Positions 1 through 62,912 are shown, counted from the first letter of the stretch. The stretch is 62,912 bases of DNA from a bacterium (GCA_024275095.1 JAJRZV010000117.1:1-62912), one strand, 5' to 3'. The notes: a model not told the origin generated them from the sequence alone. Numbers and translations are program-made.

Positions 1-1
1 A

Positions 2-313
2 ACTTCAGAGATGGTGAACATGGTTGCCGACGTGACAGGGATACGTTTTCCGCATGTATTACAAAAGTACGTGGAATTTTATATTTTGACGGTGTTGCAT
101 CCCGCGTATTATGCTGTACATGAGAGTACCACGAAAAGGCTCTGTATTGAAATAAACGGCTGTCCATTCAAGGAAAAAGGGATGATGTTTGATGCTTACG
201 AGTGTAAGGAAATATGCGCTACGGTGTTTAAATACATAGCATTGATGAAACAAATAGATATTTCTTTCGAGCTTGAATATTCTACATTGTGTAAAATTGT
301 TTTTGCAGTGTAA
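2..313 (+). CDS. 3' end of an unrecognised gene (partial)
   Basis: The reading frame is open to the left edge, so this is probably the C-terminal part of a longer protein; the first ATG is at 11. About 100 residues are visible, with four cysteines, including a CPFKEKG segment and a C-x3-C further on. The spacing of His, Cys and hydrophobic strands near the end faintly recalls the C-terminus of ATC-hydrolase-like proteins, but that is a guess. An AT-rich gap separates it from the next operon, so it belongs to a different transcription unit. I cannot name its function. Confidence 0.4.
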   Translation, partial: TSEMVNMVADVTGIRFPHVLQKYVEFYILTVLHPAYYAVHESTTKRLCIEINGCPFKEKGMMFDAYECKEICATVFKYIALMKQIDISFELEYSTLCKIVFAV

Positions 314-608
314 TAAGTTAATTTTAATATAACCCCAGTTTAAAGGCTTTTCAAGTATTATAATCTATTCAAATGCTTCAATTTAATGCTTAAATAAGCT
401 GATATTTTATTCAATACAACTCAAATTATCCCTTGTTATTCAACGAGCTATGTGTGTATTTTTTAGAAGTGTAAATTCATTTAATTTGTTTCTTTAATTC
501 CTCGATAAGAACAGCTGTTATGATATAATGCCCCGTGTGATTATGCTCACAGAGTTTTTCACTGGAGGAACTTGTTCAGGGTATAATATAATATTTTAAG
601 GGGTTTAT
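314..608. other. AT-rich intergenic region upstream of the exported-protein operon
   Basis: This 295-bp gap has no convincing ORF. It contains two TATAAT-like hexamers (524-529 and 582-587), but neither has a good -35 box at 16-18 bp, so I do not call a promoter. A purine-rich AAGGGG five bases before the ATG at 609 is the ribosome binding site of the next gene. Confidence 0.5.
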
Positions 609-3380
609 ATGAGGAGAGGAAAAGAAAGTTTAATAATAATATCATCGTTGTATATATTTGTTTCCTGTTCCTGCTCGGGAAGCAATAAAATTTCCTGTCC
701 AGAAGTAAACGGTATTGTTACGGTGGAGCCCACATTTGTTTATGCTCCTCAATCTGTAACACTTACCGTAACTTTCACAAGTCCTGAAACACCCGTAGAA
801 AATGCATCACTGACCTTTGAAAAAGATATCGGCGCCCCGGCCGATTACCTGGAAAACGTTACCATTGCCAATGGGCTGTCCTATTCCTCCCAATTATCTT
901 ACACAGTGGTAAATGATTACCGCCCGCGCGTGGTGATAACCTGGAAGGAATGTGAGTACAAGCTCATCGGGGATCTGGTCAGCGTGCGTACACGCGTGGT
1001 ACCCAAGTGTAGAAGTACCTATGGTCCCACCTTTCTTTACCTGAATTCAGGAGGACAGTACAGCGTGGATGTTAATACCTTTGGAGCCGTAATCACCGCC
1101 TATGCCTGGAGGGTAGACCTGGGCAATGATGGCACTGTCGATAATGTGTACGTTACCGATTCATATACATTCAACGCCTATGCTGCCACGCACTTTAATC
1201 GTCTCGGCCTGAACGCCCTCGAGCCTGTTGTTTACACGGCAGACGGTGAAAGTGTCGCGTGCCCCAAGCGGGGCGTTACGGTGGCCATACCTGGTGAGTA
1301 TGTGCTGGCTACCAAACAGTCAACTGGTTCAGGTATTGCGGTACCCTTTAAAATATCAACTTATCTCAATACAGGGGATATCCTGTCGCTGACTTCTCCT
1401 GCACCTGCTACGTTTATGGCTTTTGCGTCTCAAAATGGCTTATCGGTAATAGACCTTTCACAACCTGCAAGTCCCGCAGTGAAAGGAATGATTTTTGAAA
1501 GTTACTGCACGGTGGATCCTCTGACCAATGAAACCACCTGCGAGCTCTCGGATAATATCGTTAAGGTGTATTTTGACCCTGCGACTTACAGTTGTATTTA
1601 TGCAGGTGTTCTGAACTCCTCTGGCACGGCCATGAGCCCGGTTCGTGTGTACAGGTTCAGCCCCGGAAGTGGAGTTTCCCGTGCTGCGAATTTGCTCCTC
1701 AACCAGAATATCACCGATTACGGCGTATATTACGACGCTTCAGTGACAGCCACTATACTCGTGGCCTGCGATTCATCACTGAATTTCATGTGGGGTAAAA
1801 TTCTCTGCACTGCAAATGGTGTTACCATCAAAACTTTTCCAGAGGCTTCGGTAAGTGATATGTGTCGTTTTGTTGCTCCCTCGAGGGGGAATTCTTATCG
1901 ATACATTTATACCCTTTACCAGGTCGACTCCAGCTATACGTACAATTTACGAAGGTGTAAATTCGAATACCCTAACGCTCCTAACTGTGACACCGGATGG
2001 GTAACATCGCCGACCATAAACGGTAAAGTGGTAAAGCTGGAGGCCGTATATACAAATGGCATCACTTTCATGGCTGTCCTCATGGCAGATCATACTGCCA
2101 GTGTATATGAAGACGAAGGTACCAGGCCCGTGCTCAGGGGAACCGTTGATTTCAGCACTGTATGTGGCAGCAATGATTCAAATCCTCCTGCAGATGTTCG
2201 TATCAAAGATGGGTACATGTTCATTTCAGCAGCAAAGCGGGGATTTCACGTGTATTCATTGCCCATATCCGGGGCACCCCAACGCCTGACCTCTGTGTGC
2301 AGGGATCCGACAAGTAGCGAGCTCTATTATTTTGGTGCTGGTATTACCGATGGTGCATATCTTTACCTCGCCCACAGAAACGTTTTAAGAACCTATTTGT
2401 TTCAGGATTTTTTGAATCTGGGAGAGGCCGCGAGCGTGGTTTCAGTTCAGGGATTATCGGGTACAAATGGTACGTTTGTATACAGTGGAAATTCCATGTT
2501 TATGGCTGGTGGAGCTATTGGACTGCTGGAATTTGATATGAGCAGTATCATTAACGGCGGAAATGTAATTTATTTGCGTTCGATACTTGACCCCCGGGAG
2601 GATTTCACATCGGTGGTGAACTATACGGAAGTAAGTACAGGGCCGGATAACACCCTGCTGGTTGCCGCCAGTGATGGATTGTATCGGGTGTACCCGGACT
2701 CCAGTACCAGCGAAAAGCTCATAGGAGGCTATTCCTTCAACCACGTTACATGGGATGGAGTCTACATCTATACATCTGATACCGATGGTAATGTTTATGT
2801 ATGGGAACCGGGCAAATATTTTTTCCCTGTGTATACTGATGGTCCCTTTTATTATATTTATGCGCTTGCGGCGACTGCCGGCGTCGGGTATGCTGCTGGA
2901 GGAAGTTCGGGGCTTGTCGTTGTAAAGGCTGCCACAGGAGAGACCCTCAGGATAACCTATCCGGGCACTGTCAGGGGTGTTGATATTGGCGGAAGCCTGT
3001 TGTTTCTGAACACTATTGACTCGGACGTGCTGTATGTATACGACATTACCGATCCTCAGAACCCGGTGTACGTGAGCAAGGGTGTATATCCCCTGGCTGA
3101 CGGTACCAATTCATATACTGCACGGGGGGTCTCATCAAGCGATGGGAAAGTAGTAGTCATCGGAATTGGTGAGGATTCCACGCTGGGAATCTCTGCAGGG
3201 TTTTCCCTGTTCCGGACCATTACTCCGACCTTACCTGAATACGGAGGCACGGGTTCAGAGGTGGGTTCGGGTGGCTCACGTTTTGTGAACATTTGGAAAA
3301 TTTCCAATGAAGGGTATAATTACCTTGTTACAATCGTCAATAATTGGGTTTACTTTTTCCGGCTGGGGAAAGTGGATTAG
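609..3380 (+). CDS. Large surface lipoprotein with LVIVD-type beta-propeller repeats
   Basis: A 923-residue exported protein. Residues 1-22 form a lipoprotein signal: a basic start, a hydrophobic core and a C-S-C motif in which Cys20 or Cys22 would be lipidated. After an Ig-like N-terminal part (about 30-230), the chain is made of repeated strands of the type VYVYDITDPQNPVYVS, the hallmark of LVIVD/YVTN-like propellers. It is rich in Thr, Ser, Tyr and Gly and has scattered Cys pairs, which suits an extracellular protein. It is first in a three-gene unit, 15 bp upstream of the next gene. Its molecular role is unknown; surface binding or adhesion is an inference. No enzyme motif is visible. Confidence 0.75.
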   Translation: MRRGKESLIIISSLYIFVSCSCSGSNKISCPEVNGIVTVEPTFVYAPQSVTLTVTFTSPETPVENASLTFEKDIGAPADYLENVTIANGLSYSSQLSYTVVNDYRPRVVITWKECEYKLIGDLVSVRTRVVPKCRSTYGPTFLYLNSGGQYSVDVNTFGAVITAYAWRVDLGNDGTVDNVYVTDSYTFNAYAATHFNRLGLNALEPVVYTADGESVACPKRGVTVAIPGEYVLATKQSTGSGIAVPFKISTYLNTGDILSLTSPAPATFMAFASQNGLSVIDLSQPASPAVKGMIFESYCTVDPLTNETTCELSDNIVKVYFDPATYSCIYAGVLNSSGTAMSPVRVYRFSPGSGVSRAANLLLNQNITDYGVYYDASVTATILVACDSSLNFMWGKILCTANGVTIKTFPEASVSDMCRFVAPSRGNSYRYIYTLYQVDSSYTYNLRRCKFEYPNAPNCDTGWVTSPTINGKVVKLEAVYTNGITFMAVLMADHTASVYEDEGTRPVLRGTVDFSTVCGSNDSNPPADVRIKDGYMFISAAKRGFHVYSLPISGAPQRLTSVCRDPTSSELYYFGAGITDGAYLYLAHRNVLRTYLFQDFLNLGEAASVVSVQGLSGTNGTFVYSGNSMFMAGGAIGLLEFDMSSIINGGNVIYLRSILDPREDFTSVVNYTEVSTGPDNTLLVAASDGLYRVYPDSSTSEKLIGGYSFNHVTWDGVYIYTSDTDGNVYVWEPGKYFFPVYTDGPFYYIYALAATAGVGYAAGGSSGLVVVKAATGETLRITYPGTVRGVDIGGSLLFLNTIDSDVLYVYDITDPQNPVYVSKGVYPLADGTNSYTARGVSSSDGKVVVIGIGEDSTLGISAGFSLFRTITPTLPEYGGTGSEVGSGGSRFVNIWKISNEGYNYLVTIVNNWVYFFRLGKVD

Positions 3381-3395
3381 AGAAGAGAAAGCGAG

Positions 3396-6203
3396 ATGAG
3401 AAAAATTTTTATCACATTTTTGAGTTTTGCGGTGGTAATTGCAACTGCAACCGTTGCCCATGCCGTTACGATTACCGTACTGGATGCAGTAGAAGTAAGC
3501 GTTAAGGATTCTCTTCTAAACGAATTGATTACAGGCTACATTGCAGGAGGAGCCAACCCTCCCCAGGAATATGGAGGAGACTCGCTGATTACTCCTGCTG
3601 CTGGTTGCCAGATTTACATCGCCGTTGAAATTAACAACGAGAATTTTCCGCAGGGCCAGAACACGCTGACCATCCAGACTGTTACAGGTGCCTTTCAAGT
3701 TCAGTACAACTGGCTCTTTATCTCAACAGGGCTCGTATACCATCTTATCGGCAGTGGTGATTGCGCGGATGGAGTGACATCAACAGCAAATTTTTCATTT
3801 AACGGTGTCCCGGAGGGAGATGCACTTTCCTACACTTTGAGTGTTGACAGTAGCGTGGATAATGGAAAAATTAAGGTATCTCCGGCATTTCTCAATTCGG
3901 ACATGGGCCTTCAAGACGGGAGCCTGTATAAGCTCGTGGATGGGACACCACAACCTATCTATCTTGGCTCCACATTCGAACCATATCGCACTGCTATTGA
4001 GACAGAAATAAAGAATCTCCTTTCGTCTCTGCTCACGCAGTTCATAGGATATTCCATAATGGGAGATATTGAAGATGGGTTTAATGATATAGTTGATTTT
4101 CAGAAGGAGTTTTCCTCACTTCAATTCGATGTGTCTTTCAAATTGAAAAACGTTAAAGTTCTCACGGGCTTGATACAGCTGACAGGGGATGCTTCACTCT
4201 CAAATTCCGTGGCGCTTGCACGTGCATGTAGCAGAAGGTCGAGTGCTCAGGGTGGAGGTGTTGTGCCTCACGTGCCTGACCCTCCGGAGGAGTTTACCAT
4301 CAGCTTCAACGAAAGGTTCGTGGGTGAGATGCTGGCCCTCAATTCCCTGAACGGTTACATGTGTAAATCCTACACCATTGATGCACGCGAATTCCTTGGT
4401 ATATTCCCGGAACTGATAGGAAGCTACGCGGGATATGAGGCAAAAACGGACAGCGTAATACTCACACCAGCTCCACCCCTCTATATTTCGGTTATTCCAG
4501 CAGGGGGTTCGGGAAGGCCTCTTGCGTACGTGAATATGACATCTGTGCCCGTGACATCTCGATACCTTTCTTCTGGTGGAGGGGGCATTGTTTTCAGAGC
4601 TGATATGGACCTTCAGGTTCCTTTATATCTGCAAAGGGATACAAAAAATGGTATTTTATATGTCCTGGATGTTTACAATATTGATATTACGCGCCTTGAC
4701 ATCATCGATAATCCTTTGAGCATCAGCGAAACGGCAATAAATGACTTTCTCCTGCACTATGCTCTTCCTGTGATTTTTTCCAGATTCGTCATGGGTAAAA
4801 TGGCCAACGAACTTCTTAATCCAAAACTTACCGGGTTGAGATTTTCGCCTTACCCGACCCTGGGAGTTACCATCCAGGGTATCTATTTTTCTGCTCCTCT
4901 TATCACTTTGAGTAATGATGCTGATCCCCCTACGGTTAATTTTGTTACTTCTTTGCCGTGGGAAAACAATGTCAACAGTTTTGTGCTGGAGTTTTCAGGG
5001 GCTGATAATGTAACGCCGGAAAACTATTTGAGATACAAGTATCGCTTCATTGATGCATCGGGCATTCAGTTCCCCTGGTCGCGCGAGATGTGGAAAGCAC
5101 GCGATGGAAACAGTATTACTGCTGTGGTAGCACCGTTTCTACCGGAAGGTGTTGTTACTGTCGAGGTGTTTGCCATTGATGGTATGGATAATGCTTCCGA
5201 TGTTGCATCTCTTCGATTTAATGTTGATACGGTACCTCCCTTTGCGTTTGTCACAGAAGGCCCCCTGGCCTTTTACAGTCCCGGTACATTTCATTTTGAA
5301 TACACGGGAAGGGATTACTTTCGCAGTGAAGACGATTTGAACTTTTCTTACAAAATGGACGATGACTCCTGGTCTGCTTTTTCAGGATCTACATCGGTGG
5401 ATATTTATCTTTCTGATCCAGGAACCCATGTGTTCAGCGTACGTGCACGGGATCCTGCGGGTAATATAGGAGAACCCGCCACCTGGGTCTTCAGTATTGA
5501 TGACATACCCCCTGATACAGAACTTATATTTACTCCTCCCAAATATACAATGGGTATATATGAATGCTTCACTTACCGGGCCACTGACAACGTGCAAAAG
5601 ACGGGATTCGACTATTTTTACCGTCTTGATTCCGGAAAATATACCGGTCCCACCAAGATGACATCAGTGTGTTATACGAGACTGAATGAGGGAAGTCACG
5701 TGTTTGAAGTTTACGCGAGGGACCGCGCAGGCAACGAAGATGCTGACCCTGCCACTTATGGATTTACGGTGGACAGACAGCCTCCTTATGTAACGGTACT
5801 TACCGCTCCAGGTGAAATGGTTATAGACGTGAGAGAGATAGTATTTCAGTTTCGAGTTACTGATAATGTAACAACCCCCTCGGAAATTCAGCGCTACTTC
5901 TTTATTGACGATGGATATCCCATTACCGTAACTGACTATGTAAGGTTGGATCTGGTACGGATGGGTATTTTTTATGAACCTGCCTTTTATCGCTTTACTT
6001 TTAAAGCTATTGACAGGGCCGGCAATCAAACGGTTGTCTCGTGGAATATATACGTGAGTTTACTGGGTATTCTCACCCGGGGTGGTGGTTGCGGTTGTAC
6101 GGCGGTACCGGTACCAGAAAAAGATGCTGTTGCGGGCTGGCTGGTAATAGTATTTTTTACCGCGGGAATGCTATGGATAATGCGTCGGTTAGAGTCTTCC
6201 TGA
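3396..6203 (+). CDS. Exported Ig-repeat protein with C-terminal Gly/Cys sorting tail
   Basis: A 935-residue secreted protein. Residues 1-23 are a Sec signal ending in AHA. The C-terminal half (from about 510) carries about four Ig-like repeats with recurrent DxxPP starts and endings of the form RARDPAGN or YARDRAGN, like Ig-like modules of surface proteins. The last 40 residues have the layout of a sorting signal: a GGGCGC motif, a short linker, one hydrophobic helix and a basic RR tail. This resembles MYXO-CTERM or Synerg-CTERM tails processed by CPBP-family intramembrane proteases. It lies between two lipoprotein genes and its end overlaps the next gene by 31 bp. Membrane anchoring and later release or transfer to the surface is inferred. 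Confidence 0.75.
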   Translation: MRKIFITFLSFAVVIATATVAHAVTITVLDAVEVSVKDSLLNELITGYIAGGANPPQEYGGDSLITPAAGCQIYIAVEINNENFPQGQNTLTIQTVTGAFQVQYNWLFISTGLVYHLIGSGDCADGVTSTANFSFNGVPEGDALSYTLSVDSSVDNGKIKVSPAFLNSDMGLQDGSLYKLVDGTPQPIYLGSTFEPYRTAIETEIKNLLSSLLTQFIGYSIMGDIEDGFNDIVDFQKEFSSLQFDVSFKLKNVKVLTGLIQLTGDASLSNSVALARACSRRSSAQGGGVVPHVPDPPEEFTISFNERFVGEMLALNSLNGYMCKSYTIDAREFLGIFPELIGSYAGYEAKTDSVILTPAPPLYISVIPAGGSGRPLAYVNMTSVPVTSRYLSSGGGGIVFRADMDLQVPLYLQRDTKNGILYVLDVYNIDITRLDIIDNPLSISETAINDFLLHYALPVIFSRFVMGKMANELLNPKLTGLRFSPYPTLGVTIQGIYFSAPLITLSNDADPPTVNFVTSLPWENNVNSFVLEFSGADNVTPENYLRYKYRFIDASGIQFPWSREMWKARDGNSITAVVAPFLPEGVVTVEVFAIDGMDNASDVASLRFNVDTVPPFAFVTEGPLAFYSPGTFHFEYTGRDYFRSEDDLNFSYKMDDDSWSAFSGSTSVDIYLSDPGTHVFSVRARDPAGNIGEPATWVFSIDDIPPDTELIFTPPKYTMGIYECFTYRATDNVQKTGFDYFYRLDSGKYTGPTKMTSVCYTRLNEGSHVFEVYARDRAGNEDADPATYGFTVDRQPPYVTVLTAPGEMVIDVREIVFQFRVTDNVTTPSEIQRYFFIDDGYPITVTDYVRLDLVRMGIFYEPAFYRFTFKAIDRAGNQTVVSWNIYVSLLGILTRGGGCGCTAVPVPEKDAVAGWLVIVFFTAGMLWIMRRLESS

Positions 6204-7744
6204 CCCTGTTTTTGCTGGCTTGTTCCTGCGATTCGGGCACGCAAAAAAAATTAAACGATTTTGATATTTCCGTGGAACCTCCATGCCTGCAGGCATACGA
6301 AAAAGCCTCGCTGAGCATTGCTTCCTTTGCGCAGAAGGTATCAGGTATTACGCGGATTGAGTGGTCAGTAAAAGGTGACCCCGAGATGTTTTATACCACC
6401 GGTGATGAATTGTCTGCGGTTCTTGTAGCAGGTGGCGAAGAGGGAACCGTTTACAAGGTCACTGTAATAGTAGATGGCAATGGAAAAACTTACGCTTCAT
6501 CTGCAACGATTCCTGTTTTAGAATCACGTCCTGCAGCTCTTTACCTTTCCCATCATAATGCCCCGGGGATATTTACAGGACGTGCCACTTCTCCCTTCAC
6601 CGATTTCGAAGAGGCGCTGAACGTCGCCTTGGAGGAAAATTACAGGTATCTGTTCATCGAGTCAGGTGATTTTGAAGCGGGAGCGAGGGTATTTAGCATT
6701 TCTCCTGAACGTTCCGTTTACGTGGAAGGTGGGTTCAACCGGTGCTGGGTCAAAAGTGATGCTCCGACGGGTGTGCATGTAAATTCGCCATCGGGTATAA
6801 CATTTACTGGGGGAGGGAAGATTACCTTTGTTAACGTTTCGTTTTTAAGCAAGGCCTCGGACGTGTCTCAAAACGCCACACTCATTCAGGTGGAAGGTAC
6901 GGATGTCGAAATACAGAAAAGTGTAATAAAGGGGCCTGTGCGGGCGAAAAACAGCCGGGCATTAAAAGTGGTATCAATGGGGTCTTTGGAATTGTACGCA
7001 GTACGGGTCACAGGCGGAGAGATTGTGGATGAGTCGGCTTATGCCCTTGATGTTCGGTCCGGTGCGAGCATTTCGATACGTTCAAGCATTTTAAAAGCCT
7101 GTGAAGAAAAATGTTACGTGGGATACGGTCTCGCCGTGACAGACCCCGGCGGCGGCGAAGTCGTTAATTCTTTCGTTTCTGCAGGTGCTGCTTTTTCAGT
7201 GGGATTCGGAGTTTATCTGGCTGGTAATTTTTACGGTAGTCCCCTGGACTTTAAGTTCTCTACAATCATGGGGTCTGAAACGGGTGCCGTGACATCCGTT
7301 GGAATAGGTAATTACCTTCAGGATGCGGTGACGCTGCAAACGAGTATCCTTCATTCGGGTTACGGCAGTGATCTCAGTTCCACTCTTGCGTGCCTGTGGA
7401 ACCTTGAGTCCGCGGCCCGGGTTTCCGATTTCAACTGTGTGGATTTCTGGACCGGTCGCGGGGGGCAGCAATGCGATACGGTGGTGGATGATAAGAGCAG
7501 GTATATGGTGCTTACTGGTTCACTCGCGGGTACTCCCGAGCCCCTTTATTGCCTGGACAGTGTGGTTCCCGGCGCTTTTTCGGTCAATCCGGGCTTTAAA
7601 ACAGATCTTGTCCACATCGCTTCCGGCAGCGAATTGATTGATTACTGCCCCGGTGTAGATAATATCACCACCGACATAGACGGGGAGCATAGGCCGTGTG
7701 GTGGAGGATGGGAACCAGGGCCTGATGAGGTATGCTCTCAGTAG
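6173..7744 (+). CDS. Lipoprotein with parallel beta-helix-like region
   Basis: I place the start at the ATG at 6173, not the upstream in-frame ATG at 6041, because the 6173 start gives a clean lipoprotein signal (LLAC lipobox, Cys17) and the upstream segment has no signal character. The protein is 523 residues. An Ig-like section (about 25-125) is followed by short repeated strands (about 140-480) such as ITFTGGGKITFVNVSF and SLELYAVRVTGG, typical of a right-handed beta-helix. The end, with LIDYCPG and DIDGEHRPCGGG, matches choice-of-anchor/polymorphic beta-helix surface proteins. It overlaps the preceding gene by 31 bp, so the two are probably translationally coupled. No catalytic residues are recognised, and function is unknown. 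Confidence 0.7.
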   Translation: MDNASVRVFLTLFLLACSCDSGTQKKLNDFDISVEPPCLQAYEKASLSIASFAQKVSGITRIEWSVKGDPEMFYTTGDELSAVLVAGGEEGTVYKVTVIVDGNGKTYASSATIPVLESRPAALYLSHHNAPGIFTGRATSPFTDFEEALNVALEENYRYLFIESGDFEAGARVFSISPERSVYVEGGFNRCWVKSDAPTGVHVNSPSGITFTGGGKITFVNVSFLSKASDVSQNATLIQVEGTDVEIQKSVIKGPVRAKNSRALKVVSMGSLELYAVRVTGGEIVDESAYALDVRSGASISIRSSILKACEEKCYVGYGLAVTDPGGGEVVNSFVSAGAAFSVGFGVYLAGNFYGSPLDFKFSTIMGSETGAVTSVGIGNYLQDAVTLQTSILHSGYGSDLSSTLACLWNLESAARVSDFNCVDFWTGRGGQQCDTVVDDKSRYMVLTGSLAGTPEPLYCLDSVVPGAFSVNPGFKTDLVHIASGSELIDYCPGVDNITTDIDGEHRPCGGGWEPGPDEVCSQ

Positions 7745-7793
7745 CACCGTGATTTATGTAGAGCACCGGAACAAATTTTAAAAGAAAAATAAA

Positions 7794-8612
7794 ATGGCAG
7801 AGGCATTTGTGAAAAGAAAGCTCGATGAATTAAAAAAAATTATCCGTGAATGTGAAAGCGCCCTGGTTGCTTTTTCCGGTGGCGTAGACTCCACCTTTCT
7901 TTTGAGCATAACTTTTCAGGTTCTCGGTGAAAGAAGTGCAGCATTTACCGGGGTTTCAGAAACCTACACTGGTGAAGAACTGGAGCTGGCACGGAAATTT
8001 TGTAAATCCCGAAATATTCGTCACTTCCTCGTAAACACCTGCGAACTTGAAATGAGGGAATTTGCCTCCAACCCTCCTGACAGGTGTTTTTACTGTAAAA
8101 GCGAGCTGTTCACGCATGCACGTGATATTGCCGAAAGCCACGGGTACAAGTGGATATTCGACGGTACAAATGCCGATGATGTGTCGGATTACAGGCCCGG
8201 CAGGGAAGCGGCCAGGCGTCTGGGTGTCAGAAGTCCGTTGCTTGAGGCTGGATTGACCAAAGCGGAAATCAGGATGTTAAGCAGAGAGCTGGCGATAGAC
8301 GGGTGGGACCGTCCGGCCAACGCGTGTCTTGCCTCGAGGTTTGCATACGGAGTGGAAATTACCAGGGAGAGACTTGCGATGATAGCACAGGCGGAATCTT
8401 TTTTGAGGTCTCTCGGTTTTCGAACCGTGCGGGTAAGGTATCATCACGGAGGCCTTGCACGAATTGAGATTGGAAGGGAAGAAATTGACGGTTTTATGTC
8501 AAAAGAAATGCGTGGTCGGATTGCCAACTTCTTCAGGGAACTGGGATTTAAATACATAGCACTTGACCTTGAAGGATACATGTCCGGCAGTATGAACCGT
8601 ATGATAGAGTGA
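7794..8612 (+). CDS. larE: ATP-dependent sacrificial sulfur transferase LarE
   Basis: LarE makes the nickel-pincer nucleotide cofactor by adenylating the P2CMN carboxylate and inserting sulfur; it is cytoplasmic. The 272-residue length and the PP-loop SGGVDS (residues 28-33) identify the PP-ATPase fold. A C-x2-C pair (Cys98 and Cys101, in RCFYC) and Cys178 (in PANACLASRF) are present. LarE enzymes with three such cysteines are known to carry a [4Fe-4S] cluster, while the single-Cys type sacrifices its own sulfur, so this one probably belongs to the cluster type. The other biosynthesis genes (larB, larC) and a racemase larA are not in the window. A copy of the interspersed repeat begins 8 bases after the stop codon. 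Confidence 0.93.
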   Translation: MAEAFVKRKLDELKKIIRECESALVAFSGGVDSTFLLSITFQVLGERSAAFTGVSETYTGEELELARKFCKSRNIRHFLVNTCELEMREFASNPPDRCFYCKSELFTHARDIAESHGYKWIFDGTNADDVSDYRPGREAARRLGVRSPLLEAGLTKAEIRMLSRELAIDGWDRPANACLASRFAYGVEITRERLAMIAQAESFLRSLGFRTVRVRYHHGGLARIEIGREEIDGFMSKEMRGRIANFFRELGFKYIALDLEGYMSGSMNRMIE

Positions 8613-8620
8613 GAGACATC

Positions 8621-8760
8621 GGGGTCTGGTCTCAACATTTGACATTCGGGGTTTGATGCCATGGTTTTATGGGCGGGTGCAACCCGTGGATAGAGATTGC
8701 TTCGTTGCTCTCACGCCTCCAGGCGTGCTCGCTTTCTGCGTGGCTGCGCCAATGGAGGTT
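8621..8760 (+). repeat. Interspersed repeat, copy 1 (long form)
   Basis: The core (8621-8646) starts GGGGTCTGG and contains CAACATTTGACATT. It continues into a degenerate tail with CGGGG, ATGCC, GGTTTTA and, at 8693, GAGATTGCTTCGTTGC. The tail is shared with the copies at 24611 and, in part, 15683 and 55506. It starts 8 nt after the larE stop, in the same direction as the gene. Confidence 0.85.
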
Positions 8761-8818
8761 CGCACGCCGCGGGAATTGATGAAGCCAGTGTGTAATGACA
8801 TATCAGTTTTCAATTTTT

Positions 8819-9165
8819 TGGAGGCGGGGGGAGTCGAACCCCCGTCCAGAATTGCCTTCGGTTGGGGCGTCTACATGCTTAGTCCCGGATTAAAGTCTCG
8901 CGTTCGTCAGGCTCCGGGACGGGCCCTCGGAACGCCAGCCTCTTATAGTAGCGACCGGGAGGCGTAGAGGCGACGCCCGCCGGTGCCCCTGCCTGCTGGC
9001 GCCCTCTTACACCCGGCAGGGGAGGTGTAAGGGACGTGGCTGCTCAATTATGCAGCCAGTGCAACAGGTTCGGCAATTATGACGATGCGGCCTGTTTTAC
9101 GAGGTTGACCGCACCTCGGCATGCAACCCCAACACCAGCAACCCTGTCGAGCCCACATCGCCCCC
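8819..9165 (-). ncRNA. ssrA: Transfer-messenger RNA (tmRNA)
   Basis: tmRNA rescues stalled ribosomes and tags the unfinished protein. The minus strand starts GGGGGCGATGTGG and ends with a T-arm GGGGG-TTCGACT-CCCCC plus CGCCTCC. The two ends form a 7-bp acceptor stem (with one G-U pair) and discriminator A at 8819. CCA is not encoded. The internal reading frame ends GAA CCT GTT GCA CTG GCT GCA TAA, giving the tag ending EPVALAA. If translation resumes at the GGC after CGTAAAACA, the tag reads GRIVIIAEPVALAA, which is an inference. Inverted copies of the interspersed repeat lie on both sides. Confidence 0.95.
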
Positions 9166-9195
9166 CACATGCGCGAACCTGCTTTACAATTTAAT

Positions 9196-9204
9196 ATTAT
9201 ATCA
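9196..9204 (-). promoter_or_regulatory. Extended -10 promoter for ssrA
   Basis: The minus strand reads TGATATAAT, an extended -10 (TG-N-TATAAT), 30 nt upstream of the mature tmRNA 5' end. No good -35 is visible, as is common for extended -10 promoters. The transcript would carry a leader of about 23 nt, to be removed by RNase P. Confidence 0.55.
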
Positions 9205-9350
9205 CTTCTGCGTCTACTTCCCTACGGAGCCATATGGGATTTTTAAGATTCAGGAGAGGTGCTTTGTTCCTTGGTGTCGCATTGGTTTCTTTTTAGAGAA
9301 GTTACGCTTTTTCGACATGGTTTACAGAAAGGGGGAACAGAAGATTTTTG

Positions 9351-9384
9351 AATGCATGAAAAGGCCTGTGTCGTGCATTTTTTT
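9351..9384 (+). terminator. Rho-independent terminator-like hairpin
   Basis: AATGCATGA pairs with TCGTGCATT (9 bp, one G-U) around an 11-nt loop, followed by a run of T on the plus strand. No plus-strand gene ends here. It may terminate a short plus-strand transcript from 9205-9350, or be a remnant. Confidence 0.45.
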
Positions 9385-9390
9385 ATTTTA

Positions 9391-9416
9391 AATGTCAAAT
9401 GTTGAGACCAGACCCC
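9391..9416 (-). repeat. Interspersed repeat, copy 2 (short form)
   Basis: A 26-bp core on the minus strand, 16 nt downstream of the adh stop codon and in the same direction as that gene. Beyond ACATT it does not continue into the long tail. Confidence 0.85.
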
Positions 9417-9432
9417 GATTCTGATGCGCCTG

Positions 9433-10431
9433 CTACCTGATCTTCAGGGCGGCTGCTCCCTGGATTTCGCTGTTTTTAAGCTTGAAGAGAGCTTCGCGGG
9501 CCTTTTCCAGCGGAAAAGTTTCCACGTGGACCTGCACGGGTATTTCTCCGGCGATTTTCAGGAATTCTTCAGCATCGCGGCGGGTATAGTTTGCCACTGT
9601 GGTGATGCTGCGCTCGCGGTAGATAAGGTTGTAAGGAGTGGGGGGCATGTCGCTCATGTAAATTGCGTTGATGGCCACCCTTCCACCGGGTTTGAGTTTT
9701 TCGAGGGCCTTGTGAACGACCCATCCTGCAGGAGCAAACACGGCAGCAGCGTTGAGTTTTTCCGGCGGTTCGTCGTCGTGTCCGCCGGCCCATACGGCTC
9801 CCAGATTTTCTGCCAGTTCGCGATGGTGCTGACTCCGGGTAAACACGTATACGCGGCAGTTCCAGTGCACGGCCACCTGAAGGGCCAGGTGTGCGCTGGC
9901 ACCGAATCCGAAAAGTCCCAGAACTTCACCCGGCCGAACGCCTGAAAGACGCAATGTCCTGTATCCAATGATGCCGGCACAGAGGAGTGGGGCTGCCTTT
10001 TCATCAGTGAAGTTTTCCGGCAGGGAAAAGGCAAAGTTTTCACTGGCCACCGCGTATTCCGCATAGCCGCCGCCAGCGTGCAGTCCTGTGAATCGGGCTT
10101 CACTGCAGAGGTTTTCCAGGCCCTTGCGGCAGTATTCACACTGCCCGCAGGTGCTGTTGAGCCAGCCCACGCCCACGCGGTCACCCTTTTTGAATCGGCT
10201 CACTCCTTCACCTGTTGCTTCCACCACTCCTACAATCTGGTGGCCGGGAATGAGAGGGTATGCAGGTGCTACGACCTCGCCTTCAACAGTGTGCAGGTCT
10301 GTGTGGCATATTCCGCAGGTGCTCACGCGGATGAGCAGTTGTTTTTTTTGCGGTTCCGGCACAGGCATGTCAGCGAGTTCGAGCAGGGCTTTTCCTACAG
10401 GCGCGGGATTTTTCAAAATGACCGCCTTCAT
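9433..10431 (-). CDS. Zinc-dependent alcohol dehydrogenase (MDR family, AdhP-like)
   Basis: A 332-residue medium-chain dehydrogenase that would oxidise alcohols or reduce aldehydes with NAD(P). The catalytic zinc ligands are Cys39 (in CGICHTDLH), His64 (in GHQ) and a third Cys in PLLCAG. The structural zinc site is Cys95, Cys98, Cys101 and Cys109. The cofactor loop is GLFGFGASAH, GxGxxA-like with Phe substituted. Length and motifs match the AdhP/AdhA group. A strong AGGAGGG ribosome binding site lies before the ATG. It stands alone, divergent from rpoH, with its own promoter and a dyad across the -10 box. The physiological substrate cannot be read from sequence. Confidence 0.88.
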   Translation of the reverse strand: MKAVILKNPAPVGKALLELADMPVPEPQKKQLLIRVSTCGICHTDLHTVEGEVVAPAYPLIPGHQIVGVVEATGEGVSRFKKGDRVGVGWLNSTCGQCEYCRKGLENLCSEARFTGLHAGGGYAEYAVASENFAFSLPENFTDEKAAPLLCAGIIGYRTLRLSGVRPGEVLGLFGFGASAHLALQVAVHWNCRVYVFTRSQHHRELAENLGAVWAGGHDDEPPEKLNAAAVFAPAGWVVHKALEKLKPGGRVAINAIYMSDMPPTPYNLIYRERSITTVANYTRRDAEEFLKIAGEIPVQVHVETFPLEKAREALFKLKNSEIQGAAALKIR

Positions 10432-10464
10432 AATATATATACCCTCCTGTGACTTTTGGACATC

Positions 10465-10493
10465 ATTATGTCGCTGTGAGCATGATATGGCAA
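10465..10493 (-). promoter_or_regulatory. Sigma-70-type promoter of the alcohol dehydrogenase gene
   Basis: The minus strand reads TTGCCA, 17 bp, CATAAT; both boxes are 5/6 matches. A perfect dyad GACAT-N4-ATGTC (10459-10472) overlaps the -10 box and could be a repressor site. Confidence 0.6.
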
Positions 10494-10582
10494 CGGTTCT
10501 TAAGGCGTTCTATCAGCCTTTTTGTTGTTTGTCGAACGAAATTTGAACTTTCATGTGTTGCTAAATCGCACAATTTATTAGA

Positions 10583-10605
10583 AAATGTAAAACAGGTTTA
10601 CATTT
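10583..10605. promoter_or_regulatory. Perfect inverted repeat in the rpoH leader
   Basis: AAATGTAAA and TTTACATTT are perfect 9-bp arms separated by ACAGG, 33 bp before the rpoH start codon. It could be an operator for an unidentified regulator or an RNA hairpin in the 5' leader. It has no GC-rich stem and no T-run, so it is not a terminator. Confidence 0.5.
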
Positions 10606-10637
10606 CAACGGGTAATAAAAGGGCGGGTCTTTAGAAT

Positions 10638-11501
10638 ATGCCATCTGAAATCACCAAGTCTGAAAACCAGGCGTTAGCCCGGTTCCTCAAAGAAATAGAA
10701 AAAATTCCTGTTCTCTCAAGGGAGGAAGAGTACCGCCTGGCAAAAAAGTATAAAGAAGAGGGGGATCTCGAGGCTGCGAAGAAGCTCATCATTTCAAATT
10801 TGCGGTTCGTGGTAAAAATAGCCCTGGAGTACCGGCACTATCCTTTCAATCTCATGGACCTCATCCAGGAGGGTAACGTCGGCTTGATGATGGCAGTGAA
10901 GAAGTTTGATCCGGACAAGGGCTACAGGCTCATTTCCTACGCGGTGTGGTGGATTCGTGCATTCATTCATTCCTACATCATGAACAACTGGTCGCTGGTG
11001 AAAATTGGAACCACACAGGCACAGAAGAAACTTTTCGGACACATGCGCGAGCTTGGCGCTATCAGTAACAGTGAAGACGTGAAGGCGCTGGCGGATAAAC
11101 TGGATGTACCGGAAAAGGATGTGGTGGAAATGGAAATGCGTCTCGCCCACCGCGATTATTCCATAGATCAGTCTATAAATGCCGACGAAGACGATATTAC
11201 ATTTGCCGATGTGATTGAGGATAAAGGGCCGTCGCAAGAGGATATTGTCATCAGCCAGGAGGAGCATGCACTTCTCAAGACCGGCATCAAGCGGGCCATA
11301 GATGTTCTTGATGAAAGGGAGCGCAAAATTATCGAGAGGCGGTTTCTCAGCGAGCGACCTGCATCGCTCAGGCAGCTGGGCAAGGAGATGAACCTTTCCC
11401 GCGAACGGGTCCGCCAGATAGAAAAGCAGGCCCTTTCCAAAATTGCGAAGGAACTTCAAAAGGCTAAGGTGCCGCTACCCTTAGGGCCCGGCAGTTCCTG
11501 A
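10638..11501 (+). CDS. rpoH: RNA polymerase sigma-32 factor RpoH
   Basis: The heat-shock sigma factor. At 287 residues it has the usual RpoH length and order: region 1.2 (ALARFLKEIEKIPVLS), the region 2 core (NLRFVVKIALEY, MDLIQEGNVGLMMAVKKFDPDKG), region 2.4 (YAVWWIRAFIHSYIMNNWSLVKIGTT) and region 4.2 (SLRQLGKEMNLSRERVRQIEKQAL). The NWSLVKIGTTQAQKKLF segment is the RpoH box that separates it from RpoD and RpoS. The gene is monocistronic. Its 3' end overlaps the convergent flavoprotein gene by 21 bp, leaving no room for a separate terminator. The leader has a 9-bp inverted repeat at 10583-10605. Confidence 0.93.
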   Translation: MPSEITKSENQALARFLKEIEKIPVLSREEEYRLAKKYKEEGDLEAAKKLIISNLRFVVKIALEYRHYPFNLMDLIQEGNVGLMMAVKKFDPDKGYRLISYAVWWIRAFIHSYIMNNWSLVKIGTTQAQKKLFGHMRELGAISNSEDVKALADKLDVPEKDVVEMEMRLAHRDYSIDQSINADEDDITFADVIEDKGPSQEDIVISQEEHALLKTGIKRAIDVLDERERKIIERRFLSERPASLRQLGKEMNLSRERVRQIEKQALSKIAKELQKAKVPLPLGPGSS

Positions 11502-12920
11502 CTTTCCGGGATTCAAGATTGCGTTAGGATCGAGGAGCTCCTTGAGCTTATAGAGGAGTTCTAAAAATCCCGGATCAATACGATTTTTTATGCGTGCCCA
11601 GGCCCACGGTGGCATCTTGTAAGGTACAAAACCCAGCTCCAGCACCAGCTCGAGGAGTTCTTCATTGACCTTCCTGGCGCGCGTTTTTTCGTCTTCATTC
11701 TTTTTGTCGAATACGGTTATGAACCGCAGGACGCCGTAGTGGCCGCCCTTCATGGGCCGGGTTACAACCGTGGGTGCTATCCCGTGAGCAAGCATGATTT
11801 CGGAGCCGCGCCGTACGCCGTTTTCCCAGAGCGACGACGGCCCGTACGTGCCGATCCAGGTGAGCCCGCCTTTTTCAAGAAGAAACTCGAGCGTCATGGG
11901 AAAATCAGCCAGTGATGCGAAGTCCGGTACTGCTTTTACAATTTCGTCCACGTCCACCGGCCCTTCTACTTCCACTCCGGATTTGCGAAAATCCTTGAGC
12001 ACGCGGTTGTAAATTTTCAGGCGCTCGTTGAGATCGCCCTTTGAAAATCCGCCGATGTCCGCATATAAAAAGAATTCCGGTTCCGAAGGGTCCCTTACCA
12101 GGGGATTGTCCACGCCGAAAAGCATCTTGCCTGCGGGCCATGTGAGCCCCCCAAGATCAAAGAAGATAAAGCGACGTGCGAGAGATCTCAGTATTTGAAA
12201 TCCTTCTTCCACGGAGTATGTAAAAGCGAACAATCTTTTCCTGGCTGTCGGTTCCGGCCAGAGCTGTACGGAAAGCTTTGTGACAATGCCGGTGGTGCCC
12301 TGCCAGTTGAGGAACAGCCCCGTGAGGTCCGGGAGTGGGGCTCTGGCAAACCAGTACTTGCTCAGGGCCGCTGCGCCTGTACGTACCACCTTTCCCGAAG
12401 GCAGCATTACTTCCAGTCCACCGATCCATTCGCCCATTGAACCGTGCATGAATGAAAGATTACCAAGACCGTCTAAAAGACAATTGGCCATTATTGATAC
12501 GTTGGGAGGAGCTAACGGGTAGGCGATGGTGAGGTCGGGCGCGTGTTGCTGGAGATATTCTTTGAGCTGGCCGAAGGTGACTCCAGGTTCAAGCACCACA
12601 TACATTTCCGAACGGTTAAGCTCCACGATACGGTTCATGCCTTTGAGGTCAAGCACGATTCCACCGGGTGCTGGCAGGGCCAGCCCTCCCACATTGGTAC
12701 CTGCGACGATAGGGGTGACAGGGACCCTGTGCTGATTTGCGGTTTCCAGTACTGTCTTCACGTGCTCTGCAGAATGTGCATAAACCACGGCAGCTGGTTT
12801 AGATGGTTCGGCTTCCGTGTAATCGGTGGCGTATTGCTCAAGCGTGGAGTCTTCCGTGCTTACCAGATGTTCACCCAGTTTCTTTTTAAGGGTGGAAAGC
12901 CAGGTTTTTCTTGCAGACAT
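11481..12920 (-). CDS. FAD-binding oxidase of the GlcD/VAO family
   Basis: A 479-residue flavoprotein with an N-terminal PCMH FAD domain and a C-terminal FAD-oxidase cap ending in LLDPNAILNPGKSG. The FAD loop here (PVTPIVAGTNVGG) is much closer to the family pattern than those of the paralogues at 27.7 and 29.4 kb. It would oxidise a 2-hydroxyacid or related substrate. It is the last gene of the acyl-CoA synthetase-SCP2-oxidase operon; its ATG lies one base after the SCP2 stop, with the binding site GAGGGG inside that gene's end. Such grouping suggests a lipid-related substrate, but this is inference. It overlaps convergent rpoH by 21 bp. Confidence 0.82.
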   Translation of the reverse strand: MSARKTWLSTLKKKLGEHLVSTEDSTLEQYATDYTEAEPSKPAAVVYAHSAEHVKTVLETANQHRVPVTPIVAGTNVGGLALPAPGGIVLDLKGMNRIVELNRSEMYVVLEPGVTFGQLKEYLQQHAPDLTIAYPLAPPNVSIMANCLLDGLGNLSFMHGSMGEWIGGLEVMLPSGKVVRTGAAALSKYWFARAPLPDLTGLFLNWQGTTGIVTKLSVQLWPEPTARKRLFAFTYSVEEGFQILRSLARRFIFFDLGGLTWPAGKMLFGVDNPLVRDPSEPEFFLYADIGGFSKGDLNERLKIYNRVLKDFRKSGVEVEGPVDVDEIVKAVPDFASLADFPMTLEFLLEKGGLTWIGTYGPSSLWENGVRRGSEIMLAHGIAPTVVTRPMKGGHYGVLRFITVFDKKNEDEKTRARKVNEELLELVLELGFVPYKMPPWAWARIKNRIDPGFLELLYKLKELLDPNAILNPGKSGTAGP

Positions 12921-12921
12921 G

Positions 12922-13278
12922 TTAACCCCTCAGGGCAAGGCCGAGGTTGGCCGCAGCCCGAAATTTACCTTTAATTTTCAACCGGCCGGTGAGCAGGGGG
13001 ACGGGAGACAAGCTACCTGTTCCCAATCGAAAGAAAGCATCGATTGTTCCGCGTATAAATGCATCTATTTCTTGCCCTGTATAACGGTCAATTACTGCAC
13101 CTTCAGGGCGAATTTCCAGGTAACATTCCATGCGTCCCGCGCGGATGCGGTAGCGGCCTTCAGCGTTTTTCAGCTTATTCAAACGCCGGGAGTCGCGTGC
13201 AGCCTTTTTCAGAAGCGCTTCAAGTATGAGCTGAAGAAGATTGGCCCTTTCGCGAGAGGGGATTTCTATGTTGAACAT
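12922..13278 (-). CDS. SCP2-like sterol/lipid-carrier domain protein
   Basis: A 118-residue protein. I use the ATG at 13278, 7 nt after the stop of the acyl-CoA synthetase gene; the longer upstream frame only mirrors that gene. The middle matches the SCP2 fold: YRIRAGRMECYLEIRPEGAVIDRYTG, then a FIRGTIDAFFRLGTG helix region and the LTGRLKIKGKFRAAANLG end. SCP2 domains hold acyl chains or other hydrophobic ligands. Its position between an acyl-CoA synthetase and a flavoprotein oxidase suggests it presents a lipid substrate to one of them. The assignment to SCP2 is fairly firm; the role is inferred. Confidence 0.72.
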   Translation of the reverse strand: MFNIEIPSRERANLLQLILEALLKKAARDSRRLNKLKNAEGRYRIRAGRMECYLEIRPEGAVIDRYTGQEIDAFIRGTIDAFFRLGTGSLSPVPLLTGRLKIKGKFRAAANLGLALRG

Positions 13279-13285
13279 TGAGCTG

Positions 13286-15127
13286 TTACCTGACGACTTC
13301 GATGACATCTTCACACCGATCCTCATAAATATCGTCAAAAAGTTGCTTGTATTTGCTTTCGATGGCCTTGCGCTTGATCTTGAGCGTGGGCGTGATTTCC
13401 CCGGACTCGATGGTGAAGTCGTGGTCGAGTATAACAAACCGCCTGACCCATTCAACCCGTGCAAGCTTTTCGTTAGCGCGAGCGACAAGATTCTTGATGT
13501 GCTCCCTCAGTTCCGGATCCTTCACTGCATCTGCCATGCCGGGATACTCCTTGCCGGTGGTTGAGAAGAATTTTTTCGCCTCTTCCTCGTCCAGGGTTAC
13601 AAGGGCCGTTATGTAGGGACGCCTGTCGCCGTGCACGTGTACCTGGCTGATAATGGGATCCAGGCTCTTGATGGTATTTTCAATATTTGCGGGGGCGATA
13701 TTTTTACCGCCGGCGGTAACAATAATATGTTTTTTACGGTCGGTGATGCGTAAAAATCCATCTTCGTCGATTTCACCGATATCACCAGTGTGGAGCCAGC
13801 CTTCCTCGTCAATGACTTCCTTCGTTGCTTCGGGCTTGTTCCAGTAACCCTTGAACACCGTAGGTCCTCTTACCAGCACCTCGCCATCATCAGCAATTTT
13901 GCACTCAAGCACCTCTATCGGTTTACCAACGGTCCCGAACTTGTACTCGTCCAGGGTGTTGGCGTGTGTCACCACGGTGGCTTCCGTTAATCCGTATACT
14001 TCAAGGATAAGCAAACCCACGGCATGGAAAAATTCTAAAAGTTCTACTGATATGGGTGCTGCACCGGATATGAAGAAACGCACGCGACCACCGAAAGCCC
14101 TGCGTATTTTGCGAAAGACCAGAAAATCAGCAATCGCGTTTTTAATTTTCAGGCCGAGGGGGATGGGCTTCCTTTCGCGTACAAGTGCGGCGTACTCCTT
14201 GCCGACCCCGATGGCCCAGTTAAACAGCTTTCTCACAGCAGGGGGCTTTTTTTTGAGTTCGCTTTGAATGGCGCTGTAGGCCTTTTCAAATATCCGGGGA
14301 ACGCTGCCGAATATGGTCGGCTTTACATCCTGTATGTCTTCGAGCACCGTTTTGATACTTCTTGCATATGCCGTTCCGACCCCTCCATACATGCGTCCAA
14401 AGAATCCCACCACGTGTTCGGCTCCATGGGCCATGGGCAGAAAAGAAACAGTGATGTCATCTTCGTATAGCGGTATTTGATCATGCCAGCAGGACAGGAG
14501 TGAAACAATATTGTGATTTGTAATCATTGCACCCTTGGGCGGTCCGGTGGTCCCTGAAGTGTAAAGGATGATTGCTACATCATCGGGAGTGACTTTCCTC
14601 CATCGCTCCTCGAACGCTTTATCAAGTTCAGAGTGTGATCCTTCTTTTTCAATAAATTCTTCAAGAGTGCAAACACCTTCTCCAGATGCTGTGCCTTCCC
14701 ATACGATGATTTTTTCAAGAGCGGGAGTGTTGTTACGGATTTTGAGGATCTTGGCAAGTTGTTCTGCATTTTCTACAAAGATCATACGTGCACCGCTGTC
14801 ATTTAGAATATATTCAATTTGTTCAGGTGAAAGTGTTTGGTAGACTCCTACTGAAATTCCACCTGCCATGATAACGGCCAGGTCGGAAATCACCCATTCA
14901 GGCCGTGTTTCTCCGAGGATACAAACCCTGTCACCTTTTTGAAGTCCTGCACCGATGAGCGCCCTGGAGAGAGCCTTTACTTCTTCGTAGTAATCCCTCC
15001 ACGTTCGTCTTACCCAGCCACCGTCGGGCCGGTACATATAGGCAAGCATCTCCGGCGTATGTTCCACCCTCCATATCAGCAGCTCAGGAATGGTTTTTAC
15101 ATCGCCTTTTTCAGGAAACAAAGCCAT
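13286..15127 (-). CDS. Long-chain acyl-CoA synthetase (AMP-forming)
   Basis: This enzyme activates fatty acids to acyl-CoA through an acyl-AMP intermediate. The ATG at 15127 has a GGGGG-rich site; an ATG 66 nt upstream (15193) is possible but adds residues outside the domain. About 613 residues, the usual size of FadD15-type enzymes. Motifs in order: ILYTSGTTGPPKGA (P-loop), FLPMAHGAEHV, GAAPISVELLEFF, VYGLTEATVVTH, GWLHTGDIGEIDEDGFLRITDRKKHIIVTAGGKNIAP and the C-terminal Lys region. It is the first gene of a three-gene operon with SCP2 and an FAD oxidase. The divergent gene is nikR. Confidence 0.9.
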   Translation of the reverse strand: MALFPEKGDVKTIPELLIWRVEHTPEMLAYMYRPDGGWVRRTWRDYYEEVKALSRALIGAGLQKGDRVCILGETRPEWVISDLAVIMAGGISVGVYQTLSPEQIEYILNDSGARMIFVENAEQLAKILKIRNNTPALEKIIVWEGTASGEGVCTLEEFIEKEGSHSELDKAFEERWRKVTPDDVAIILYTSGTTGPPKGAMITNHNIVSLLSCWHDQIPLYEDDITVSFLPMAHGAEHVVGFFGRMYGGVGTAYARSIKTVLEDIQDVKPTIFGSVPRIFEKAYSAIQSELKKKPPAVRKLFNWAIGVGKEYAALVRERKPIPLGLKIKNAIADFLVFRKIRRAFGGRVRFFISGAAPISVELLEFFHAVGLLILEVYGLTEATVVTHANTLDEYKFGTVGKPIEVLECKIADDGEVLVRGPTVFKGYWNKPEATKEVIDEEGWLHTGDIGEIDEDGFLRITDRKKHIIVTAGGKNIAPANIENTIKSLDPIISQVHVHGDRRPYITALVTLDEEEAKKFFSTTGKEYPGMADAVKDPELREHIKNLVARANEKLARVEWVRRFVILDHDFTIESGEITPTLKIKRKAIESKYKQLFDDIYEDRCEDVIEVVR

Positions 15128-15255
15128 TTTTACAAACCCCCACTGAATGGTCTTCAGGTGATGATATTCAACCTGAGAGACGGGTTCAAGCAAAAGCAGG
15201 TTTTCCTTCTTTGAGGTTATTTCGCTTGCGTTGAGATGCTCGTGATTGATAAAAA

Positions 15256-15675
15256 ATGACTATGAGCAAAATGGAGCGTTTCAGTGTTTCTATAGAAGCT
15301 GAACTCCTGAAAGAGTTTGATCAGCTTATAAAGAACAGGGGGTATAGTAACCGTTCTGAAGCATTGCGGGAGCTTATGAGGAAAGAGATACTCGCCGATG
15401 AATGGATTGAAGGGGGCGAAGTGGCTGGAGCTGTTATCATTGTATACGATCACCACACCCGGGATGCGGCATCGGAGATACTTCGCCTTCAACACGAGTT
15501 CAGCAGAGAAATTATTTCCAACCAGCACATACATCTGGATCACAGGAATTGTCTGGAGATCATCGCGGTACGTGGAAGGGCAGAGCGTATAAAGGACCTT
15601 TACACGAGTTTCCGCTCTATTAAGGGATTGAAACATGCATCCATACAGGCCGCCTATTCAAAAAAGGCGCTTTAA
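15256..15675 (+). CDS. nikR: Nickel-responsive transcriptional regulator NikR
   Basis: NikR binds nickel and represses nickel-uptake genes. The protein is 139 residues, with a ribbon-helix-helix N-terminus (ERFSVSIEAELLKEFDQLI, YSNRSEALRELMR) and a C-terminal ACT-like metal domain. The nickel ligands His80, His91, His93 and Cys99 have exactly the spacing (11, 2, 6) of His76/His87/His89/Cys95 in E. coli NikR. A second ATG lies 6 nt downstream (15262), so the exact start is uncertain. No NikR-type GTATGA dyad was seen in the divergent promoter region. With larE 8 kb upstream, it shows that this cell handles nickel. A repeat copy begins 7 nt after the stop. Confidence 0.93.
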   Translation: MTMSKMERFSVSIEAELLKEFDQLIKNRGYSNRSEALRELMRKEILADEWIEGGEVAGAVIIVYDHHTRDAASEILRLQHEFSREIISNQHIHLDHRNCLEIIAVRGRAERIKDLYTSFRSIKGLKHASIQAAYSKKAL

Positions 15676-15682
15676 AAGATCC

Positions 15683-15806
15683 GGGGTCTGGTCTCAACAT
15701 TTGACATTCGGGGTTTCGTGCTGAGGCTTTGCACGGGATGCGGCGGGTGGGATTCCGTGATTGCTTTGTCGTCATCACGGGAAGGAGCGATGAGTTCTCG
15801 AATGAC
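15683..15806 (+). repeat. Interspersed repeat, copy 3 (long form)
   Basis: The core is 15683-15708. The tail runs through CGGGGTTT and GTGATTGCTTTGTCG to CTCGAATGAC at 15806, where the tRNA-His duplication begins at once. It starts 7 nt after the nikR stop, same direction. Confidence 0.85.
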
Positions 15807-15882
15807 TTTCATTGAAGTGTTAGGATAAATTACAAGGTTTTGTTATTTGTTGATGAGGATGGGTGAGCGAGGGGACTCGAAC
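15807..15882 (-). repeat. Duplicated tRNA-His 3' end and downstream flank (partial copy)
   Basis: 76 bp identical to 16015-16090. It holds the T-arm 3' half and acceptor strand of tRNA-His plus 55 bp of 3' flank, but not the rest of the tRNA. It looks like a remnant of site-specific integration or a tandem duplication at the tRNA 3' end. Confidence 0.85.
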
Positions 15883-16014
15883 GTGCCCGCTCGCTGAGGG
15901 TTAAGCAGGAGGTTTATCTGGATGGAGTGGTTGTTTTTTGAGGGTATTTTTTCATGGTTGCTTTTGCTCGCTTTAGTGTGATGCGGAGCGCTGGCGCGTT
16001 GGGGGTTCGAGAGT
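15883..16014. other. Spacer between the tRNA-His direct repeats
   Basis: 132 bp without an ORF. Its right end (15998-16011) carries a 14-bp inverted copy of the tRNA-His T-arm, GTTGGGGGTTCGAG, matching 16084-16097 on the other strand. Nothing else is recognised. Confidence 0.6.
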
Positions 16015-16090
16015 TTTCATTGAAGTGTTAGGATAAATTACAAGGTTTTGTTATTTGTTGATGAGGATGGGTGAGCGAGGGGACTCGAAC
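16015..16090 (-). repeat. tRNA-His 3' end and flank (intact copy of the 76-bp direct repeat)
   Basis: Identical to 15807-15882. This copy is continuous with the complete tRNA-His gene. Confidence 0.85.
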
Positions 16091-16142
16091 CCCCAACTCC
16101 TGGAGCCACAGTCCAGTGCTCTGCCGTTGAGCTACGCTCACC
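16070..16142 (-). tRNA. tRNA-His (GUG)
   Basis: The minus strand folds as a standard cloverleaf. The acceptor stem GTGAGCG/CGCTCAC is preceded by an encoded G-1 that pairs with C73, the identity mark of tRNA-His. The anticodon stem-loop CTGGA-CTGTGGC-TCCAG gives anticodon GTG. T-loop GTTCGAGTC. CCA is not fully encoded. Confidence 0.96.
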
Positions 16143-16162
16143 ATGCCAATTAATTGTTTGAT

Positions 16163-16192
16163 ATTATTGAACAAAACGCTCGGTTTTGGCAA
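16163..16192 (-). promoter_or_regulatory. Promoter of tRNA-His
   Basis: The minus strand reads TTGCCA, 18 bp, AATAAT, with the -10 box 20 nt before the tRNA 5' end. Confidence 0.5.
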
Positions 16193-16299
16193 CGTCCGGG
16201 ATTAAATGTTTTGATTCCGGGGTAGAGTTTCAAAATTTTAATTTCAGAGCATTATTTTGCCGGGGTCAAGTTCAATTTGGATATTGGGAAGTGATGTTG

Positions 16300-16696
16300 T
16301 TAATTGTTTTTGCGTTTATATATTTCCGGGTGTTCTCCGTCGTTATGCGAGTCTCTAAATGTCCAGGAGAGAAATCCCACAAATGTTGCAAACCATTCTG
16401 CTCCTTTTGAGAGGATTTCGATACCTGTAATTGCGACTTCCTCCCACATTCTTTTCAGGGGTTCAAAATTCTCACCTGCAGGTATGTTTTCATAAGCTCC
16501 GGTGCTCGCTTCCAAAAAGTCCTTCCAGCACTAAAAATTCAATTGCTTTGAAAAGCACTGCTATTGTGTAGAGGTTGTAGTAGTCAGGATTGATCTCGAG
16601 GGTTTTCTCCTTTTCCAGAAAGAACTCTTCCAGTACATGGAGGCAATATTCCGCATGTTCTTCTACTTCTTTCGCCGAAATTTCTGTATGTAGCAT
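16300..16696 (-). pseudogene. Small helical protein gene, probably frameshifted
   Basis: Two minus-strand reading frames abut. The first (16490-16696) gives MLHTEISAKEVEEHAEYCLH and on to LVLEGLFGSEHRSL; the second (16300-16515) gives MEASTGAYENIPAGENFEPL to the end. They overlap by 26 bp around 16490-16515, in different frames. Read through a shift, they would form one protein of about 130 residues, rich in Glu and hydrophobics and mostly helical. Neither half is a known family to me. A good AGGAGGGG site lies about 13 nt before the first ATG, slightly far. It could be a real frameshift, a sequencing error, or two small overlapping genes. The product is unknown. Confidence 0.4.
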
Positions 16697-16816
16697 TTTT
16701 TGTCCATTTCCCCTCCTTTGATGATTTGTTTTTGTTTCTGCTTTATGCAACGAGTTGATTACCTTAAATTTTTAAAAACTTTTATGTTTGCATTCCGGCC
16801 TTCTGCCAGACTTGAC

Positions 16817-17881
16817 TCAAGGGCCGGGTTCCAGGTTTTTATTTGCTGCTACAGCCGAAAAGGCTTCTCCCATATGGCCTGCGCTTACAAGGGTGTTGAA
16901 GGCCATTTTCAGGTGTATTTGTTGTTCCCGGGTCAGGGTGCTCATAATTTTGTAAAAGGCGGATTCAATCCCCCATTCCATGAGGAACCGCCACTGGGGC
17001 ATGCACGTTTTGCCGGTATAACCTGCCTCTTCTAAAGCGGTGAGAAGATGGTTCTTATTCACGGTTACCGTCATATCGCACTCACCTGCGCGCACGTAAG
17101 GATCGTGAATGAGGCGATGGCCTGCAAAGCAGCGCAATGTTCCACCTGCCCTTTGACCAAGTTTTGCGGTGGTGGAAAAGTAGTCCAGCAGCACGATTAT
17201 TCCTTCCCGGTGTTTTTCTGCAATGCTCCGGATAAAAGGTGCCAGGTCCGGCTGGTATTCAACGGTGGTGCCGCATGGAACACCACGAAACCATTCTGAA
17301 ACAATTTCAATATCAGCTTCATCCTGAGGTTCTGTCAAAACTTCAACAAGGGAGCCATCCCGGTATTCTACAAAGATCTCTTCCCACCCCCGCTCAGTTT
17401 TCGTGAAACGTCTGGCGGGTAGAGCATCAAGCACTTCGTTACCAAATATACAGCCTTTTTTTATGGAATCCAGTTCCTCTATTGATGTGTGTATATCCAC
17501 CTGGGAGCTCCAGGAGCCTTTTTCAAGCTTGGCACCTCTATCCGGAGATGGGTCAACGAGTACGTAGCGCACCTGCCCTGAGTGCTCCGGATACACTCTT
17601 TCAAGATAAGAGAGAAATTCGCTGGCGAACGAGCCGTCACCGCCTCCCAGCTCGACAAAAGTCCACAGTCCCGTCGCCCTTGCCCGGTTGATAAATCCTT
17701 CCGCGATGGTCCATGCAAAAAGGTTTACAGAGGCGGATGTATAAAAATCTCCGTCTCTGCCGATTCGGCACTTGCCGGTGGAATAATACCCGAATGCGGG
17801 ATGGTAAAGTGCAGCGTTCATGAACTCGTAGAACGAAATTGGCCCTTTCAATTTCACGAGTTCTGCAATGTTCGAGGTCAT
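16817..17881 (-). CDS. SAM-dependent methyltransferase, MidA/NDUFAF7 family (DUF185)
   Basis: A 354-residue cytosolic protein. Near the N-terminus is the family signature PISFYEFMNAALYHPAFGYY, followed by the SAM-binding VELGGGDGSFASEFL (motif I), FGNEVLDALPARRF and IVLLDYF. The mitochondrial homologue dimethylates an arginine of complex I subunit NDUFS2; bacterial substrates are poorly known. The ATG overlaps the end of the upstream TatT-like gene by 4 bp, so the two are cotranscribed. The N-terminus is intact and the length is normal. No complex I genes are near. Confidence 0.85.
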   Translation of the reverse strand: MTSNIAELVKLKGPISFYEFMNAALYHPAFGYYSTGKCRIGRDGDFYTSASVNLFAWTIAEGFINRARATGLWTFVELGGGDGSFASEFLSYLERVYPEHSGQVRYVLVDPSPDRGAKLEKGSWSSQVDIHTSIEELDSIKKGCIFGNEVLDALPARRFTKTERGWEEIFVEYRDGSLVEVLTEPQDEADIEIVSEWFRGVPCGTTVEYQPDLAPFIRSIAEKHREGIIVLLDYFSTTAKLGQRAGGTLRCFAGHRLIHDPYVRAGECDMTVTVNKNHLLTALEEAGYTGKTCMPQWRFLMEWGIESAFYKIMSTLTREQQIHLKMAFNTLVSAGHMGEAFSAVAANKNLEPGP

Positions 17882-18702
17882 GGATTCTTTTGAAGGGATG
17901 ACAATTTTTCTTTTGCCCGCTCGATCATAACACGGTTTTCCTCTACTTCTTCAGGTAGAACATCAGGGGGCGTGGTAAGAACTCTCGCATAAATGCGTAT
18001 AGCTTTTTGTTTTTGTCCTTTTCTTCTCAATGCGTCCGCATAGTAAACCTGATTCATGAGGTAACGCGGTTCTTTGCGTGCAGCGTATTCGAGAAGTTCA
18101 ACAGCATGGTCTATGCTTTCGCCCAGTAGCATGAGCGCAGATCGGGGCATGTAGAGTATGATTTTTCCCCACATGCGATAAGGCCCATAGTAATAATAGT
18201 CTGGTTGAAGCTTCATCGCTTTTTTCATGGAAGATTTCAGTTCCGAAGCATATTTCAACGCTGTCCAGGAAAATCCCTTAATTGAAATAATGGCTCCTTC
18301 GATCACTGCTGTCCAGAAATGGGTAAATGCCTCGCGTGGATATCTCGTTTTGCCTTCCTTTGCGTATTTCAGGCATTCACGAAGTTCCTTTTCGCGTATT
18401 TGTGGATTCAGGTTTTTATATTCCATCAGGAGAGTACACCAGTAACAAGCTCTCAGTGTTTTTTCGAGTGCATCTCGGCCACGTGTATTTATAAATTCCT
18501 GTTTGAACTGATGATAGGCAGTGCAAGCGTTTTGCAGCCGGCTTCTTTTGTTCCATAACCGTATGGCAGCCGTTCCGGTTACCTTTCCCGGGAAAGCCTG
18601 TAAAGCAGATGCTGTGCCTGTAAGACAAGCGCAGCAGAAGGCAAAAATAAACGTTATCTTAGAAAATCTTGAAAAGCAGTGAAGCGGTAATCTGAAATTC
18701 AT
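17878..18702 (-). CDS. Exported TPR protein resembling TRAP-transporter component TatT
   Basis: A 274-residue protein. The N-terminus has a hydrophobic signal (about 15-33, ending TASALQA), so it is probably periplasmic. The rest is all-helical. The segment DYYYYGPYRMWGKIILYMP followed by two TPR-like helices (EPRYLMNQVYYADALRRKGQKQKAIRIYARVL) matches TatT proteins, which bind ligands for TRAP transporters. No TRAP permease or P-component genes are present, so a different role is possible. The start overlaps the outer-membrane protein gene by 44 bp and has no clear ribosome binding site, so the true start could differ. Confidence 0.6.
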   Translation of the reverse strand: MNFRLPLHCFSRFSKITFIFAFCCACLTGTASALQAFPGKVTGTAAIRLWNKRSRLQNACTAYHQFKQEFINTRGRDALEKTLRACYWCTLLMEYKNLNPQIREKELRECLKYAKEGKTRYPREAFTHFWTAVIEGAIISIKGFSWTALKYASELKSSMKKAMKLQPDYYYYGPYRMWGKIILYMPRSALMLLGESIDHAVELLEYAARKEPRYLMNQVYYADALRRKGQKQKAIRIYARVLTTPPDVLPEEVEENRVMIERAKEKLSSLQKNP

Positions 18703-19177
18703 AGCGTGTTTTGTTATTATCCCACCAGTTTACAGAGATTTTCGGTGTCTCAAGGAACAGGTGACCGATTACAAACGGGATGCTCTCGCCTATTACAAAG
18801 TTAAGAACCGTGTAATGCTTGCCTCCGGAAAAAATCCATTCGGGTCCTGCCCCTGCAAACATACCAGGAAGATGTAACCGAACGTTGACAGGAAGGCGAT
18901 AGGTGTTCACCTCCGACACCCCCGCCAGACCTGCAGACCACGAATTGTCGCGCTGGTACAGGAAATCCACTGCAAGTCCTATAATGGTGAAACTGAATTC
19001 CGTCTCCACCCCTGCTCCAAGTCCTGAGCCTATATAAAGATTTTTTAATCCATCTCCCGCAGGGTTGTTGAGACTGACTCCCGCCACTGCTTTTGGTCCC
19101 AGCTCCACCCACGCGTTTGATACGACGGGAAGGCCCAGTGCAAAAACGACAGTAGTGATGATCAATGTTTTTCTCAT
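18659..19177 (-). CDS. Predicted outer-membrane beta-barrel protein
   Basis: I chose the ATG at 19177 because a strong AGGAGGG site sits just before it. The first 22 or so residues are a Sec signal (MRKTLIITTVVFALGLPVVSNA). The mature part, about 150 residues, alternates polar and hydrophobic residues, has Gly-rich turns and ends in Phe (LLFKIF), the classic C-terminal signature for barrel assembly by BamA. The size suggests an 8-stranded barrel. It is the first gene of a short operon with the TatT-like protein and MidA. The specific role is unknown. Confidence 0.65.
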   Translation of the reverse strand: MRKTLIITTVVFALGLPVVSNAWVELGPKAVAGVSLNNPAGDGLKNLYIGSGLGAGVETEFSFTIIGLAVDFLYQRDNSWSAGLAGVSEVNTYRLPVNVRLHLPGMFAGAGPEWIFSGGKHYTVLNFVIGESIPFVIGHLFLETPKISVNWWDNNKTRYEFQITASLLFKIF

Positions 19178-19243
19178 GACACCCTCCTTAACTGATGATA
19201 AATGAAACATACATGATCACTTTTCGTGATGGAATGATAATCA

Positions 19244-20161
19244 TCACACGTGTTGATCATCGTGAGCAAGTCCCACCATGTTTTCTACGGATTCGTAGCT
19301 CCCGTTTTTTAAATACTCACTCATGAAATTTCTGCATTTAATGAAAAGTTCGGGATGCACCATCGCACCCGTACCGATTTCAACGGCGCGTGCACCGGCA
19401 AGAATAAACTCCACCGCATCTTCGGGTTTGATAATCCCCCCGACACCGACGATATGACACTTGAAACGGCTGTAGACGTCAAAAACGTCACGCAAGGCTA
19501 CGTACTTGAGAGGCGGGCCTGAAAGCCCACCGCGGCGGGCACCCAGAACAGGCTGTTTGCTTTTGATGTTGATGGCAAGGGCAGGCAAAGTGTTAAGGAG
19601 CACCACCGCGTTCGACCCTGCCTCAAGTGCTGCTTCTACCAGATGAAAGAGGTGGGTAGAGTGAGAGAACTTGGCCCATAGAGGCTTGTTGGTGCTGTTG
19701 CGTACTGCCTGTATGACGTCCCGGACCCCGGTAATATTGGAACCGAACTCCAGGCCCCCGGCATGGACGTTGGGACATGAGAGGTTGATTTCGAGGCCAC
19801 TGACCCAGTGGCAGTTCGAGAGTTTCGTCGCCACTTCGGCGTATTCCTGCGGTGACTCTCCAAATATGTTTACAATCACCGGCATTGACAGCGCTGATAG
19901 TTCTTTTTCATAGTTTTGAATAAAAGCATCTACTCCAGGATTTTGAAGGCCGATTGAGTTAATAAGCCCGCACGGCACCTCGAGGAGTCGTGGTTGGGGA
20001 TTACCCTTGCGTGGATGTAATGAGATCCCTTTGGTGACTACAGCACCAAGTGCCGAATAGTCCACCAAGTTTTTCAGCTCTGTGCCCCAGCCAAATGTAC
20101 CTGATGCAGGAAGGATCGGTGTGCTCAGTTGCACTCCACCTGTTTCAATCTCGAGAGTCAT
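19244..20161 (-). CDS. pyrD: Dihydroorotate dehydrogenase B, catalytic subunit
   Basis: Oxidises dihydroorotate to orotate in pyrimidine synthesis. At 305 residues it is a class 1B enzyme: N-terminal PILPASGTFGWG, substrate loop INSIGLQNPGVDAF, catalytic Cys in EINLSCPNVHAGG, FMN-binding GVGGIIKPEDAVEFILAGA and EIGTGAMVHPELF near the end. Class 1B enzymes pass electrons to NAD through PyrK, whose gene lies immediately upstream with a 4-bp ATGA overlap. It is the last gene of the rimI-pyrK-pyrD unit. No strong terminator follows. Confidence 0.95.
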   Translation of the reverse strand: MTLEIETGGVQLSTPILPASGTFGWGTELKNLVDYSALGAVVTKGISLHPRKGNPQPRLLEVPCGLINSIGLQNPGVDAFIQNYEKELSALSMPVIVNIFGESPQEYAEVATKLSNCHWVSGLEINLSCPNVHAGGLEFGSNITGVRDVIQAVRNSTNKPLWAKFSHSTHLFHLVEAALEAGSNAVVLLNTLPALAINIKSKQPVLGARRGGLSGPPLKYVALRDVFDVYSRFKCHIVGVGGIIKPEDAVEFILAGARAVEIGTGAMVHPELFIKCRNFMSEYLKNGSYESVENMVGLAHDDQHV

Positions 20162-20925
20162 TTAAGATGCTCCGGTAAAAGAATTTTGCCCGGGAATACC
20201 GGTCCGTCAACGCACACGCGCATCATCCCGTTGCGGGTTTCTATTGCACACCCCAGGCATACGCCGGTGCCGCATCCCATGTGGTTTTCAAGTGAAAACA
20301 TGGCATTTACATCAGGGAAGCGCTCCAGGAAAGCGGTCATCATGGCTGGAGGCCCGCATACAGCTGCGCATGTGAAGGAATGAATGTGTTGTTCTGCCAG
20401 GTCGAGTACTGTCCCGTGAAAGCCAAAGCTCCCGTCTTCTGTAGCAAATTTCACGTTCAGAGGAGGGTTTTGAAAGACGCTCGAGTGAGGGTCCAGTTCT
20501 CCGCTTTTTTTCGTGCCCACACAGAGCAGGTAAGGGGTTCCCCTGCTGTGTAGCTCGCGGGCGAGAGCTATCATTGATGCTACTCCCGAGCCTCCTCCCA
20601 CGAGTATGCACGCGTTCTGGATTTTTTCAAAACCGTTTCCCAGGGGAAAAATCACGTTCACCTTTCGGCCTTTTTTCCAGTAACTCATGAGACGGGTTCC
20701 TGTGCCCACCACCCGATAAAGGATTTGAAGCGTGCCTTCAGGTGTTCTGGACACAGCGAACGGTCGCCTGAGCAGTGGATAGGGTTCTCCGGATATGGCC
20801 ACCATCGCGAACTGTCCGGGACGGAAAGAGACCCCGGGATTTTCGAAAGAAAGCAGAAAAAAACGATCGCCGACTTTTTCGTTACCTGTAATGGTGAGCT
20901 GAAAGTGAGTGGGAGAGTCTCTCAT
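20158..20925 (-). CDS. pyrK: Dihydroorotate dehydrogenase B, electron-transfer subunit
   Basis: The FAD/[2Fe-2S] partner of PyrD. The 255-residue protein has the ferredoxin-reductase layout: FAD-binding RRPFAVSRT, NAD-binding CILVGGGSGVASMIALAREL and CGPPAMM, and the C-terminal cluster ligands in CGTGVCLGC plus a fourth Cys in MRVCVDGP. It overlaps rimI and pyrD by 4 bp at each end, so the three genes are translationally coupled. Confidence 0.95.
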   Translation of the reverse strand: MRDSPTHFQLTITGNEKVGDRFFLLSFENPGVSFRPGQFAMVAISGEPYPLLRRPFAVSRTPEGTLQILYRVVGTGTRLMSYWKKGRKVNVIFPLGNGFEKIQNACILVGGGSGVASMIALARELHSRGTPYLLCVGTKKSGELDPHSSVFQNPPLNVKFATEDGSFGFHGTVLDLAEQHIHSFTCAAVCGPPAMMTAFLERFPDVNAMFSLENHMGCGTGVCLGCAIETRNGMMRVCVDGPVFPGKILLPEHLK

Positions 20926-21386
20926 AAACGTTTCATCATTACGAGGGCGTCTTCGTTGTTGTCCGAGTAATATTTCCTGCGGAGACCGATGGGTAGAAAC
21001 CCGTATCTTTTGTAAAGCTGAATGGCGGGCACATTCGATACGCGAACCTCTAACAACAATACGTCTGATTTCATTCGAGCACGGTTAATTGCATATTCGA
21101 GAAGCATTGAGCCGATCCCTCTCCGGCGAAAGTGGGGATGTACCGCAATATTCATGATATGGGTTTCACGGAACCCGTGCCACAGCACCACGTATCCCAG
21201 CAGGTGGTTTAGAAATCGAGCTCCCATCACCTCCACACGCTCGTTCCTTAGTTCTTGCCTGAAAAGGTTTTCTGACCAAGGACTCGTGAAAGACATGCTT
21301 TCTATCTCCATAATCTCAGGGAGGTCCTTTTCAGAAAGGCTGACAATGTGAATTCCCTCCCGCAGTCTGTCCGGATGCACGCTCAT
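20922..21386 (-). CDS. rimI: Ribosomal protein S18-alanine N-acetyltransferase
   Basis: A GNAT acetyltransferase of 154 residues. Motif A, with the acetyl-CoA loop HFRRRGIGSMLLEYAI, is clear, and motif B (PAIQLYKRYGFLPIGLRRKYY) is the RimI signature. In E. coli it acetylates the N-terminal Ala of S18. It is usually found near tsaB/tsaD, but here it is the first gene of the pyr unit, an unusual neighbourhood. A CRP/HcpR-type site lies 60-75 bp upstream. Confidence 0.9.
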   Translation of the reverse strand: MSVHPDRLREGIHIVSLSEKDLPEIMEIESMSFTSPWSENLFRQELRNERVEVMGARFLNHLLGYVVLWHGFRETHIMNIAVHPHFRRRGIGSMLLEYAINRARMKSDVLLLEVRVSNVPAIQLYKRYGFLPIGLRRKYYSDNNEDALVMMKRL

Positions 21387-21445
21387 GTGTACTCATTATA
21401 AATGAAAGACAGGAAAAAAGTCCTCTCTGTGCGAAGTTGTTTTTC

Positions 21446-21461
21446 TGTGACCCATATCACA
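21446..21461. promoter_or_regulatory. CRP/FNR-family operator
   Basis: A perfect TGTGA-N6-TCACA dyad, the consensus for CRP and close to HcpR-type sites of anaerobes. It lies 60 bp upstream of rimI and would regulate rimI-pyrK-pyrD if functional. A second dyad, ACAAT-N9-ATTGT, lies about 15 bp to its right. Confidence 0.6.
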
Positions 21462-21519
21462 TGGTTAGCAGTCACAATTATTTTAAGATTGTAATTGCAC
21501 CGTGATCCTATCCCCCGCG

Positions 21520-21561
21520 CCGGGTTTCGGGTGTGAAAACTCGGGACCCGGTATTTTTTTA
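21520..21561 (+). terminator. GC-rich hairpin with T-run, directed against dtxR
   Basis: CCGGGT and ACCCGG arms, with a second inner stem (CGGGT/ACTCG), are followed on the plus strand by TATTTTTTTA, which abuts the dtxR stop codon. On the minus strand it follows the dtxR stop directly but lacks a T-run there. It therefore acts best on plus-strand transcription and would shield dtxR from antisense RNA. It may also serve as a weak dtxR terminator. Confidence 0.6.
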
Positions 21562-22218
21562 TTGACTGATGACGTAGACATTATCGGCGATGGCTTTATC
21601 TACTGCAACGATAGTACCGTTGATCTCTACTACAAAAGCCGGGCTTTTCTGGACAAGTTTAATTTTTGCACCAGGATGCAGACCGAGGGACGTGAGCTTG
21701 TGGAGAAGCCTTTTTGATGAGGGTACGATGTAATGGATAGTAGACATGGTCCCTGGAGGCATGTCGGAGAGACGCTCAACAAGTGGTTTTATTTCCCGTA
21801 TAAACGTTTTACAGCATTCTCCGCGGGGTATTGGCATACCGTGCGGACAGTGGGTCGGGTGGCCCAGAAACGAACATATTCTGTCCACGAGTTCTTCACT
21901 GATAATGTGTTCAAACGTGCAGGCAGGGCCCTCCAGTTTTTCTTTTTCCAGGTCGAACACCTCGTGAAAAAGCACCTCTGCAAGGCGATGCCTTCTGACA
22001 ATTTTCATGGCTCTTTGACGCCCTTTTTCCGTTAATGAGACATCATTGTTGTTCACCTTTACGAGACCTTCCTCTTCCAGGCGGGATAAGGTTTCTCCTA
22101 CCTGTCCGATTTCCAGTGCGTGGAGTGAATCTACAGTGGTGTTTTTGCCTTCTTCGGTTTTCATGTATAATTTTTCAAGAATTTCGTCTTCCCTGACTTT
22201 TCGATCTTTCATGGGCAT
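21559..22218 (-). CDS. DtxR-family metal-dependent regulator with C-terminal FeoA domain
   Basis: A 219-residue iron- or manganese-sensing regulator. The N-terminus is a winged helix (DEILEKLY, GETLSRLEEEGLVKV, LTEKGRQRAMKIVRRHRLAEVLF); the metal and dimerisation region carries GPACTFEHIISEELVDRI and HCPHGMPIP; residues 145-219 form an SH3/FeoA-like domain (HKLTSLGLHPGAKIKLV, VDKAIADNVYVI). It is the last gene of the feoB operon, with a GGGGGAG binding site at 7 nt. There is no separate feoA, so the FeoA module may be supplied only here. It probably represses feoB; the palindrome before feoB is a candidate site. Confidence 0.88.
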   Translation of the reverse strand: MPMKDRKVREDEILEKLYMKTEEGKNTTVDSLHALEIGQVGETLSRLEEEGLVKVNNNDVSLTEKGRQRAMKIVRRHRLAEVLFHEVFDLEKEKLEGPACTFEHIISEELVDRICSFLGHPTHCPHGMPIPRGECCKTFIREIKPLVERLSDMPPGTMSTIHYIVPSSKRLLHKLTSLGLHPGAKIKLVQKSPAFVVEINGTIVAVDKAIADNVYVISQ

Positions 22219-22265
22219 GACAGCACTCCCCCTGGAGATGATTTTTCATTGTATGGATTTGGTGT

Positions 22266-22499
22266 TTACTTTTCACCCCTATTTTTAAATAACCTGGCCC
22301 ACCACTTTTTTAAAGATGTTTTCGATGAGGCGTCAGAAGTGTTTTCTTTTACAGTTTTCCGCGGGAATGAGAGACCGCAATTAGGACATACGTATAACTC
22401 GCATGAAGATGCAAGTGGACACTCGGTGGTGCATGTGCCCTGAAGCCGGTGGAATTGAAATCCGCACAGTGGACATGTAATGTAATCCTGTAGGGGCAT
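22266..22499 (-). CDS. Small zinc-ribbon protein of the feo operon
   Basis: A 77-residue protein with a double treble-clef pattern: C9-x2-C12, C23-x3-C27, C33 and C38-x2-C41, then a short basic C-terminal tail (SLKKWWARLFKNRG) that could lie on the membrane. Small cysteine-rich proteins of this type often accompany feoB and may bind iron or zinc and assist FeoB, but no function is proven. It starts 4 nt after feoB's stop and is cotranscribed with it. Confidence 0.7.
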   Translation of the reverse strand: MPLQDYITCPLCGFQFHRLQGTCTTECPLASSCELYVCPNCGLSFPRKTVKENTSDASSKTSLKKWWARLFKNRGEK

Positions 22500-22503
22500 C
22501 TAT

Positions 22504-24531
22504 TTAAAGCAAACCCGTTAATTTCAGGAAGGTATTGAGTAATCCTCCTATGAGAAAGGAGAATGGAATAATGAAAAGTGTAATGCCCAGTGCTGTTTTT
22601 AAACCGCGTTCTTTGATGATGATAAAGAAATTGGCAATACATGGGACAAAAAGAGTAATGGTTGTAATGCTTACGAGTGTTTGTGCAGTGTTCATGAGCC
22701 CTGCTTTTTGAAGTGCATAGAGTCCTGCTGCACCATAATCGCGCCTCAAAAATCCCACCAGGAACGAATCTGCAGCCTTTTCAGGGAGTCCCAGAAATCC
22801 GGATATGAGAGGGGATGCGGCACGGTGATAGACCTCGAGCACCCCGGTTCTATCCATCATGAAAAGTATTATTGTCCCAAGGATAAATAGGGGTACGGCC
22901 TCCTTTAGATACCATTCCAGCCGGATAAACGTTTTCATAAAGATATTTTTCACATGAGGAACTCTCAGAGGGGGTATCTCCAGAATGAACACCTGCTGTC
23001 CGCCGGGGATGAGGATGGAAGTCAGGTATCCCACTCCGAACAGGACTGTTATCACCACCATGATCCAGATAACAGTAGCTAATATGGGCAGGGAAGAAAG
23101 CATTGCAAAAATGACCCCCAGTTGAGCACTGCAGGGTACGGCGAGGGCAAGAAGCAATGTCGCGATAATTTTTTCCTTTTTGGTATCCAGAATTCTCGTC
23201 GTAATAGTGGCCATGGTATCGCAACCGAGTCCGAGAACCATGGGAAGAACGGCTTTCCCGTTTAGTCCCATGAACTTGAAAAGTTTGTCCACCATTACTG
23301 CCAGACGCGGCATGTAACCGGAGTCCTCTAATATGCCAAACGCGATAAAGAAGAAAAAGACAATAGGCAGGATAATTGCAAAGGAATATGCAAGCGCCAT
23401 GGTGACGACTCCGTATTCGCCTACGAAAAAGTCGTGGACGGTGAGGTATATGATCTGTACATCGGAAAGTGAACCTTTGAGCAGAACATAAGCTGTGCTC
23501 ACCACTCCATCTTCTATCAAATGTTTATGAGGAAAGGGGAGGAGCCGATCTGTGAATTGTATAATCCATGGTGAAATGTGGTGGTTGAATATGCTGGTTT
23601 CCAGAAGGTCCACGGCATACCCTGCACCGAGTACTCCCACGAAATAATAAAGGGCCAGCAGGGCCATACCGGCAAAGGGGATGCCCCATAAAGGATGCAT
23701 GAGCAGAGCGCTCAGCCGATCAGAGAAGGTGAGGCCTGTTGTTCGGGTGAGACGCTCCAGCGTCTCCGCAGCGATCTCGGAAGCTGCACGGGTAAGCGCG
23801 AGACTCAATGTATTCAGTGTTGCACGCGTGCCCTTGTATTCGTCGAAGATCGCTTCCAGAGCCTCCAGCGTGCTCGAGTCCAGGTGCGACCGCAGGTATG
23901 AAGCGATTGTTCTATCTCCATAAAGTACAGCAAGTGCGATGTATCGCCTGTGGGGCAGGTTTTCTGGTAGAAGTGCAAGCACTTTTTGATAGGGTTCTTT
24001 CAGTGTTTCAGGAATATCAAAGGAACATGCCGGCGTGTGAGCTGTAAACGTATTGTACAGTAGGGGCTTGAGCCCTTTACCCTTTGTGGCAATGGTCGGT
24101 AGTACCTGTATTCCTGTGGCAGAGGCGAGTTTTTTAATGTTAATACTGATGCCCTTTTCTGCTGCTTCATCCATCATGTTGAGTATGAGCACCACCCGAT
24201 GGTCGAAAAGAGAAAGTTGAAGCAGGATGTATAAAGCCCGCTGAAGATTTTTTGCATCTGCTACCAGGATGACATCTGAAGGAGGTGCATCAAGAAGTAT
24301 ATTTCTTGTAACAAGCTCGTCTTCTGATGTAGGAAACAAACTGTTAATACCTGGAGTATCTATAACGTGTTTCTCTATTCCACCGCGGGAAATTTTCCCT
24401 TTTGATACTTCTACCGTAGTTCCGGGATAGTTGGATACGGTGGCGTAACGTCCAGTTAAATGGTTAAAAATAACGCTCTTGCCTACATTAGGATTGCCTA
24501 CAAGAAAAATTTTATTGTTGTTATCTTCCAT
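22504..24531 (-). CDS. feoB: Ferrous iron transporter FeoB
   Basis: Inner-membrane Fe2+ importer. The 675-residue protein has an N-terminal GTPase: G1 GNPNVGKS (12-19), G2 region NYPGTTVEV, G3 DTPG and G4 NMMDE. A helical spacer is followed by two Gate domains with about 8-10 membrane helices, including the conserved CDTMATITTRIL motif. It is somewhat shorter than the 773-residue E. coli protein but complete at both ends. Its operon holds the zinc ribbon and the DtxR/FeoA regulator. Upstream is a promoter with a perfect TTGACA box and a palindrome next to the start codon. Confidence 0.95.
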   Translation of the reverse strand: MEDNNNKIFLVGNPNVGKSVIFNHLTGRYATVSNYPGTTVEVSKGKISRGGIEKHVIDTPGINSLFPTSEDELVTRNILLDAPPSDVILVADAKNLQRALYILLQLSLFDHRVVLILNMMDEAAEKGISINIKKLASATGIQVLPTIATKGKGLKPLLYNTFTAHTPACSFDIPETLKEPYQKVLALLPENLPHRRYIALAVLYGDRTIASYLRSHLDSSTLEALEAIFDEYKGTRATLNTLSLALTRAASEIAAETLERLTRTTGLTFSDRLSALLMHPLWGIPFAGMALLALYYFVGVLGAGYAVDLLETSIFNHHISPWIIQFTDRLLPFPHKHLIEDGVVSTAYVLLKGSLSDVQIIYLTVHDFFVGEYGVVTMALAYSFAIILPIVFFFFIAFGILEDSGYMPRLAVMVDKLFKFMGLNGKAVLPMVLGLGCDTMATITTRILDTKKEKIIATLLLALAVPCSAQLGVIFAMLSSLPILATVIWIMVVITVLFGVGYLTSILIPGGQQVFILEIPPLRVPHVKNIFMKTFIRLEWYLKEAVPLFILGTIILFMMDRTGVLEVYHRAASPLISGFLGLPEKAADSFLVGFLRRDYGAAGLYALQKAGLMNTAQTLVSITTITLFVPCIANFFIIIKERGLKTALGITLFIIPFSFLIGGLLNTFLKLTGLL

Positions 24532-24541
24532 GACCTATTAA

Positions 24542-24556
24542 TGAAAAAGTTTTTCA
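24542..24556. promoter_or_regulatory. Palindrome at the feoB start (candidate metal-regulator operator)
   Basis: TGAAAAA-G-TTTTTCA is a perfect dyad 11-25 bp before the feoB ATG. A regulator bound here would block the ribosome binding site or the early transcript. It is not a canonical Fur or DtxR box. Confidence 0.45.
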
Positions 24557-24570
24557 ATAGAAGCAAAATA

Positions 24571-24600
24571 ACCCTACGCTATCACTAAAGACTTTGTCAA
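24571..24600 (-). promoter_or_regulatory. feoB promoter
   Basis: The minus strand has a perfect TTGACA, 18 bp, then TAGGGT, which keeps the key T1, A2 and T6 of a -10 box. Confidence 0.45.
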
Positions 24601-24610
24601 CAGAACCTTC

Positions 24611-24660
24611 GGGGTCTGGTCTCAACATTGGACATTCGGGATTCAATGCCGCGGTTTTAG
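24611..24660 (+). repeat. Interspersed repeat, copy 4 (long form)
   Basis: The core is 24611-24636, with one change (CATTGGACATT). The tail ATTCAATGCC...GGTTTTAG matches copy 1. It lies between the feoB start and the end of the glycosyltransferase gene, without a stop codon just before it. Confidence 0.8.
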
Positions 24661-24683
24661 GGGTGGTGGTATTATATATATAA

Positions 24684-25778
24684 TTATTTTTTACCTTTTT
24701 GCGTGCTGATGAGCCGGAGGATTTTCCTGGTGCTTTCTTCTATAAACCCCGTAATGAATCCTGTGCCATATGCGATGTGAAAAAGGGGGAAGGAGGGTAT
24801 CGCGGCAAGCGAGGCAGCGAATCCCCAGCGGCGCGCGGAAGAAAATGCAGAAGCTGTAACCAGTACCATATAAATACACATTGGTGTCAAATACGCTGCG
24901 AGCAGAGAGAATGGAAGAAAGAACACCGCGGGTATAAGGGAAAGTACGTAGCCGGTGAAGGCAGGCGGTACAAATTGTCTCCACGGAGTGAGGCGTCTGA
25001 AGCGTACCAGCGATTTGCCCTTTCCTCGGCCATACCGGAAAAAACGGCGTGTGTGGTGCCATAGTGTGCCCGTGGGTACATACCAGCTTTTAATGTCTCT
25101 GGACAGGTATATACGCATGCCTTTTTTCAACATCAGATGGTGAAAGGAGTCATCTTCCGAACCATAGAGGTCTTCTTCAAATATTCCAGCCCTCTCAAAT
25201 ACACTGCGCCTGTAAACACCCATGTAAGCCGTATCCGCCCATCCTTCGTAATTTGGACACCGAAATGCGCCTCCGCCTGTGCCAATTTTACTTTCCATGA
25301 ATACAGCCAGCACCTTTCCCGCCAGATCGATGGGTCTGGGCACCTGATGCCCACCTGCAAAGTCAGCACCTGTAGAACTCAGCACGCGCACGGCATTCTC
25401 AATGAAGTTCGGAGAATAAACGGTGTGAGCATCGCACCTGACGATAAGATCTCCAAGTGAACTTTTGATTCCCAGGTTCAGGCCGGCTGCGGGATTCTGT
25501 TTTGGATTACGGAGTATCTGGTACCTGATTTTTGAGGCGCTGAGTATTTCCCTGGCACGTTCAACAGTGTTATCTGTGGAACAGCCGTCAACGAAAATAA
25601 TTTCCATACGTTCCCTGGGCCACGTTTGGGCCACAAGTGATTCCAGTGCCCTGTCCACCATCTTTCCTTCGTTACGCGCAGGCACGATTACAGAGACAAT
25701 CGAATTTGAACTTGTAGAACCCGCATGGTCATTTCCTTTCATTTTCACGTTCGCGCTTGCGGTATTTTCACGACTCAT
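24684..25778 (-). CDS. Family 2 glycosyltransferase with C-terminal membrane helices
   Basis: A 364-residue enzyme that transfers a sugar from a nucleotide sugar to a polysaccharide or lipid. The N-terminal GT-A domain starts at about residue 27 (VSVIVPARNEGKMVDRALESL), with IIFVDGCSTDNT, metal-binding RCDAHT (the DxD position) and GSEDDSFHHLMLKKG, then TLWHHTRRFFRYGRGKG, which resembles ExoA-type succinoglycan transferases. From about 265 there are two or three membrane helices that would anchor it. It is a single gene between feoB and pckA. The substrate is unknown. Confidence 0.85.
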   Translation of the reverse strand: MSRENTASANVKMKGNDHAGSTSSNSIVSVIVPARNEGKMVDRALESLVAQTWPRERMEIIFVDGCSTDNTVERAREILSASKIRYQILRNPKQNPAAGLNLGIKSSLGDLIVRCDAHTVYSPNFIENAVRVLSSTGADFAGGHQVPRPIDLAGKVLAVFMESKIGTGGGAFRCPNYEGWADTAYMGVYRRSVFERAGIFEEDLYGSEDDSFHHLMLKKGMRIYLSRDIKSWYVPTGTLWHHTRRFFRYGRGKGKSLVRFRRLTPWRQFVPPAFTGYVLSLIPAVFFLPFSLLAAYLTPMCIYMVLVTASAFSSARRWGFAASLAAIPSFPLFHIAYGTGFITGFIEESTRKILRLISTQKGKK

Positions 25779-25819
25779 TTTTAGGTACTAAATACTCAGA
25801 TTAACTTGTGATCAGGTTC

Positions 25820-27421
25820 CTAATATTTGGGATCTCCTTCTTCCAGTACATCCTCAGGTAACATGTTTTTGTATTTTTCGATGTTTTCATTGAAGGCTTT
25901 GATCAGCTGTTTTCTTGTGTGGTTGAATGCCTGCTTGTTTTTCCAGGTTTGTTCCGGAAAGAGAATTTTCTGGGGTACGCCGGGACATCTTTCAGGTACA
26001 AGAAATTTGAAGTTTTTATCCTGTTTAAATGGCGCGTTGTCAAGTTCTCCGTCGAGTATTGCTTTGATGATTTGTCTTGTGTGCTTAATGGAAAAACGCC
26101 TGCCTGTCCCGTATTTTCCCCCGGTAAGCCCGGTGTTCACAAGGTAAACGTTGACGTTGTGTTTTACGATTTTTTTCCTGAGCATTTCTGCATATACGAC
26201 GGGAGAGAGGATCATAAACGGCGCTCCAAAGCACGCAGAAAAGACAGCCCTAGGTTCTTTCACTCCTACTTCTGTTCCTGCAACTTTTGCGGTATAGCCG
26301 GATACGAAGTGATACATGGCCTGTGCAGGTGTGAGCTTTGCCACGGGTGGAAGTACTCCAAATGCATCGTATGTAAGAAAGATGATGTTTTTTGGATGTG
26401 GCCCCGTGCCTTCCCTGACGATGCGGGGAAGGTGGGTTATCGGGTAAGATGCACGGGTGTTTTCTGTGAGTGAGTTGTCGTCGAGGTTAACTCGCCGTGA
26501 CTGTATGTCTATGGCCACATTTTCCAGTATGGTGCCAAATTTTCTGGTACACTCGTAAATCTCTGGTTCACTTTCTTTCGAAAGTCGTATTACCTTCGCG
26601 TAACAGCCGCCTTCAAGATTGAATATTCCTTCAGAAGACCAGCCGTGTTCGTCGTCACCGATCAAATACCTTTCGGGATCTGTCGAAAGTGTTGTTTTGC
26701 CCGTACCTGAGAGACCGAAGAAAATCGCCACGTCCCCTTTATTTCCCATATTGGCGGCACAGTGCATGGTCAGCACATTCTGCGACGGCAGGATATAATT
26801 CATCAAAGTGAATACCGCTTTTTTAATCTCACCAGCATAAGAGGTACCGCCTATTATGATGAGTTTTTTTTCCAGGTTGAGAATTACGAATGTTTCGGAA
26901 TTGGTGCCGTCTACTTCGGGAATTGCATGAAAACCCGGGGCATGGATCACGGTTATATCGGGAGTAAAGTTTTTTAGTTTCGCCGGGTTTAATTCTCGAA
27001 TAAGCATGTTCCGTGCAAACAGGCTGTGCCAGGCCTTTTCCGTGATTACACGAACTTTTCTCCGGTGCTTTGCGCTTGCGCCTACATAGCATTCCTGAAC
27101 ATACACTTCCCTCGACTGGAAGTAAGAAACCATTCGTCTGTAAAGGTGTTCAAAGTTTTTTTTCTCGATGGGCTGATTGTCCGGGCCCCACCATATTTTC
27201 TTACTGCTGGGGCCGCTTTTCACAATGAATCTATCCCGGGGCGATCTACCGGTGTGATGTCCTGTTCTCACGACGAGAGGACCGAGATGGGCGAGGATGC
27301 CTTCTCTTCTTTGAAGCGCCATTTCGTAAAGGGCAGGCGTGGGCAGGTGCCAGTAAATTCTTTCCAGGTTTTTCAGGCCGTGCTCTTCAAGTCCCTGCTT
27401 CTCGTTTTTTATTACTTTCAA
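25820..27421 (-). CDS. pckA: Phosphoenolpyruvate carboxykinase (ATP)
   Basis: Makes PEP from oxaloacetate with ATP, for gluconeogenesis. About 533 residues; R-x-G-x-x-TGHHTGRSPRDRF is the oxaloacetate-binding region, GLSGTGKTTLS the P-loop, LIGDDEHGW the metal site, and NTGLTGGKYGTGRRFSIKHTR the Arg loop. The start is ambiguous. The ATG at 27457 has no ribosome binding site, whereas a TTG at 27421 is preceded by an excellent AAGGGGGT, so I prefer the TTG. Divergent from the flavoprotein operon. Confidence 0.93.
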   Translation of the reverse strand: MKVIKNEKQGLEEHGLKNLERIYWHLPTPALYEMALQRREGILAHLGPLVVRTGHHTGRSPRDRFIVKSGPSSKKIWWGPDNQPIEKKNFEHLYRRMVSYFQSREVYVQECYVGASAKHRRKVRVITEKAWHSLFARNMLIRELNPAKLKNFTPDITVIHAPGFHAIPEVDGTNSETFVILNLEKKLIIIGGTSYAGEIKKAVFTLMNYILPSQNVLTMHCAANMGNKGDVAIFFGLSGTGKTTLSTDPERYLIGDDEHGWSSEGIFNLEGGCYAKVIRLSKESEPEIYECTRKFGTILENVAIDIQSRRVNLDDNSLTENTRASYPITHLPRIVREGTGPHPKNIIFLTYDAFGVLPPVAKLTPAQAMYHFVSGYTAKVAGTEVGVKEPRAVFSACFGAPFMILSPVVYAEMLRKKIVKHNVNVYLVNTGLTGGKYGTGRRFSIKHTRQIIKAILDGELDNAPFKQDKNFKFLVPERCPGVPQKILFPEQTWKNKQAFNHTRKQLIKAFNENIEKYKNMLPEDVLEEGDPKY

Positions 27422-27457
27422 CTTTACCCCCTTCGCGCGTTGTGAATCTGAATCCAT

Positions 27458-27718
27458 GGAGTCTATATAATACCATCAACACCGCCAGAGAGGATAAGAA
27501 AGTGAGGAAAGGATGTATGGATTAGTTTTGCATGATTAATAGTAACTTTTTCTGCTTGTTAATCTCCCTATTTTCTGCTTTACATTAAAAATCTGCATCT
27601 TGTCATTATTATATTGTTCTTCTGGAAGAATGGAGTAAAACTTTTTTGCTATATCTTTTGATACACGAAAGAATACCTGGTAATATTTTTTATAATTAAA
27701 ATTCAGAAGAGGGTGGGT
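27458..27718. other. Divergent AT-rich regulatory gap between pckA and the flavoprotein operon
   Basis: About 260 bp without an ORF of its own. TATAAT occurs at 27691-27696, just ahead of the operon's first gene, and TATATAAT at 27464-27471, but no -35 box is convincing for either. An activator-dependent promoter is possible. Confidence 0.4.
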
Positions 27719-29371
27719 ATGAACGCAAAAATTAAAGTTGATAAAAAATTGCAAGATATTGATATTACCGAAAGGGGATGGTTTTATCCCTGGTGTACAG
27801 AGGAAAATCTCAATGGTGCGTTAAAGGAAATCAAAGAGGTAGTCGGAGAAGAATGGGCAACTAATGACCTTGCTATTAGAAATAACTACTCAAGAGACCA
27901 GAGCACGGTAAAACGGGTTGTCCCCCACCTTGTTGTTTTACCTGCATCCACTGGAGAAGTCGCCGGTGTTGTAAAGATTGCATACAAGAGGCGCATCCCC
28001 GTTGTTGTGGGCTCATGCAGAATCAACCAGTCAGGCGAGTGCATTCCCAGGCGTGGTGGAATACTGCTGGATCTCGTAAGGATGGACCAGATCCTGGAAA
28101 TTGATGAAGAGGGTATGTATGCCACTGTTCAGCCGTTCGTGAAATGGCAGGACCTCCAGATAGAAGGAGAGAAATTCGGGTACTGGGAAGGCCGGGCATT
28201 ATATGGATGCAAACCAGAGGCTCCCGCATCGGCCTCGGTACTGGGTAATACGCTTGGATACGGTCTTTCTTTTCACAACATTTGGTATGGTTCAGGTATT
28301 AACCGCGTGGTTAGCATGACATGTGTGCTTGGTGATGGCACGGTGGTGAAGCTGGGTTCCGAAGCTATGCCCGGTGCGGGAAAAATCGGCGGTGCTTATG
28401 GGCCGGGGATGATGCTTGCACAGATGCACTGCATGATGCGGGGGAGGCTCGGAATTGTGACCGAACTGACAGTAGAACTATTCCCATGGTACAAATACCG
28501 CCGTTACTACACCTTTCTTTCAACTGAGAAGAACTTTTTCAGGCATATTGAGTGGTGGTACAAAATCATGCGGCTTGACCTTTTCTCCATGTTCATTGCC
28601 CAAGCCGAGCCTGCCACGTGCATCGCCCAGATGGCCACTCCAAATTTCAAAGAGGCAGAGGAATTTTTGGAAATTATGGAGAATATAGGTCTTTTTCCCA
28701 CGTGCGTGTGGCTTGGCATTGTCAGCGCGGAAACGCAGAAGGAGCTTGATGCCAAGTGCCGCATGATTGAAAAGGTTACAGAGGAAACAAAGGGCGCCCC
28801 TCTTCTGGTCAACATGCAGGTGCTGCTTGAGGCTTCGGGCCTCGAGACCTCAAAGGTTCTCGGCAGATTCGGGGGAATAGGCCAGTACCTGCGCAAAACA
28901 AGGAATACCATAAACTACATGAGACAGAAAGAAACCGAGTGGTACTCTGCCTCCTGGATTCAATTGAGTAATGCACCAAGATATTACGAGACCCTGTTAA
29001 GAGCGGCGCGCCAGCAATTGGGACAGAGAGACCCGTGGCTGGAAAAGAAAAACAGGTCGCATTTCAGAGACGACGACACCGAATTCTATATGTGTGCGTA
29101 TTATGGAGGCAGGGTGATTATCTTTGAGAGAGACTACTGCCAGGCATTCAGCAATCCATACGAATTTTACAAGTCCAGGGGTTTTGTGGAGCAGGCAGCC
29201 TATGAACAGTATAAAAGTGGAATGACAGGAGGATGGAGATACGCCAAGCCCGGTTCTGTATGGGAACGTTTGGAGAGAAAAATTAAAAAGGTTTTTGACC
29301 CGAGGGATATTTTGAACCCCGATTACGACGGATTCATTGAAGAGATGATATACGGCGGGAAAGCCTATTGA
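27719..29371 (+). CDS. FAD-binding oxidoreductase, VAO/PCMH family (large paralogue)
   Basis: A 550-residue flavoprotein. The ATG at 27719 is preferred over the GTG two codons upstream. The N-terminal PCMH domain (about 65-260) includes VVPHLVVLPASTGEVAGVVKIA and the FAD region NTLGYGLSFHNIWYG, with MTCVLGDGTVVKLGSEA and MRGRLGIVTELTVELFPW; the C-terminal cap ends FDPRDILNPDYDG. The usual Gly-rich pyrophosphate loop is replaced by VVVGSCRINQSGECIPR. It is closer to cresol/vanillyl-alcohol oxidases than to GlcD. First of four tightly spaced genes; the next flavoprotein starts 7 nt after its stop. It probably passes electrons to the Fe-S protein. Substrate unknown. Confidence 0.8.
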   Translation: MNAKIKVDKKLQDIDITERGWFYPWCTEENLNGALKEIKEVVGEEWATNDLAIRNNYSRDQSTVKRVVPHLVVLPASTGEVAGVVKIAYKRRIPVVVGSCRINQSGECIPRRGGILLDLVRMDQILEIDEEGMYATVQPFVKWQDLQIEGEKFGYWEGRALYGCKPEAPASASVLGNTLGYGLSFHNIWYGSGINRVVSMTCVLGDGTVVKLGSEAMPGAGKIGGAYGPGMMLAQMHCMMRGRLGIVTELTVELFPWYKYRRYYTFLSTEKNFFRHIEWWYKIMRLDLFSMFIAQAEPATCIAQMATPNFKEAEEFLEIMENIGLFPTCVWLGIVSAETQKELDAKCRMIEKVTEETKGAPLLVNMQVLLEASGLETSKVLGRFGGIGQYLRKTRNTINYMRQKETEWYSASWIQLSNAPRYYETLLRAARQQLGQRDPWLEKKNRSHFRDDDTEFYMCAYYGGRVIIFERDYCQAFSNPYEFYKSRGFVEQAAYEQYKSGMTGGWRYAKPGSVWERLERKIKKVFDPRDILNPDYDGFIEEMIYGGKAY

Positions 29372-29378
29372 GGATAAA

Positions 29379-30779
29379 ATGAGCAAGTCCATCACTGAGG
29401 CTCTTGTCCACATTTTGGGGAGAGAAAATGTGCTTACCGGTTCGAGAGAAATTATCTCACGCTATTTTCGCAACAGGGTTAATCGCACTGGCATCATTGC
29501 TGTCACACCGAAAAATGTAAAAGCGGTACAAAGGATTGTTTCTTTTGCAATCAAAACCCGAATCCCCATCTACACCCTTGGAGGGATGTGGTCCCCTGAG
29601 GAAATTGCCTCAAACAAAGGAATTCTCCTTGACCTTTCAAAAATGAATCGAATCTACGAGATAGACCCTGTTAATCTTCATGCGATTATAGGGCCTGGTG
29701 TTACCTTTTCCCAGTTTCAGGAAAAAGTAAAAAAATATGAGCCCCCGGTAAAAATAGCTTTTCCAGTATGTGCAGATTCACCCTTTATTTTATGCAACTA
29801 TATGAACCGTAACATTACGCTTAATGCCCCGACATTACGGGGTAGAACAATTATCGTTTCCAATTATCATGTGGTACTTCCTGACTCAGGAGACATTTTT
29901 AAAAGCGGTTCTCACAGCATATCTGAGCAGGACCACGTTCCTGATTGGCCCGGGACAGGAGGCACGGCCCCTTCTTTAGCATTCTATGGTACTGATGATG
30001 CACTGGGTATCCCTGTTAAAGGTGTAGTATGGCTGTTTCCTGTTCAGGAACACCGCGAAGTTATCCTGTTTCGATTTCCTGACCATGAATCTGTAAATGC
30101 GTTTCTTTTTGAACATTGTCGTGCTGGACGATTTGTCGAAGCGTACGGGGCCAACCAGACCTTTTTATCAGCTCTTCTTGCAAAAAATGAATCCGAAATG
30201 AAAGAGCTGAGAAAAGAAATTCCCGAATGGATTGTTGCAGGTACACTTGAAGGTTCGGAAGAGCTGGTGACTGTAATAAAAGAAATACTGATAACTTCTG
30301 CAAAGAAATTCAACGGGCAAATATTCAGCCATGAACTGCTTTGTTCCACTTTCGATAAGCCATGGTATGTGTGGGATAGAAACAAGTATAAGGGTCACAG
30401 TGAAATAATCAGCTTTTATTGTTTGTTCAGCAGGTTTGAACAGTTGAAGAAGGTTCTTACGGGTGAACTGGAACATCTTGGATATTCAAACAGCGAAGTG
30501 GGGCAGCTTGTGCTGCCTTTAAAACAGGCCCGTTCACTTTATGCTGAATTTGACCTTTACTTCGAAGATAAGGAAGAAGGTAAAAACATTTATATCCGGG
30601 CGTATAAGAAAGTTATTGACGCTGGAGCGTTTGTAGATAGACCCGCTGGGAGCATTGCGGAGTATGTTTATTCTAAAAATCCTGAGATATGGAAATTGCA
30701 GCGGGAAGTAAAGCGACAACTTGATCCTCACAATATTCTCAATCCACATCAATTTATTGCCCGCAGAGGTGGGTCATGA
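29379..30779 (+). CDS. FAD-binding-fold protein, second paralogue with degenerate FAD loop
   Basis: 466 residues, with the same PCMH layout as the preceding gene but weaker motifs. The loop that normally reads Gly-Gly-Gly-Thr is TLGGMWSPEEIAS, and the segment that usually holds the second flavin contacts is diverged (NITLNAPTLRGRTI). The C-terminus keeps QLDPHNILNPHQF. It may bind FAD poorly or not at all and act as a structural partner of the first flavoprotein, or it may be a distinct oxidase; sequence cannot decide. It overlaps the Fe-S gene by 4 bp (ATGA), so the products are likely made in fixed ratio. Confidence 0.72.
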   Translation: MSKSITEALVHILGRENVLTGSREIISRYFRNRVNRTGIIAVTPKNVKAVQRIVSFAIKTRIPIYTLGGMWSPEEIASNKGILLDLSKMNRIYEIDPVNLHAIIGPGVTFSQFQEKVKKYEPPVKIAFPVCADSPFILCNYMNRNITLNAPTLRGRTIIVSNYHVVLPDSGDIFKSGSHSISEQDHVPDWPGTGGTAPSLAFYGTDDALGIPVKGVVWLFPVQEHREVILFRFPDHESVNAFLFEHCRAGRFVEAYGANQTFLSALLAKNESEMKELRKEIPEWIVAGTLEGSEELVTVIKEILITSAKKFNGQIFSHELLCSTFDKPWYVWDRNKYKGHSEIISFYCLFSRFEQLKKVLTGELEHLGYSNSEVGQLVLPLKQARSLYAEFDLYFEDKEEGKNIYIRAYKKVIDAGAFVDRPAGSIAEYVYSKNPEIWKLQREVKRQLDPHNILNPHQFIARRGGS

Positions 30780-32209
30780 GTAAGAATGATTTTCGAAAAG
30801 GACGAGAGGAAAAAGGATATTACAGGTATATGCACGACAGATACATAGAATTGCTTAACTCAGGGGAAAGAGAGGAATATTCTTCTGAACTGGCAGGCCT
30901 CCCGGCTATCCCTGACTTTGAGTTTGCTGATCATCACGATTTTAAAAGCTTCCTGGATTACCATGGTGAAGTTAAAGGGCGCACTATTTACGATTACCGG
31001 AAACAGGCCTATTCGTGTTTAATATGTCGCGTGTGCAATTCCATTACATGTTTCCGCCAGACGAGCGCCAGATACGGACTTGTATGTCCCAGCGGGGACA
31101 GGTTCAGATATGATAACTACTTTGGCCACGGAAAACTCCAGATGATAAGGGGATTCCTGGACGGTGAGCTCTCCCATCCTTACCCTCCAGAAGGTGAACC
31201 TCTCAGGCCTTTGTTTGAACCCACAGAGAGATTTCTGCATGTGGTGTATACATGTACACTATGTGGAGGTTGTGAATCGCTTTGCAAAATTCAAAAATTA
31301 CTTGAGCCAATGCATGCTGCAGTTGCGCTGAGAGAGTATCTTGTTGAGCAGGGAATAGGTCCTCTGCCAGAGCATCGGGTGGTGTTGAAAAACATGGAAA
31401 ATTACGATAACCCATGGGGAGGAGCGCGAAGCGCGCGGACCCGCTGGCTACCGCGTAACAGAAAAGTAAAAGTTCTTGGTAACGGCAGAGAAAGGGCTGA
31501 AGTGCTTTTCTATGTTGGTTGTACCACTGCGTATGTGGGTTTTCTCAAGAAAGTCCCGTTGAGCATCGTGGATATACTTCAAAAAGCAGATGTTGATTTT
31601 GGAATTCTGGGCAACAGCGAAATTTGCTGTGGTTCTACCATGTTGAGACTTGGTGATAGGAGGGGTTTTGAACGTTTCAAAAGCAGAAATATTGAAATGT
31701 TCAATTCCCTGGGAGTAGAGACGATTGTAACAGGATGCGCTGGTTGTACAAGCACATTTAAAGAAGACTATGCGGATGAATTGAATTGTCAAATATACCA
31801 TATTACAGAATTCTTGGAAAAGCTGTTGCAAGAAGGAAAACTGAGAATGAAAAAAGAGGTGCCTTTACGCCTTACTTACCACGATCCCTGTCACCTGGGC
31901 AGATATTGCGGTATTTACGAAGAACCCAGAACGCTTCTTAAGGCAATTCCGGGGGTGAAGCTTGTTGAAATGGAACGCATCAGGGAAGACGCGTATTGCT
32001 GTGGGGCAGGAGGAGGTGTGAGAACCGCATTTCCTGACTTTTCACTGTGGGTGGCACGCAGGCGAATTACTGAAGCCTTAGAAACTACAGGTTGCAATAT
32101 AGTTGTCACTGCCTGCCCGTTCTGCGAACAAAATCTCGCTGACGCGGGTAATTTGGAAGGTGTGAAGGTCATGGACATCAGTGAGATTGTCAGGCTATCG
32201 ATTGAGTAA
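30776..32209 (+). CDS. HdrD/GlcF-like Fe-S protein with two CCG domains
   Basis: A 477-residue electron carrier. Two ferredoxin-type motifs, CLICRVCNSITC followed by GLVCPSG, and CTLCGGCESLC, would hold [4Fe-4S] clusters. Two CCG domains follow: the first with ICCG and GCAGC (about 280-325), the second with DPCHLGRYCG, YCCGAGGG and ACPFC (about 365-460). CCG domains bind non-canonical clusters in heterodisulfide reductase HdrB/D and in GlcF and LutA. There is no membrane segment, so it is soluble or attached through a partner. Its position after two flavoprotein genes suggests a GlcDEF-like complex that passes electrons to a quinone or thiol acceptor. Confidence 0.85.
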   Translation: MSKNDFRKGREEKGYYRYMHDRYIELLNSGEREEYSSELAGLPAIPDFEFADHHDFKSFLDYHGEVKGRTIYDYRKQAYSCLICRVCNSITCFRQTSARYGLVCPSGDRFRYDNYFGHGKLQMIRGFLDGELSHPYPPEGEPLRPLFEPTERFLHVVYTCTLCGGCESLCKIQKLLEPMHAAVALREYLVEQGIGPLPEHRVVLKNMENYDNPWGGARSARTRWLPRNRKVKVLGNGRERAEVLFYVGCTTAYVGFLKKVPLSIVDILQKADVDFGILGNSEICCGSTMLRLGDRRGFERFKSRNIEMFNSLGVETIVTGCAGCTSTFKEDYADELNCQIYHITEFLEKLLQEGKLRMKKEVPLRLTYHDPCHLGRYCGIYEEPRTLLKAIPGVKLVEMERIREDAYCCGAGGGVRTAFPDFSLWVARRRITEALETTGCNIVVTACPFCEQNLADAGNLEGVKVMDISEIVRLSIE

Positions 32210-32215
32210 CCAGGC

Positions 32216-32893
32216 ATGGATGAACGTACGCTCACTGTACTTGTTCGAAAATTAAAACGTGGAAGTGAACATGAAAAAATTTCTGTTCTCTCGTTGATAT
32301 GTGACTCTGGTGATAAGAGAGTTGTTCCAGAACTTCTTGCTGCTCTTAAACGCGAACAGAACACCGCTGTATGCCTGAGGATTATCTGCACTTTGGGCAG
32401 GCTTGGAGACTCACGTGCTGAACCTTCACTGATGGAGATGCTTTCTTCCCCTGACTGGAGAATAAAAGCTCAATGTGCTCAGGCACTTGGAGAGCTAAAA
32501 GCAGTACAAGCCGTAGACCGTCTTGTTACTTTCCTTGGTGATCAAAATGACCTGCTTCATTGGAGTGTATGTGATGCTCTCGGAAGTATTGGAGGTGAAA
32601 AGGCGCTGGGGCATCTTCTCGATACACTTGAACGCGTTCGCAACAACCGCAGGTGCTGGCACATTATATATGCCCTGGGGAAAATAGGTGATGAGAAAGC
32701 ATTTGATAGAATCATCCCGTTTCTTTCTCATCCTGACAGTGTGGTTAGAAGACACGCGGTGCTTGCTTTAAGACAGATGGATTGGAGACGAGCAAGGAAT
32801 TACCTCAAAAAGTGCTTGAAAGATGTGGATGGCGATGTGAGACATTATGCCGACGAGGCCCTCCGGGGTCAGGTCTCAACATTTGACATTTGA
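32216..32893 (+). CDS. HEAT-repeat protein whose C-terminus lies in a mobile repeat
   Basis: 225 residues, almost entirely tandem HEAT (PBS-lyase-like) repeats of about 31 residues, with recurrent patterns such as LGRLGDSRAEPSLMEML, LGELKAVQAVDRLVTFL, LGSIGGEKALGHLLDTL, LGKIGDEKAFDRIIPFL and LRQMDWRRARNYLKKCL. Such arrays scaffold protein-protein contacts. It starts 6 nt after the Fe-S gene. The last eight codons (GQVSTFDI) and the stop come from the interspersed repeat at 32865-32890, so the original C-terminus may be lost or extended. The role, probably assembly or docking of the oxidoreductase, is inferred. Confidence 0.8.
   Translation: MDERTLTVLVRKLKRGSEHEKISVLSLICDSGDKRVVPELLAALKREQNTAVCLRIICTLGRLGDSRAEPSLMEMLSSPDWRIKAQCAQALGELKAVQAVDRLVTFLGDQNDLLHWSVCDALGSIGGEKALGHLLDTLERVRNNRRCWHIIYALGKIGDEKAFDRIIPFLSHPDSVVRRHAVLALRQMDWRRARNYLKKCLKDVDGDVRHYADEALRGQVSTFDI
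32865..32890 (+). repeat. Interspersed repeat, copy 5, inside the HEAT gene
   Basis: Core variant with GGGGTCAGG; the element probably begins at CCCTCCGGGG (32859). It is in frame with the HEAT gene and provides its stop codon. It does not continue into the long tail. Confidence 0.85.
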
Positions 32894-33176
32894 CTTTAAT
32901 GATGTGTGTAATTACACATTCATCACCAGGTTATCCGGAACCCAACGAAATGAGGTTTAAACGGGCAGGATGTTTCGATGTGAGAGTCAAGTTCGAGGGT
33001 TGTATATTGCTTTACAAGGGGTGGACAAACTTTATTATATAAAAGTTTAATAGGTAATCCCCACGGCTTTTTGCTATACTTAATAAAATAGATATTATTT
33101 TTCGTGGGTATTTACCCGGGATGTCAACTCCACCTGAGTATGGGCAGGGGTTGCAGTAACGAGAGTTAAAATAATT
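32894..33176. other. Intergenic region between convergent HEAT gene and lepB
   Basis: About 280 bp with no ORF. A perfect 14-bp palindrome TGTGTAATTACACA (32905-32918), flanked by GAT and ATC, lies right behind the HEAT gene; there is no T-run after it. The rest is AT-rich without recognisable signals. Confidence 0.5.
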
Positions 33177-33884
33177 TTATGGAAGATATATCTGTTTGCC
33201 CATGCGGTTCCAGTCGATTCGTGTGAAGTACTGAAAGAAGGCTTTGGTCCAGTACCACAGCCATCGAAAAAAGGTGGTAATTGGAGGCGCTGGAGTTGCT
33301 GAAGGATTGTTCCTGACGGACCAGTATATCACGTAGGCTTTGCCTTTAATAAGACCCATTTCTACGAGAGAATATTTGGGGTCATACGTGAGTCCGAGTT
33401 CCAGTGCCCACATGCGACTGTCATTGCTTGAGTCCCTGTTGTCTCCCATAACAAAGTAATATCCATGAGGCACAACGATAGGACCAAATTCGTCCCTGTT
33501 GGGAAGGATGCGGCGGTCTTTATACATACCGTAAAGATCCTTTAAGGGTTTGCCGTTGATGAAGATCATTTTCTCGCGTATTTCTACGGTATCTCCCGGG
33601 AGCCCGATTACACGCTTGATGAAGTTTTTGGACTGATCAAGAGGATAGCGAAATACAATAATATCGCCGCGCCGGGGTTTGTTCCATGTGATTATATACT
33701 TGTTAACGAGAGGTAGTCTTATGCCGTATTCAAATTTCCTTACAAGAATATGATCTCCGATGTGAAGTGTTGGTATCATGGAACCAGATGGTATCTCGTA
33801 AGGCTCCACGATGAATATGCGTATGAGCATGGCAATACCTACGGCGATGAGAATGGTCTGAAACTCACTGAATAGTTTTTTCAA
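33177..33884 (-). CDS. lepB: Signal peptidase I
   Basis: Removes signal peptides at the outer face of the inner membrane. The 235-residue protein has one N-terminal membrane helix (FQTILIAVGIAMLIRIFIVEP), the catalytic Ser in EIPSGSMIPTLHIGDHI and the catalytic Lys in FIKRVIGLPGD, plus the box-E motif YFVMGDNRDSSNDSR. It lacks the second membrane helix of the 324-residue E. coli enzyme, as in many other bacteria. It follows lepA by 10 bp, the conserved lepA-lepB order. Confidence 0.95.
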   Translation of the reverse strand: MKKLFSEFQTILIAVGIAMLIRIFIVEPYEIPSGSMIPTLHIGDHILVRKFEYGIRLPLVNKYIITWNKPRRGDIIVFRYPLDQSKNFIKRVIGLPGDTVEIREKMIFINGKPLKDLYGMYKDRRILPNRDEFGPIVVPHGYYFVMGDNRDSSNDSRMWALELGLTYDPKYSLVEMGLIKGKAYVIYWSVRNNPSATPAPPITTFFRWLWYWTKAFFQYFTRIDWNRMGKQIYLP

Positions 33885-33894
33885 TACTTCCTCC

Positions 33895-35697
33895 TCATTT
33901 CACTTTTAACACGGATAGGAATGCTTCCTGAGGAACTTCCACCTGCCCGATTTTTTTCATACGCTTTTTACCTTCTTTTTGTTTCTCCAGCAACTTTCGC
34001 TTTCGTGTGACGTCACCACCATAACACTTTGCTGTCACGTCCTTGCGCAGTGGTTTTACCGTTTCGCGGGCGATTACCCGTCCCTGTACAGCCGCCTGTA
34101 TTGCTACTTCAAAGAGTTGTCGTGGTATGACTTCCTTGAGCTTGCGCACAATTTCCCGACCTCTACGGTGAGCCTGTTCTTTTGGTACCACAAAGGTAAA
34201 AGCATCTACAGGTTTGTTATTGATAAGAATGTCCAGCCTGACCAGGTCTCCTGGACGAAAACCGATAAATTCGTAGTCCATGGATCCGTATCCACGGGTG
34301 GCAGACTTAAGATCGTTGAAAAAGTCCATGATGATTTCCGAACGCGGCATTTCATATTCCAGCACGGCGGTGTAAGGTGTTGGATATTTCAGGCTTTTCT
34401 GAATTCCTCTTCTTCCTTCGCAGAGTTCAATGACTTTGCCCACGTAATCTGGTGGACATATAAGTGTTACCATTACATACGGCTCTTCGAAACGCTGAAT
34501 CCGGGAATAATGTGGAAGTTCGGTAGGGGTGTGCACTTCTATTTCTTTTCCTTCTTTGGTGGTTACCCGGTACCGGACATTGGGGGTGGTGACAACGAGA
34601 CGGAGTCCAAATTCTCTTTCGAGGCGTTCCTGTACAATTTCCATGTGCAACAATCCCAAAAATCCGCACCTGAAGCCAAACCCCAGTGCAGCAGAGGTTT
34701 CCGGTTCAAAAGTAAATGAAGCATCGTTAAGGCGCAGCTTCATCAGTGCATCGCGCAGGTTTTCGTAATCATCAGGATTTTCCGGATAGACGCCCGCGAA
34801 AACCATGGGTTTAAGCTCCTTGAATCCGGGCAAGGACCTGCTGACAGGCTTGGTGTGATGGGTAATGGTATCTCCCAACTTAACCTCACCGGGTTCCTTT
34901 ATTCCTGCGATTACAAACCCGACCTCTCCGGGTCCCAGCTCCTGGACCTCGGAAGGATGTGGTGAAAAAAATCCCAGCCGCTGAACCTCGTATGATCTTC
35001 CGGTGCTGAACAGGCGAATCACATCTCCTTTACGAATAACACCTTCAAAAATTCTTACCATTACCACGACACCAAGATACCGATCATACCACGAATCAAA
35101 AACCAGGGCCTGAAGGGGGTTGTCAGCTTTTCCAGACGGAGGTGGTATTTTTACTGCAATCTGTTCAAGGAGTTTGTCTACATTCCATCCGAACTTTGCA
35201 GACACCTCTATTGCTTCGGATGCATCTATGCCGATAAGGTCTTCTATCTCCAGTTTGACCCTGTCAATGTCAGCATTGGGAAGGTCTATTTTGTTTATAA
35301 CAGGAATAACTTCGAGGTCGTGGTCAACAGCTAAGAAAGCATTGGCTACAGTTTGCGCTTCCACTCCCTGAGTGGCATCTACCAGAAGAATTGCACCCTC
35401 ACATGCGGCCAGGCTCCGTGATACTTCATAACTGAAGTCCACGTGCCCCGGCGTGTCTATGAGATTGAATATAAATTCCTCGCCGGTTTTAGCTCTGTAA
35501 ACGAGTCTTACAGCCACTGCTTTAATGGTAATGCCCCTTTCCCTTTCAATTTCCATGGTGTCCAGAAACTGGTCTTTTTTTTCGCGTTCAGAAATCGCAC
35601 CTGTAATTTCGAGGATGCGATCTGCAAGGGTGCTTTTCCCGTGGTCAATGTGAGCAATAAGTGCGAAATTACGAATGTTCCCGGCTTTTTTCATCAT
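33895..35697 (-). CDS. lepA: Elongation factor 4 (LepA), ribosomal back-translocase
   Basis: A translational GTPase that acts on ribosomes stalled under ionic or cold stress. I choose the ATG at 35697, since AGGAAGAG lies directly before it and the resulting length (600 residues) is the family standard. Motifs: [14 protein letters not shown] (P-loop), [39 protein letters not shown], then the EF4-specific C-terminal domain ([51 protein letters not shown]). In an operon with lepB. Confidence 0.96.
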
Positions 35698-35867
35698 TTC
35701 TCTTCCTGAGACATTTGACAATATGCGTCAATTCCAGTGTATGCTTATTTACCATGAGCCCTGCCTGGTGGGCAATGGTAATAAAGAGGTTGGAAGGAAA
35801 GGACAGTGATTGTATAAATGCATGAAATGCTTTTAAATTACCGGTAAACTGAATAAGGAAGGAGAAA

Positions 35868-37262
35868 ATGCCGAAGGAAAGCGCATCCGATTCAGTAAAG
35901 CAGCAGCAACCAGGCTTTATAGACACCCTCTGGAATTTCTTCTCGTCTATCAAACTTACCGTTGTGCTTTTAATTGTAATTGCTCTTTTTTCCATGGTTG
36001 GTACTTTTATCCAGCAGAACTCGGATCCTGAGGTATATATACGTCTTTACGGGGAGGCCGGTTATAAACTCATCCGTGTCCTGCAACTGGACAACCTCTA
36101 TTCCGCCTGGTATTTCCAGTTGTTACTTGCATTGTTCATGATGAATTTAATAGTGTGTTCTCTCGAAAGATTCCCCTCGCTGTGGCGCAGTCTCAAGCGC
36201 CTGACGTTGCTGGCCAATCCGGATCACATTATGAAGCAGCCTTTTTCTGCGAAACTTCAATTAGCCGGAAAGACGAATGCTGCATCAAAACTGGAAAGAG
36301 TGCTCATGCAAAGTGGATATAAAGTTGTAAGACTGAACAGCAGCGAGGGCGTTTTTATGGCGTCAGAAAAAGGTCGTATTTCTCGTTTCGGCCCTTATAT
36401 TACACACTTTGGGATAGTTATCACCATTATAGGAGCCATGATAGGAGGAGTGAGAGGGGTTAGAGGGTATGTTGAAATTCCTGAAGGTCAACTGGTGAAC
36501 TATTTTTACGAGAGCGGTACGCACCGGAAAATCGCACTTCCTTTTTACGTAAAATGCGAGGATTTTAAAATCGTTTATTACGACCAGAAGAAGGGCAGGA
36601 TGCCTAAGGACTACTTCTCCAAACTGGCTGTGTATGAAAATGATGAGCTTATTATGAGAAAAACTATTGAAGTAAATGACCCACTCAAATACAAAGGATT
36701 TACCTTTTATCAGGCAAATTATCGCCCGCGCACGTACACGGTGGATATCGAGTTTCAGATTGATTATGAAGGCAGTTCGCCTCGTAAGCTGACGGTGACT
36801 TACGGTGAAGAGTTCTTTTTAAAAAAAGGAATCAAGGCACGTGTTGTAGATTTCTCTGAAAACCTGAATAATATGGGACCTGTAGCCATTCTCGAGATTT
36901 CTCCTGATGGGAATGGTAAAAGCAAGCGCGTGCCCGTATTTGCTCATGCAGGGATATTCAAACATGTAAAAGTAAAGGGTATAAAGGATATTTCCATCAC
37001 CGATTTTCATGTAAAAATTCTTACCTATGCCACAGGATTGCAGGTAAAGAAGGACCCCGGAGTCCCGGTGGTGCTGGTGGGCTTCTGTATTATTTCCCTG
37101 GGTGTGATGTTTTCCCTTGGGATATTCCATAAAAGAATATGGGCTATTGTTCGACCCGGGGGAGACGGCTGGGAAGTGTGTCTCGGGGGCTGGACTTATA
37201 AAAATCGTGGCGGTTTCGAGCGCCATTTTCAGGAAATTGTATCCAGGTTGCAGCAGGAGTAA
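35868..37262 (+). CDS. resB: Cytochrome c biogenesis protein ResB
   Basis: Part of the system II haem-handling complex that attaches haem to apocytochrome c in the periplasm. 464 residues with the ResB layout: two close N-terminal membrane helices (LWNFFSSIKLTVVLLIVIALFSMVGTFIQQ; WYFQLLLALFMMNLIVCSLERFPSLW), a third (ITHFGIVITIIGAMIGGVRG), a large periplasmic domain and a last helix near 395 (VPVVLVGFCIISLGVMFSLGIF). The partner ResC/CcsA gene, usually adjacent, is not here; a different 4-helix protein follows instead. Confidence 0.88.
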   Translation: MPKESASDSVKQQQPGFIDTLWNFFSSIKLTVVLLIVIALFSMVGTFIQQNSDPEVYIRLYGEAGYKLIRVLQLDNLYSAWYFQLLLALFMMNLIVCSLERFPSLWRSLKRLTLLANPDHIMKQPFSAKLQLAGKTNAASKLERVLMQSGYKVVRLNSSEGVFMASEKGRISRFGPYITHFGIVITIIGAMIGGVRGVRGYVEIPEGQLVNYFYESGTHRKIALPFYVKCEDFKIVYYDQKKGRMPKDYFSKLAVYENDELIMRKTIEVNDPLKYKGFTFYQANYRPRTYTVDIEFQIDYEGSSPRKLTVTYGEEFFLKKGIKARVVDFSENLNNMGPVAILEISPDGNGKSKRVPVFAHAGIFKHVKVKGIKDISITDFHVKILTYATGLQVKKDPGVPVVLVGFCIISLGVMFSLGIFHKRIWAIVRPGGDGWEVCLGGWTYKNRGGFERHFQEIVSRLQQE

Positions 37263-37263
37263 C

Positions 37264-37743
37264 TTGAACAGAAGAACTTATTTTTTTATTCATCAGGTGG
37301 TGTGGGCGGCCATGGGGATATGGTGCCTGGTGGCATGGTACTTGGCTGCAACATTAAGGCCTGTTGAAGGCGTCAATGCACCACCTGTGATTGGATGGGT
37401 ACTTATCTGTACGGCTGTGATTGAAGCTGTTGTTGTGTTGATTTTCAGGTATCGTGTTTTTACTCCTCAACGCCTGGTAACAAAGGTTGAAAAAGAAAGT
37501 CCTGAAAAAAGTGCAGCAGCTGCTGTTTTGAGCACTGATACAGTTTTGTGGGCAATCGCGGCGAGTATTCCTCTATACGGCCTGTTCGGTGTACTTCTGG
37601 GTGCAATGAGTGAGGAGTTTCACATCCTCCCTATTATGGCTCTGGGTCTGATATTTTTCACGAGGCGTGATTCTCAAGATTTTGATAATATGATTCAGGA
37701 AATACTCAAGGATTATTACAGTCGCAACGAGCATTCTGACTGA
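37264..37743 (+). CDS. Unknown four-helix membrane protein coupled to resB
   Basis: 159 residues with an unusual TTG start at 37264; an AGGAG site inside the end of resB precedes it, and the longer upstream frame is a shadow of resB. Four hydrophobic segments (about 9-30, 41-62, 92-114, 118-132) with a short cytoplasmic tail rich in Asp and Lys. I recognise no family. It sits one base after the resB stop, where ResC is often found, so a link to cytochrome biogenesis is possible but unproven. Confidence 0.65.
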   Translation: MNRRTYFFIHQVVWAAMGIWCLVAWYLAATLRPVEGVNAPPVIGWVLICTAVIEAVVVLIFRYRVFTPQRLVTKVEKESPEKSAAAAVLSTDTVLWAIAASIPLYGLFGVLLGAMSEEFHILPIMALGLIFFTRRDSQDFDNMIQEILKDYYSRNEHSD

Positions 37744-37768
37744 TGCATCCACTGGAGGTATCTCATTA

Positions 37769-38452
37769 ATGAATTCTACCTTGGTTGTATGTATTCGCGA
37801 GGGTAATATCCACGAGGTGCTGGAGCACCTTCGCTCAGGTTTGTGCCACTGGGCAGAGGTAAGAGCAGATTTGTTTCCACCTGACAAACGCGAACAGGTT
37901 GTTTTTTCCCTCTGCAGGGATATTCAGGATGCAGGTGGAAAGGTTATTTTTACAGCACGCCATGTATCAGAAGGCGGCCGAATGGAAAATGCTGAGAGAA
38001 TTCCCCTTTACCTTCAATGTATAAAAATTGTGGACGCGGTTGACGTGGAGGTATCCCAGCAGGAAACATTAAGAGAAGTAGTAGATTCAGCTCGTGCAGC
38101 TGGTAAAAATGTCATATTTTCATATCATAACTTTACTGAGACCCCCACACCCGCAGAACTCGAGACCGTTATGGAGGCTGTGGATAGAAAAAAGGGCGAA
38201 ATATTCAAGGTGGCCTCGATGGTGAAAAATCGGGAAGATGCTCTAAGGCTTGTCAGATTTACCATAGCTCATGCATCCGAAAATGTGGCTGTTATGGGTA
38301 TGGGCGAAAAAGCCCGGTGGACACGGTTTGTGCTCCCGATTCTTGGTTCCCGCCTCGCTTACGCTTCTTCAGGTGAAGGCACGGCTCCTGGTCAACCGTC
38401 GTTGATGGAATATATTGAAGCGGGCAGGCTTCTGGGGATAGATTGGGCGTGA
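37769..38452 (+). CDS. aroD: Type I 3-dehydroquinate dehydratase
   Basis: Third step of the shikimate pathway. The 227-residue protein has the type I signature: EVRADLF, FTARHVSEGG, the catalytic His in IFSYHNFTETP, the Schiff-base Lys in GEIFKVASM, MGMGEKARWTRFVLPILGS, and the substrate Ser/Gln loop APGQPSLMEY. It stands 26 bp after the preceding membrane protein and 1 bp before purQ, so it is cotranscribed with the purine genes. Confidence 0.9.
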   Translation: MNSTLVVCIREGNIHEVLEHLRSGLCHWAEVRADLFPPDKREQVVFSLCRDIQDAGGKVIFTARHVSEGGRMENAERIPLYLQCIKIVDAVDVEVSQQETLREVVDSARAAGKNVIFSYHNFTETPTPAELETVMEAVDRKKGEIFKVASMVKNREDALRLVRFTIAHASENVAVMGMGEKARWTRFVLPILGSRLAYASSGEGTAPGQPSLMEYIEAGRLLGIDWA

Positions 38453-38453
38453 A

Positions 38454-39149
38454 ATGAAGGGCAGGAAGAGAATTACTTTTGGTGTGGTCATTTTTCCCGG
38501 TACCAATTGCGATCGTGATACCTATCACGCGGTAGAAGCACTGGGTTACAGAGCTCGCTATCTCTGGCACGTTGCCCGGGGGATACCCCAGGATGTACAG
38601 TGTGTAATTTTGCCCGGAGGATTTTCATACGGAGATTATCTGCGGGCAGGGGCCATAGCCAAATTCGCAAGGATCATGGATGCTGTGACAGAGTTTGCAG
38701 ACAGGGGTGGACTTGTCCTCGGTATATGCAATGGTTTCCAGATTCTGGTTGAAAGCGGACTGCTTCCCGGAGCGTTGCTTCAAAATGTAAATTTACGCTT
38801 TATCTGTGAACACGTGTATATTCTGCCTCAGAGATTCGATACACCTTTTACCTGTGCTATACCTGAAGGTAGACCACTCAGAATACCTATTGCCCATATT
38901 CAGGGTCGCTATACGTACGGATCGCAAAAGGAGAAAACCTGTGCTCTTTTCTGTTATTGTGACAGGAACGGAAATATTACCGGCGATGCAAACCCAAATG
39001 GTTCAGAAGATAATATAGCAGGCATTGTTGCGCCGGGTAGGCTGAATGTTGCCGGCATGATGCCTCATCCCGAGCGGGCGGCGGAGATTGTGCTCGGGAG
39101 CAACGACGGTGCATGGATATTCAGATCTGTTGAGAGGTGGTTGAGCTAA
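38454..39149 (+). CDS. purQ: Phosphoribosylformylglycinamidine synthase, glutaminase subunit
   Basis: Supplies ammonia for FGAM synthesis. 231 residues, class I glutamine amidotransferase: [13 protein letters not shown], the nucleophile Cys in [10 protein letters not shown], and the His/Glu dyad in [10 protein letters not shown]. The stop overlaps purL's ATG by one base (TAATG). PurS, the small third subunit normally encoded just upstream, is absent here and may lie elsewhere. Confidence 0.95.
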
Positions 39150-41371
39150 TGGCACAAAAGGATATTAATCCACGCCATAAAGCACTGTGCAAAGCTCTTG
39201 CAATGAAAGAGGAGGAATACTGGCGCCTTGTGCGTCTGCTCGGGCGGGAGCCGACGGAAACAGAATTGGGGATGACTGCTGCACTGTGGAGTGAGCATTG
39301 CAGTTACAAATCTTCGCGCCTGCACCTTCGTAAATTTCCCCGCAAGAGCTGGCGTGTTCTTGCTGGTCCAGGAGAAAACGCGGGCGCTGTTGATATTGGA
39401 GACGGATATGCCGTTGTGTTTAAGATGGAGAGCCACAACCACCCTTCTTTCATAGAGCCGTTTCACGGTGCTGCTACAGGTGTCGGGGGAATTTTGAGAG
39501 ACATATTCGCCATGGGTGCAAGACCGGTTGCACTGCTGGATTCATTGCGTTTTGGTAACTTGGATAACTCCCGCATGAAGTACTTAGTGGATGGGGTTGT
39601 CTCCGGCATTGCTTTTTATGGAAATTGCGTTGGTGTTCCCACGATTGGAGGTGAAACGGATTTTGACCCTTCTTATAACGGCAACATTCTTGTGAATGTG
39701 ATGTGTGTGGGCGTGGTGAAACATGAACGTATCCAGTCTGCACGCGCTGAGGGTCCTGGTAATCCAGTGATTTATGTAGGCTCGAAAACGGGTAGGGACG
39801 GTATTGGCGGTGCCACCATGGCCTCGGAGGAATTTTCCGATGAGACTGAAGAAAAACGGCCCTCGGTACAAATTGGAGATCCGTTTACCGAGAAACTGTT
39901 GATCGAAGCATGCCTTGAAGCTTACGAAAAGGATCTTGTCGTGGCTGTCCAGGATATGGGGGCTGCGGGTCTGACATCTTCTTCATCAGAGATGGCCGCG
40001 AAGGGAGGAGTGGGGATTGAACTGGATCTGGATCGTGTTCCTCTGCGGGAAAAAGGCATGAATGCCGTGGAAATAATGATTTCCGAGTCCCAGGAAAGGA
40101 TGCTCATTATCGGGAGAAAAGGTGAAGAACGCCGGCTTATTCGACTTTTCAAAAAGTGGGGTCTGGATGCTGTCGTTGTTGGCCGCGTAACGGATTCCGG
40201 CAAGATCGTGGTGAAACACAAAGGCCGTGTTGTAGCTGACATGCCGGCAAGTATTTTGGTGGATGATGCACCTCTTTACCGCAGACCCGTGAAAGAACCT
40301 TCCTATCTACACGAACTGAGGGAATTTGATGTTTTTTCCCTGCCGGAACCGCGTGACCTTAAAAACGTTTTCGAGAAACTCCTCGCCTGGCCGGGTATTG
40401 CTTCGCGTCAGTGGGTCTACAGACAATACGATCATATGGTCGGGACTGACACGGTGGTTCTTCCAGGCTCTGATGCGGCGGTTTTACGCGTAAAAGGTAT
40501 TAAACAGGCACTTGGTGTCACTTCGGACTGTACCCCGAGGTACTGTTATTTAGACCCTTTTACAGGCGGCATGCAGGCGGTGGCAGAAGCCGCGCGTAAC
40601 CTTGCATGTGTAGGGGCCAAACCCATTGGTATTACAGACTGTCTTAATTTTGGTAATCCTGAAAAACCTGAAGTAATGTGGCAGTTTGTGAAATCAATTG
40701 AAGGAATGTCGAAAGCCCTGAGATATTTCCAGATACCTGTGGTCAGCGGCAATGTAAGCTTTTATAACGAAAACGAAGCTCTGGGCGCTGCTGTCCATCC
40801 TACTCCCACGGTGGGTATGGTGGGTATTGTAGAAGATGTAAATAAGATTGTTCCTGCCTGGTTCACCGAAGAAGAACACGCCATCATTTTGCTTGGGTCT
40901 CCAGGAGAGCAACTGGGAGGGAGTCTTTACCTGAAGGTTGTACATAACCTTGTGGCAGGTGAGCCTCCTGAAGTGGATTTGAAAGCGGAAAAGGCTTTGC
41001 AGAGAACCCTGAGAGAACTCCTATCCAGATGCCTTGTCAGTGCAGTTCACGATGTTTCAGATGGAGGGCTTGCTATTGCGCTTGCCGAATGCAGTGTTGC
41101 GTCTTCAGATGCCGTGGGTTTCAGCGTCGAGGTGCCGGTGTATCTTCGTGCCGATGCTGCACTTTTCGGCGAAGTGCAGGCCAGGGCCGTTGTGGCCTGT
41201 GAGCCTGAAAACACCTATGATGTGATGAGAATAGCGCGCAAGCATGGTATTACCGCTCGATTTCTGGGCACAACGGGTGGTAGATATCTGGATTTCAAAG
41301 GTATGTTCCGAATTTCTCAAAAGAGAGCTCGCCGTATATGGGCTGAAGCATTTGAGAGGGTGCTCAGATAA
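39149..41371 (+). CDS. purL: Phosphoribosylformylglycinamidine synthase, synthetase subunit (small PurL)
   Basis: Catalyses the ATP-dependent amination of FGAR. 740 residues, the short type that works with PurQ and PurS. Motifs: [89 protein letters not shown] use the ATG at 39149; an in-frame GTG at 39137 lies inside purQ. The 60 bp after it carry a 15-bp palindrome before the purine permease gene. Confidence 0.95.
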
Positions 41372-41391
41372 TCCCTTTCTGTTCTTGAACT

Positions 41392-41406
41392 CACTGCAAT
41401 GCAGTG
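41392..41406. promoter_or_regulatory. 15-bp palindrome between purL and the permease gene
   Basis: CACTGCA-A-TGCAGTG is a perfect dyad. It is not a known PurR box; it could be a regulator site for the permease gene or an RNA stem. Confidence 0.4.
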
Positions 41407-41431
41407 TTAATTTCAAGCACGTTTTAATGCC

Positions 41432-42994
41432 ATGAAAGTAAACGGTAGAAAAATTAGGTGGGCAGGTCCAGGAGATGTTAACGCTTTTTTCGGGCTCATG
41501 CTGGATAACGTATCCAATCTCATTATCTTAGCGTCACTGCTTACAGGTGTATTTGGTATGCCACGTGAGCTGGTGCTTTACCGGATGATTCCGGGTTCAG
41601 CTCTCGGTGTGCTTGTAGGAGACCTCATATACACCTGGATGGCTTTCCGTCTGGCAGCCAAGACAGGACGCAGCGATGTAACAGCCATGCCTTTAGGGTT
41701 AGATACGCCTTCACTGTTCGGTGTGGCTCTGGGCATCGTGGGCCCGGTATACATGGACACCGGGGATGCCCACCTTGCGTGGCAGGTTGGCATGGCTTCT
41801 GTGGTGATTATGGGAGTGGTGAAGGTCATTCTTTCCTTTTTCGGTGAGCGGGTGAGGGCGGCTGTTCCCCGGGCAGGACTCCTCGGGTCCATTGCCGGAA
41901 TTGCCATTTTGCTGATCGCCTTTTTACCGCTTCTTAAAATTTTCGAAACTCCGGTGGCGGGACTTGTGTCTCTCGGCGTGGTTTTTGCCACCCTTATTGC
42001 AGGTTTGCGACTTCCACTTGGAATACCCGGTGCCTTCGGAGCTGTTCTGGCGGGTACGGGAGTTTACTATCTTGCCGGAGTCCTGGGAGGAGGACTGCCT
42101 TCTTCTCCGGAAATTGCAGTGATACATGTGTCTCTACCACTGCCCAGCGGTGAGTTCCTCGGGGGAATGAAGGACGCTATCAAATATGCATCCCTGTCCA
42201 TTCCATTTGCGGTGGCAACCGTCATAGGGGGTATTGATGTAACCGAGTCTGCAGCTGTAGCTGGTGACGATTATGATACGCGTGAGATACTCCTGGCAGA
42301 AGGCATTGCCACTTTAATTGCAGGCCTGTGTGGTGGTGTTATTCAGAGTACCCCTTATATCGGGCATCCGGCATACAAAAAGATGGGGGGCAGGGCAGGT
42401 TACACGCTTGCCACGGCCCTCTTTATAGGTATAGGCGGGATGGTGGGTTTCCTGCCGTACGTGATTTCGATTATCCCGGAGGCAGCGGTGGCTCCCATAC
42501 TCGTGTTCATTGGTGTTGAAATCATGACCCAGGCATACGCGGCTACTCCACGAGAGCACTATCAGGCACTTTCCATTTCGCTGTTGCCGTCAGCGGCTTA
42601 CCTTGTATGTATAGAGGTAAAACAGTTTATTGCATGGTCAGGTGCGTCTGTACAGGCACTTCCTCCTGTGGCTGTGAAAACCCTGTCCGTGCTATACGTG
42701 TTAAGTAACGGGTTTATACTTACTGCATTGCTGTGGGGTGGCGCCTTTGCCCATTTATCTTCCGGGGATAGGCGTCGCGCTTTTGTTTACACAATCGTAC
42801 TTGCCGGACTTTCGCTGTTTGGTGTCATACACTCGGTAATGGAGAATGGAGCACTTTATCTTCCGTGGAAAGCAGGTTCATCTATTCCTTTTGTGCTGGC
42901 ACTGTCCTACCTGTTTATGGGAGCGAGTTTTTATCTTGCAAAAAAGGAGAGGGCTGATGGAAGAGTTGCAGCGTATTCTCGCCTCACACGATGA
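41432..42994 (+). CDS. Xanthine/uracil permease family (NCS2/AzgA-like) transporter
   Basis: 520 residues with about 12-14 membrane helices. The N-terminal DVNAFFGLMLDNVSNLIILASLL, GSALGVLVGDLIYTWMAFRLA, the half-helix regions IPFAVATVIGGIDVTESAAVAGD and GLCGGVIQSTPYIGHPAYKKMGGRAGYTL resemble nucleobase:cation symporters. Position directly after purQL suggests uptake of a purine base. Its end overlaps lysS by 38 bp, so expression is coupled to lysS. The substrate is inferred from family and context only. Confidence 0.75.
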   Translation: MKVNGRKIRWAGPGDVNAFFGLMLDNVSNLIILASLLTGVFGMPRELVLYRMIPGSALGVLVGDLIYTWMAFRLAAKTGRSDVTAMPLGLDTPSLFGVALGIVGPVYMDTGDAHLAWQVGMASVVIMGVVKVILSFFGERVRAAVPRAGLLGSIAGIAILLIAFLPLLKIFETPVAGLVSLGVVFATLIAGLRLPLGIPGAFGAVLAGTGVYYLAGVLGGGLPSSPEIAVIHVSLPLPSGEFLGGMKDAIKYASLSIPFAVATVIGGIDVTESAAVAGDDYDTREILLAEGIATLIAGLCGGVIQSTPYIGHPAYKKMGGRAGYTLATALFIGIGGMVGFLPYVISIIPEAAVAPILVFIGVEIMTQAYAATPREHYQALSISLLPSAAYLVCIEVKQFIAWSGASVQALPPVAVKTLSVLYVLSNGFILTALLWGGAFAHLSSGDRRRAFVYTIVLAGLSLFGVIHSVMENGALYLPWKAGSSIPFVLALSYLFMGASFYLAKKERADGRVAAYSRLTR

Positions 42995-44465
42995 GTTTTT
43001 TCGCATCCGTTACAGGAAACTCCAGGAACTTAAAGAAATGGGTTATGACCCTCAAGCGGCTCACTTCAAACCCACACACTCCAGTACAGCTGTATTTGAT
43101 GAGGCAGGATCACTTAGCGCTGAAGAATTGGAAGCTCGTAAAATTCGGGTGGCTGTGGCTGGGCGTGTTATCGCCATGCGCCAGTTTGGCAAAGCCTCTT
43201 TTTTTCATTTGCTGGATGGTACAGGCAAAATCCAGGGTTTCATAGAAATCAGAACAGCCGGAGAAGATGCCTTCAAGGCCTTTAAAAAAATTGACATCGG
43301 GGACATTATCGGAGTGGAAGGCTATCTTTTCCGTACGCGAACAGGTGAACTCACAGTTAATACGGAACATTTTTATCTTTTGACCAAATCCCTGAGACCT
43401 CTCCCGGAAAAATGGCATGGTTTGCAGGATGTGGAAATAAGGTATCGTCAGCGGTACCTTGACCTCATCGCCAATCCGGAGGTCAGGGAAATATTCAGAA
43501 AACGCTCGCGTATAATTGCGTACATTCGACATTTCTTTCAAGACAGACAATTCTTGGAAGTTGATACTCCAACAATGCAGGTAATACCTGGCGGGGCAGC
43601 AGCAAAGCCCTTTGTAACATATCACAACGTACTGGACATGAACCTTTATCTGCGCATTGCTCCTGAACTTTACCTCAAGCGACTTCTCGTGGGAGGCTTT
43701 GAAAGGGTATTCGAGATTGGAAAGAATTTCCGCAACGAAGGAGTCTCGAGCGTTCACAACCCGGAATTTACCATGATGGAATTTTACATGGCATACTCCG
43801 ACTACAATGACCTCATGAACATGACAGAGGAACTTTTGAGCAGTCTTGTGAAGGAACTTTACAACAGCTATACATTTGAATATCAGGGAATTGAAATTGA
43901 TGTAACTCCTCCTTTTAAACGCATCACTTTTCTCGAAAGTCTTACGAGTATAGGCGGTGTTGATTCAGAAATTGTAAACTCCAGAGAACGCGCTTTAAAA
44001 TTGGCCCGGGAGATGGGAGCTAAGCTAAGGGATGACTCGCCTCATGGCAAGGTGCTGGAGGAAATTTTTGAAAGAACTGTTCAACCCCACCTGCAGAATC
44101 CAACGTTTGTGGTTGACTTCCCTGTGGACATTTCTCCGCTTGCGAAAAGAAAGCCGGATAACCCTGAACTGGTGGAAAGGTTCGAGCTGTACCTTGCAGG
44201 CCTCGAGGTGGCCAATGCCTTTTCAGAACTTAATGATCCTATTGACCAGCGTTTGCGTTTTGAGGAACAGGCAAAATTGCGTTCAAGCGGTGATGATGAA
44301 GCACACGCATTTGACGAGGATTTTATCACTGCCCTTGAATACGGAATGCCGCCTGCAGCAGGTGAAGGCATAGGCATTGACAGGCTTGTGATGATACTGA
44401 CCGACTCGCGAAGCATCCGCGAGGTCATCCTTTTTCCTCACCTGCGAAAGAGGCCGCAGGAATGA
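42957..44465 (+). CDS. lysS: Lysyl-tRNA synthetase, class II
   Basis: Charges tRNA-Lys. 502 residues from the ATG at 42957, preceded by AAGGAGAGGG; the upstream frame extension only mirrors the permease gene. An N-terminal OB fold is followed by class II motif 1 (IIAYIRHFFQDRQFLEVDTPTMQVIPGGAAAKPFVT), motif 2 (FERVFEIGKNFRNEGVSSVHNPEFTMMEFYMAYSDY) and motif 3 (GIGIDRLVMILTDSRSIREVILFPHLR). Ends with an ATGA overlap into the lolC/E-like gene. Confidence 0.96.
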   Translation: MEELQRILASHDEFFRIRYRKLQELKEMGYDPQAAHFKPTHSSTAVFDEAGSLSAEELEARKIRVAVAGRVIAMRQFGKASFFHLLDGTGKIQGFIEIRTAGEDAFKAFKKIDIGDIIGVEGYLFRTRTGELTVNTEHFYLLTKSLRPLPEKWHGLQDVEIRYRQRYLDLIANPEVREIFRKRSRIIAYIRHFFQDRQFLEVDTPTMQVIPGGAAAKPFVTYHNVLDMNLYLRIAPELYLKRLLVGGFERVFEIGKNFRNEGVSSVHNPEFTMMEFYMAYSDYNDLMNMTEELLSSLVKELYNSYTFEYQGIEIDVTPPFKRITFLESLTSIGGVDSEIVNSRERALKLAREMGAKLRDDSPHGKVLEEIFERTVQPHLQNPTFVVDFPVDISPLAKRKPDNPELVERFELYLAGLEVANAFSELNDPIDQRLRFEEQAKLRSSGDDEAHAFDEDFITALEYGMPPAAGEGIGIDRLVMILTDSRSIREVILFPHLRKRPQE

Positions 44466-45691
44466 GAACAGAGTTATTTATAGCCCTGCGGTATTTACGA
44501 GCGCGCAAAAGAGAGCGTTTTATTTCTTTTGTGAGTTTGATGGCATTTACCGGTGTTTTTATAGGGGTTTTGACCATGATCGTGGTTCTTTCGGTGGCTT
44601 CTGGATTTGAGGAAGACCTCAAGGAAAAGATTCTGGGCTTCAATGCTCATATCGTGGTATTCCGCCTGGGAGGACAATTTACAAACTATATGGATGTTGC
44701 TGACAAGATTGAAACCGTGCCGGGAGTGGTCGCAGCGAGTCCGTTTATCATGTCTCAGGGATTGCTCTCGGGCGGAGGCGGGGTCAGCGGGGTCGTTGTT
44801 TATGGTATATTCCCGGAAAGGGCCTCGAAAGTGCTTGCTATACGCCAGGCCATCATGCGCGGCAAAGGGGACATTATGCAGATTGGAAAGGGTGATCCTC
44901 CGGGTATCGCCATCGGCAAGGAGCTTGCAAAACTTACCTCTACTTATGTCGGCGATGTGGTGACCCTTGTCTCTCCCAAGGGGAGTGCAACGCCTCTGGG
45001 TAACATTCCAAGGTTTAAAAAATTTCGCGTGGTTGCACAGTTTGATGCGGGAATGTATGAGTACGATTCCTCCTTTGTGTTTGCTCACATCAGGGATGTA
45101 CAGCGTTTTTTTGACATGGGAGACGAGGTATCAGGTATTGATGTGCGCGTAAAGGACCCTGATGATGCCGGGACCATCGCTGATAACATCAAAGCAGTGA
45201 TTGGATTTCCCCGGTACTACACCAAGACGTGGATGGATATGAACAGGAGCCTTTTCACGGCATTACGCCTGGAAAAAATTGTGTTCTTTATTATCCTTAC
45301 GCTGATTGTGCTTGTCGCTTCTTTCAACATCATAACAACGCTGACGATGACGGTGATGGAAAAGCAGAAAGACATCGCCATTTTAAGAGCAATGGGAGCA
45401 TCTCGCTCTACCGTATTGCGTATATTTCTGCTTCAGGGAATGCTCATCGGTCTCGTGGGAGAGGTGCTGGGACTCGCGGCCGGGCTGGGAGCATGTTATT
45501 TGCTCAGCAGGTACCAATTCATTCATCTGCCTCAGGATGTATATTACATATCTAATTTGCCGGTGAAAGTGGAACCGCTTACTGTAGTGCTTATTGCACT
45601 TGTCGCATTTGTGCTTGTACTGCTTGCATCACTTTATCCTGCAAGGAGGGCTGCATCATCAGTACCCTCTGAAATTCTGCGTTATGAGTAA
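44462..45691 (+). CDS. Lipoprotein-releasing ABC transporter permease (LolC/LolE type)
   Basis: 409 residues with one N-terminal helix, a large periplasmic domain (about 45-260) and three C-terminal helices, the MacB/Lol architecture. The start (FIALRYLRARKRERFISFVSLMAFTGVFIGVLTMIVVLSVASGF) and the coupling region KQKDIAILRAMGASRSTVLRIFLLQG are typical of LolC/LolE. It moves lipoproteins from the inner membrane to LolA. The ATPase gene lolD, usually adjacent, is missing; the next gene is a serine hydrolase. The lysS-lolC order is common. Confidence 0.88.
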   Translation: MRTELFIALRYLRARKRERFISFVSLMAFTGVFIGVLTMIVVLSVASGFEEDLKEKILGFNAHIVVFRLGGQFTNYMDVADKIETVPGVVAASPFIMSQGLLSGGGGVSGVVVYGIFPERASKVLAIRQAIMRGKGDIMQIGKGDPPGIAIGKELAKLTSTYVGDVVTLVSPKGSATPLGNIPRFKKFRVVAQFDAGMYEYDSSFVFAHIRDVQRFFDMGDEVSGIDVRVKDPDDAGTIADNIKAVIGFPRYYTKTWMDMNRSLFTALRLEKIVFFIILTLIVLVASFNIITTLTMTVMEKQKDIAILRAMGASRSTVLRIFLLQGMLIGLVGEVLGLAAGLGACYLLSRYQFIHLPQDVYYISNLPVKVEPLTVVLIALVAFVLVLLASLYPARRAASSVPSEILRYE

Positions 45692-46745
45692 TTTCCCCAG
45701 CGGTTCCATATCTTTTCTTGAACACAGGGTTTATCGGGATTTTCCAGGTGGTGCTGTTGTCGTAGCGAGAGATGGAAACGTTTTGTATGAAGAGTACGGG
45801 GGGGCCTCCCGACTCATCCCCTCTGTTAAAAGCGTAAAAAGCGGTACACTGTTTGACCTTGCATCCGTGACAAAGCCGCTGGTTACAGGGAAGCTCTGGG
45901 CAGTGCTTTGTCAGAAGGGTCTTGTGGACTGGGATATGCGAGTAGGAGATGTCTTCCGTCATGGAAACACAGCATTGCTGGATGTGAAATTGACAGAACT
46001 GTTGGGACACACCGGCGGCCTCCCCGGGTATCTTCCACTGTACAAAGCAGTGCCTCTCTCCCGGTGGGGTACGGAGGAAGCGAAGGAGATTTTTATCAAA
46101 AAGATACTTTCTCATGAGCCGCGTACCAGGGGACACAGGGTCTACAGTGATTTGGGATTTATGTTGCTTGGGTTTGCATTTGAGAAAGTGACCGGGGAAA
46201 CACTTGAAGAACTTTTCGAAAAATATGTCTTGAATGCACTTTCCGGATGCAGAATGGTCGGTCTGGGTGGATGCAGCGGCGGATATGAGTGTGCAGCTAC
46301 GGAACTTTCCCTTATGGAGGGGAGAGTTCTTGAGGGCGAGGTGCACGATGAAAATGCCAGGGCCCTTGGGGGACTTGCCGGTCATGCAGGGCTTTTCGCC
46401 TCTGCTCGTGATACCATGATACTTGCGACGGAGTGGCTTTTCGCTTTAAAGGGCAGGGGCAGGATTATGAGCAGGAGCGTATGCGAACGCATGCTCTTTC
46501 ACCAGGATGGATATCCGCTTGCATGGGACATACCCGAGGGGCCTCATTCTATTTACGGAAGTCTTCCCCCTGGAACATTTGCACATGCGGGGTTTACGGG
46601 CACCACTGTTGCCATTCGTCCCGAGACAGGGCTGTGTGTTGTGTTCCTGACCAACAGGGTTCATCCTTCGCGACTTTCCTATAATTTTCGATCTACCAGG
46701 CGCGAAGTAATGGAGGAAATTTTCCGCACGTGGGAGGTACAGTGA
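45684..46745 (+). CDS. Beta-lactamase-fold serine hydrolase
   Basis: 353 residues from the ATG at 45684, which overlaps the lol gene's stop by 8 bp (ATGAGTAA). It has the class C beta-lactamase/DD-peptidase pattern: the S-x-x-K motif in LASVTKPL, the Y-x-[ND] motif in HRVYSDLGFMLLG, and HAGFTGTT near the end as the KTG-like box (HTG/HAG). No signal peptide is visible, so it is probably cytoplasmic, as in EstB-type esterases. It may hydrolyse esters, peptides or lactams; the substrate is unknown. Confidence 0.78.
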   Translation: MSNFPSGSISFLEHRVYRDFPGGAVVVARDGNVLYEEYGGASRLIPSVKSVKSGTLFDLASVTKPLVTGKLWAVLCQKGLVDWDMRVGDVFRHGNTALLDVKLTELLGHTGGLPGYLPLYKAVPLSRWGTEEAKEIFIKKILSHEPRTRGHRVYSDLGFMLLGFAFEKVTGETLEELFEKYVLNALSGCRMVGLGGCSGGYECAATELSLMEGRVLEGEVHDENARALGGLAGHAGLFASARDTMILATEWLFALKGRGRIMSRSVCERMLFHQDGYPLAWDIPEGPHSIYGSLPPGTFAHAGFTGTTVAIRPETGLCVVFLTNRVHPSRLSYNFRSTRREVMEEIFRTWEVQ

Positions 46746-47503
46746 AAGTCAAAGAAGGTGATAGGGTGTTGCTTTTGGTGAAAGGGAAAGAGTACCTGGT
46801 GGAAGTGTCAGACCGGAGTTTTGGAACCAATCAGGGCATGTTTGAACTGAAAGATGCTATTTCAAAGGAATACGGTAGTTACATCGTATCTTCCACGGGT
46901 GTTAGAGGATACCTGCTGCGTCCAACGCTTTACGATTTGATGATGAAGATTAAGCGGCAAACCCAGATTGTATACCCCAAGGATGCGGGATACATACTTT
47001 TGCGTCTGGGTATCGGCCCGGGGATGCGTGTGCTTGAATGCGGATGTGGTTCGGGTTCTCTGACAATGGCATTTGCTTTTGCAGTAGGTGATACGGGGAA
47101 AGTTTACTCTTACGATGAGCGCGATGAATTTATAACACTCGCGAAAGAGAATCTGGCGCGAGCAAGACTCCATCATCGTGTGGAATTCAAGTGTCGCCGT
47201 GCACAGGATGGTTTTGATGAAAAAGATGTGAATGCAGTGTTTTTGGATCTGCCTGAACCTTGGGTGGCTATCCAATCAGCCTGGCAAAGTCTTGCTGGAG
47301 GTGGCGTTCTGGGGACACTTTCTCCAACGTACAACCAGATAGAACGTACGGTAGAAACTCTTATGCAGGGGGGATTTGAAATTATCGAGACTGTAGAAAT
47401 ACTGGTGAGAGAGATCCTTGCCAGACCAGGAAAGACTCGTCCGCGTGAACGCATGGTCAGCCATACGGCGTTTTTGATGTTTGCGAGAAAGGTGAATGAA
47501 TAG
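46742..47503 (+). CDS. trmI: tRNA (adenine(58)-N1)-methyltransferase
   Basis: Methylates A58 in the T-loop of tRNA. 253 residues. I choose the GTG at 46742, which has a GGGAGG site and overlaps the previous stop (GTGA); a GTG at 46730 is less likely. N-terminal beta-domain, then RQTQIVYPKDAGYILLRLGIGPGMRVLECGCGSGSLT (SAM motif I), VYSYDERDEF and FLDLPEPW, with the C-terminal ARPGKTRPRERMVSHTAFLMFARK typical of TrmI. Last gene of the lysS operon. Confidence 0.92.
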   Translation: MKVKEGDRVLLLVKGKEYLVEVSDRSFGTNQGMFELKDAISKEYGSYIVSSTGVRGYLLRPTLYDLMMKIKRQTQIVYPKDAGYILLRLGIGPGMRVLECGCGSGSLTMAFAFAVGDTGKVYSYDERDEFITLAKENLARARLHHRVEFKCRRAQDGFDEKDVNAVFLDLPEPWVAIQSAWQSLAGGGVLGTLSPTYNQIERTVETLMQGGFEIIETVEILVREILARPGKTRPRERMVSHTAFLMFARKVNE

Positions 47504-47576
47504 CAGAGAGAGGACCAAGATGTTTTCTGCTTTCAAGTGTTTTTAGCTCCTGCTTTACCACTCTCTCGACAGAGCG

Positions 47577-47602
47577 AATGTTCAATGTTGAGACCAGACC
47601 CC
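47577..47602 (-). repeat. Interspersed repeat, copy 6
   Basis: A minus-strand core variant (CATTGAACATT). On the plus strand it ends in CCCCGGAGGGG and touches the -35 box of the tRNA-Glu promoter. It does not follow a minus-strand stop codon. Confidence 0.85.
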
Positions 47603-47609
47603 GGAGGGG

Positions 47610-47638
47610 TTGACTATTCGTGGGGGGGCCGGTATAAA
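47610..47638 (+). promoter_or_regulatory. Promoter of tRNA-Glu
   Basis: TTGACT, 17 bp, TATAAA: near-consensus sigma-70 boxes, with the -10 box ending 31 bp before the tRNA. Confidence 0.75.
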
Positions 47639-47669
47639 TAAAGTCGCCCTGGAGGTGGTCCCTGGAGGT

Positions 47670-47747
47670 GGTCCCATCGTCTAGCCAGGTCCAGGACGCC
47701 GGATTCTCACTTCGGTAACCCGGGTTCAAATCCCGGTGGGACCACCA
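47670..47747 (+). tRNA. tRNA-Glu (CUC)
   Basis: Acceptor stem GGTCCCA/TGGGACC, anticodon stem-loop CCGGA-TTCTCAC-TTCGG with anticodon CTC, T-arm CCGGG-TTCAAAT-CCCGG, and CCA encoded at 47745-47747. A 13-bp tandem duplication (47649-47661 and 47662-47674) covers its first five bases. Confidence 0.96.
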
Positions 47748-47873
47748 GTTCCACATTAAGAACTCTTCTCTTGTTTGCTTTGTTTGTTTTAGAGCTACAG
47801 CCTCATGCTCAAGTAATTTGTCAGGTAATGTTCAATTTCACTCCGTCCTTTTGCACAGATGATGCACATTAAC

Positions 47874-47893
47874 TTCCAGTCTCACAACTGGAA
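47874..47893 (+). promoter_or_regulatory. Hairpin in the purE leader region
   Basis: TTCCAGT-CTCACA-ACTGGAA is a perfect 7-bp stem 80 bp before purE. No long T-run follows, and no purine-riboswitch core is visible, so its role is unclear. Confidence 0.35.
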
Positions 47894-47973
47894 ACTGCAA
47901 TTCATTTTCCATTGTGATTTATCTTCCCTTTTGCCATGATATGTGTTCATCAAGTTTTTGGTGGAGGAAAAAA

Positions 47974-48450
47974 ATGAGCAAACTGGATGTTGCCGTTATC
48001 ATGGGTTCCATCTCAGACAGTGAGTTTCTTAAGCCCTGCACTGACACGCTGCGTGAATTGGGTATTTCGTATGAGTTAAAAGTACTTTCTGCCCACAGAG
48101 ACCCGGATCGTCTCCTCAAGTACGTAAAAGAAGCTGAAGAAAAGGGTGTACAGGTTTTTATCGCCGCTGCAGGAGGAGCAGCTCACCTTCCCGGCGTGAT
48201 AGCATCACACACATTAAAGCCGGTTATAGGGGTACCTGTGCCCTCAAGTTTTCTTTCCGGGCTTGATTCGCTTCTGTCCATTGTCCAGATGCCGTCAGGT
48301 ATTCCCGTGGCAACGGTAGCAGTAGGTAAAGCCGGGCCTGTAAATGCAGCGGTTCTTGCCTGTCGTATATTGAGTTTGAAAAGGAAGGGTTTATATTCTT
48401 CTCTTACGCAGTTTATGAAAAAGCTCGCTGACAGGAGCAGAGGCGGGTAA
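47974..48450 (+). CDS. purE: N5-carboxyaminoimidazole ribonucleotide mutase
   Basis: Converts N5-CAIR to CAIR in purine synthesis. 158 residues from the ATG at 47974 (GGTGGAGG site). Class I PurE motifs: VAVIMGSISDSEF, LSAHRDPDRL (the His loop), FIAAAGGAAHLPGVIASHTLKPVIGVPVPSS and LDSLLSIVQMPSGIPVATVAVGKAGPVNAA. It is monocistronic and followed by a terminator. PurK is not in the window. Confidence 0.95.
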   Translation: MSKLDVAVIMGSISDSEFLKPCTDTLRELGISYELKVLSAHRDPDRLLKYVKEAEEKGVQVFIAAAGGAAHLPGVIASHTLKPVIGVPVPSSFLSGLDSLLSIVQMPSGIPVATVAVGKAGPVNAAVLACRILSLKRKGLYSSLTQFMKKLADRSRGG

Positions 48451-48459
48451 ACCAGAACC

Positions 48460-48490
48460 CGGGGGTAGGTTATTACCCCGACATTTTTAT
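48460..48490 (+). terminator. Terminator after purE
   Basis: CGGGGGTA and TACCCCG arms (one bulged G) around a 6-nt loop, then ACATTTTTATT. Confidence 0.6.
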
Positions 48491-48553
48491 TATCCGTTCA
48501 ATGAATTCTCCCTGAAATTCAATAAAAAAATACCTTCTGTCACCGAATCTTCG

Positions 48554-48569
48554 TGGCATGGCTCTTGCT
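48554..48569 (+). promoter_or_regulatory. Sigma-54 promoter of the two-component operon
   Basis: TGGCATG-N4-TTGCT matches the -24/-12 consensus at every position but one. The -24 GG is at 48555-48556 and the -12 GC at 48567-48568, with transcription expected near 48580 and the first ATG at 48603. An imperfect dyad TGAATTC-N5-GAAATTCA (48502-48521) upstream may be an activator site. Confidence 0.75.
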
Positions 48570-48602
48570 CATCCTATAGTTACGAATCCAGGGAGGTGGG
48601 TG

Positions 48603-49814
48603 ATGAGAGAGGGGAGACCGCGCATAGAGAAGATAAGAATTCTGCTCGTGGATGATGAGGAAATGGTTTGCAGATCGTTTAAAAGGATTATCTCCAGTGA
48701 CGATGTAGAGGTGGAGGTGTTTCAGGATCCGGTAAAGGCTCTTCGTGCGCTGGAAGGGGGGAAGGTTTTTGACATTGTGATTGCTGATTTCAAAATGGAC
48801 AACATGAACGGGGTGGAATTTTTAGAGCATGTGAGAGACCTTCTTCCTGATGCTGTGCGCATGATTATTACGGGATACATGGATATGCAGATTGCAGCAG
48901 ATGCTGTGAATAAAGTGGGCGTTTACAAGATTATTCTCAAGCCATGGAAAATTGACGAATTGAAGTCAATTATTAACGAGGCTGTGGCACTTGTACACAT
49001 GACACGGCTCTCGCGCAATGCGGCTGACTGTGCCATGGGCCGAGAGGAGGCCGTCAAAAAGGTGAGGGATCATCTCGATTATGTGAAAAGTGCAGGAATA
49101 CTGGATAGTCTGGCCAGGAAAATGCACAGTGACCATGTTGTGAAAGAGACGGCATTGGCAGCCCTGAAAAGCATTGTGACGGCTTTCGAACTGCGGGATG
49201 CTGAAACTGTCGGTCACTCATTTCAGGTGGCAAAACTCACGCGTACCATTGCCGAAAAGGCAGAATACCCGAGTGAACACCTTGATGGATTGGAAGTTGC
49301 GGCTTTGCTGCACGATATAGGGAAAATCTCGATACCCGAGAACATCCTTTTGAAAAAGGGAAAGCTCACCCCTGAAGAATACAATGAAATGAAAAAGCAC
49401 CCACTTTACGGAGCGCGCATCGTGGAAGGGCTTGAATGGCCACCCATGCTGCGGCAGGTCATACTTGAACACCACGAGTGGTACAACGGTAATGGCTATC
49501 CTTTTGGCTTGAGCGGGGAAGAGATCAGCCTGGAAGGCCGCATCGTGATGATCGCTGATACCATTTCGGCCATGCTCCAGCAGCGAAGCTATCGAACTCC
49601 CCGCACGCTCGAGGATGTGCGCAGGGAATTGCTCGACAAGTCCGGTATTCAATTTGATCCCCACCTTGCACGGGTTGCACTTCGCATACTCGACGAGATG
49701 GGAGAGGACGGGTACCGCCAGGTTGTGGAACAGGCTCGGGAGGCCGGAAAGATTATATATCTCGGAAATTTCAGGGAGGGCGACCATGAAGGATTTAACA
49801 AGGCACAGGCATAA
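48603..49814 (+). CDS. Response regulator with HD-GYP c-di-GMP phosphodiesterase domain
   Basis: 403 residues from the ATG at 48603, behind a GGGAGGTGG site. The receiver (about 10-128) has the acidic pair in LLVDDEE, phosphoacceptor Asp62 in VIADFKM, ITGY and LKPW. The HD-GYP domain (about 190-375) carries ALLHDIGKISIPENIL, ILEHHEWYNGNGYPFGLSGEEI and VMIADTISAM, with all metal ligands and the GYP motif, so it should cleave cyclic di-GMP. It overlaps the next gene by 29 bp. First gene behind the sigma-54 promoter. Confidence 0.92.
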   Translation: MREGRPRIEKIRILLVDDEEMVCRSFKRIISSDDVEVEVFQDPVKALRALEGGKVFDIVIADFKMDNMNGVEFLEHVRDLLPDAVRMIITGYMDMQIAADAVNKVGVYKIILKPWKIDELKSIINEAVALVHMTRLSRNAADCAMGREEAVKKVRDHLDYVKSAGILDSLARKMHSDHVVKETALAALKSIVTAFELRDAETVGHSFQVAKLTRTIAEKAEYPSEHLDGLEVAALLHDIGKISIPENILLKKGKLTPEEYNEMKKHPLYGARIVEGLEWPPMLRQVILEHHEWYNGNGYPFGLSGEEISLEGRIVMIADTISAMLQQRSYRTPRTLEDVRRELLDKSGIQFDPHLARVALRILDEMGEDGYRQVVEQAREAGKIIYLGNFREGDHEGFNKAQA

Positions 49815-50322
49815 AGTTTTAGTTACAGATGATGAAGAATACGTGCGCAACACCATCAAACGGGCATTGCGAGCCATTGAGGATTGTGTAATTGTTACAG
49901 CTTCCAACTCTACCGAGGCCAGGCGCATTCTTGAAACGCAGGATGATGTGGAGGTGTTGATCTCCGACCAGAAAATGCCCGGCGACTCGGGCGTGGACCT
50001 TCTTTCCTGGGTGAAGTTGAACCGTCCCGACGTAGTGACCATTATGCTTACCGGGTACGCGGATCTTGAGACAGCCATGAAAGCGATCAACGAGGGCCAG
50101 GTGTTCAAGTTCCTTACAAAACCCTGGGAAAAGGACAACCTCGTGGATGTCGTATCGCAGGCCATCGATGTGTATCACAAAATGAAGGAAGCGAAACGCC
50201 TGCTTAAAGAGCGGAACGAGGAAGCGCGTCGCATTATCGAGGAACTGGAAGCAACTTATCCAGGCATAACGAAGGTGGAGAGGGACGAAGCCGGTCGTAT
50301 TATTCTGGACGGAGTGGAGTAA
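49786..50322 (+). CDS. Single-receiver response regulator
   Basis: 178 residues from the ATG at 49786, within the end of the previous gene; the longer upstream frame mirrors that gene. The receiver has VLVTDDEE, phosphoacceptor Asp61 in LISDQKMPG, MLTGY and LTKPW. After it come about 50 residues of charged coiled-coil helix (EAKRLLKERNEEARRIIEELEA) with no output domain. It resembles receivers that act as shuttles in phosphorelays or pair with HD-GYP proteins. It sits 2 bp before the kinase gene. Confidence 0.88.
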   Translation: MKDLTRHRHKVLVTDDEEYVRNTIKRALRAIEDCVIVTASNSTEARRILETQDDVEVLISDQKMPGDSGVDLLSWVKLNRPDVVTIMLTGYADLETAMKAINEGQVFKFLTKPWEKDNLVDVVSQAIDVYHKMKEAKRLLKERNEEARRIIEELEATYPGITKVERDEAGRIILDGVE

Positions 50323-50324
50323 GA

Positions 50325-52133
50325 ATGTCCTTGGCTCTCATGTCACATGCAACAGGTCGTGTGCTTGTTATAGATGATGATGCTACTTCTTTGCGCATGA
50401 TTTTTGATGCTCTCACTTCTGCAGGTTATGAGGTTTTTACGGCCCAATCGGGCAGGAGTGCTCTCGAGGTGCTTAAAACAGCATCTCCAGATGTGGCTGT
50501 CGTGGATTTGATCCTCCCTGATACGGATGGTATATCCCTGATGAAAAGCCTTTTGGAACATCACAGCCGCATGAAGTATGTGGTGATCTCAGCTTATGCA
50601 AATATGGACGCTGCTATCCAGGCCCTTCGATATCATGCCACGGATTTTCTCAAAAAGCCGTTTTCCAGGGAAGAACTTCTCCATTCCGTAGAGCAGGCCA
50701 TGCACATGCAACGCATGGAAGAAGAAAGAGAACTTCTGATCAGTCACCTGGAAAATCGCCTGCAACGCCTGGATGTAATCCATGATGTTATTACATCCAT
50801 TACCGCCACCATGGAGCGGAAGGAACTTTTACGCAATATCATGCAAAGGGTCAGGGAATTTTTACAGGTGGACGGGTGCAGCCTGTTTTTTTACGACGAA
50901 GAAAGCGACGAACTTTATTTCGAGGAAATTCTCGGTGGCGGTGGAGACAAACTCAAGGAAATTCGGCTGAAAATGGGCCAGGGCGTCGTGGGCTATGCAG
51001 CACAGAAAAGGTGTGCAGTCGTTGTCAATGACGCTTACAACGACGAGCGTTTCTGCAGCGATGTGGATAAAAAGGTGGGATACCACACCAGGAACATGAT
51101 GGCTGCACCTCTCATTTTTGGCGGGCGCCTTCTGGGAGTCATCGAGGTGGTCAACAAGATCGGTGACAGGGGCTTTGACCAGGAAGACATACGGTTCCTG
51201 GAAATCCTTGCCAAACACATTACAGTTGCCATTCATAATGCCCAGGTGGCGGAAGAACTCGAAAGGGCCAGGCGCTTTGAGGAACTGAAAAAAGAAGAAC
51301 TCAAGAAAGTTCTTGAGGAAAAGGTCCGAGAGATTGAAGAAATCCACAGGAACATGATGCAAACGGAAAAGCTGGCTTCACTGGGAGAATTCACCGCAGG
51401 GATCGCCCATGAAATTAACAATCCGATCAGTTTCGTCTCTGGTAACGCTGAGGTGCTTCTCGATTACATCAGGGACCTGAAAACTGCTTTCGCAAAAATA
51501 CTCGAGGTATGCGTTGATCATCCAGATGCTCAAAAAACGACCCGCCGGGTTTATTCCCTGCTGAATGACCTGGACGAGATTGCGGTCGAGATGAGGGAGG
51601 GGGCCAGGCGTGTCGTTGATATCGTGAATAATTTAAAGCGGTTCGCACATGAAAACACCGAAGATAGAAGACCCATCACCATACGCGAAGCATTATCGCT
51701 TGCAGAAAGAATCCTTCATACAAAGCTTTCGTCTCCGGGTATTTATTACACATCACGTGTGGACCCCTCATTAAGAGTGAAAGGCAATGAGTCACAGTTG
51801 ACCCAGATGTTTGTTAATCTTTTGTCCAATGCTGTTGATGCAGTAAGAGAGAAGGAAAATGGGAAAATTTCTGTAGAAGCATACAGGGACGGTTCATATG
51901 TTGTTATTTATGTTCGCGATACAGGATGTGGCATTTCCAGGGAAAAATTGAATCGCATTTTCGATCCATTTTTTACGACCAAGCCCCCTGGAAAGGGTAC
52001 AGGTCTTGGCCTGTCCATTACGTACCGCATAGTAAAAGACCACGGAGGAGACATTACCGTGGAAAGCGAAGTCGGGAGGGGGACAACTTTCTGCGTGCGA
52101 TTGCCTGCTCTGGAGGAAACACTGGAGGTTTGA
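50325..52133 (+). CDS. Hybrid histidine kinase: receiver-GAF-HisKA-HATPase
   Basis: 602 residues, no membrane segment, so it is a soluble sensor. Receiver (10-125, phosphoacceptor Asp61 in VVDLILPDTDG), GAF (about 155-305, with QGVVGYAAQKRCAVVVNDAYND), a coiled coil (EELERARRFEELKKEELKKV), the HisKA phospho-His in LGEFTAGIAHEINNPISF, and the HATPase with MFVNLLSNAVDAV, VRDTGCGISREKLNRIFDPFFTTK and GTGLGLS. The N-terminal receiver means that its activity is likely gated by an upstream phosphotransfer. Confidence 0.92.
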   Translation: MSLALMSHATGRVLVIDDDATSLRMIFDALTSAGYEVFTAQSGRSALEVLKTASPDVAVVDLILPDTDGISLMKSLLEHHSRMKYVVISAYANMDAAIQALRYHATDFLKKPFSREELLHSVEQAMHMQRMEEERELLISHLENRLQRLDVIHDVITSITATMERKELLRNIMQRVREFLQVDGCSLFFYDEESDELYFEEILGGGGDKLKEIRLKMGQGVVGYAAQKRCAVVVNDAYNDERFCSDVDKKVGYHTRNMMAAPLIFGGRLLGVIEVVNKIGDRGFDQEDIRFLEILAKHITVAIHNAQVAEELERARRFEELKKEELKKVLEEKVREIEEIHRNMMQTEKLASLGEFTAGIAHEINNPISFVSGNAEVLLDYIRDLKTAFAKILEVCVDHPDAQKTTRRVYSLLNDLDEIAVEMREGARRVVDIVNNLKRFAHENTEDRRPITIREALSLAERILHTKLSSPGIYYTSRVDPSLRVKGNESQLTQMFVNLLSNAVDAVREKENGKISVEAYRDGSYVVIYVRDTGCGISREKLNRIFDPFFTTKPPGKGTGLGLSITYRIVKDHGGDITVESEVGRGTTFCVRLPALEETLEV

Positions 52134-52137
52134 GTAA

Positions 52138-54114
52138 ATGGCTAATCGTAGCAGTTCAGCAGGAATAGAGATCATCCGGGTGGAACAGGAAAAGGGTCCT
52201 GTGGTTGTCGCGGTATCACCGTCGCTTTTACCCCAGATAAAGGCGTGGACAGAAGAAGTGCATGAAAATGTGAAACTTGTGCCACTGAATGAGTTGAGTG
52301 AAGTGGTGAAAGAAGGGCGCACGCCTCCTGCAGTTGTGTTGTGCCTTGAAACGTGGAAGGAGGCGGAACAACTGGCAGAAGTGATAATAAAACTTTCCGA
52401 GCATGGATGCGTGCGCATACTCACCCGTTCGGGCTGGGTGGTTGGCCCGGATGAATACTCTGTATATGAGAAGTTGCAGCGGGCTTTCGGGATAGAATCG
52501 ACTTCCACACCTCTCAACCGCCAGTCTTTTCTGGAAGCTATTACAAAACCCCTTTTCCACTGCACTGCCTGGACCCAGTACATTCCCCCTGAGAATGCCG
52601 CGAATCTGGTGCATCTCATACAGCTAATCAACGTAACGGACTTTATAAGTGATGTGCTTCCATCACTTACCCGCTCGGCATGCCAGTTTTTCGGTGGAGA
52701 TTCAGCATCTTTCATGCTCTACGATTCTGTCAGGCACAAACTAAAACTCATTGCAACGTACGGTTCAGGCTACGGTGATTTTCTGGGAAAAACCGAGGAA
52801 CCCGGTCGAGGTGCCGCGGGCTGGGCCTTTGAAAAAGGAAGCGTACTGGTCATCCGCAGGTCACCTGTGGAGATCCAGGAGAAGTTTCGATCACCGGTGA
52901 GGGAAGACCTCTCGTGGTCGGTGGTTATACCTGTTGTGTACAAGGACAAAAAGTACGGAGTACTCAACATACATAGCCATGAAGGGGATCCCCCCTCCTT
53001 CGCGTCTGAAGGGGCGCGGTTACTCTCGCATATTTTGGGACACGCGTTTCAGGACGAGGAACGGTCACGTTTCCAGGCTTTGCTCACCGGTATGGCCCGA
53101 ACCCTTCCGAGAGGCATCATTATGTTCTCCAGAAAGGGTGATGTGGAATTTGTCAACGACAATGCACTTGAACTACTCTCACGGTACGCGTTCCCGCGCA
53201 GGGAAATTGCCGAGGGAACTCGCGCCCCTGAACTTCTTTCCGTACTTCTTTCCTTCAGCCGTGAGGAAGGAGCGGCCAGGATTTTTACGCGCGATGGCCT
53301 GTCGGAGGGCTACATAAGCGTGATGATGATTCCCTATCAGTATGGAAACAGCTGGTATTTCATAGCCGTGCTCAATGATCTCACCGACATTGTGGAGGGA
53401 TTGAACAAGGACAAGATTACAAAGGTTATTGAATCAGCCAAGGAGTCACTTGCGGCAATTCAGCATCATATCAACAACCCACTCTGTTACGTGAGTGCAA
53501 ACATTGAATATTTGAAAACGCTGATGCAGAGTCTCGATGACAGCGAGATCTCCGAAGGGCACAAAAGGGAAATATTGAAAGAGTGTCGTGCCATTGTTGA
53601 AGAGGCCTACGATGGTGTTGCAAGACTCACCCGGTTCATGAAAGAAATTTCTCTGTTTTTGAATCCCACCTTACTCGATAAAACCGAAGTGGACATCAGA
53701 GAGATGCTCCTGGAGCTTGTTGAAGAAGTAGAGTCCAAGAATCTCATGCTTTCCTGGGAAAATGGAGATTTTAAAGTTTGTGGCAATCCAAGGTCGCTTA
53801 GAGAGATGTTCAAGGCAGTGATAGACAACGCGTTGCAGGTAGCAAAAGGTGATTCCACTGTACAGGTAAAAATCGTGCCTGCCAGAGACAAGGTTTCGGT
53901 AATGATTTCAGATGAAGGCCCGGGAATGAGCGAAGAGGAAAAGGCTAAAAGCTACTTTCCCTTTTTTACCACCCATTCGGACAAGGAACATTTCGGGCTC
54001 GGCCTGTCAAAAGTGTATGATATACTCAACATGCATGGAGGATGGCTCGATATAAGGTCCAGGCGCGGTGAAGGCACCGTGGTGGTTATACAGCTACCAA
54101 GGAGCCCTAAGTGA
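52138..54114 (+). CDS. Histidine kinase with pseudo-receiver, GAF and PAS domains
   Basis: 658 residues, soluble. Residues 10-140 look like a receiver fold, but the strand that should end in the phosphoacceptor reads PPAVVLCLETW, with no Asp, so it cannot be phosphorylated normally. Then a GAF domain (about 165-310), a PAS-like region (about 320-420), and a HisKA with an unusual H-box (LAAIQHHINNPLCYVSANIEYLK). The HATPase has AVIDNALQVAKG, ISDEGPGMSEEEK and GLGLSKVYDI. It overlaps the sigma-54 activator gene by 4 bp and probably is its kinase. Confidence 0.9.
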   Translation: MANRSSSAGIEIIRVEQEKGPVVVAVSPSLLPQIKAWTEEVHENVKLVPLNELSEVVKEGRTPPAVVLCLETWKEAEQLAEVIIKLSEHGCVRILTRSGWVVGPDEYSVYEKLQRAFGIESTSTPLNRQSFLEAITKPLFHCTAWTQYIPPENAANLVHLIQLINVTDFISDVLPSLTRSACQFFGGDSASFMLYDSVRHKLKLIATYGSGYGDFLGKTEEPGRGAAGWAFEKGSVLVIRRSPVEIQEKFRSPVREDLSWSVVIPVVYKDKKYGVLNIHSHEGDPPSFASEGARLLSHILGHAFQDEERSRFQALLTGMARTLPRGIIMFSRKGDVEFVNDNALELLSRYAFPRREIAEGTRAPELLSVLLSFSREEGAARIFTRDGLSEGYISVMMIPYQYGNSWYFIAVLNDLTDIVEGLNKDKITKVIESAKESLAAIQHHINNPLCYVSANIEYLKTLMQSLDDSEISEGHKREILKECRAIVEEAYDGVARLTRFMKEISLFLNPTLLDKTEVDIREMLLELVEEVESKNLMLSWENGDFKVCGNPRSLREMFKAVIDNALQVAKGDSTVQVKIVPARDKVSVMISDEGPGMSEEEKAKSYFPFFTTHSDKEHFGLGLSKVYDILNMHGGWLDIRSRRGEGTVVVIQLPRSPK

Positions 54115-55499
54115 AATCGTCCGTGCGTGTGCTTATTGTTGATGATGAGGATTTCATAAGGAAATCTTTTGTTCGGATATTAAAAAGGGACGAGTATGAA
54201 ATACTCGAGGCAGGTTCGCTTGAAGAGGCTAAAAATGTATTTGTTCGTGAAAATCCGGATGTTGTACTTCTGGATGTAAAGCTCCCGGACGGGGACGGAA
54301 TCGAATTTCTCGAACGCTTGAAATCCTCGGGTTCAAGCGCGGAAGTCATAATTGTAACAGGATATGGGACCGTAGAGATGGCCGTTGAAGCAGTCAAAAA
54401 GGGTGCGTTTGATTTTCTGACAAAGCCTATAGAACCTGTGGAAAAATTACGTGTCGCCGTAATGAGGGCGGTGGAAAGAAAGAAATCGCGGGAACGCATT
54501 GCTTATCTTGAGGATGTCCTGGGTAAGGAAAGTGCTTTTTCGCGCATTATCGGGCGCACGACAGAAATGAAAGAAGTATTCAACCTCATTGAATCTGTTG
54601 CTCCGGCAGAAGCGTCGATTTTGATATACGGTGAAAGCGGTACAGGAAAGGAACTTGTCGCGAGAGCCATTCATGACCTGAGTCGTCGTAAAAACGGTCC
54701 TTTTATCACGGTTAATTGTTCGGCTCTTACAGAAACCCTCATAGAGAGTGAGCTTTTTGGGCATGAAAAAGGTGCTTTCACCGGTGCCATTACTTCTCGC
54801 CGTGGTATGTTTGAAGAAGCTGATGGTGGGACGATCTTCTTGGACGAAATAGGAGACTTGCCATCCAGTCTCCAGCCCAAGCTACTTCGTGTGCTCCAGA
54901 ATGGAGAGGTAAGGCGTGTGGGAGGATCCCGTGTGTTTCACGTGGATGTGCGTGTTATTGCTGCTACCAACAGAGACTTAAAGAAAGCAATGGAAGAGGG
55001 GAGCTTCCGGGAAGACCTGTATTATCGCCTCTCCGTCGTGACCATTCATTTGCCGCCGCTGAGGGAAAGACGTGACGACATCCCACTGCTTGCTAACTAC
55101 TTTGTAAAAAAATATGCAGAAAAGAACAATAAGAACATCCACGGAATCAGTGACGTTGCCATGAAAATGCTAATGGCGTACCGCTGGCCAGGTAACGTAA
55201 GGGAGCTTGAGAATGTAATTGAGCGAGCGGTAATTATTGAAAAGGAGGAAGAGATCACTCCCGGTTCCCTTCCCCATGAGCTCACGCTTAACTTTGACAT
55301 TGAACAGGAAGAAAGCACGGATGCTCTTCTTCAGCTTCCCTATCAGAAAGCAAAAGAAGTGTTTACGGCAGCTTTTGAACGAAAGTATTTTGAGGGTTTA
55401 CTCAAAAAAACAGAAGGTAATGTCACCCGGGCGGCAAAACTTGCCGGCATGGACAGAAGCAACTTCAGAAAAATCCTTAAACGCATCGGCCTGAAATAA
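54111..55499 (+). CDS. Sigma-54-dependent response regulator (NtrC family)
   Basis: 462 residues in the standard order. Receiver (1-120, Asp55 in VVLLDVKLPD, IVTGYGT, LTKP). AAA+ domain (about 145-375) with Walker A GESGTGKE, the sigma-54 contact loop GAFTGA, FLDEIGDL (Walker B) and RWPGNVRELENVIERA. Fis-type HTH (about 425-460, GNVTRAAKLAGMDRSNFRKIL). It activates RpoN promoters; the operon's own sigma-54 promoter at 48554 is an obvious target. A repeat copy starts 6 nt after its stop. Confidence 0.95.
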   Translation: MKSSVRVLIVDDEDFIRKSFVRILKRDEYEILEAGSLEEAKNVFVRENPDVVLLDVKLPDGDGIEFLERLKSSGSSAEVIIVTGYGTVEMAVEAVKKGAFDFLTKPIEPVEKLRVAVMRAVERKKSRERIAYLEDVLGKESAFSRIIGRTTEMKEVFNLIESVAPAEASILIYGESGTGKELVARAIHDLSRRKNGPFITVNCSALTETLIESELFGHEKGAFTGAITSRRGMFEEADGGTIFLDEIGDLPSSLQPKLLRVLQNGEVRRVGGSRVFHVDVRVIAATNRDLKKAMEEGSFREDLYYRLSVVTIHLPPLRERRDDIPLLANYFVKKYAEKNNKNIHGISDVAMKMLMAYRWPGNVRELENVIERAVIIEKEEEITPGSLPHELTLNFDIEQEESTDALLQLPYQKAKEVFTAAFERKYFEGLLKKTEGNVTRAAKLAGMDRSNFRKILKRIGLK

Positions 55500-55505
55500 C
55501 CCTCC

Positions 55506-55601
55506 GGGGTCTGGTCTCAACATTTGACATTCGACCTCCGGAGGTTAAGCTTTCCATCGTGGAGATTGATTTGTTCACCTTGGTTGTCTGTAATGACGAA
55601 G
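55506..55601 (+). repeat. Interspersed repeat, copy 7 (long form)
   Basis: The core is 55506-55531. It is bracketed by CCTCCGG (55501-55507) and CCGGAGG (55538-55544), which can form a stem. A degenerate tail follows (GGAGATTGATTTGTTC...TAATGACGAA, 55561-55600). It starts directly after the stop codon of the sigma-54 regulator, same direction. Confidence 0.85.
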
Positions 55602-55833
55602 AAATAGGGTGATCGTAAGTTTCAAGGTTTGTGCAGTAGTGTTTTTGCTTTGTTCTTTATGACTCGATATTGTTTTGCCAAGAGTGCGAGCGTTTATAAG
55701 AAACTTCGTCTGAAACGTTCTCTTTATACCTTATTTTATTCACTGTTGAGAGTCGAAACCGGAAGGTTGTGCTTTCTCGTTGACACATGAAAGTTTAGAT
55801 GGCAGTCTTTCAATTAATTTGTGGGTGGGGGAT
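55602..55833. other. Intergenic region upstream of the MMPL exporter
   Basis: About 230 bp with no gene. A perfect TTGACA occurs at 55780-55785 but no -10 box is properly spaced, and no sigma-54 site is present. Nothing else is recognised. Confidence 0.4.
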
Positions 55834-58548
55834 ATGCTCAACATTCGTGAGAGATTTCTCAACTTTATTGCCACGCAGGCGACGGAACATCCTATCAGGC
55901 TCCTGTTAGTTATTGGTCTGTTTACGGCAGGTTGTTTGATTCTCGCCTCAGGTGTAAAACTTGACCTCTCCATGCTTGCTGAACTCCCTGAAAATGACCC
56001 CATGGTGGAACGCTTTAAGGAGGCATACGACAATTACGGCGGCCTGGAATACGTATTTGTTGTACTTGAGTCAAAGGATATAGACCGGGCTAAAAAAATG
56101 GCCGATGAAATGGCCCCCGCGCTCAAGGGTCTGAAAAAGTATTTCCGCTCTGTAAGGCATAAGGTTGACGTGGATTTTTTCAAGCCGTACAGCATTCTTT
56201 TTCTCAGTTTGGACGAAATAAAAGACCTTACAAGTACATTTCGAAGAAACCTTGATACTTACAAAACCATGCTGAAAAAACTCGATGTGGAGACTTTCCT
56301 GCTGGGAACCTACTCCATTTTTGACAGGGAAATTTCTGAAATCAATGAAATTACCGAGGAGGACACCCGCGCCTCCGGTATAAAGGGGCTCAGGCGCTGG
56401 AGTGAGAGGGTCAGGCAAATACTGGTTGAGGGTAAAAAGGTAAAACCTTCCACGTATCGCAACACCCTGGCGGGCATTTTTGCAGCGCGGGCAGGAACTG
56501 GTGGTGTGGTGGATGAATATTTCCTCTCTCCCAACGAGAAACTTCTCACCATAATGCTGGCACCTGTGGAGCCCAGCGAAAACATTGTCTATGACATTGA
56601 AGCAATGAAAGCTTTGGAGAATGTAGTAAATCGTTTCCGTCCCCGGTATCCCGATGTGAAGGTAGGTATTACCGGAGCTGTTGCCATTGTACGTGATCAG
56701 CATATTGCTATTCAGAAGGACATGAAAATGACAACCATCATATCCATGATCGGAGTGCTTGTTCTCTTTGCTGTATCATATGGAAGACTCATTTACGCCT
56801 TTCTTATGGGCATTCCTCTTGCCATAGGCCTTATATGGACCCTTGCTTTTGTTCGGATTTACCCTGGAGCTATTACAATAACCACCTCAGTATTTGGTGC
56901 AATTCTCATCGGTCTTGGCATTGATTTTGCCATTCATCTCGTATCCCGTTTCAACGATGACATTTACGATGGTAAGGACGTGCCCACGGCGGTTCGTAAT
57001 GCCGTAACTGCTACTGGTAAGGGAATTATTACAGGTGCTGTGACCACAGCTACAGCCTTTTTCACACTTTTAATGGCATATCACAAAGGCGTTGAATTCC
57101 TTGGTGCTGTTGCAGGTACAGGGGTTTTGCTGTGCATGCTGGCCATGTTTCTTGTTGTTCCACCGATTCTTCTTGTTTTAGGTCGTCGGGGAATCCTTGG
57201 TCGTGGTTCTCAGCTGGGGCCCCTCGTACGCATGGCACGAGTGATGGAAAGGAAGCCTCTCTACTTCTTTATCCCGGTTGCCATCCTTACCGGCTGGATG
57301 GTTTTCGAAGCAGAACACGTTGCCTTTGACAACAACTTCAGAAACCTGATGCCTCAAGATATGCCTTCGCTCCAATGGGTAAAACATTTTGAAGAAGAAT
57401 TTGAAAGAGGTATTGATTATGGGCTTGTAGTGGTGGACACCGTAGAAGAAGCGAGACGCCAGACAGAAATGATAGAAGAACTGGACACTGTTGGATTCGT
57501 GGATTCGATTGCCAATTATCTACCAGATGCCCAGGAAGAAAAAATCGATGCCCTGAAGCCCCTTGCAGAGATGCTGGACAGTCTCAAGCCTGCTTCACCT
57601 GATTCAGTAATTTTTGATGGTCCCGACTGGCGCCGGAGGTGGAAGGTAGCCTTCTCTAAAATGCGGGACATTGCTCTTGCCTTGAAGCAGCTTTGCGTGG
57701 CAGGTGGTTATTTCGAGGGTGAAGACGATGCAACCAGGTTTCGAGATAACCTGGATACAATAATAAAGGCCCTGGAAGAAGGTAAAGTGAGTGAAGAAAA
57801 TGCGCGCTATTTCAATTCACTTCACGCCCGGGAGTTCGTGCAATCATTTTATGATTTTCGCAAGTCCGCACGACCGTCTGTACTGACAGTAAACGAGTTG
57901 CCTGAAGACATCAAGAAAGCGTATATAGGAACTAACGGAAAATACCTCATCTACGCTTATCCCAGTCAGTCTGTCTGGACGGACAAGGCGTTCATGGGTC
58001 GATTTGTTGAAGATATGAAATCGGTTAACCCTGACGCCTTTGGAATACCCTTCATTTTTTACTACGCCTCAGCGCGCATCCTGGAAGACCTGGAGCGTTC
58101 TGCTGTACTGGCATTGCTTGTGATTTTCTTACTGGTTTATCTTGATTTCAGGAGCATCAAATATACAGTCCTTGTGCTTATTCCTCTTCTGATGGGAGCA
58201 GTATGGATGGTCGGTTCGATGCCTTTCCTGGGGGTGTATTTTAACTTTATCAATGTAGGTACTGTGTCCCTGGTGCTGGGTATAGGCATAGACGATGGAG
58301 TGCACATGATGCACCGATTCCTTGGAGAGAGGGAACACAGGGTGGTGCATACTATCGCACGTACGGGTAGAGCCATTATTCTCACCTCCCTTACCACGAT
58401 GATCGGCTTTGGTGCGCTTCTCCTTGCTCATTTTCGGGGCCTCAATACCATGGGAGAAGTGCTGTTGATGGGTGTGGGCTATTGTCTGCTTACATCTATT
58501 TTTGGACTTGGTTCCATACTTGGATTGCTTTCTCGCTCCAGGTCTTGA
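55834..58548 (+). CDS. RND/MMPL-family inner-membrane exporter
   Basis: 904 residues from the ATG at 55834, preceded by GTGGGGGAT; the upstream ATG at 55780 is weaker. Two homologous halves, each with one helix, a large periplasmic domain and five helices. Each half carries an SSD-like signature: FGAILIGLGIDFAIHLVSRFNDD in the first, VSLVLGIGIDDGVHMMHRF in the second, with Asp residues in the membrane that would carry the proton relay. It exports a lipid or other hydrophobic compound; homologues include hopanoid exporter HpnN. The substrate is unknown. No periplasmic adaptor or outer-membrane factor is near. Confidence 0.88.
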   Translation: MLNIRERFLNFIATQATEHPIRLLLVIGLFTAGCLILASGVKLDLSMLAELPENDPMVERFKEAYDNYGGLEYVFVVLESKDIDRAKKMADEMAPALKGLKKYFRSVRHKVDVDFFKPYSILFLSLDEIKDLTSTFRRNLDTYKTMLKKLDVETFLLGTYSIFDREISEINEITEEDTRASGIKGLRRWSERVRQILVEGKKVKPSTYRNTLAGIFAARAGTGGVVDEYFLSPNEKLLTIMLAPVEPSENIVYDIEAMKALENVVNRFRPRYPDVKVGITGAVAIVRDQHIAIQKDMKMTTIISMIGVLVLFAVSYGRLIYAFLMGIPLAIGLIWTLAFVRIYPGAITITTSVFGAILIGLGIDFAIHLVSRFNDDIYDGKDVPTAVRNAVTATGKGIITGAVTTATAFFTLLMAYHKGVEFLGAVAGTGVLLCMLAMFLVVPPILLVLGRRGILGRGSQLGPLVRMARVMERKPLYFFIPVAILTGWMVFEAEHVAFDNNFRNLMPQDMPSLQWVKHFEEEFERGIDYGLVVVDTVEEARRQTEMIEELDTVGFVDSIANYLPDAQEEKIDALKPLAEMLDSLKPASPDSVIFDGPDWRRRWKVAFSKMRDIALALKQLCVAGGYFEGEDDATRFRDNLDTIIKALEEGKVSEENARYFNSLHAREFVQSFYDFRKSARPSVLTVNELPEDIKKAYIGTNGKYLIYAYPSQSVWTDKAFMGRFVEDMKSVNPDAFGIPFIFYYASARILEDLERSAVLALLVIFLLVYLDFRSIKYTVLVLIPLLMGAVWMVGSMPFLGVYFNFINVGTVSLVLGIGIDDGVHMMHRFLGEREHRVVHTIARTGRAIILTSLTTMIGFGALLLAHFRGLNTMGEVLLMGVGYCLLTSIFGLGSILGLLSRSRS

Positions 58549-58573
58549 CTTTCGCCGTACGAATACATATTCT
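58545..58573 (+). promoter_or_regulatory. Likely glpK promoter
   Basis: TTGACT, 17 bp, TATTCT, overlapping the exporter's stop codon and 85 bp ahead of glpK. Confidence 0.45.
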
Positions 58574-58657
58574 CACGGCATCAAAAATAGAATCGAAAGC
58601 AGCTGTAGTTTGAAACGGTGCCATTTCCAAAAAAACACCTGAAGGAGGGTCACAACC

Positions 58658-60142
58658 ATGGCTGATGGTGACTTTGTTGTTGCCATAGATTCGGGCACCA
58701 CGGGGACAACCGCCCTGGTAATTGATAAAGACTTGGAAGTTAAGGCCAAAAAAACGGTTGAACTTCCACAGATCTTTCCCAGGCCGGGATGGGTAGAGCA
58801 CGACCCGGAAGCGATATTTGCACTTGCCGAGGATGCCATCGCGGGGGCCCTGGAAGAAGCAGGAGTTCGTCCAACTCAGGTAGTAGCCCTTGGTGTGACC
58901 AACCAGCGAGAGACGACCATTGTGTTCAACAGGGAAACGCTCAAGCCATATTTTAATGCCATTGTCTGGCAATGCAGGCGCACAGCACCCATATGCGAAG
59001 AACTCAAAAAGGCAAAGCTCACTTCACAGGTGAGAAAACGTACGGGATTGGTGATAGACCCTTACTTTTCAGCAACAAAAATTGTATGGCTTCTCAGGCA
59101 CGTCAAGGGACTTCGCAAAGAAGCGGAGAAGGGACACGCCGTTTTTGGAACGGTTGATTCTTACCTCATCGCTCGCTTTACAGGCGGCGAAGTTCACGCA
59201 ACAGAACCTTCCAACGCCTCCAGGACCATGCTCTACAACATTGTAGAAAAGAGATGGGATGGATACCTGTGCGATAAAATGGGAATTCCTGCGAGCATGT
59301 TGCCGGATGTAAAGGATTCTTCAGGTGTGTTTGGTTATACAAAGGGTATGAGGTCACTGCCGGATGGCGTGCCCATTGCAGGAGTAGCAGGTGACCAGCA
59401 GGCCGCAACGTTTGGGCAGGCCTGTTTTACTCCGGGAGAGGCCAAGTGCACTTATGGTACCGGTTCATTTACGCTCCTCAACACGGGGAAGAAACCTGTG
59501 CCGTCTCGCTACGGGCTTGTCACCACGGTGTTATGGTCTATTGACGGAAAAACGGAGTATGCACTTGAAGGCAGCGTGTTTATCGCGGGAGCAGCAGTGC
59601 AGTGGCTTCGAGATGGCCTGAAGCTTATTGAAAGGTCTGAAGAGATTGAAGAACTTGCCGCGCAGGTGAGCTCTTCTGAGGGAGTATACCTGGTGCCTGC
59701 GTTTCAGGGGCTGGGTGCACCTTACTGGAGACCGGAAGCAAAAGGTATTATTTATGGAATTACACGTTCCACCACGGCTGCTCACATTGCCCGGGCAACG
59801 CTTGAAGGTATCGCCTATATGAATGCCGAGGTGATGCTGGCGATGAAGGCTGATTATGGCAGGAGAATAAAATGCTTAAAGGTGGATGGCGGTGCCGCTC
59901 GGAACGATCTGCTCATGCAATTTCAAAGTGACATTCTCGGAGTGGAAATAGTGAGACCCCGGATAATAGAGACGACGGCACTCGGGGCAGGAATGCTTGC
60001 GGGCTTGGGTGTCAAACTCTGGAAGTCACGTGACGAACTTGCTGCACGTTATCGGGAAGAGCGGCATTTCTCTCCTGCTCTCACCAGAAAAAAGAGAGAA
60101 GTCTTGTTACAACAATGGAGAAGGGTGGTGGAAAAAGCATGA
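58658..60142 (+). CDS. glpK: Glycerol kinase
   Basis: Phosphorylates glycerol to sn-glycerol 3-phosphate. 494 residues, the usual length of the FGGY family. Motifs: AIDSGTTGTTALVIDKD (phosphate 1), VTNQRETTIVF, FNAIVWQCRRTAP (glycerol-binding Arg), TYGTGSFTLLNTG, FIAGAAVQWLRDGL, FQGLGAPYWRPEAKGIIYGIT and LKVDGGAARNDLLMQFQSDILG. GlpF and GlpD are not in the window. A GAAGGAGGG site precedes the ATG. The stop overlaps the next gene by 4 bp. Confidence 0.95.
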   Translation: MADGDFVVAIDSGTTGTTALVIDKDLEVKAKKTVELPQIFPRPGWVEHDPEAIFALAEDAIAGALEEAGVRPTQVVALGVTNQRETTIVFNRETLKPYFNAIVWQCRRTAPICEELKKAKLTSQVRKRTGLVIDPYFSATKIVWLLRHVKGLRKEAEKGHAVFGTVDSYLIARFTGGEVHATEPSNASRTMLYNIVEKRWDGYLCDKMGIPASMLPDVKDSSGVFGYTKGMRSLPDGVPIAGVAGDQQAATFGQACFTPGEAKCTYGTGSFTLLNTGKKPVPSRYGLVTTVLWSIDGKTEYALEGSVFIAGAAVQWLRDGLKLIERSEEIEELAAQVSSSEGVYLVPAFQGLGAPYWRPEAKGIIYGITRSTTAAHIARATLEGIAYMNAEVMLAMKADYGRRIKCLKVDGGAARNDLLMQFQSDILGVEIVRPRIIETTALGAGMLAGLGVKLWKSRDELAARYREERHFSPALTRKKREVLLQQWRRVVEKA

Positions 60143-60939
60143 AAAGGTCGCTTTATGCATCCACATTTGTACTTATTTTTTTCAATGGGTGTCTTATCAC
60201 GCGTACCCAGCTTGAAATGAAGGCCAAACTTGATGAACTTGATGCCAGGCTCTCCATTGTGGAAGAAAAGAAAGTTGACACGGAGGAGTTGAAAGCGAGT
60301 CTTGATGAGATTCGAGGTATACTCGCTGACGTTTCTACCAGGCAGGACGAAATCGAAAAACGCCTGGCCGTTTTGAAAGGTGCCGGTGAAATTGAAAAAG
60401 CTTTTGCAATACTCTCGCGGGAGATCGACCAGAAGATTTCCTCGGTTCAAAAAGAGATGCAGAAAAGCGTGGAAGCAAGGGAAGAAGACCTCCAGCAGCA
60501 ACTCAAGTCATTAAAGAAAGAACTTGAAAGCCTCAAACTCGCATATTCGATTTTCGCAAAAGTACTTGCGGACCCGGAAAAGGCTTACGAAGATGCAAAA
60601 GAGCTGTGGAAAAAGGGTCAAAGCAGCCAGGCCTATGCCATATTCAGCCGCATTGCTGCAATTCACAAAGGGCACCACCTGGAAGATGACTGTTATTATT
60701 TAATGGGCAAAATAAAAGCAGAAAATGGGGATTGTCGTACAGCTATAAAGAACTTTGGTGAAGTGATCACACGATTCCCGTCGTCGTGGCTTGCTCCCAA
60801 AGCATATCTTGGAACGGCCGAATGCCTCAAAAGGCTTGGTGAAAAGAAAAAGGCCAGGCTGTTTTTAAGGGAAGTAATAAAAAAATATCCTCAATCCAGA
60901 GAAGCAACTAGGGCAAAAAAAATGCTTAAAAAACTGTGA
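60139..60939 (+). CDS. Coiled-coil/TPR lipoprotein resembling YbgF (CpoB)
   Basis: 266 residues from the ATG at 60139 (ATGA overlap with glpK). The signal ends LIFFNGC, so Cys18 is likely lipidated. Residues 25-140 form a long coiled coil ([20 protein letters not shown] and on), then about three TPR units ([81 protein letters not shown]). CpoB homologues link peptidoglycan synthesis and outer-membrane constriction with Tol-Pal, but no tol genes are near, so the role is tentative. Confidence 0.78.
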
Positions 60940-60950
60940 AGGAGGACACC

Positions 60951-62219
60951 GTGAAGCACGTGTGCGCCGTGGATAGAGAAGTGTACCAGGCTGTTGTAAA
61001 GGAAATGGAAAGGCAGGAGTTTCGCCTCCAGATGATCGCTTCTGAGAACTACGCCTCGCGGGCCGTACTTGAAACCATGGCAAATGTGATGAGCAACAAA
61101 TATGCGGAAGGGTACCCTGGCAAACGTTACTACGGGGGATGTGAAAATGTGGATGTGGTGGAAGAACTGGCTCGTCGGCGGGCAATGGAGCTTTTCAGGG
61201 CTGATTTCGCTAACGTGCAGCCTCATTCCGGCTCCCAGGCGAACATGGCGGTTTACATGAGCGTATGTGAGCCAGGAGACGTTGTCCTCGGTATGGACCT
61301 TTCCCACGGAGGTCATCTTACCCATGGGTCTCCAGTGAACTTCTCGGGGCGACTTTACAAAGTGGTTCACTATGGTGTCAAAGAAGATACAGAACTCATT
61401 GATTACGACATGGTCAGGGACCTGGCCAAAAAGCATCGTCCAAAACTGATAGTAACGGGGGCAAGTGCGTATCCTCGGGATATTGATTTTAAAACATTTC
61501 GTGATATTGCCGATGAGGTGGGTGCTTATCTCATGGCGGACATTGCACATCCAGCCGGGCTTGTTGTTGCAGGGCTTCATTCTGACCCTGTACCGCACGC
61601 CCATTTTGTCACTGCAACCACGCACAAGACTCTCAGGGGACCCCGTGGAGGGCTTATTCTTGGCAAAGCGGATTTTGAGAAAAAAGTCAACACTCGAGTA
61701 TTTCCAGGAACCCAGGATGGTCCCATGATGCACGTAATCGCGGCCAAAGCAGTGGCTTTCAAAGAGGCACTCTCTGAAGAATTCAAAAGATATCAAAAGC
61801 AGGTGATTGAAAACGCGCGCACGCTTGCGGAGGAGCTAACTGCACGAGGATACCGCGTTGTGTCGGGTGGTACTGATACGCACCTTTTGCTGGTAGACCT
61901 GAGAAACAGAAACATCACGGGTAAAGAGGCCGAAGCCTGGCTTGATGCTGCCTGGATTACTGTTAACAAGAACACCATCCCCTTCGACCCACAGCCGCCG
62001 GCCGTGGCCAGTGGTATCCGTATAGGAACCCCCGGTGTAACCAGCAGAGGGATGGGTGTACAGGAGATGAAGGAAATTGCGGAGATGATAGATAAGGTTC
62101 TCTCTTCTGCAGGTAGTGAAGATGTGGTGAATAAGGTAAGGGTGCGTGTGCGAGAACTTTGCGAGTCTTTTCCCATATACAGAGACTGGCTGGAAGAGGT
62201 GAAAGCGGCAGGTGGCTGA
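60951..62219 (+). CDS. glyA: Serine hydroxymethyltransferase
   Basis: Interconverts serine and glycine with tetrahydrofolate. I use the GTG at 60951, with GGAGG about 5 nt before it; a GTG at 60936 without a site is less likely. 422 residues. PLP motifs: [51 protein letters not shown] and the PLP-Lys in [14 protein letters not shown]. Its position between cpoB-like and dCMP deaminase genes fits folate and thymidylate supply. Confidence 0.95.
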
Positions 62220-62700
62220 ACGTTCACGCCCAGACTGGGATCATTACTTTATGGCTTTTGCGTACCTGGCGGCGCGTCGGAGCACGTGCCTCAGGCGACG
62301 GGTGGGTGCTGTAATTGTCAAGGACAGACAGATCCTTGCTACTGGATATAATGGGGCTCCACGTGGTGTGCCTCACGCGGAGGAGGTTGGCTGCATACGT
62401 GAAAAACTTAATGTTCCTTCGGGGGAAAGGCATGAGCTGTGCAGGGGACTGCATGCAGAGCAAAACGCTATCATCCAGGCCGCGTACCATGGCGTAAGCA
62501 TCAGAGGAGGTGAAATATATACAACCAATTTCCCGTGTATCATCTGCGCTAAAATGATTATCAATGCAGGCATTACTCGCATTGTATATGCGGAAGGTTA
62601 TGCAACTGAAGATGTTACCGGACGTCTTACCGTAGAGCTGCTGGAAAAGGCAGGCATCAAAGTCGAAAAGCTCACCGGGACAGTGGGAATCCCTCGCTGA
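62212..62700 (+). CDS. Deoxycytidylate deaminase (ComEB type)
   Basis: Makes dUMP from dCMP. 162 residues from a GTG at 62212 that overlaps glyA's stop by 8 bp. Zinc site: His-Ala-Glu in LHAEQNAII and P-C-x-x-C in [39 protein letters not shown] is the substrate region of dCMP deaminases and separates it from cytidine deaminase. It completes a small one-carbon/thymidylate unit with glyA. Confidence 0.9.
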
Positions 62701-62885
62701 TTTACATGCACTCTGCGCTCCATGGCAGGGCAGGGATTTTATCTGATAACAGGGTTCAGGGACATTTTTGTTCTGCCCACCAAAGTAAACAACTGGGTAA
62801 GCAAGGAGTCATGGAGGACTTCGGATCCATCTCAAGGCAGGGGCAGGTATTTCCTTTCCACGCCCCCGGACTCCCCCCACTCCAG
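62701..62885. other. Intergenic region at the right edge
   Basis: About 185 bp without a convincing gene; a short plus-strand frame (62722-62907) has no ribosome binding site. No hairpin with a T-run was found. Confidence 0.4.
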
Positions 62886-62911
62886 AATGTCAAATGTCAA
62901 GACCTGACCCC
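62886..62911 (-). repeat. Interspersed repeat, copy 8 (edge of window)
   Basis: A minus-strand variant (GGGGTCAGGTCTTGAC). By the pattern of the other copies, a minus-strand gene should end just beyond the right edge. Confidence 0.8.
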
Positions 62912-62912
62912 T

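Follow-up and report, generated by a model that had tools for sequence, protein, structure and literature searches.

Four closely spaced genes in the bacterial DNA analysed here (one stretch of 62,912 nucleotides, hereafter the window) raise the question of what two flavoproteins, an Fe-S protein and a HEAT-repeat protein may do together, and whether they belong to a redox complex that has already been described. The ORFs A, B, C and D form one block (27719-32893, all on the + strand; Table 1), and when their coordinates were recomputed, the layout given by an earlier, sequence-only reading was recovered, with intergenic spacings of 7 bp (A/B), -4 bp (B/C) and 6 bp (C/D). Pfam domains were assigned to all four products, namely FAD_binding_4 in A (E 9e-27) and B (E 1e-15), two CCG domains in C (E 1e-34) and HEAT_2 in D (E 5e-32). 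The same reading had noted that no membrane anchor is encoded, and this agrees with hydropathy: no TM-like segment was found in A-D, where the mean Kyte-Doolittle score of a 19-residue run never exceeds 1.5, compared with a peak of 2.7 for the FeoB encoded in the same DNA stretch. Promoter and terminator scans of the operon gave results not above those of shuffled sequence. Upstream of A lies a divergent gene (25820-27457, - strand) which we take, from reading the sequence, to encode an ATP-type PEPCK, and downstream of D lies a convergent gene (33177-33884, - strand), presumably lepB by the same kind of reading. With these two genes as flanks and the four-gene set isolated between them, the surroundings name no pathway. 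A foreign origin of the operon was rejected because its GC is not unusual; viral contigs searched with A gave no matches, and plasmids searched with A gave just distant, partial matches.

Table 1 Genes of the four-gene block and the features assigned to their products.
Gene	Start	End	Strand	Product
A	27719	29371	+	550-aa VAO-fold flavoprotein, likely catalytic FAD subunit; FAD_binding_4
B	29379	30779	+	466-aa VAO-fold protein with degenerate FAD motifs, likely structural/regulatory partner
C	30776	32209	+	477-aa Fe-S protein, CxxCxxC-x16-CP and CxxCxxCxxxC plus two complete Hdr-type CCG domains
D	32216	32893	+	225-aa HEAT/PBS-lyase-type repeat protein, six repeats, local accessory

The core of the locus, two FAD_binding_4 genes adjoining one Hdr-like Fe-S gene in the order A-B-C, recurs elsewhere. 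Using a profile made from the C alignment, we searched about 85,000 species genomes and then counted adjacent genes. Among the matches listed, trios were found in at least about 17 other loci, a lower bound which, like the other locus counts, includes some loci of the genome itself, and A-C pairs were found in at least 19 further loci. By this adjacency count, the order B-C-A occurs in at least 14 loci, and Desulfobacterium sp. TRIP AH-1 carries a B-C-A-B-C-A tandem. Among the loci listed, B-A-C was seen in one, the genome's own contig C120, and A-B-C, as in the window, in one other, from a Jordarchaeia genome. The hosts of trios or pairs include Lokiarchaeota (Asgard), Jordarchaeia, Hadesarchaea, Actinomycetota, Bacillota, Desulfobacterota and an alphaproteobacterium, and the window's own genome has two more trios (C120 and C132) as well as simpler pairs. 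In the B tree, the window, C120, a Syntrophomonadaceae locus (L017) and a Geothermincola locus (L018) form one clade with support of 100/100, which the A tree recovers at 81/81; the C tree groups the same four with L025 at 88/84. Because these groupings nearly match across the three trees, A, B and C appear, as far as their sequences tell, to have been inherited together as a unit, and the recurrence of the trio together with the concordant trees bears out the unit proposed in the sequence-only reading. We conclude that A-B-C belong to a widespread, uncharacterised oxidoreductase family of mostly anaerobic microbes. Several neighbours of other trios were also recorded. EtfAB genes lie directly after or near some of them (L046, L042) and fit a redox role, SCP2-like lipid-carrier genes adjoin others (L017, E 3e-9; L012, weak), and an aldehyde:ferredoxin oxidoreductase gene follows the L017 trio.

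Co-occurrence in other genomes, the lack of which the sequence-only reading had named as grounds for refuting its proposal, thus holds for A, B and C but, at the trio loci fetched, not for D, and the HEAT partner could not be sustained as a family-wide component. At the other trio loci fetched, neither a HEAT profile nor phmmer detected a D homologue; apart from the genome itself, the hosts of these loci are related at the domain level at closest. One distant HEAT protein is encoded in L105, about 3 kb from the FAD-HdrD fusion of that locus. D is thus a local addition or else a passenger transcribed along with A-C, and it is tied to A-B-C by position alone. Since both D and the long N-terminus of C (80 residues before the first cysteine, compared with a median of 21) are peculiar to this locus, our guess is that D docks on this extension.

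For the flavoproteins, AlphaFold models were built from the window protein together with its relatives (pLDDT 73 for A and 81 for B). Both predicted structures resemble VAO-fold enzymes almost end to end (Z 25-33, rmsd about 3-4 A, 410-480 residues), including D-lactate dehydrogenase (D-LDH), vanillyl alcohol oxidase, eugenol oxidase, p-cresol methylhydroxylase and LctD, and the VAO/PCMH layout of an FAD-binding PCMH-type domain and a cap domain is present in both models. The A model matched D-LDH/VAO/PCMH with Z 28-33, and Z was 27-31 for the B model. Mammalian D-LDH is the best fold match of A by a narrow margin, with p-cresol methylhydroxylase and eugenol oxidase about equal, and because the matches are so closely spaced, the fold picks no substrate. 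The description of A as cresol-oxidase-like is therefore acceptable as a fold name but goes too far as anything more. The identity of A to its homologues is at most 29%, which also makes it unsafe to transfer a substrate from relatives. p-Cresol methylhydroxylase, vanillyl alcohol oxidase and eugenol oxidase share the fold of A and B at about 20% identity, but they work with a cytochrome c or without a partner, in contrast to the Hdr-like protein encoded here.

The two flavoproteins differ in their FAD motifs. The FAD loop of A, GSCRINQSGECIP, is equal in length (13 residues) to those of its relatives, YSTGFNHGGLTLP or QSTGLNIAGVCVP, and A retains Asn103, Gly106 and an intact GxxGIVTE motif, with C-R replacing the T-G of the relatives. 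In B, the loop has 11 residues, two fewer, and no longer shows this pattern, and changes are seen in the third motif as well. The loop shortening and the third-motif change are common to the B proteins of L013, L017 and L018, that is, to all four clade members when the window is included. As the same two changes run throughout this clade, the degeneration of B is old and maintained, as expected for a structural partner. The sequence-only reading had held that both flavoproteins lost the Gly-rich FAD loop, the second more severely; the loss is confirmed for B, in which it is shared by the whole clade and which is indeed the more degenerate of the two, but not for A, which retains most of its FAD motifs and part of the loop pattern. 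A pseudoenzyme reading of both proteins was rejected since A retains the loop length and the third motif. FAD binding by A itself is not certain, given the Gly-to-Arg change in its loop and its long branch in the tree (1.91). Elsewhere among the trio clades, A has a loop shortened by one or two residues and B keeps an SS-rich loop; a swap of the catalytic subunit between A and B in these clades is no more than a possibility, since those A loops mostly still contain Gly.

Compared with GlcDEF, the trio has a similar composition, as GlcDEF also combines two VAO-fold subunits with a CCG Fe-S subunit and has no membrane anchor in the complex. The presence of GlcD and GlcF among the NCBIfam matches and the narrow lead of mammalian D-LDH among the fold matches of A could suggest an ordinary D-2-hydroxyacid or glycolate dehydrogenase acting, for example, on D-lactate. 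However, such an enzyme is very improbable here and largely refuted by the sequences. The matches are far below the curated cut-offs (GlcD, 82.3 bits against 567.9; GlcF, 46 bits against 333), A has neither a Pfam FAD-oxidase_C match nor a 2-hydroxyacid histidine motif of the G[HD]xxDxNxH type, an extra HEAT gene is present, and a typical GlcD/GlcF pair already exists elsewhere in the genome (L016). The Fe-S protein differs as well. In C, the first cluster is assigned to Cys 81/84/87/104 and the second to Cys 160/163/166/170, with 15 additional residues between them. The first-cluster signature of the trios, CxxCxxC-x16/17-CP, has a spacing of 23-24 in every trio C (23 in the window), whereas the spacing is 10 (CxxCxxC-x3-C) in GlcF, in the HdrD of methanogens and in most CCG proteins that stand alone, and the genome's own GlcF-like protein (L016) also has a spacing of 10. 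Judged by this signature, trio C is a separate family, distinct from GlcDEF. The earlier view of a logic related to GlcDEF in a different family is therefore supported, both by the x16 signature and by the NCBIfam scores.

Both CCG domains of C are complete, with all ten cysteines (5+5; C-CC-CAGC in CCG1 and C-CC-CC in CCG2), so that the two ferredoxin motifs and two CCG domains read from the sequence earlier are all in place. The CCG region is homologous to that of mycobacterial EtfD (PDB 9ojn; E 8e-46), a membrane-bound protein in which Thr539, at the D1 position, and His583, which caps D2, render the clusters non-catalytic, as opposed to the open arrangement of Hdr (PMC13083937). C is soluble by prediction and has Gly323 at the position of His583 and Cys285 at that of Thr539; like HdrD/HdrB, it has two five-cysteine CCG domains and no capping His. 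With complete cysteine sets and these two replacements, the clusters of C look like the catalytic ones of Hdr rather than the non-catalytic ones of EtfD. No gene for the HdrE cytochrome b, HdrA or HdrC was found in the operon.

Such open ligand sets would also suit a reverse, thiol-dependent reductase resembling thiol:fumarate reductase, in which C would oxidise two thiols and the flavin would reduce an organic substrate. The best NCBIfam match of C is TfrB, and hdrD-glcD complexes of uncultured archaea have been proposed to act on CoM-SH/CoB-SH (PMC6474303, PMC6783470) by oxidising them (PMC6474303). Nevertheless, we regard this reductase as quite unlikely, because the TfrB score of 229 bits is below the cut-off of 385, A is of the VAO type and not of the fumarate-reductase flavoprotein type, and this bacterium has no known thiol partner. 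The archaeal loci resemble the window in placing an FAD dehydrogenase gene beside an HdrD-like gene, but they are described as pairs with a proposed CoM/CoB role, and a second flavoprotein is not stated (PMC6474303, PMC6783470).

The closest published architecture comes from ORM2a, a methanogenic benzene degrader, in which the 'Magic' proteins 24-26 are an FAD-binding, an Fe-S and an FAD-binding protein encoded by consecutive genes (PMC13101534). According to this 2026 paper, they are the most abundant proteins of the benzene-degrading culture, and an AlphaFold 3 model shows them as a heterotrimer like GlcDEF, to which their identity is no more than 23% (PMC13101534). They are a leading candidate enzyme for anaerobic benzene attack, and their published occurrence is confined to a few benzene degraders and contigs from vents (PMC13101534). 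Window A-C share with them a trio of FAD, Hdr-like Fe-S and FAD proteins from consecutive genes, a likeness drawn from the published description rather than from sequences. The complex had been called undescribed, which is too strong, since the same architecture is in print (PMC13101534) and hdrD-glcD pairs were proposed earlier in archaea (PMC6474303, PMC6783470); A-C thus represent a variant of a published architecture. A search of the open-access literature gave no paper in which the trios are grouped into a single broad family. It is conceivable that A or B uses its flavin to act on an aromatic or other hydrophobic compound, in line with the proposal for Magic 24-26, and the shared architecture, the SCP2-like neighbours of some trios, the aldehyde:ferredoxin oxidoreductase gene at L017 and the predicted resemblance of A and B to alkylphenol oxidases agree with this. 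Several differences make an aromatic- or hydrocarbon-activating trio unlikely at this locus. First, the neighbours of the Magic genes (AMP/CoA ligase, MaoC, type III CoA transferases and BamQ) are missing around the window genes. Second, no protein of the genome reaches the cut-off of 464 bits for the benzoyl-CoA ring-opening hydrolase, the highest score being 113 bits. Third, Magic protein 25 lacks some cluster cysteines, all of which are present in C, and the main text of the Magic paper mentions no HEAT gene, while the window has D (PMC13101534).

Taken together, we consider it probable that A-B-C is a soluble, GlcDEF-like oxidoreductase with a catalytic flavin in A, a degenerate B, an Hdr-type exit in C and a local accessory, D. 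We infer that the proteins form a single complex with one FAD, the electron path given below and a soluble acceptor. In this complex, A would bind one working FAD and take electrons from, or give them to, an organic substrate, and B, its VAO-fold partner that has probably lost FAD, would serve assembly, substrate gating or docking. Electrons would pass from the FAD of A through the two 4Fe-4S sites of C to its paired Hdr-type noncubane clusters and from there reach a soluble acceptor, which may be a disulfide; alternatively, they would run in reverse from a thiol, and C could also simply relay electrons. D would be a scaffold, maturation or docking protein of the HEAT type added in this lineage. 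DsrC was considered as the disulfide partner and rejected, as none is present in the genome. As to the substrate, A resembles in its predicted fold both the alkylphenol/alcohol oxidases and the 2-hydroxyacid dehydrogenases, without the histidine motif of the latter, and the SCP2-like neighbours, the oxidoreductase at L017 and the benzene case give weak hints of a hydrophobic or aromatic compound. Of the earlier interpretation, the A/B/C unit, the degeneracy of B, the lack of an anchor and the related logic of GlcDEF stand, but the HEAT partner as a family-wide component does not, and the claim of novelty is too strong.

In a much broader view, which we rate as improbable, the trios would make up a broad and so far unrecognised superfamily of flavin-Hdr oxidoreductases, spread among anaerobic bacteria and archaea. 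Difficult C-H/C-O oxidations, benzene attack among them, would be coupled at the paired noncubane clusters to the chemistry of disulfides and thiols; the flavin would sit in different subunits by clade, and the HEAT protein of the window would be a docking factor for the N-terminus of C.

In conclusion, two features lift this locus beyond routine annotation, namely its connection with the candidate enzyme for benzene attack and its intact Hdr-type clusters. As the trio architecture spans Asgard archaea, Hadesarchaea, Actinomycetota, Bacillota and others, well beyond a few benzene degraders and vent contigs, the chemistry of the trios is probably not specific to benzene. Expression may also be less difficult for the diverse homologues than for proteins from a slow enrichment culture. 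In addition, with intact Hdr-type clusters in a non-methanogen, it becomes a testable matter which disulfide or thiol is used by such organisms.

The window's genome carries a paralogue of the trio (the VAO-fold flavoprotein A, its degenerate partner B and the HdrD-like Fe-S protein C side by side) on another contig, C120, in the order B-A-C. A cytochrome b gene adjoins this trio, which is followed by a ferredoxin gene (product, 124 aa), the gene of a 427-aa protein and then a second HdrD-like gene. Of aldehyde:ferredoxin oxidoreductase, the 427-aa protein has the N-terminal domain alone (AFOR_N-only). The ferredoxin and AFOR_N-only pair is repeated in three genomes (AFOR_N-only protein, 438-454 aa), and its opposite-strand neighbour in all three encodes an FAD domain fused to an HdrD-like domain (877-910 aa). 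The sole AFOR_C-containing gene of the window's genome is broken by an in-frame TAG, which represents either a pseudogene, a sequencing error or recoding.

Features in the window and at fetched loci (L-numbers)
Feature	Location	Strand
Trio paralogue, order B-A-C	L013:1779-11186, own contig C120	
Ferredoxin + AFOR_N-only gene pair	L105:6267-10646; L106:4968-9931; L107:6034-10520	
AFOR_C-containing gene with in-frame TAG	L111:691-2697, own contig C88	
VAO-fold flavoprotein gene, additional to A and B	window 11481-12920	-
FadD11-type acyl-CoA ligase gene	window 13286-15193	-
EtfA/EtfB genes near trio	L046:11160-14652; L042:2537-12827	

The additional flavoprotein of the window matches eugenol oxidase/p-cresol methylhydroxylase at E about 1e-31, far nearer than gene A does, and its gene lies a few hundred bases from the FadD11-type ligase gene.

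At two loci, EtfA/EtfB genes stand immediately after the trio or a few kilobases before it, and this position suggests ETF as the electron partner in some lineages. In the trios of L019-L021, L024, L030, L036, L040, L042, L044 and L046, the Gly-rich FAD diphosphate loop of A is 1-2 residues shorter, whereas B retains an SS-rich one of 13-17 residues, which is the reverse of the window clade. This reversal in sequence suggests that the flavin-bearing subunit may vary from clade to clade.
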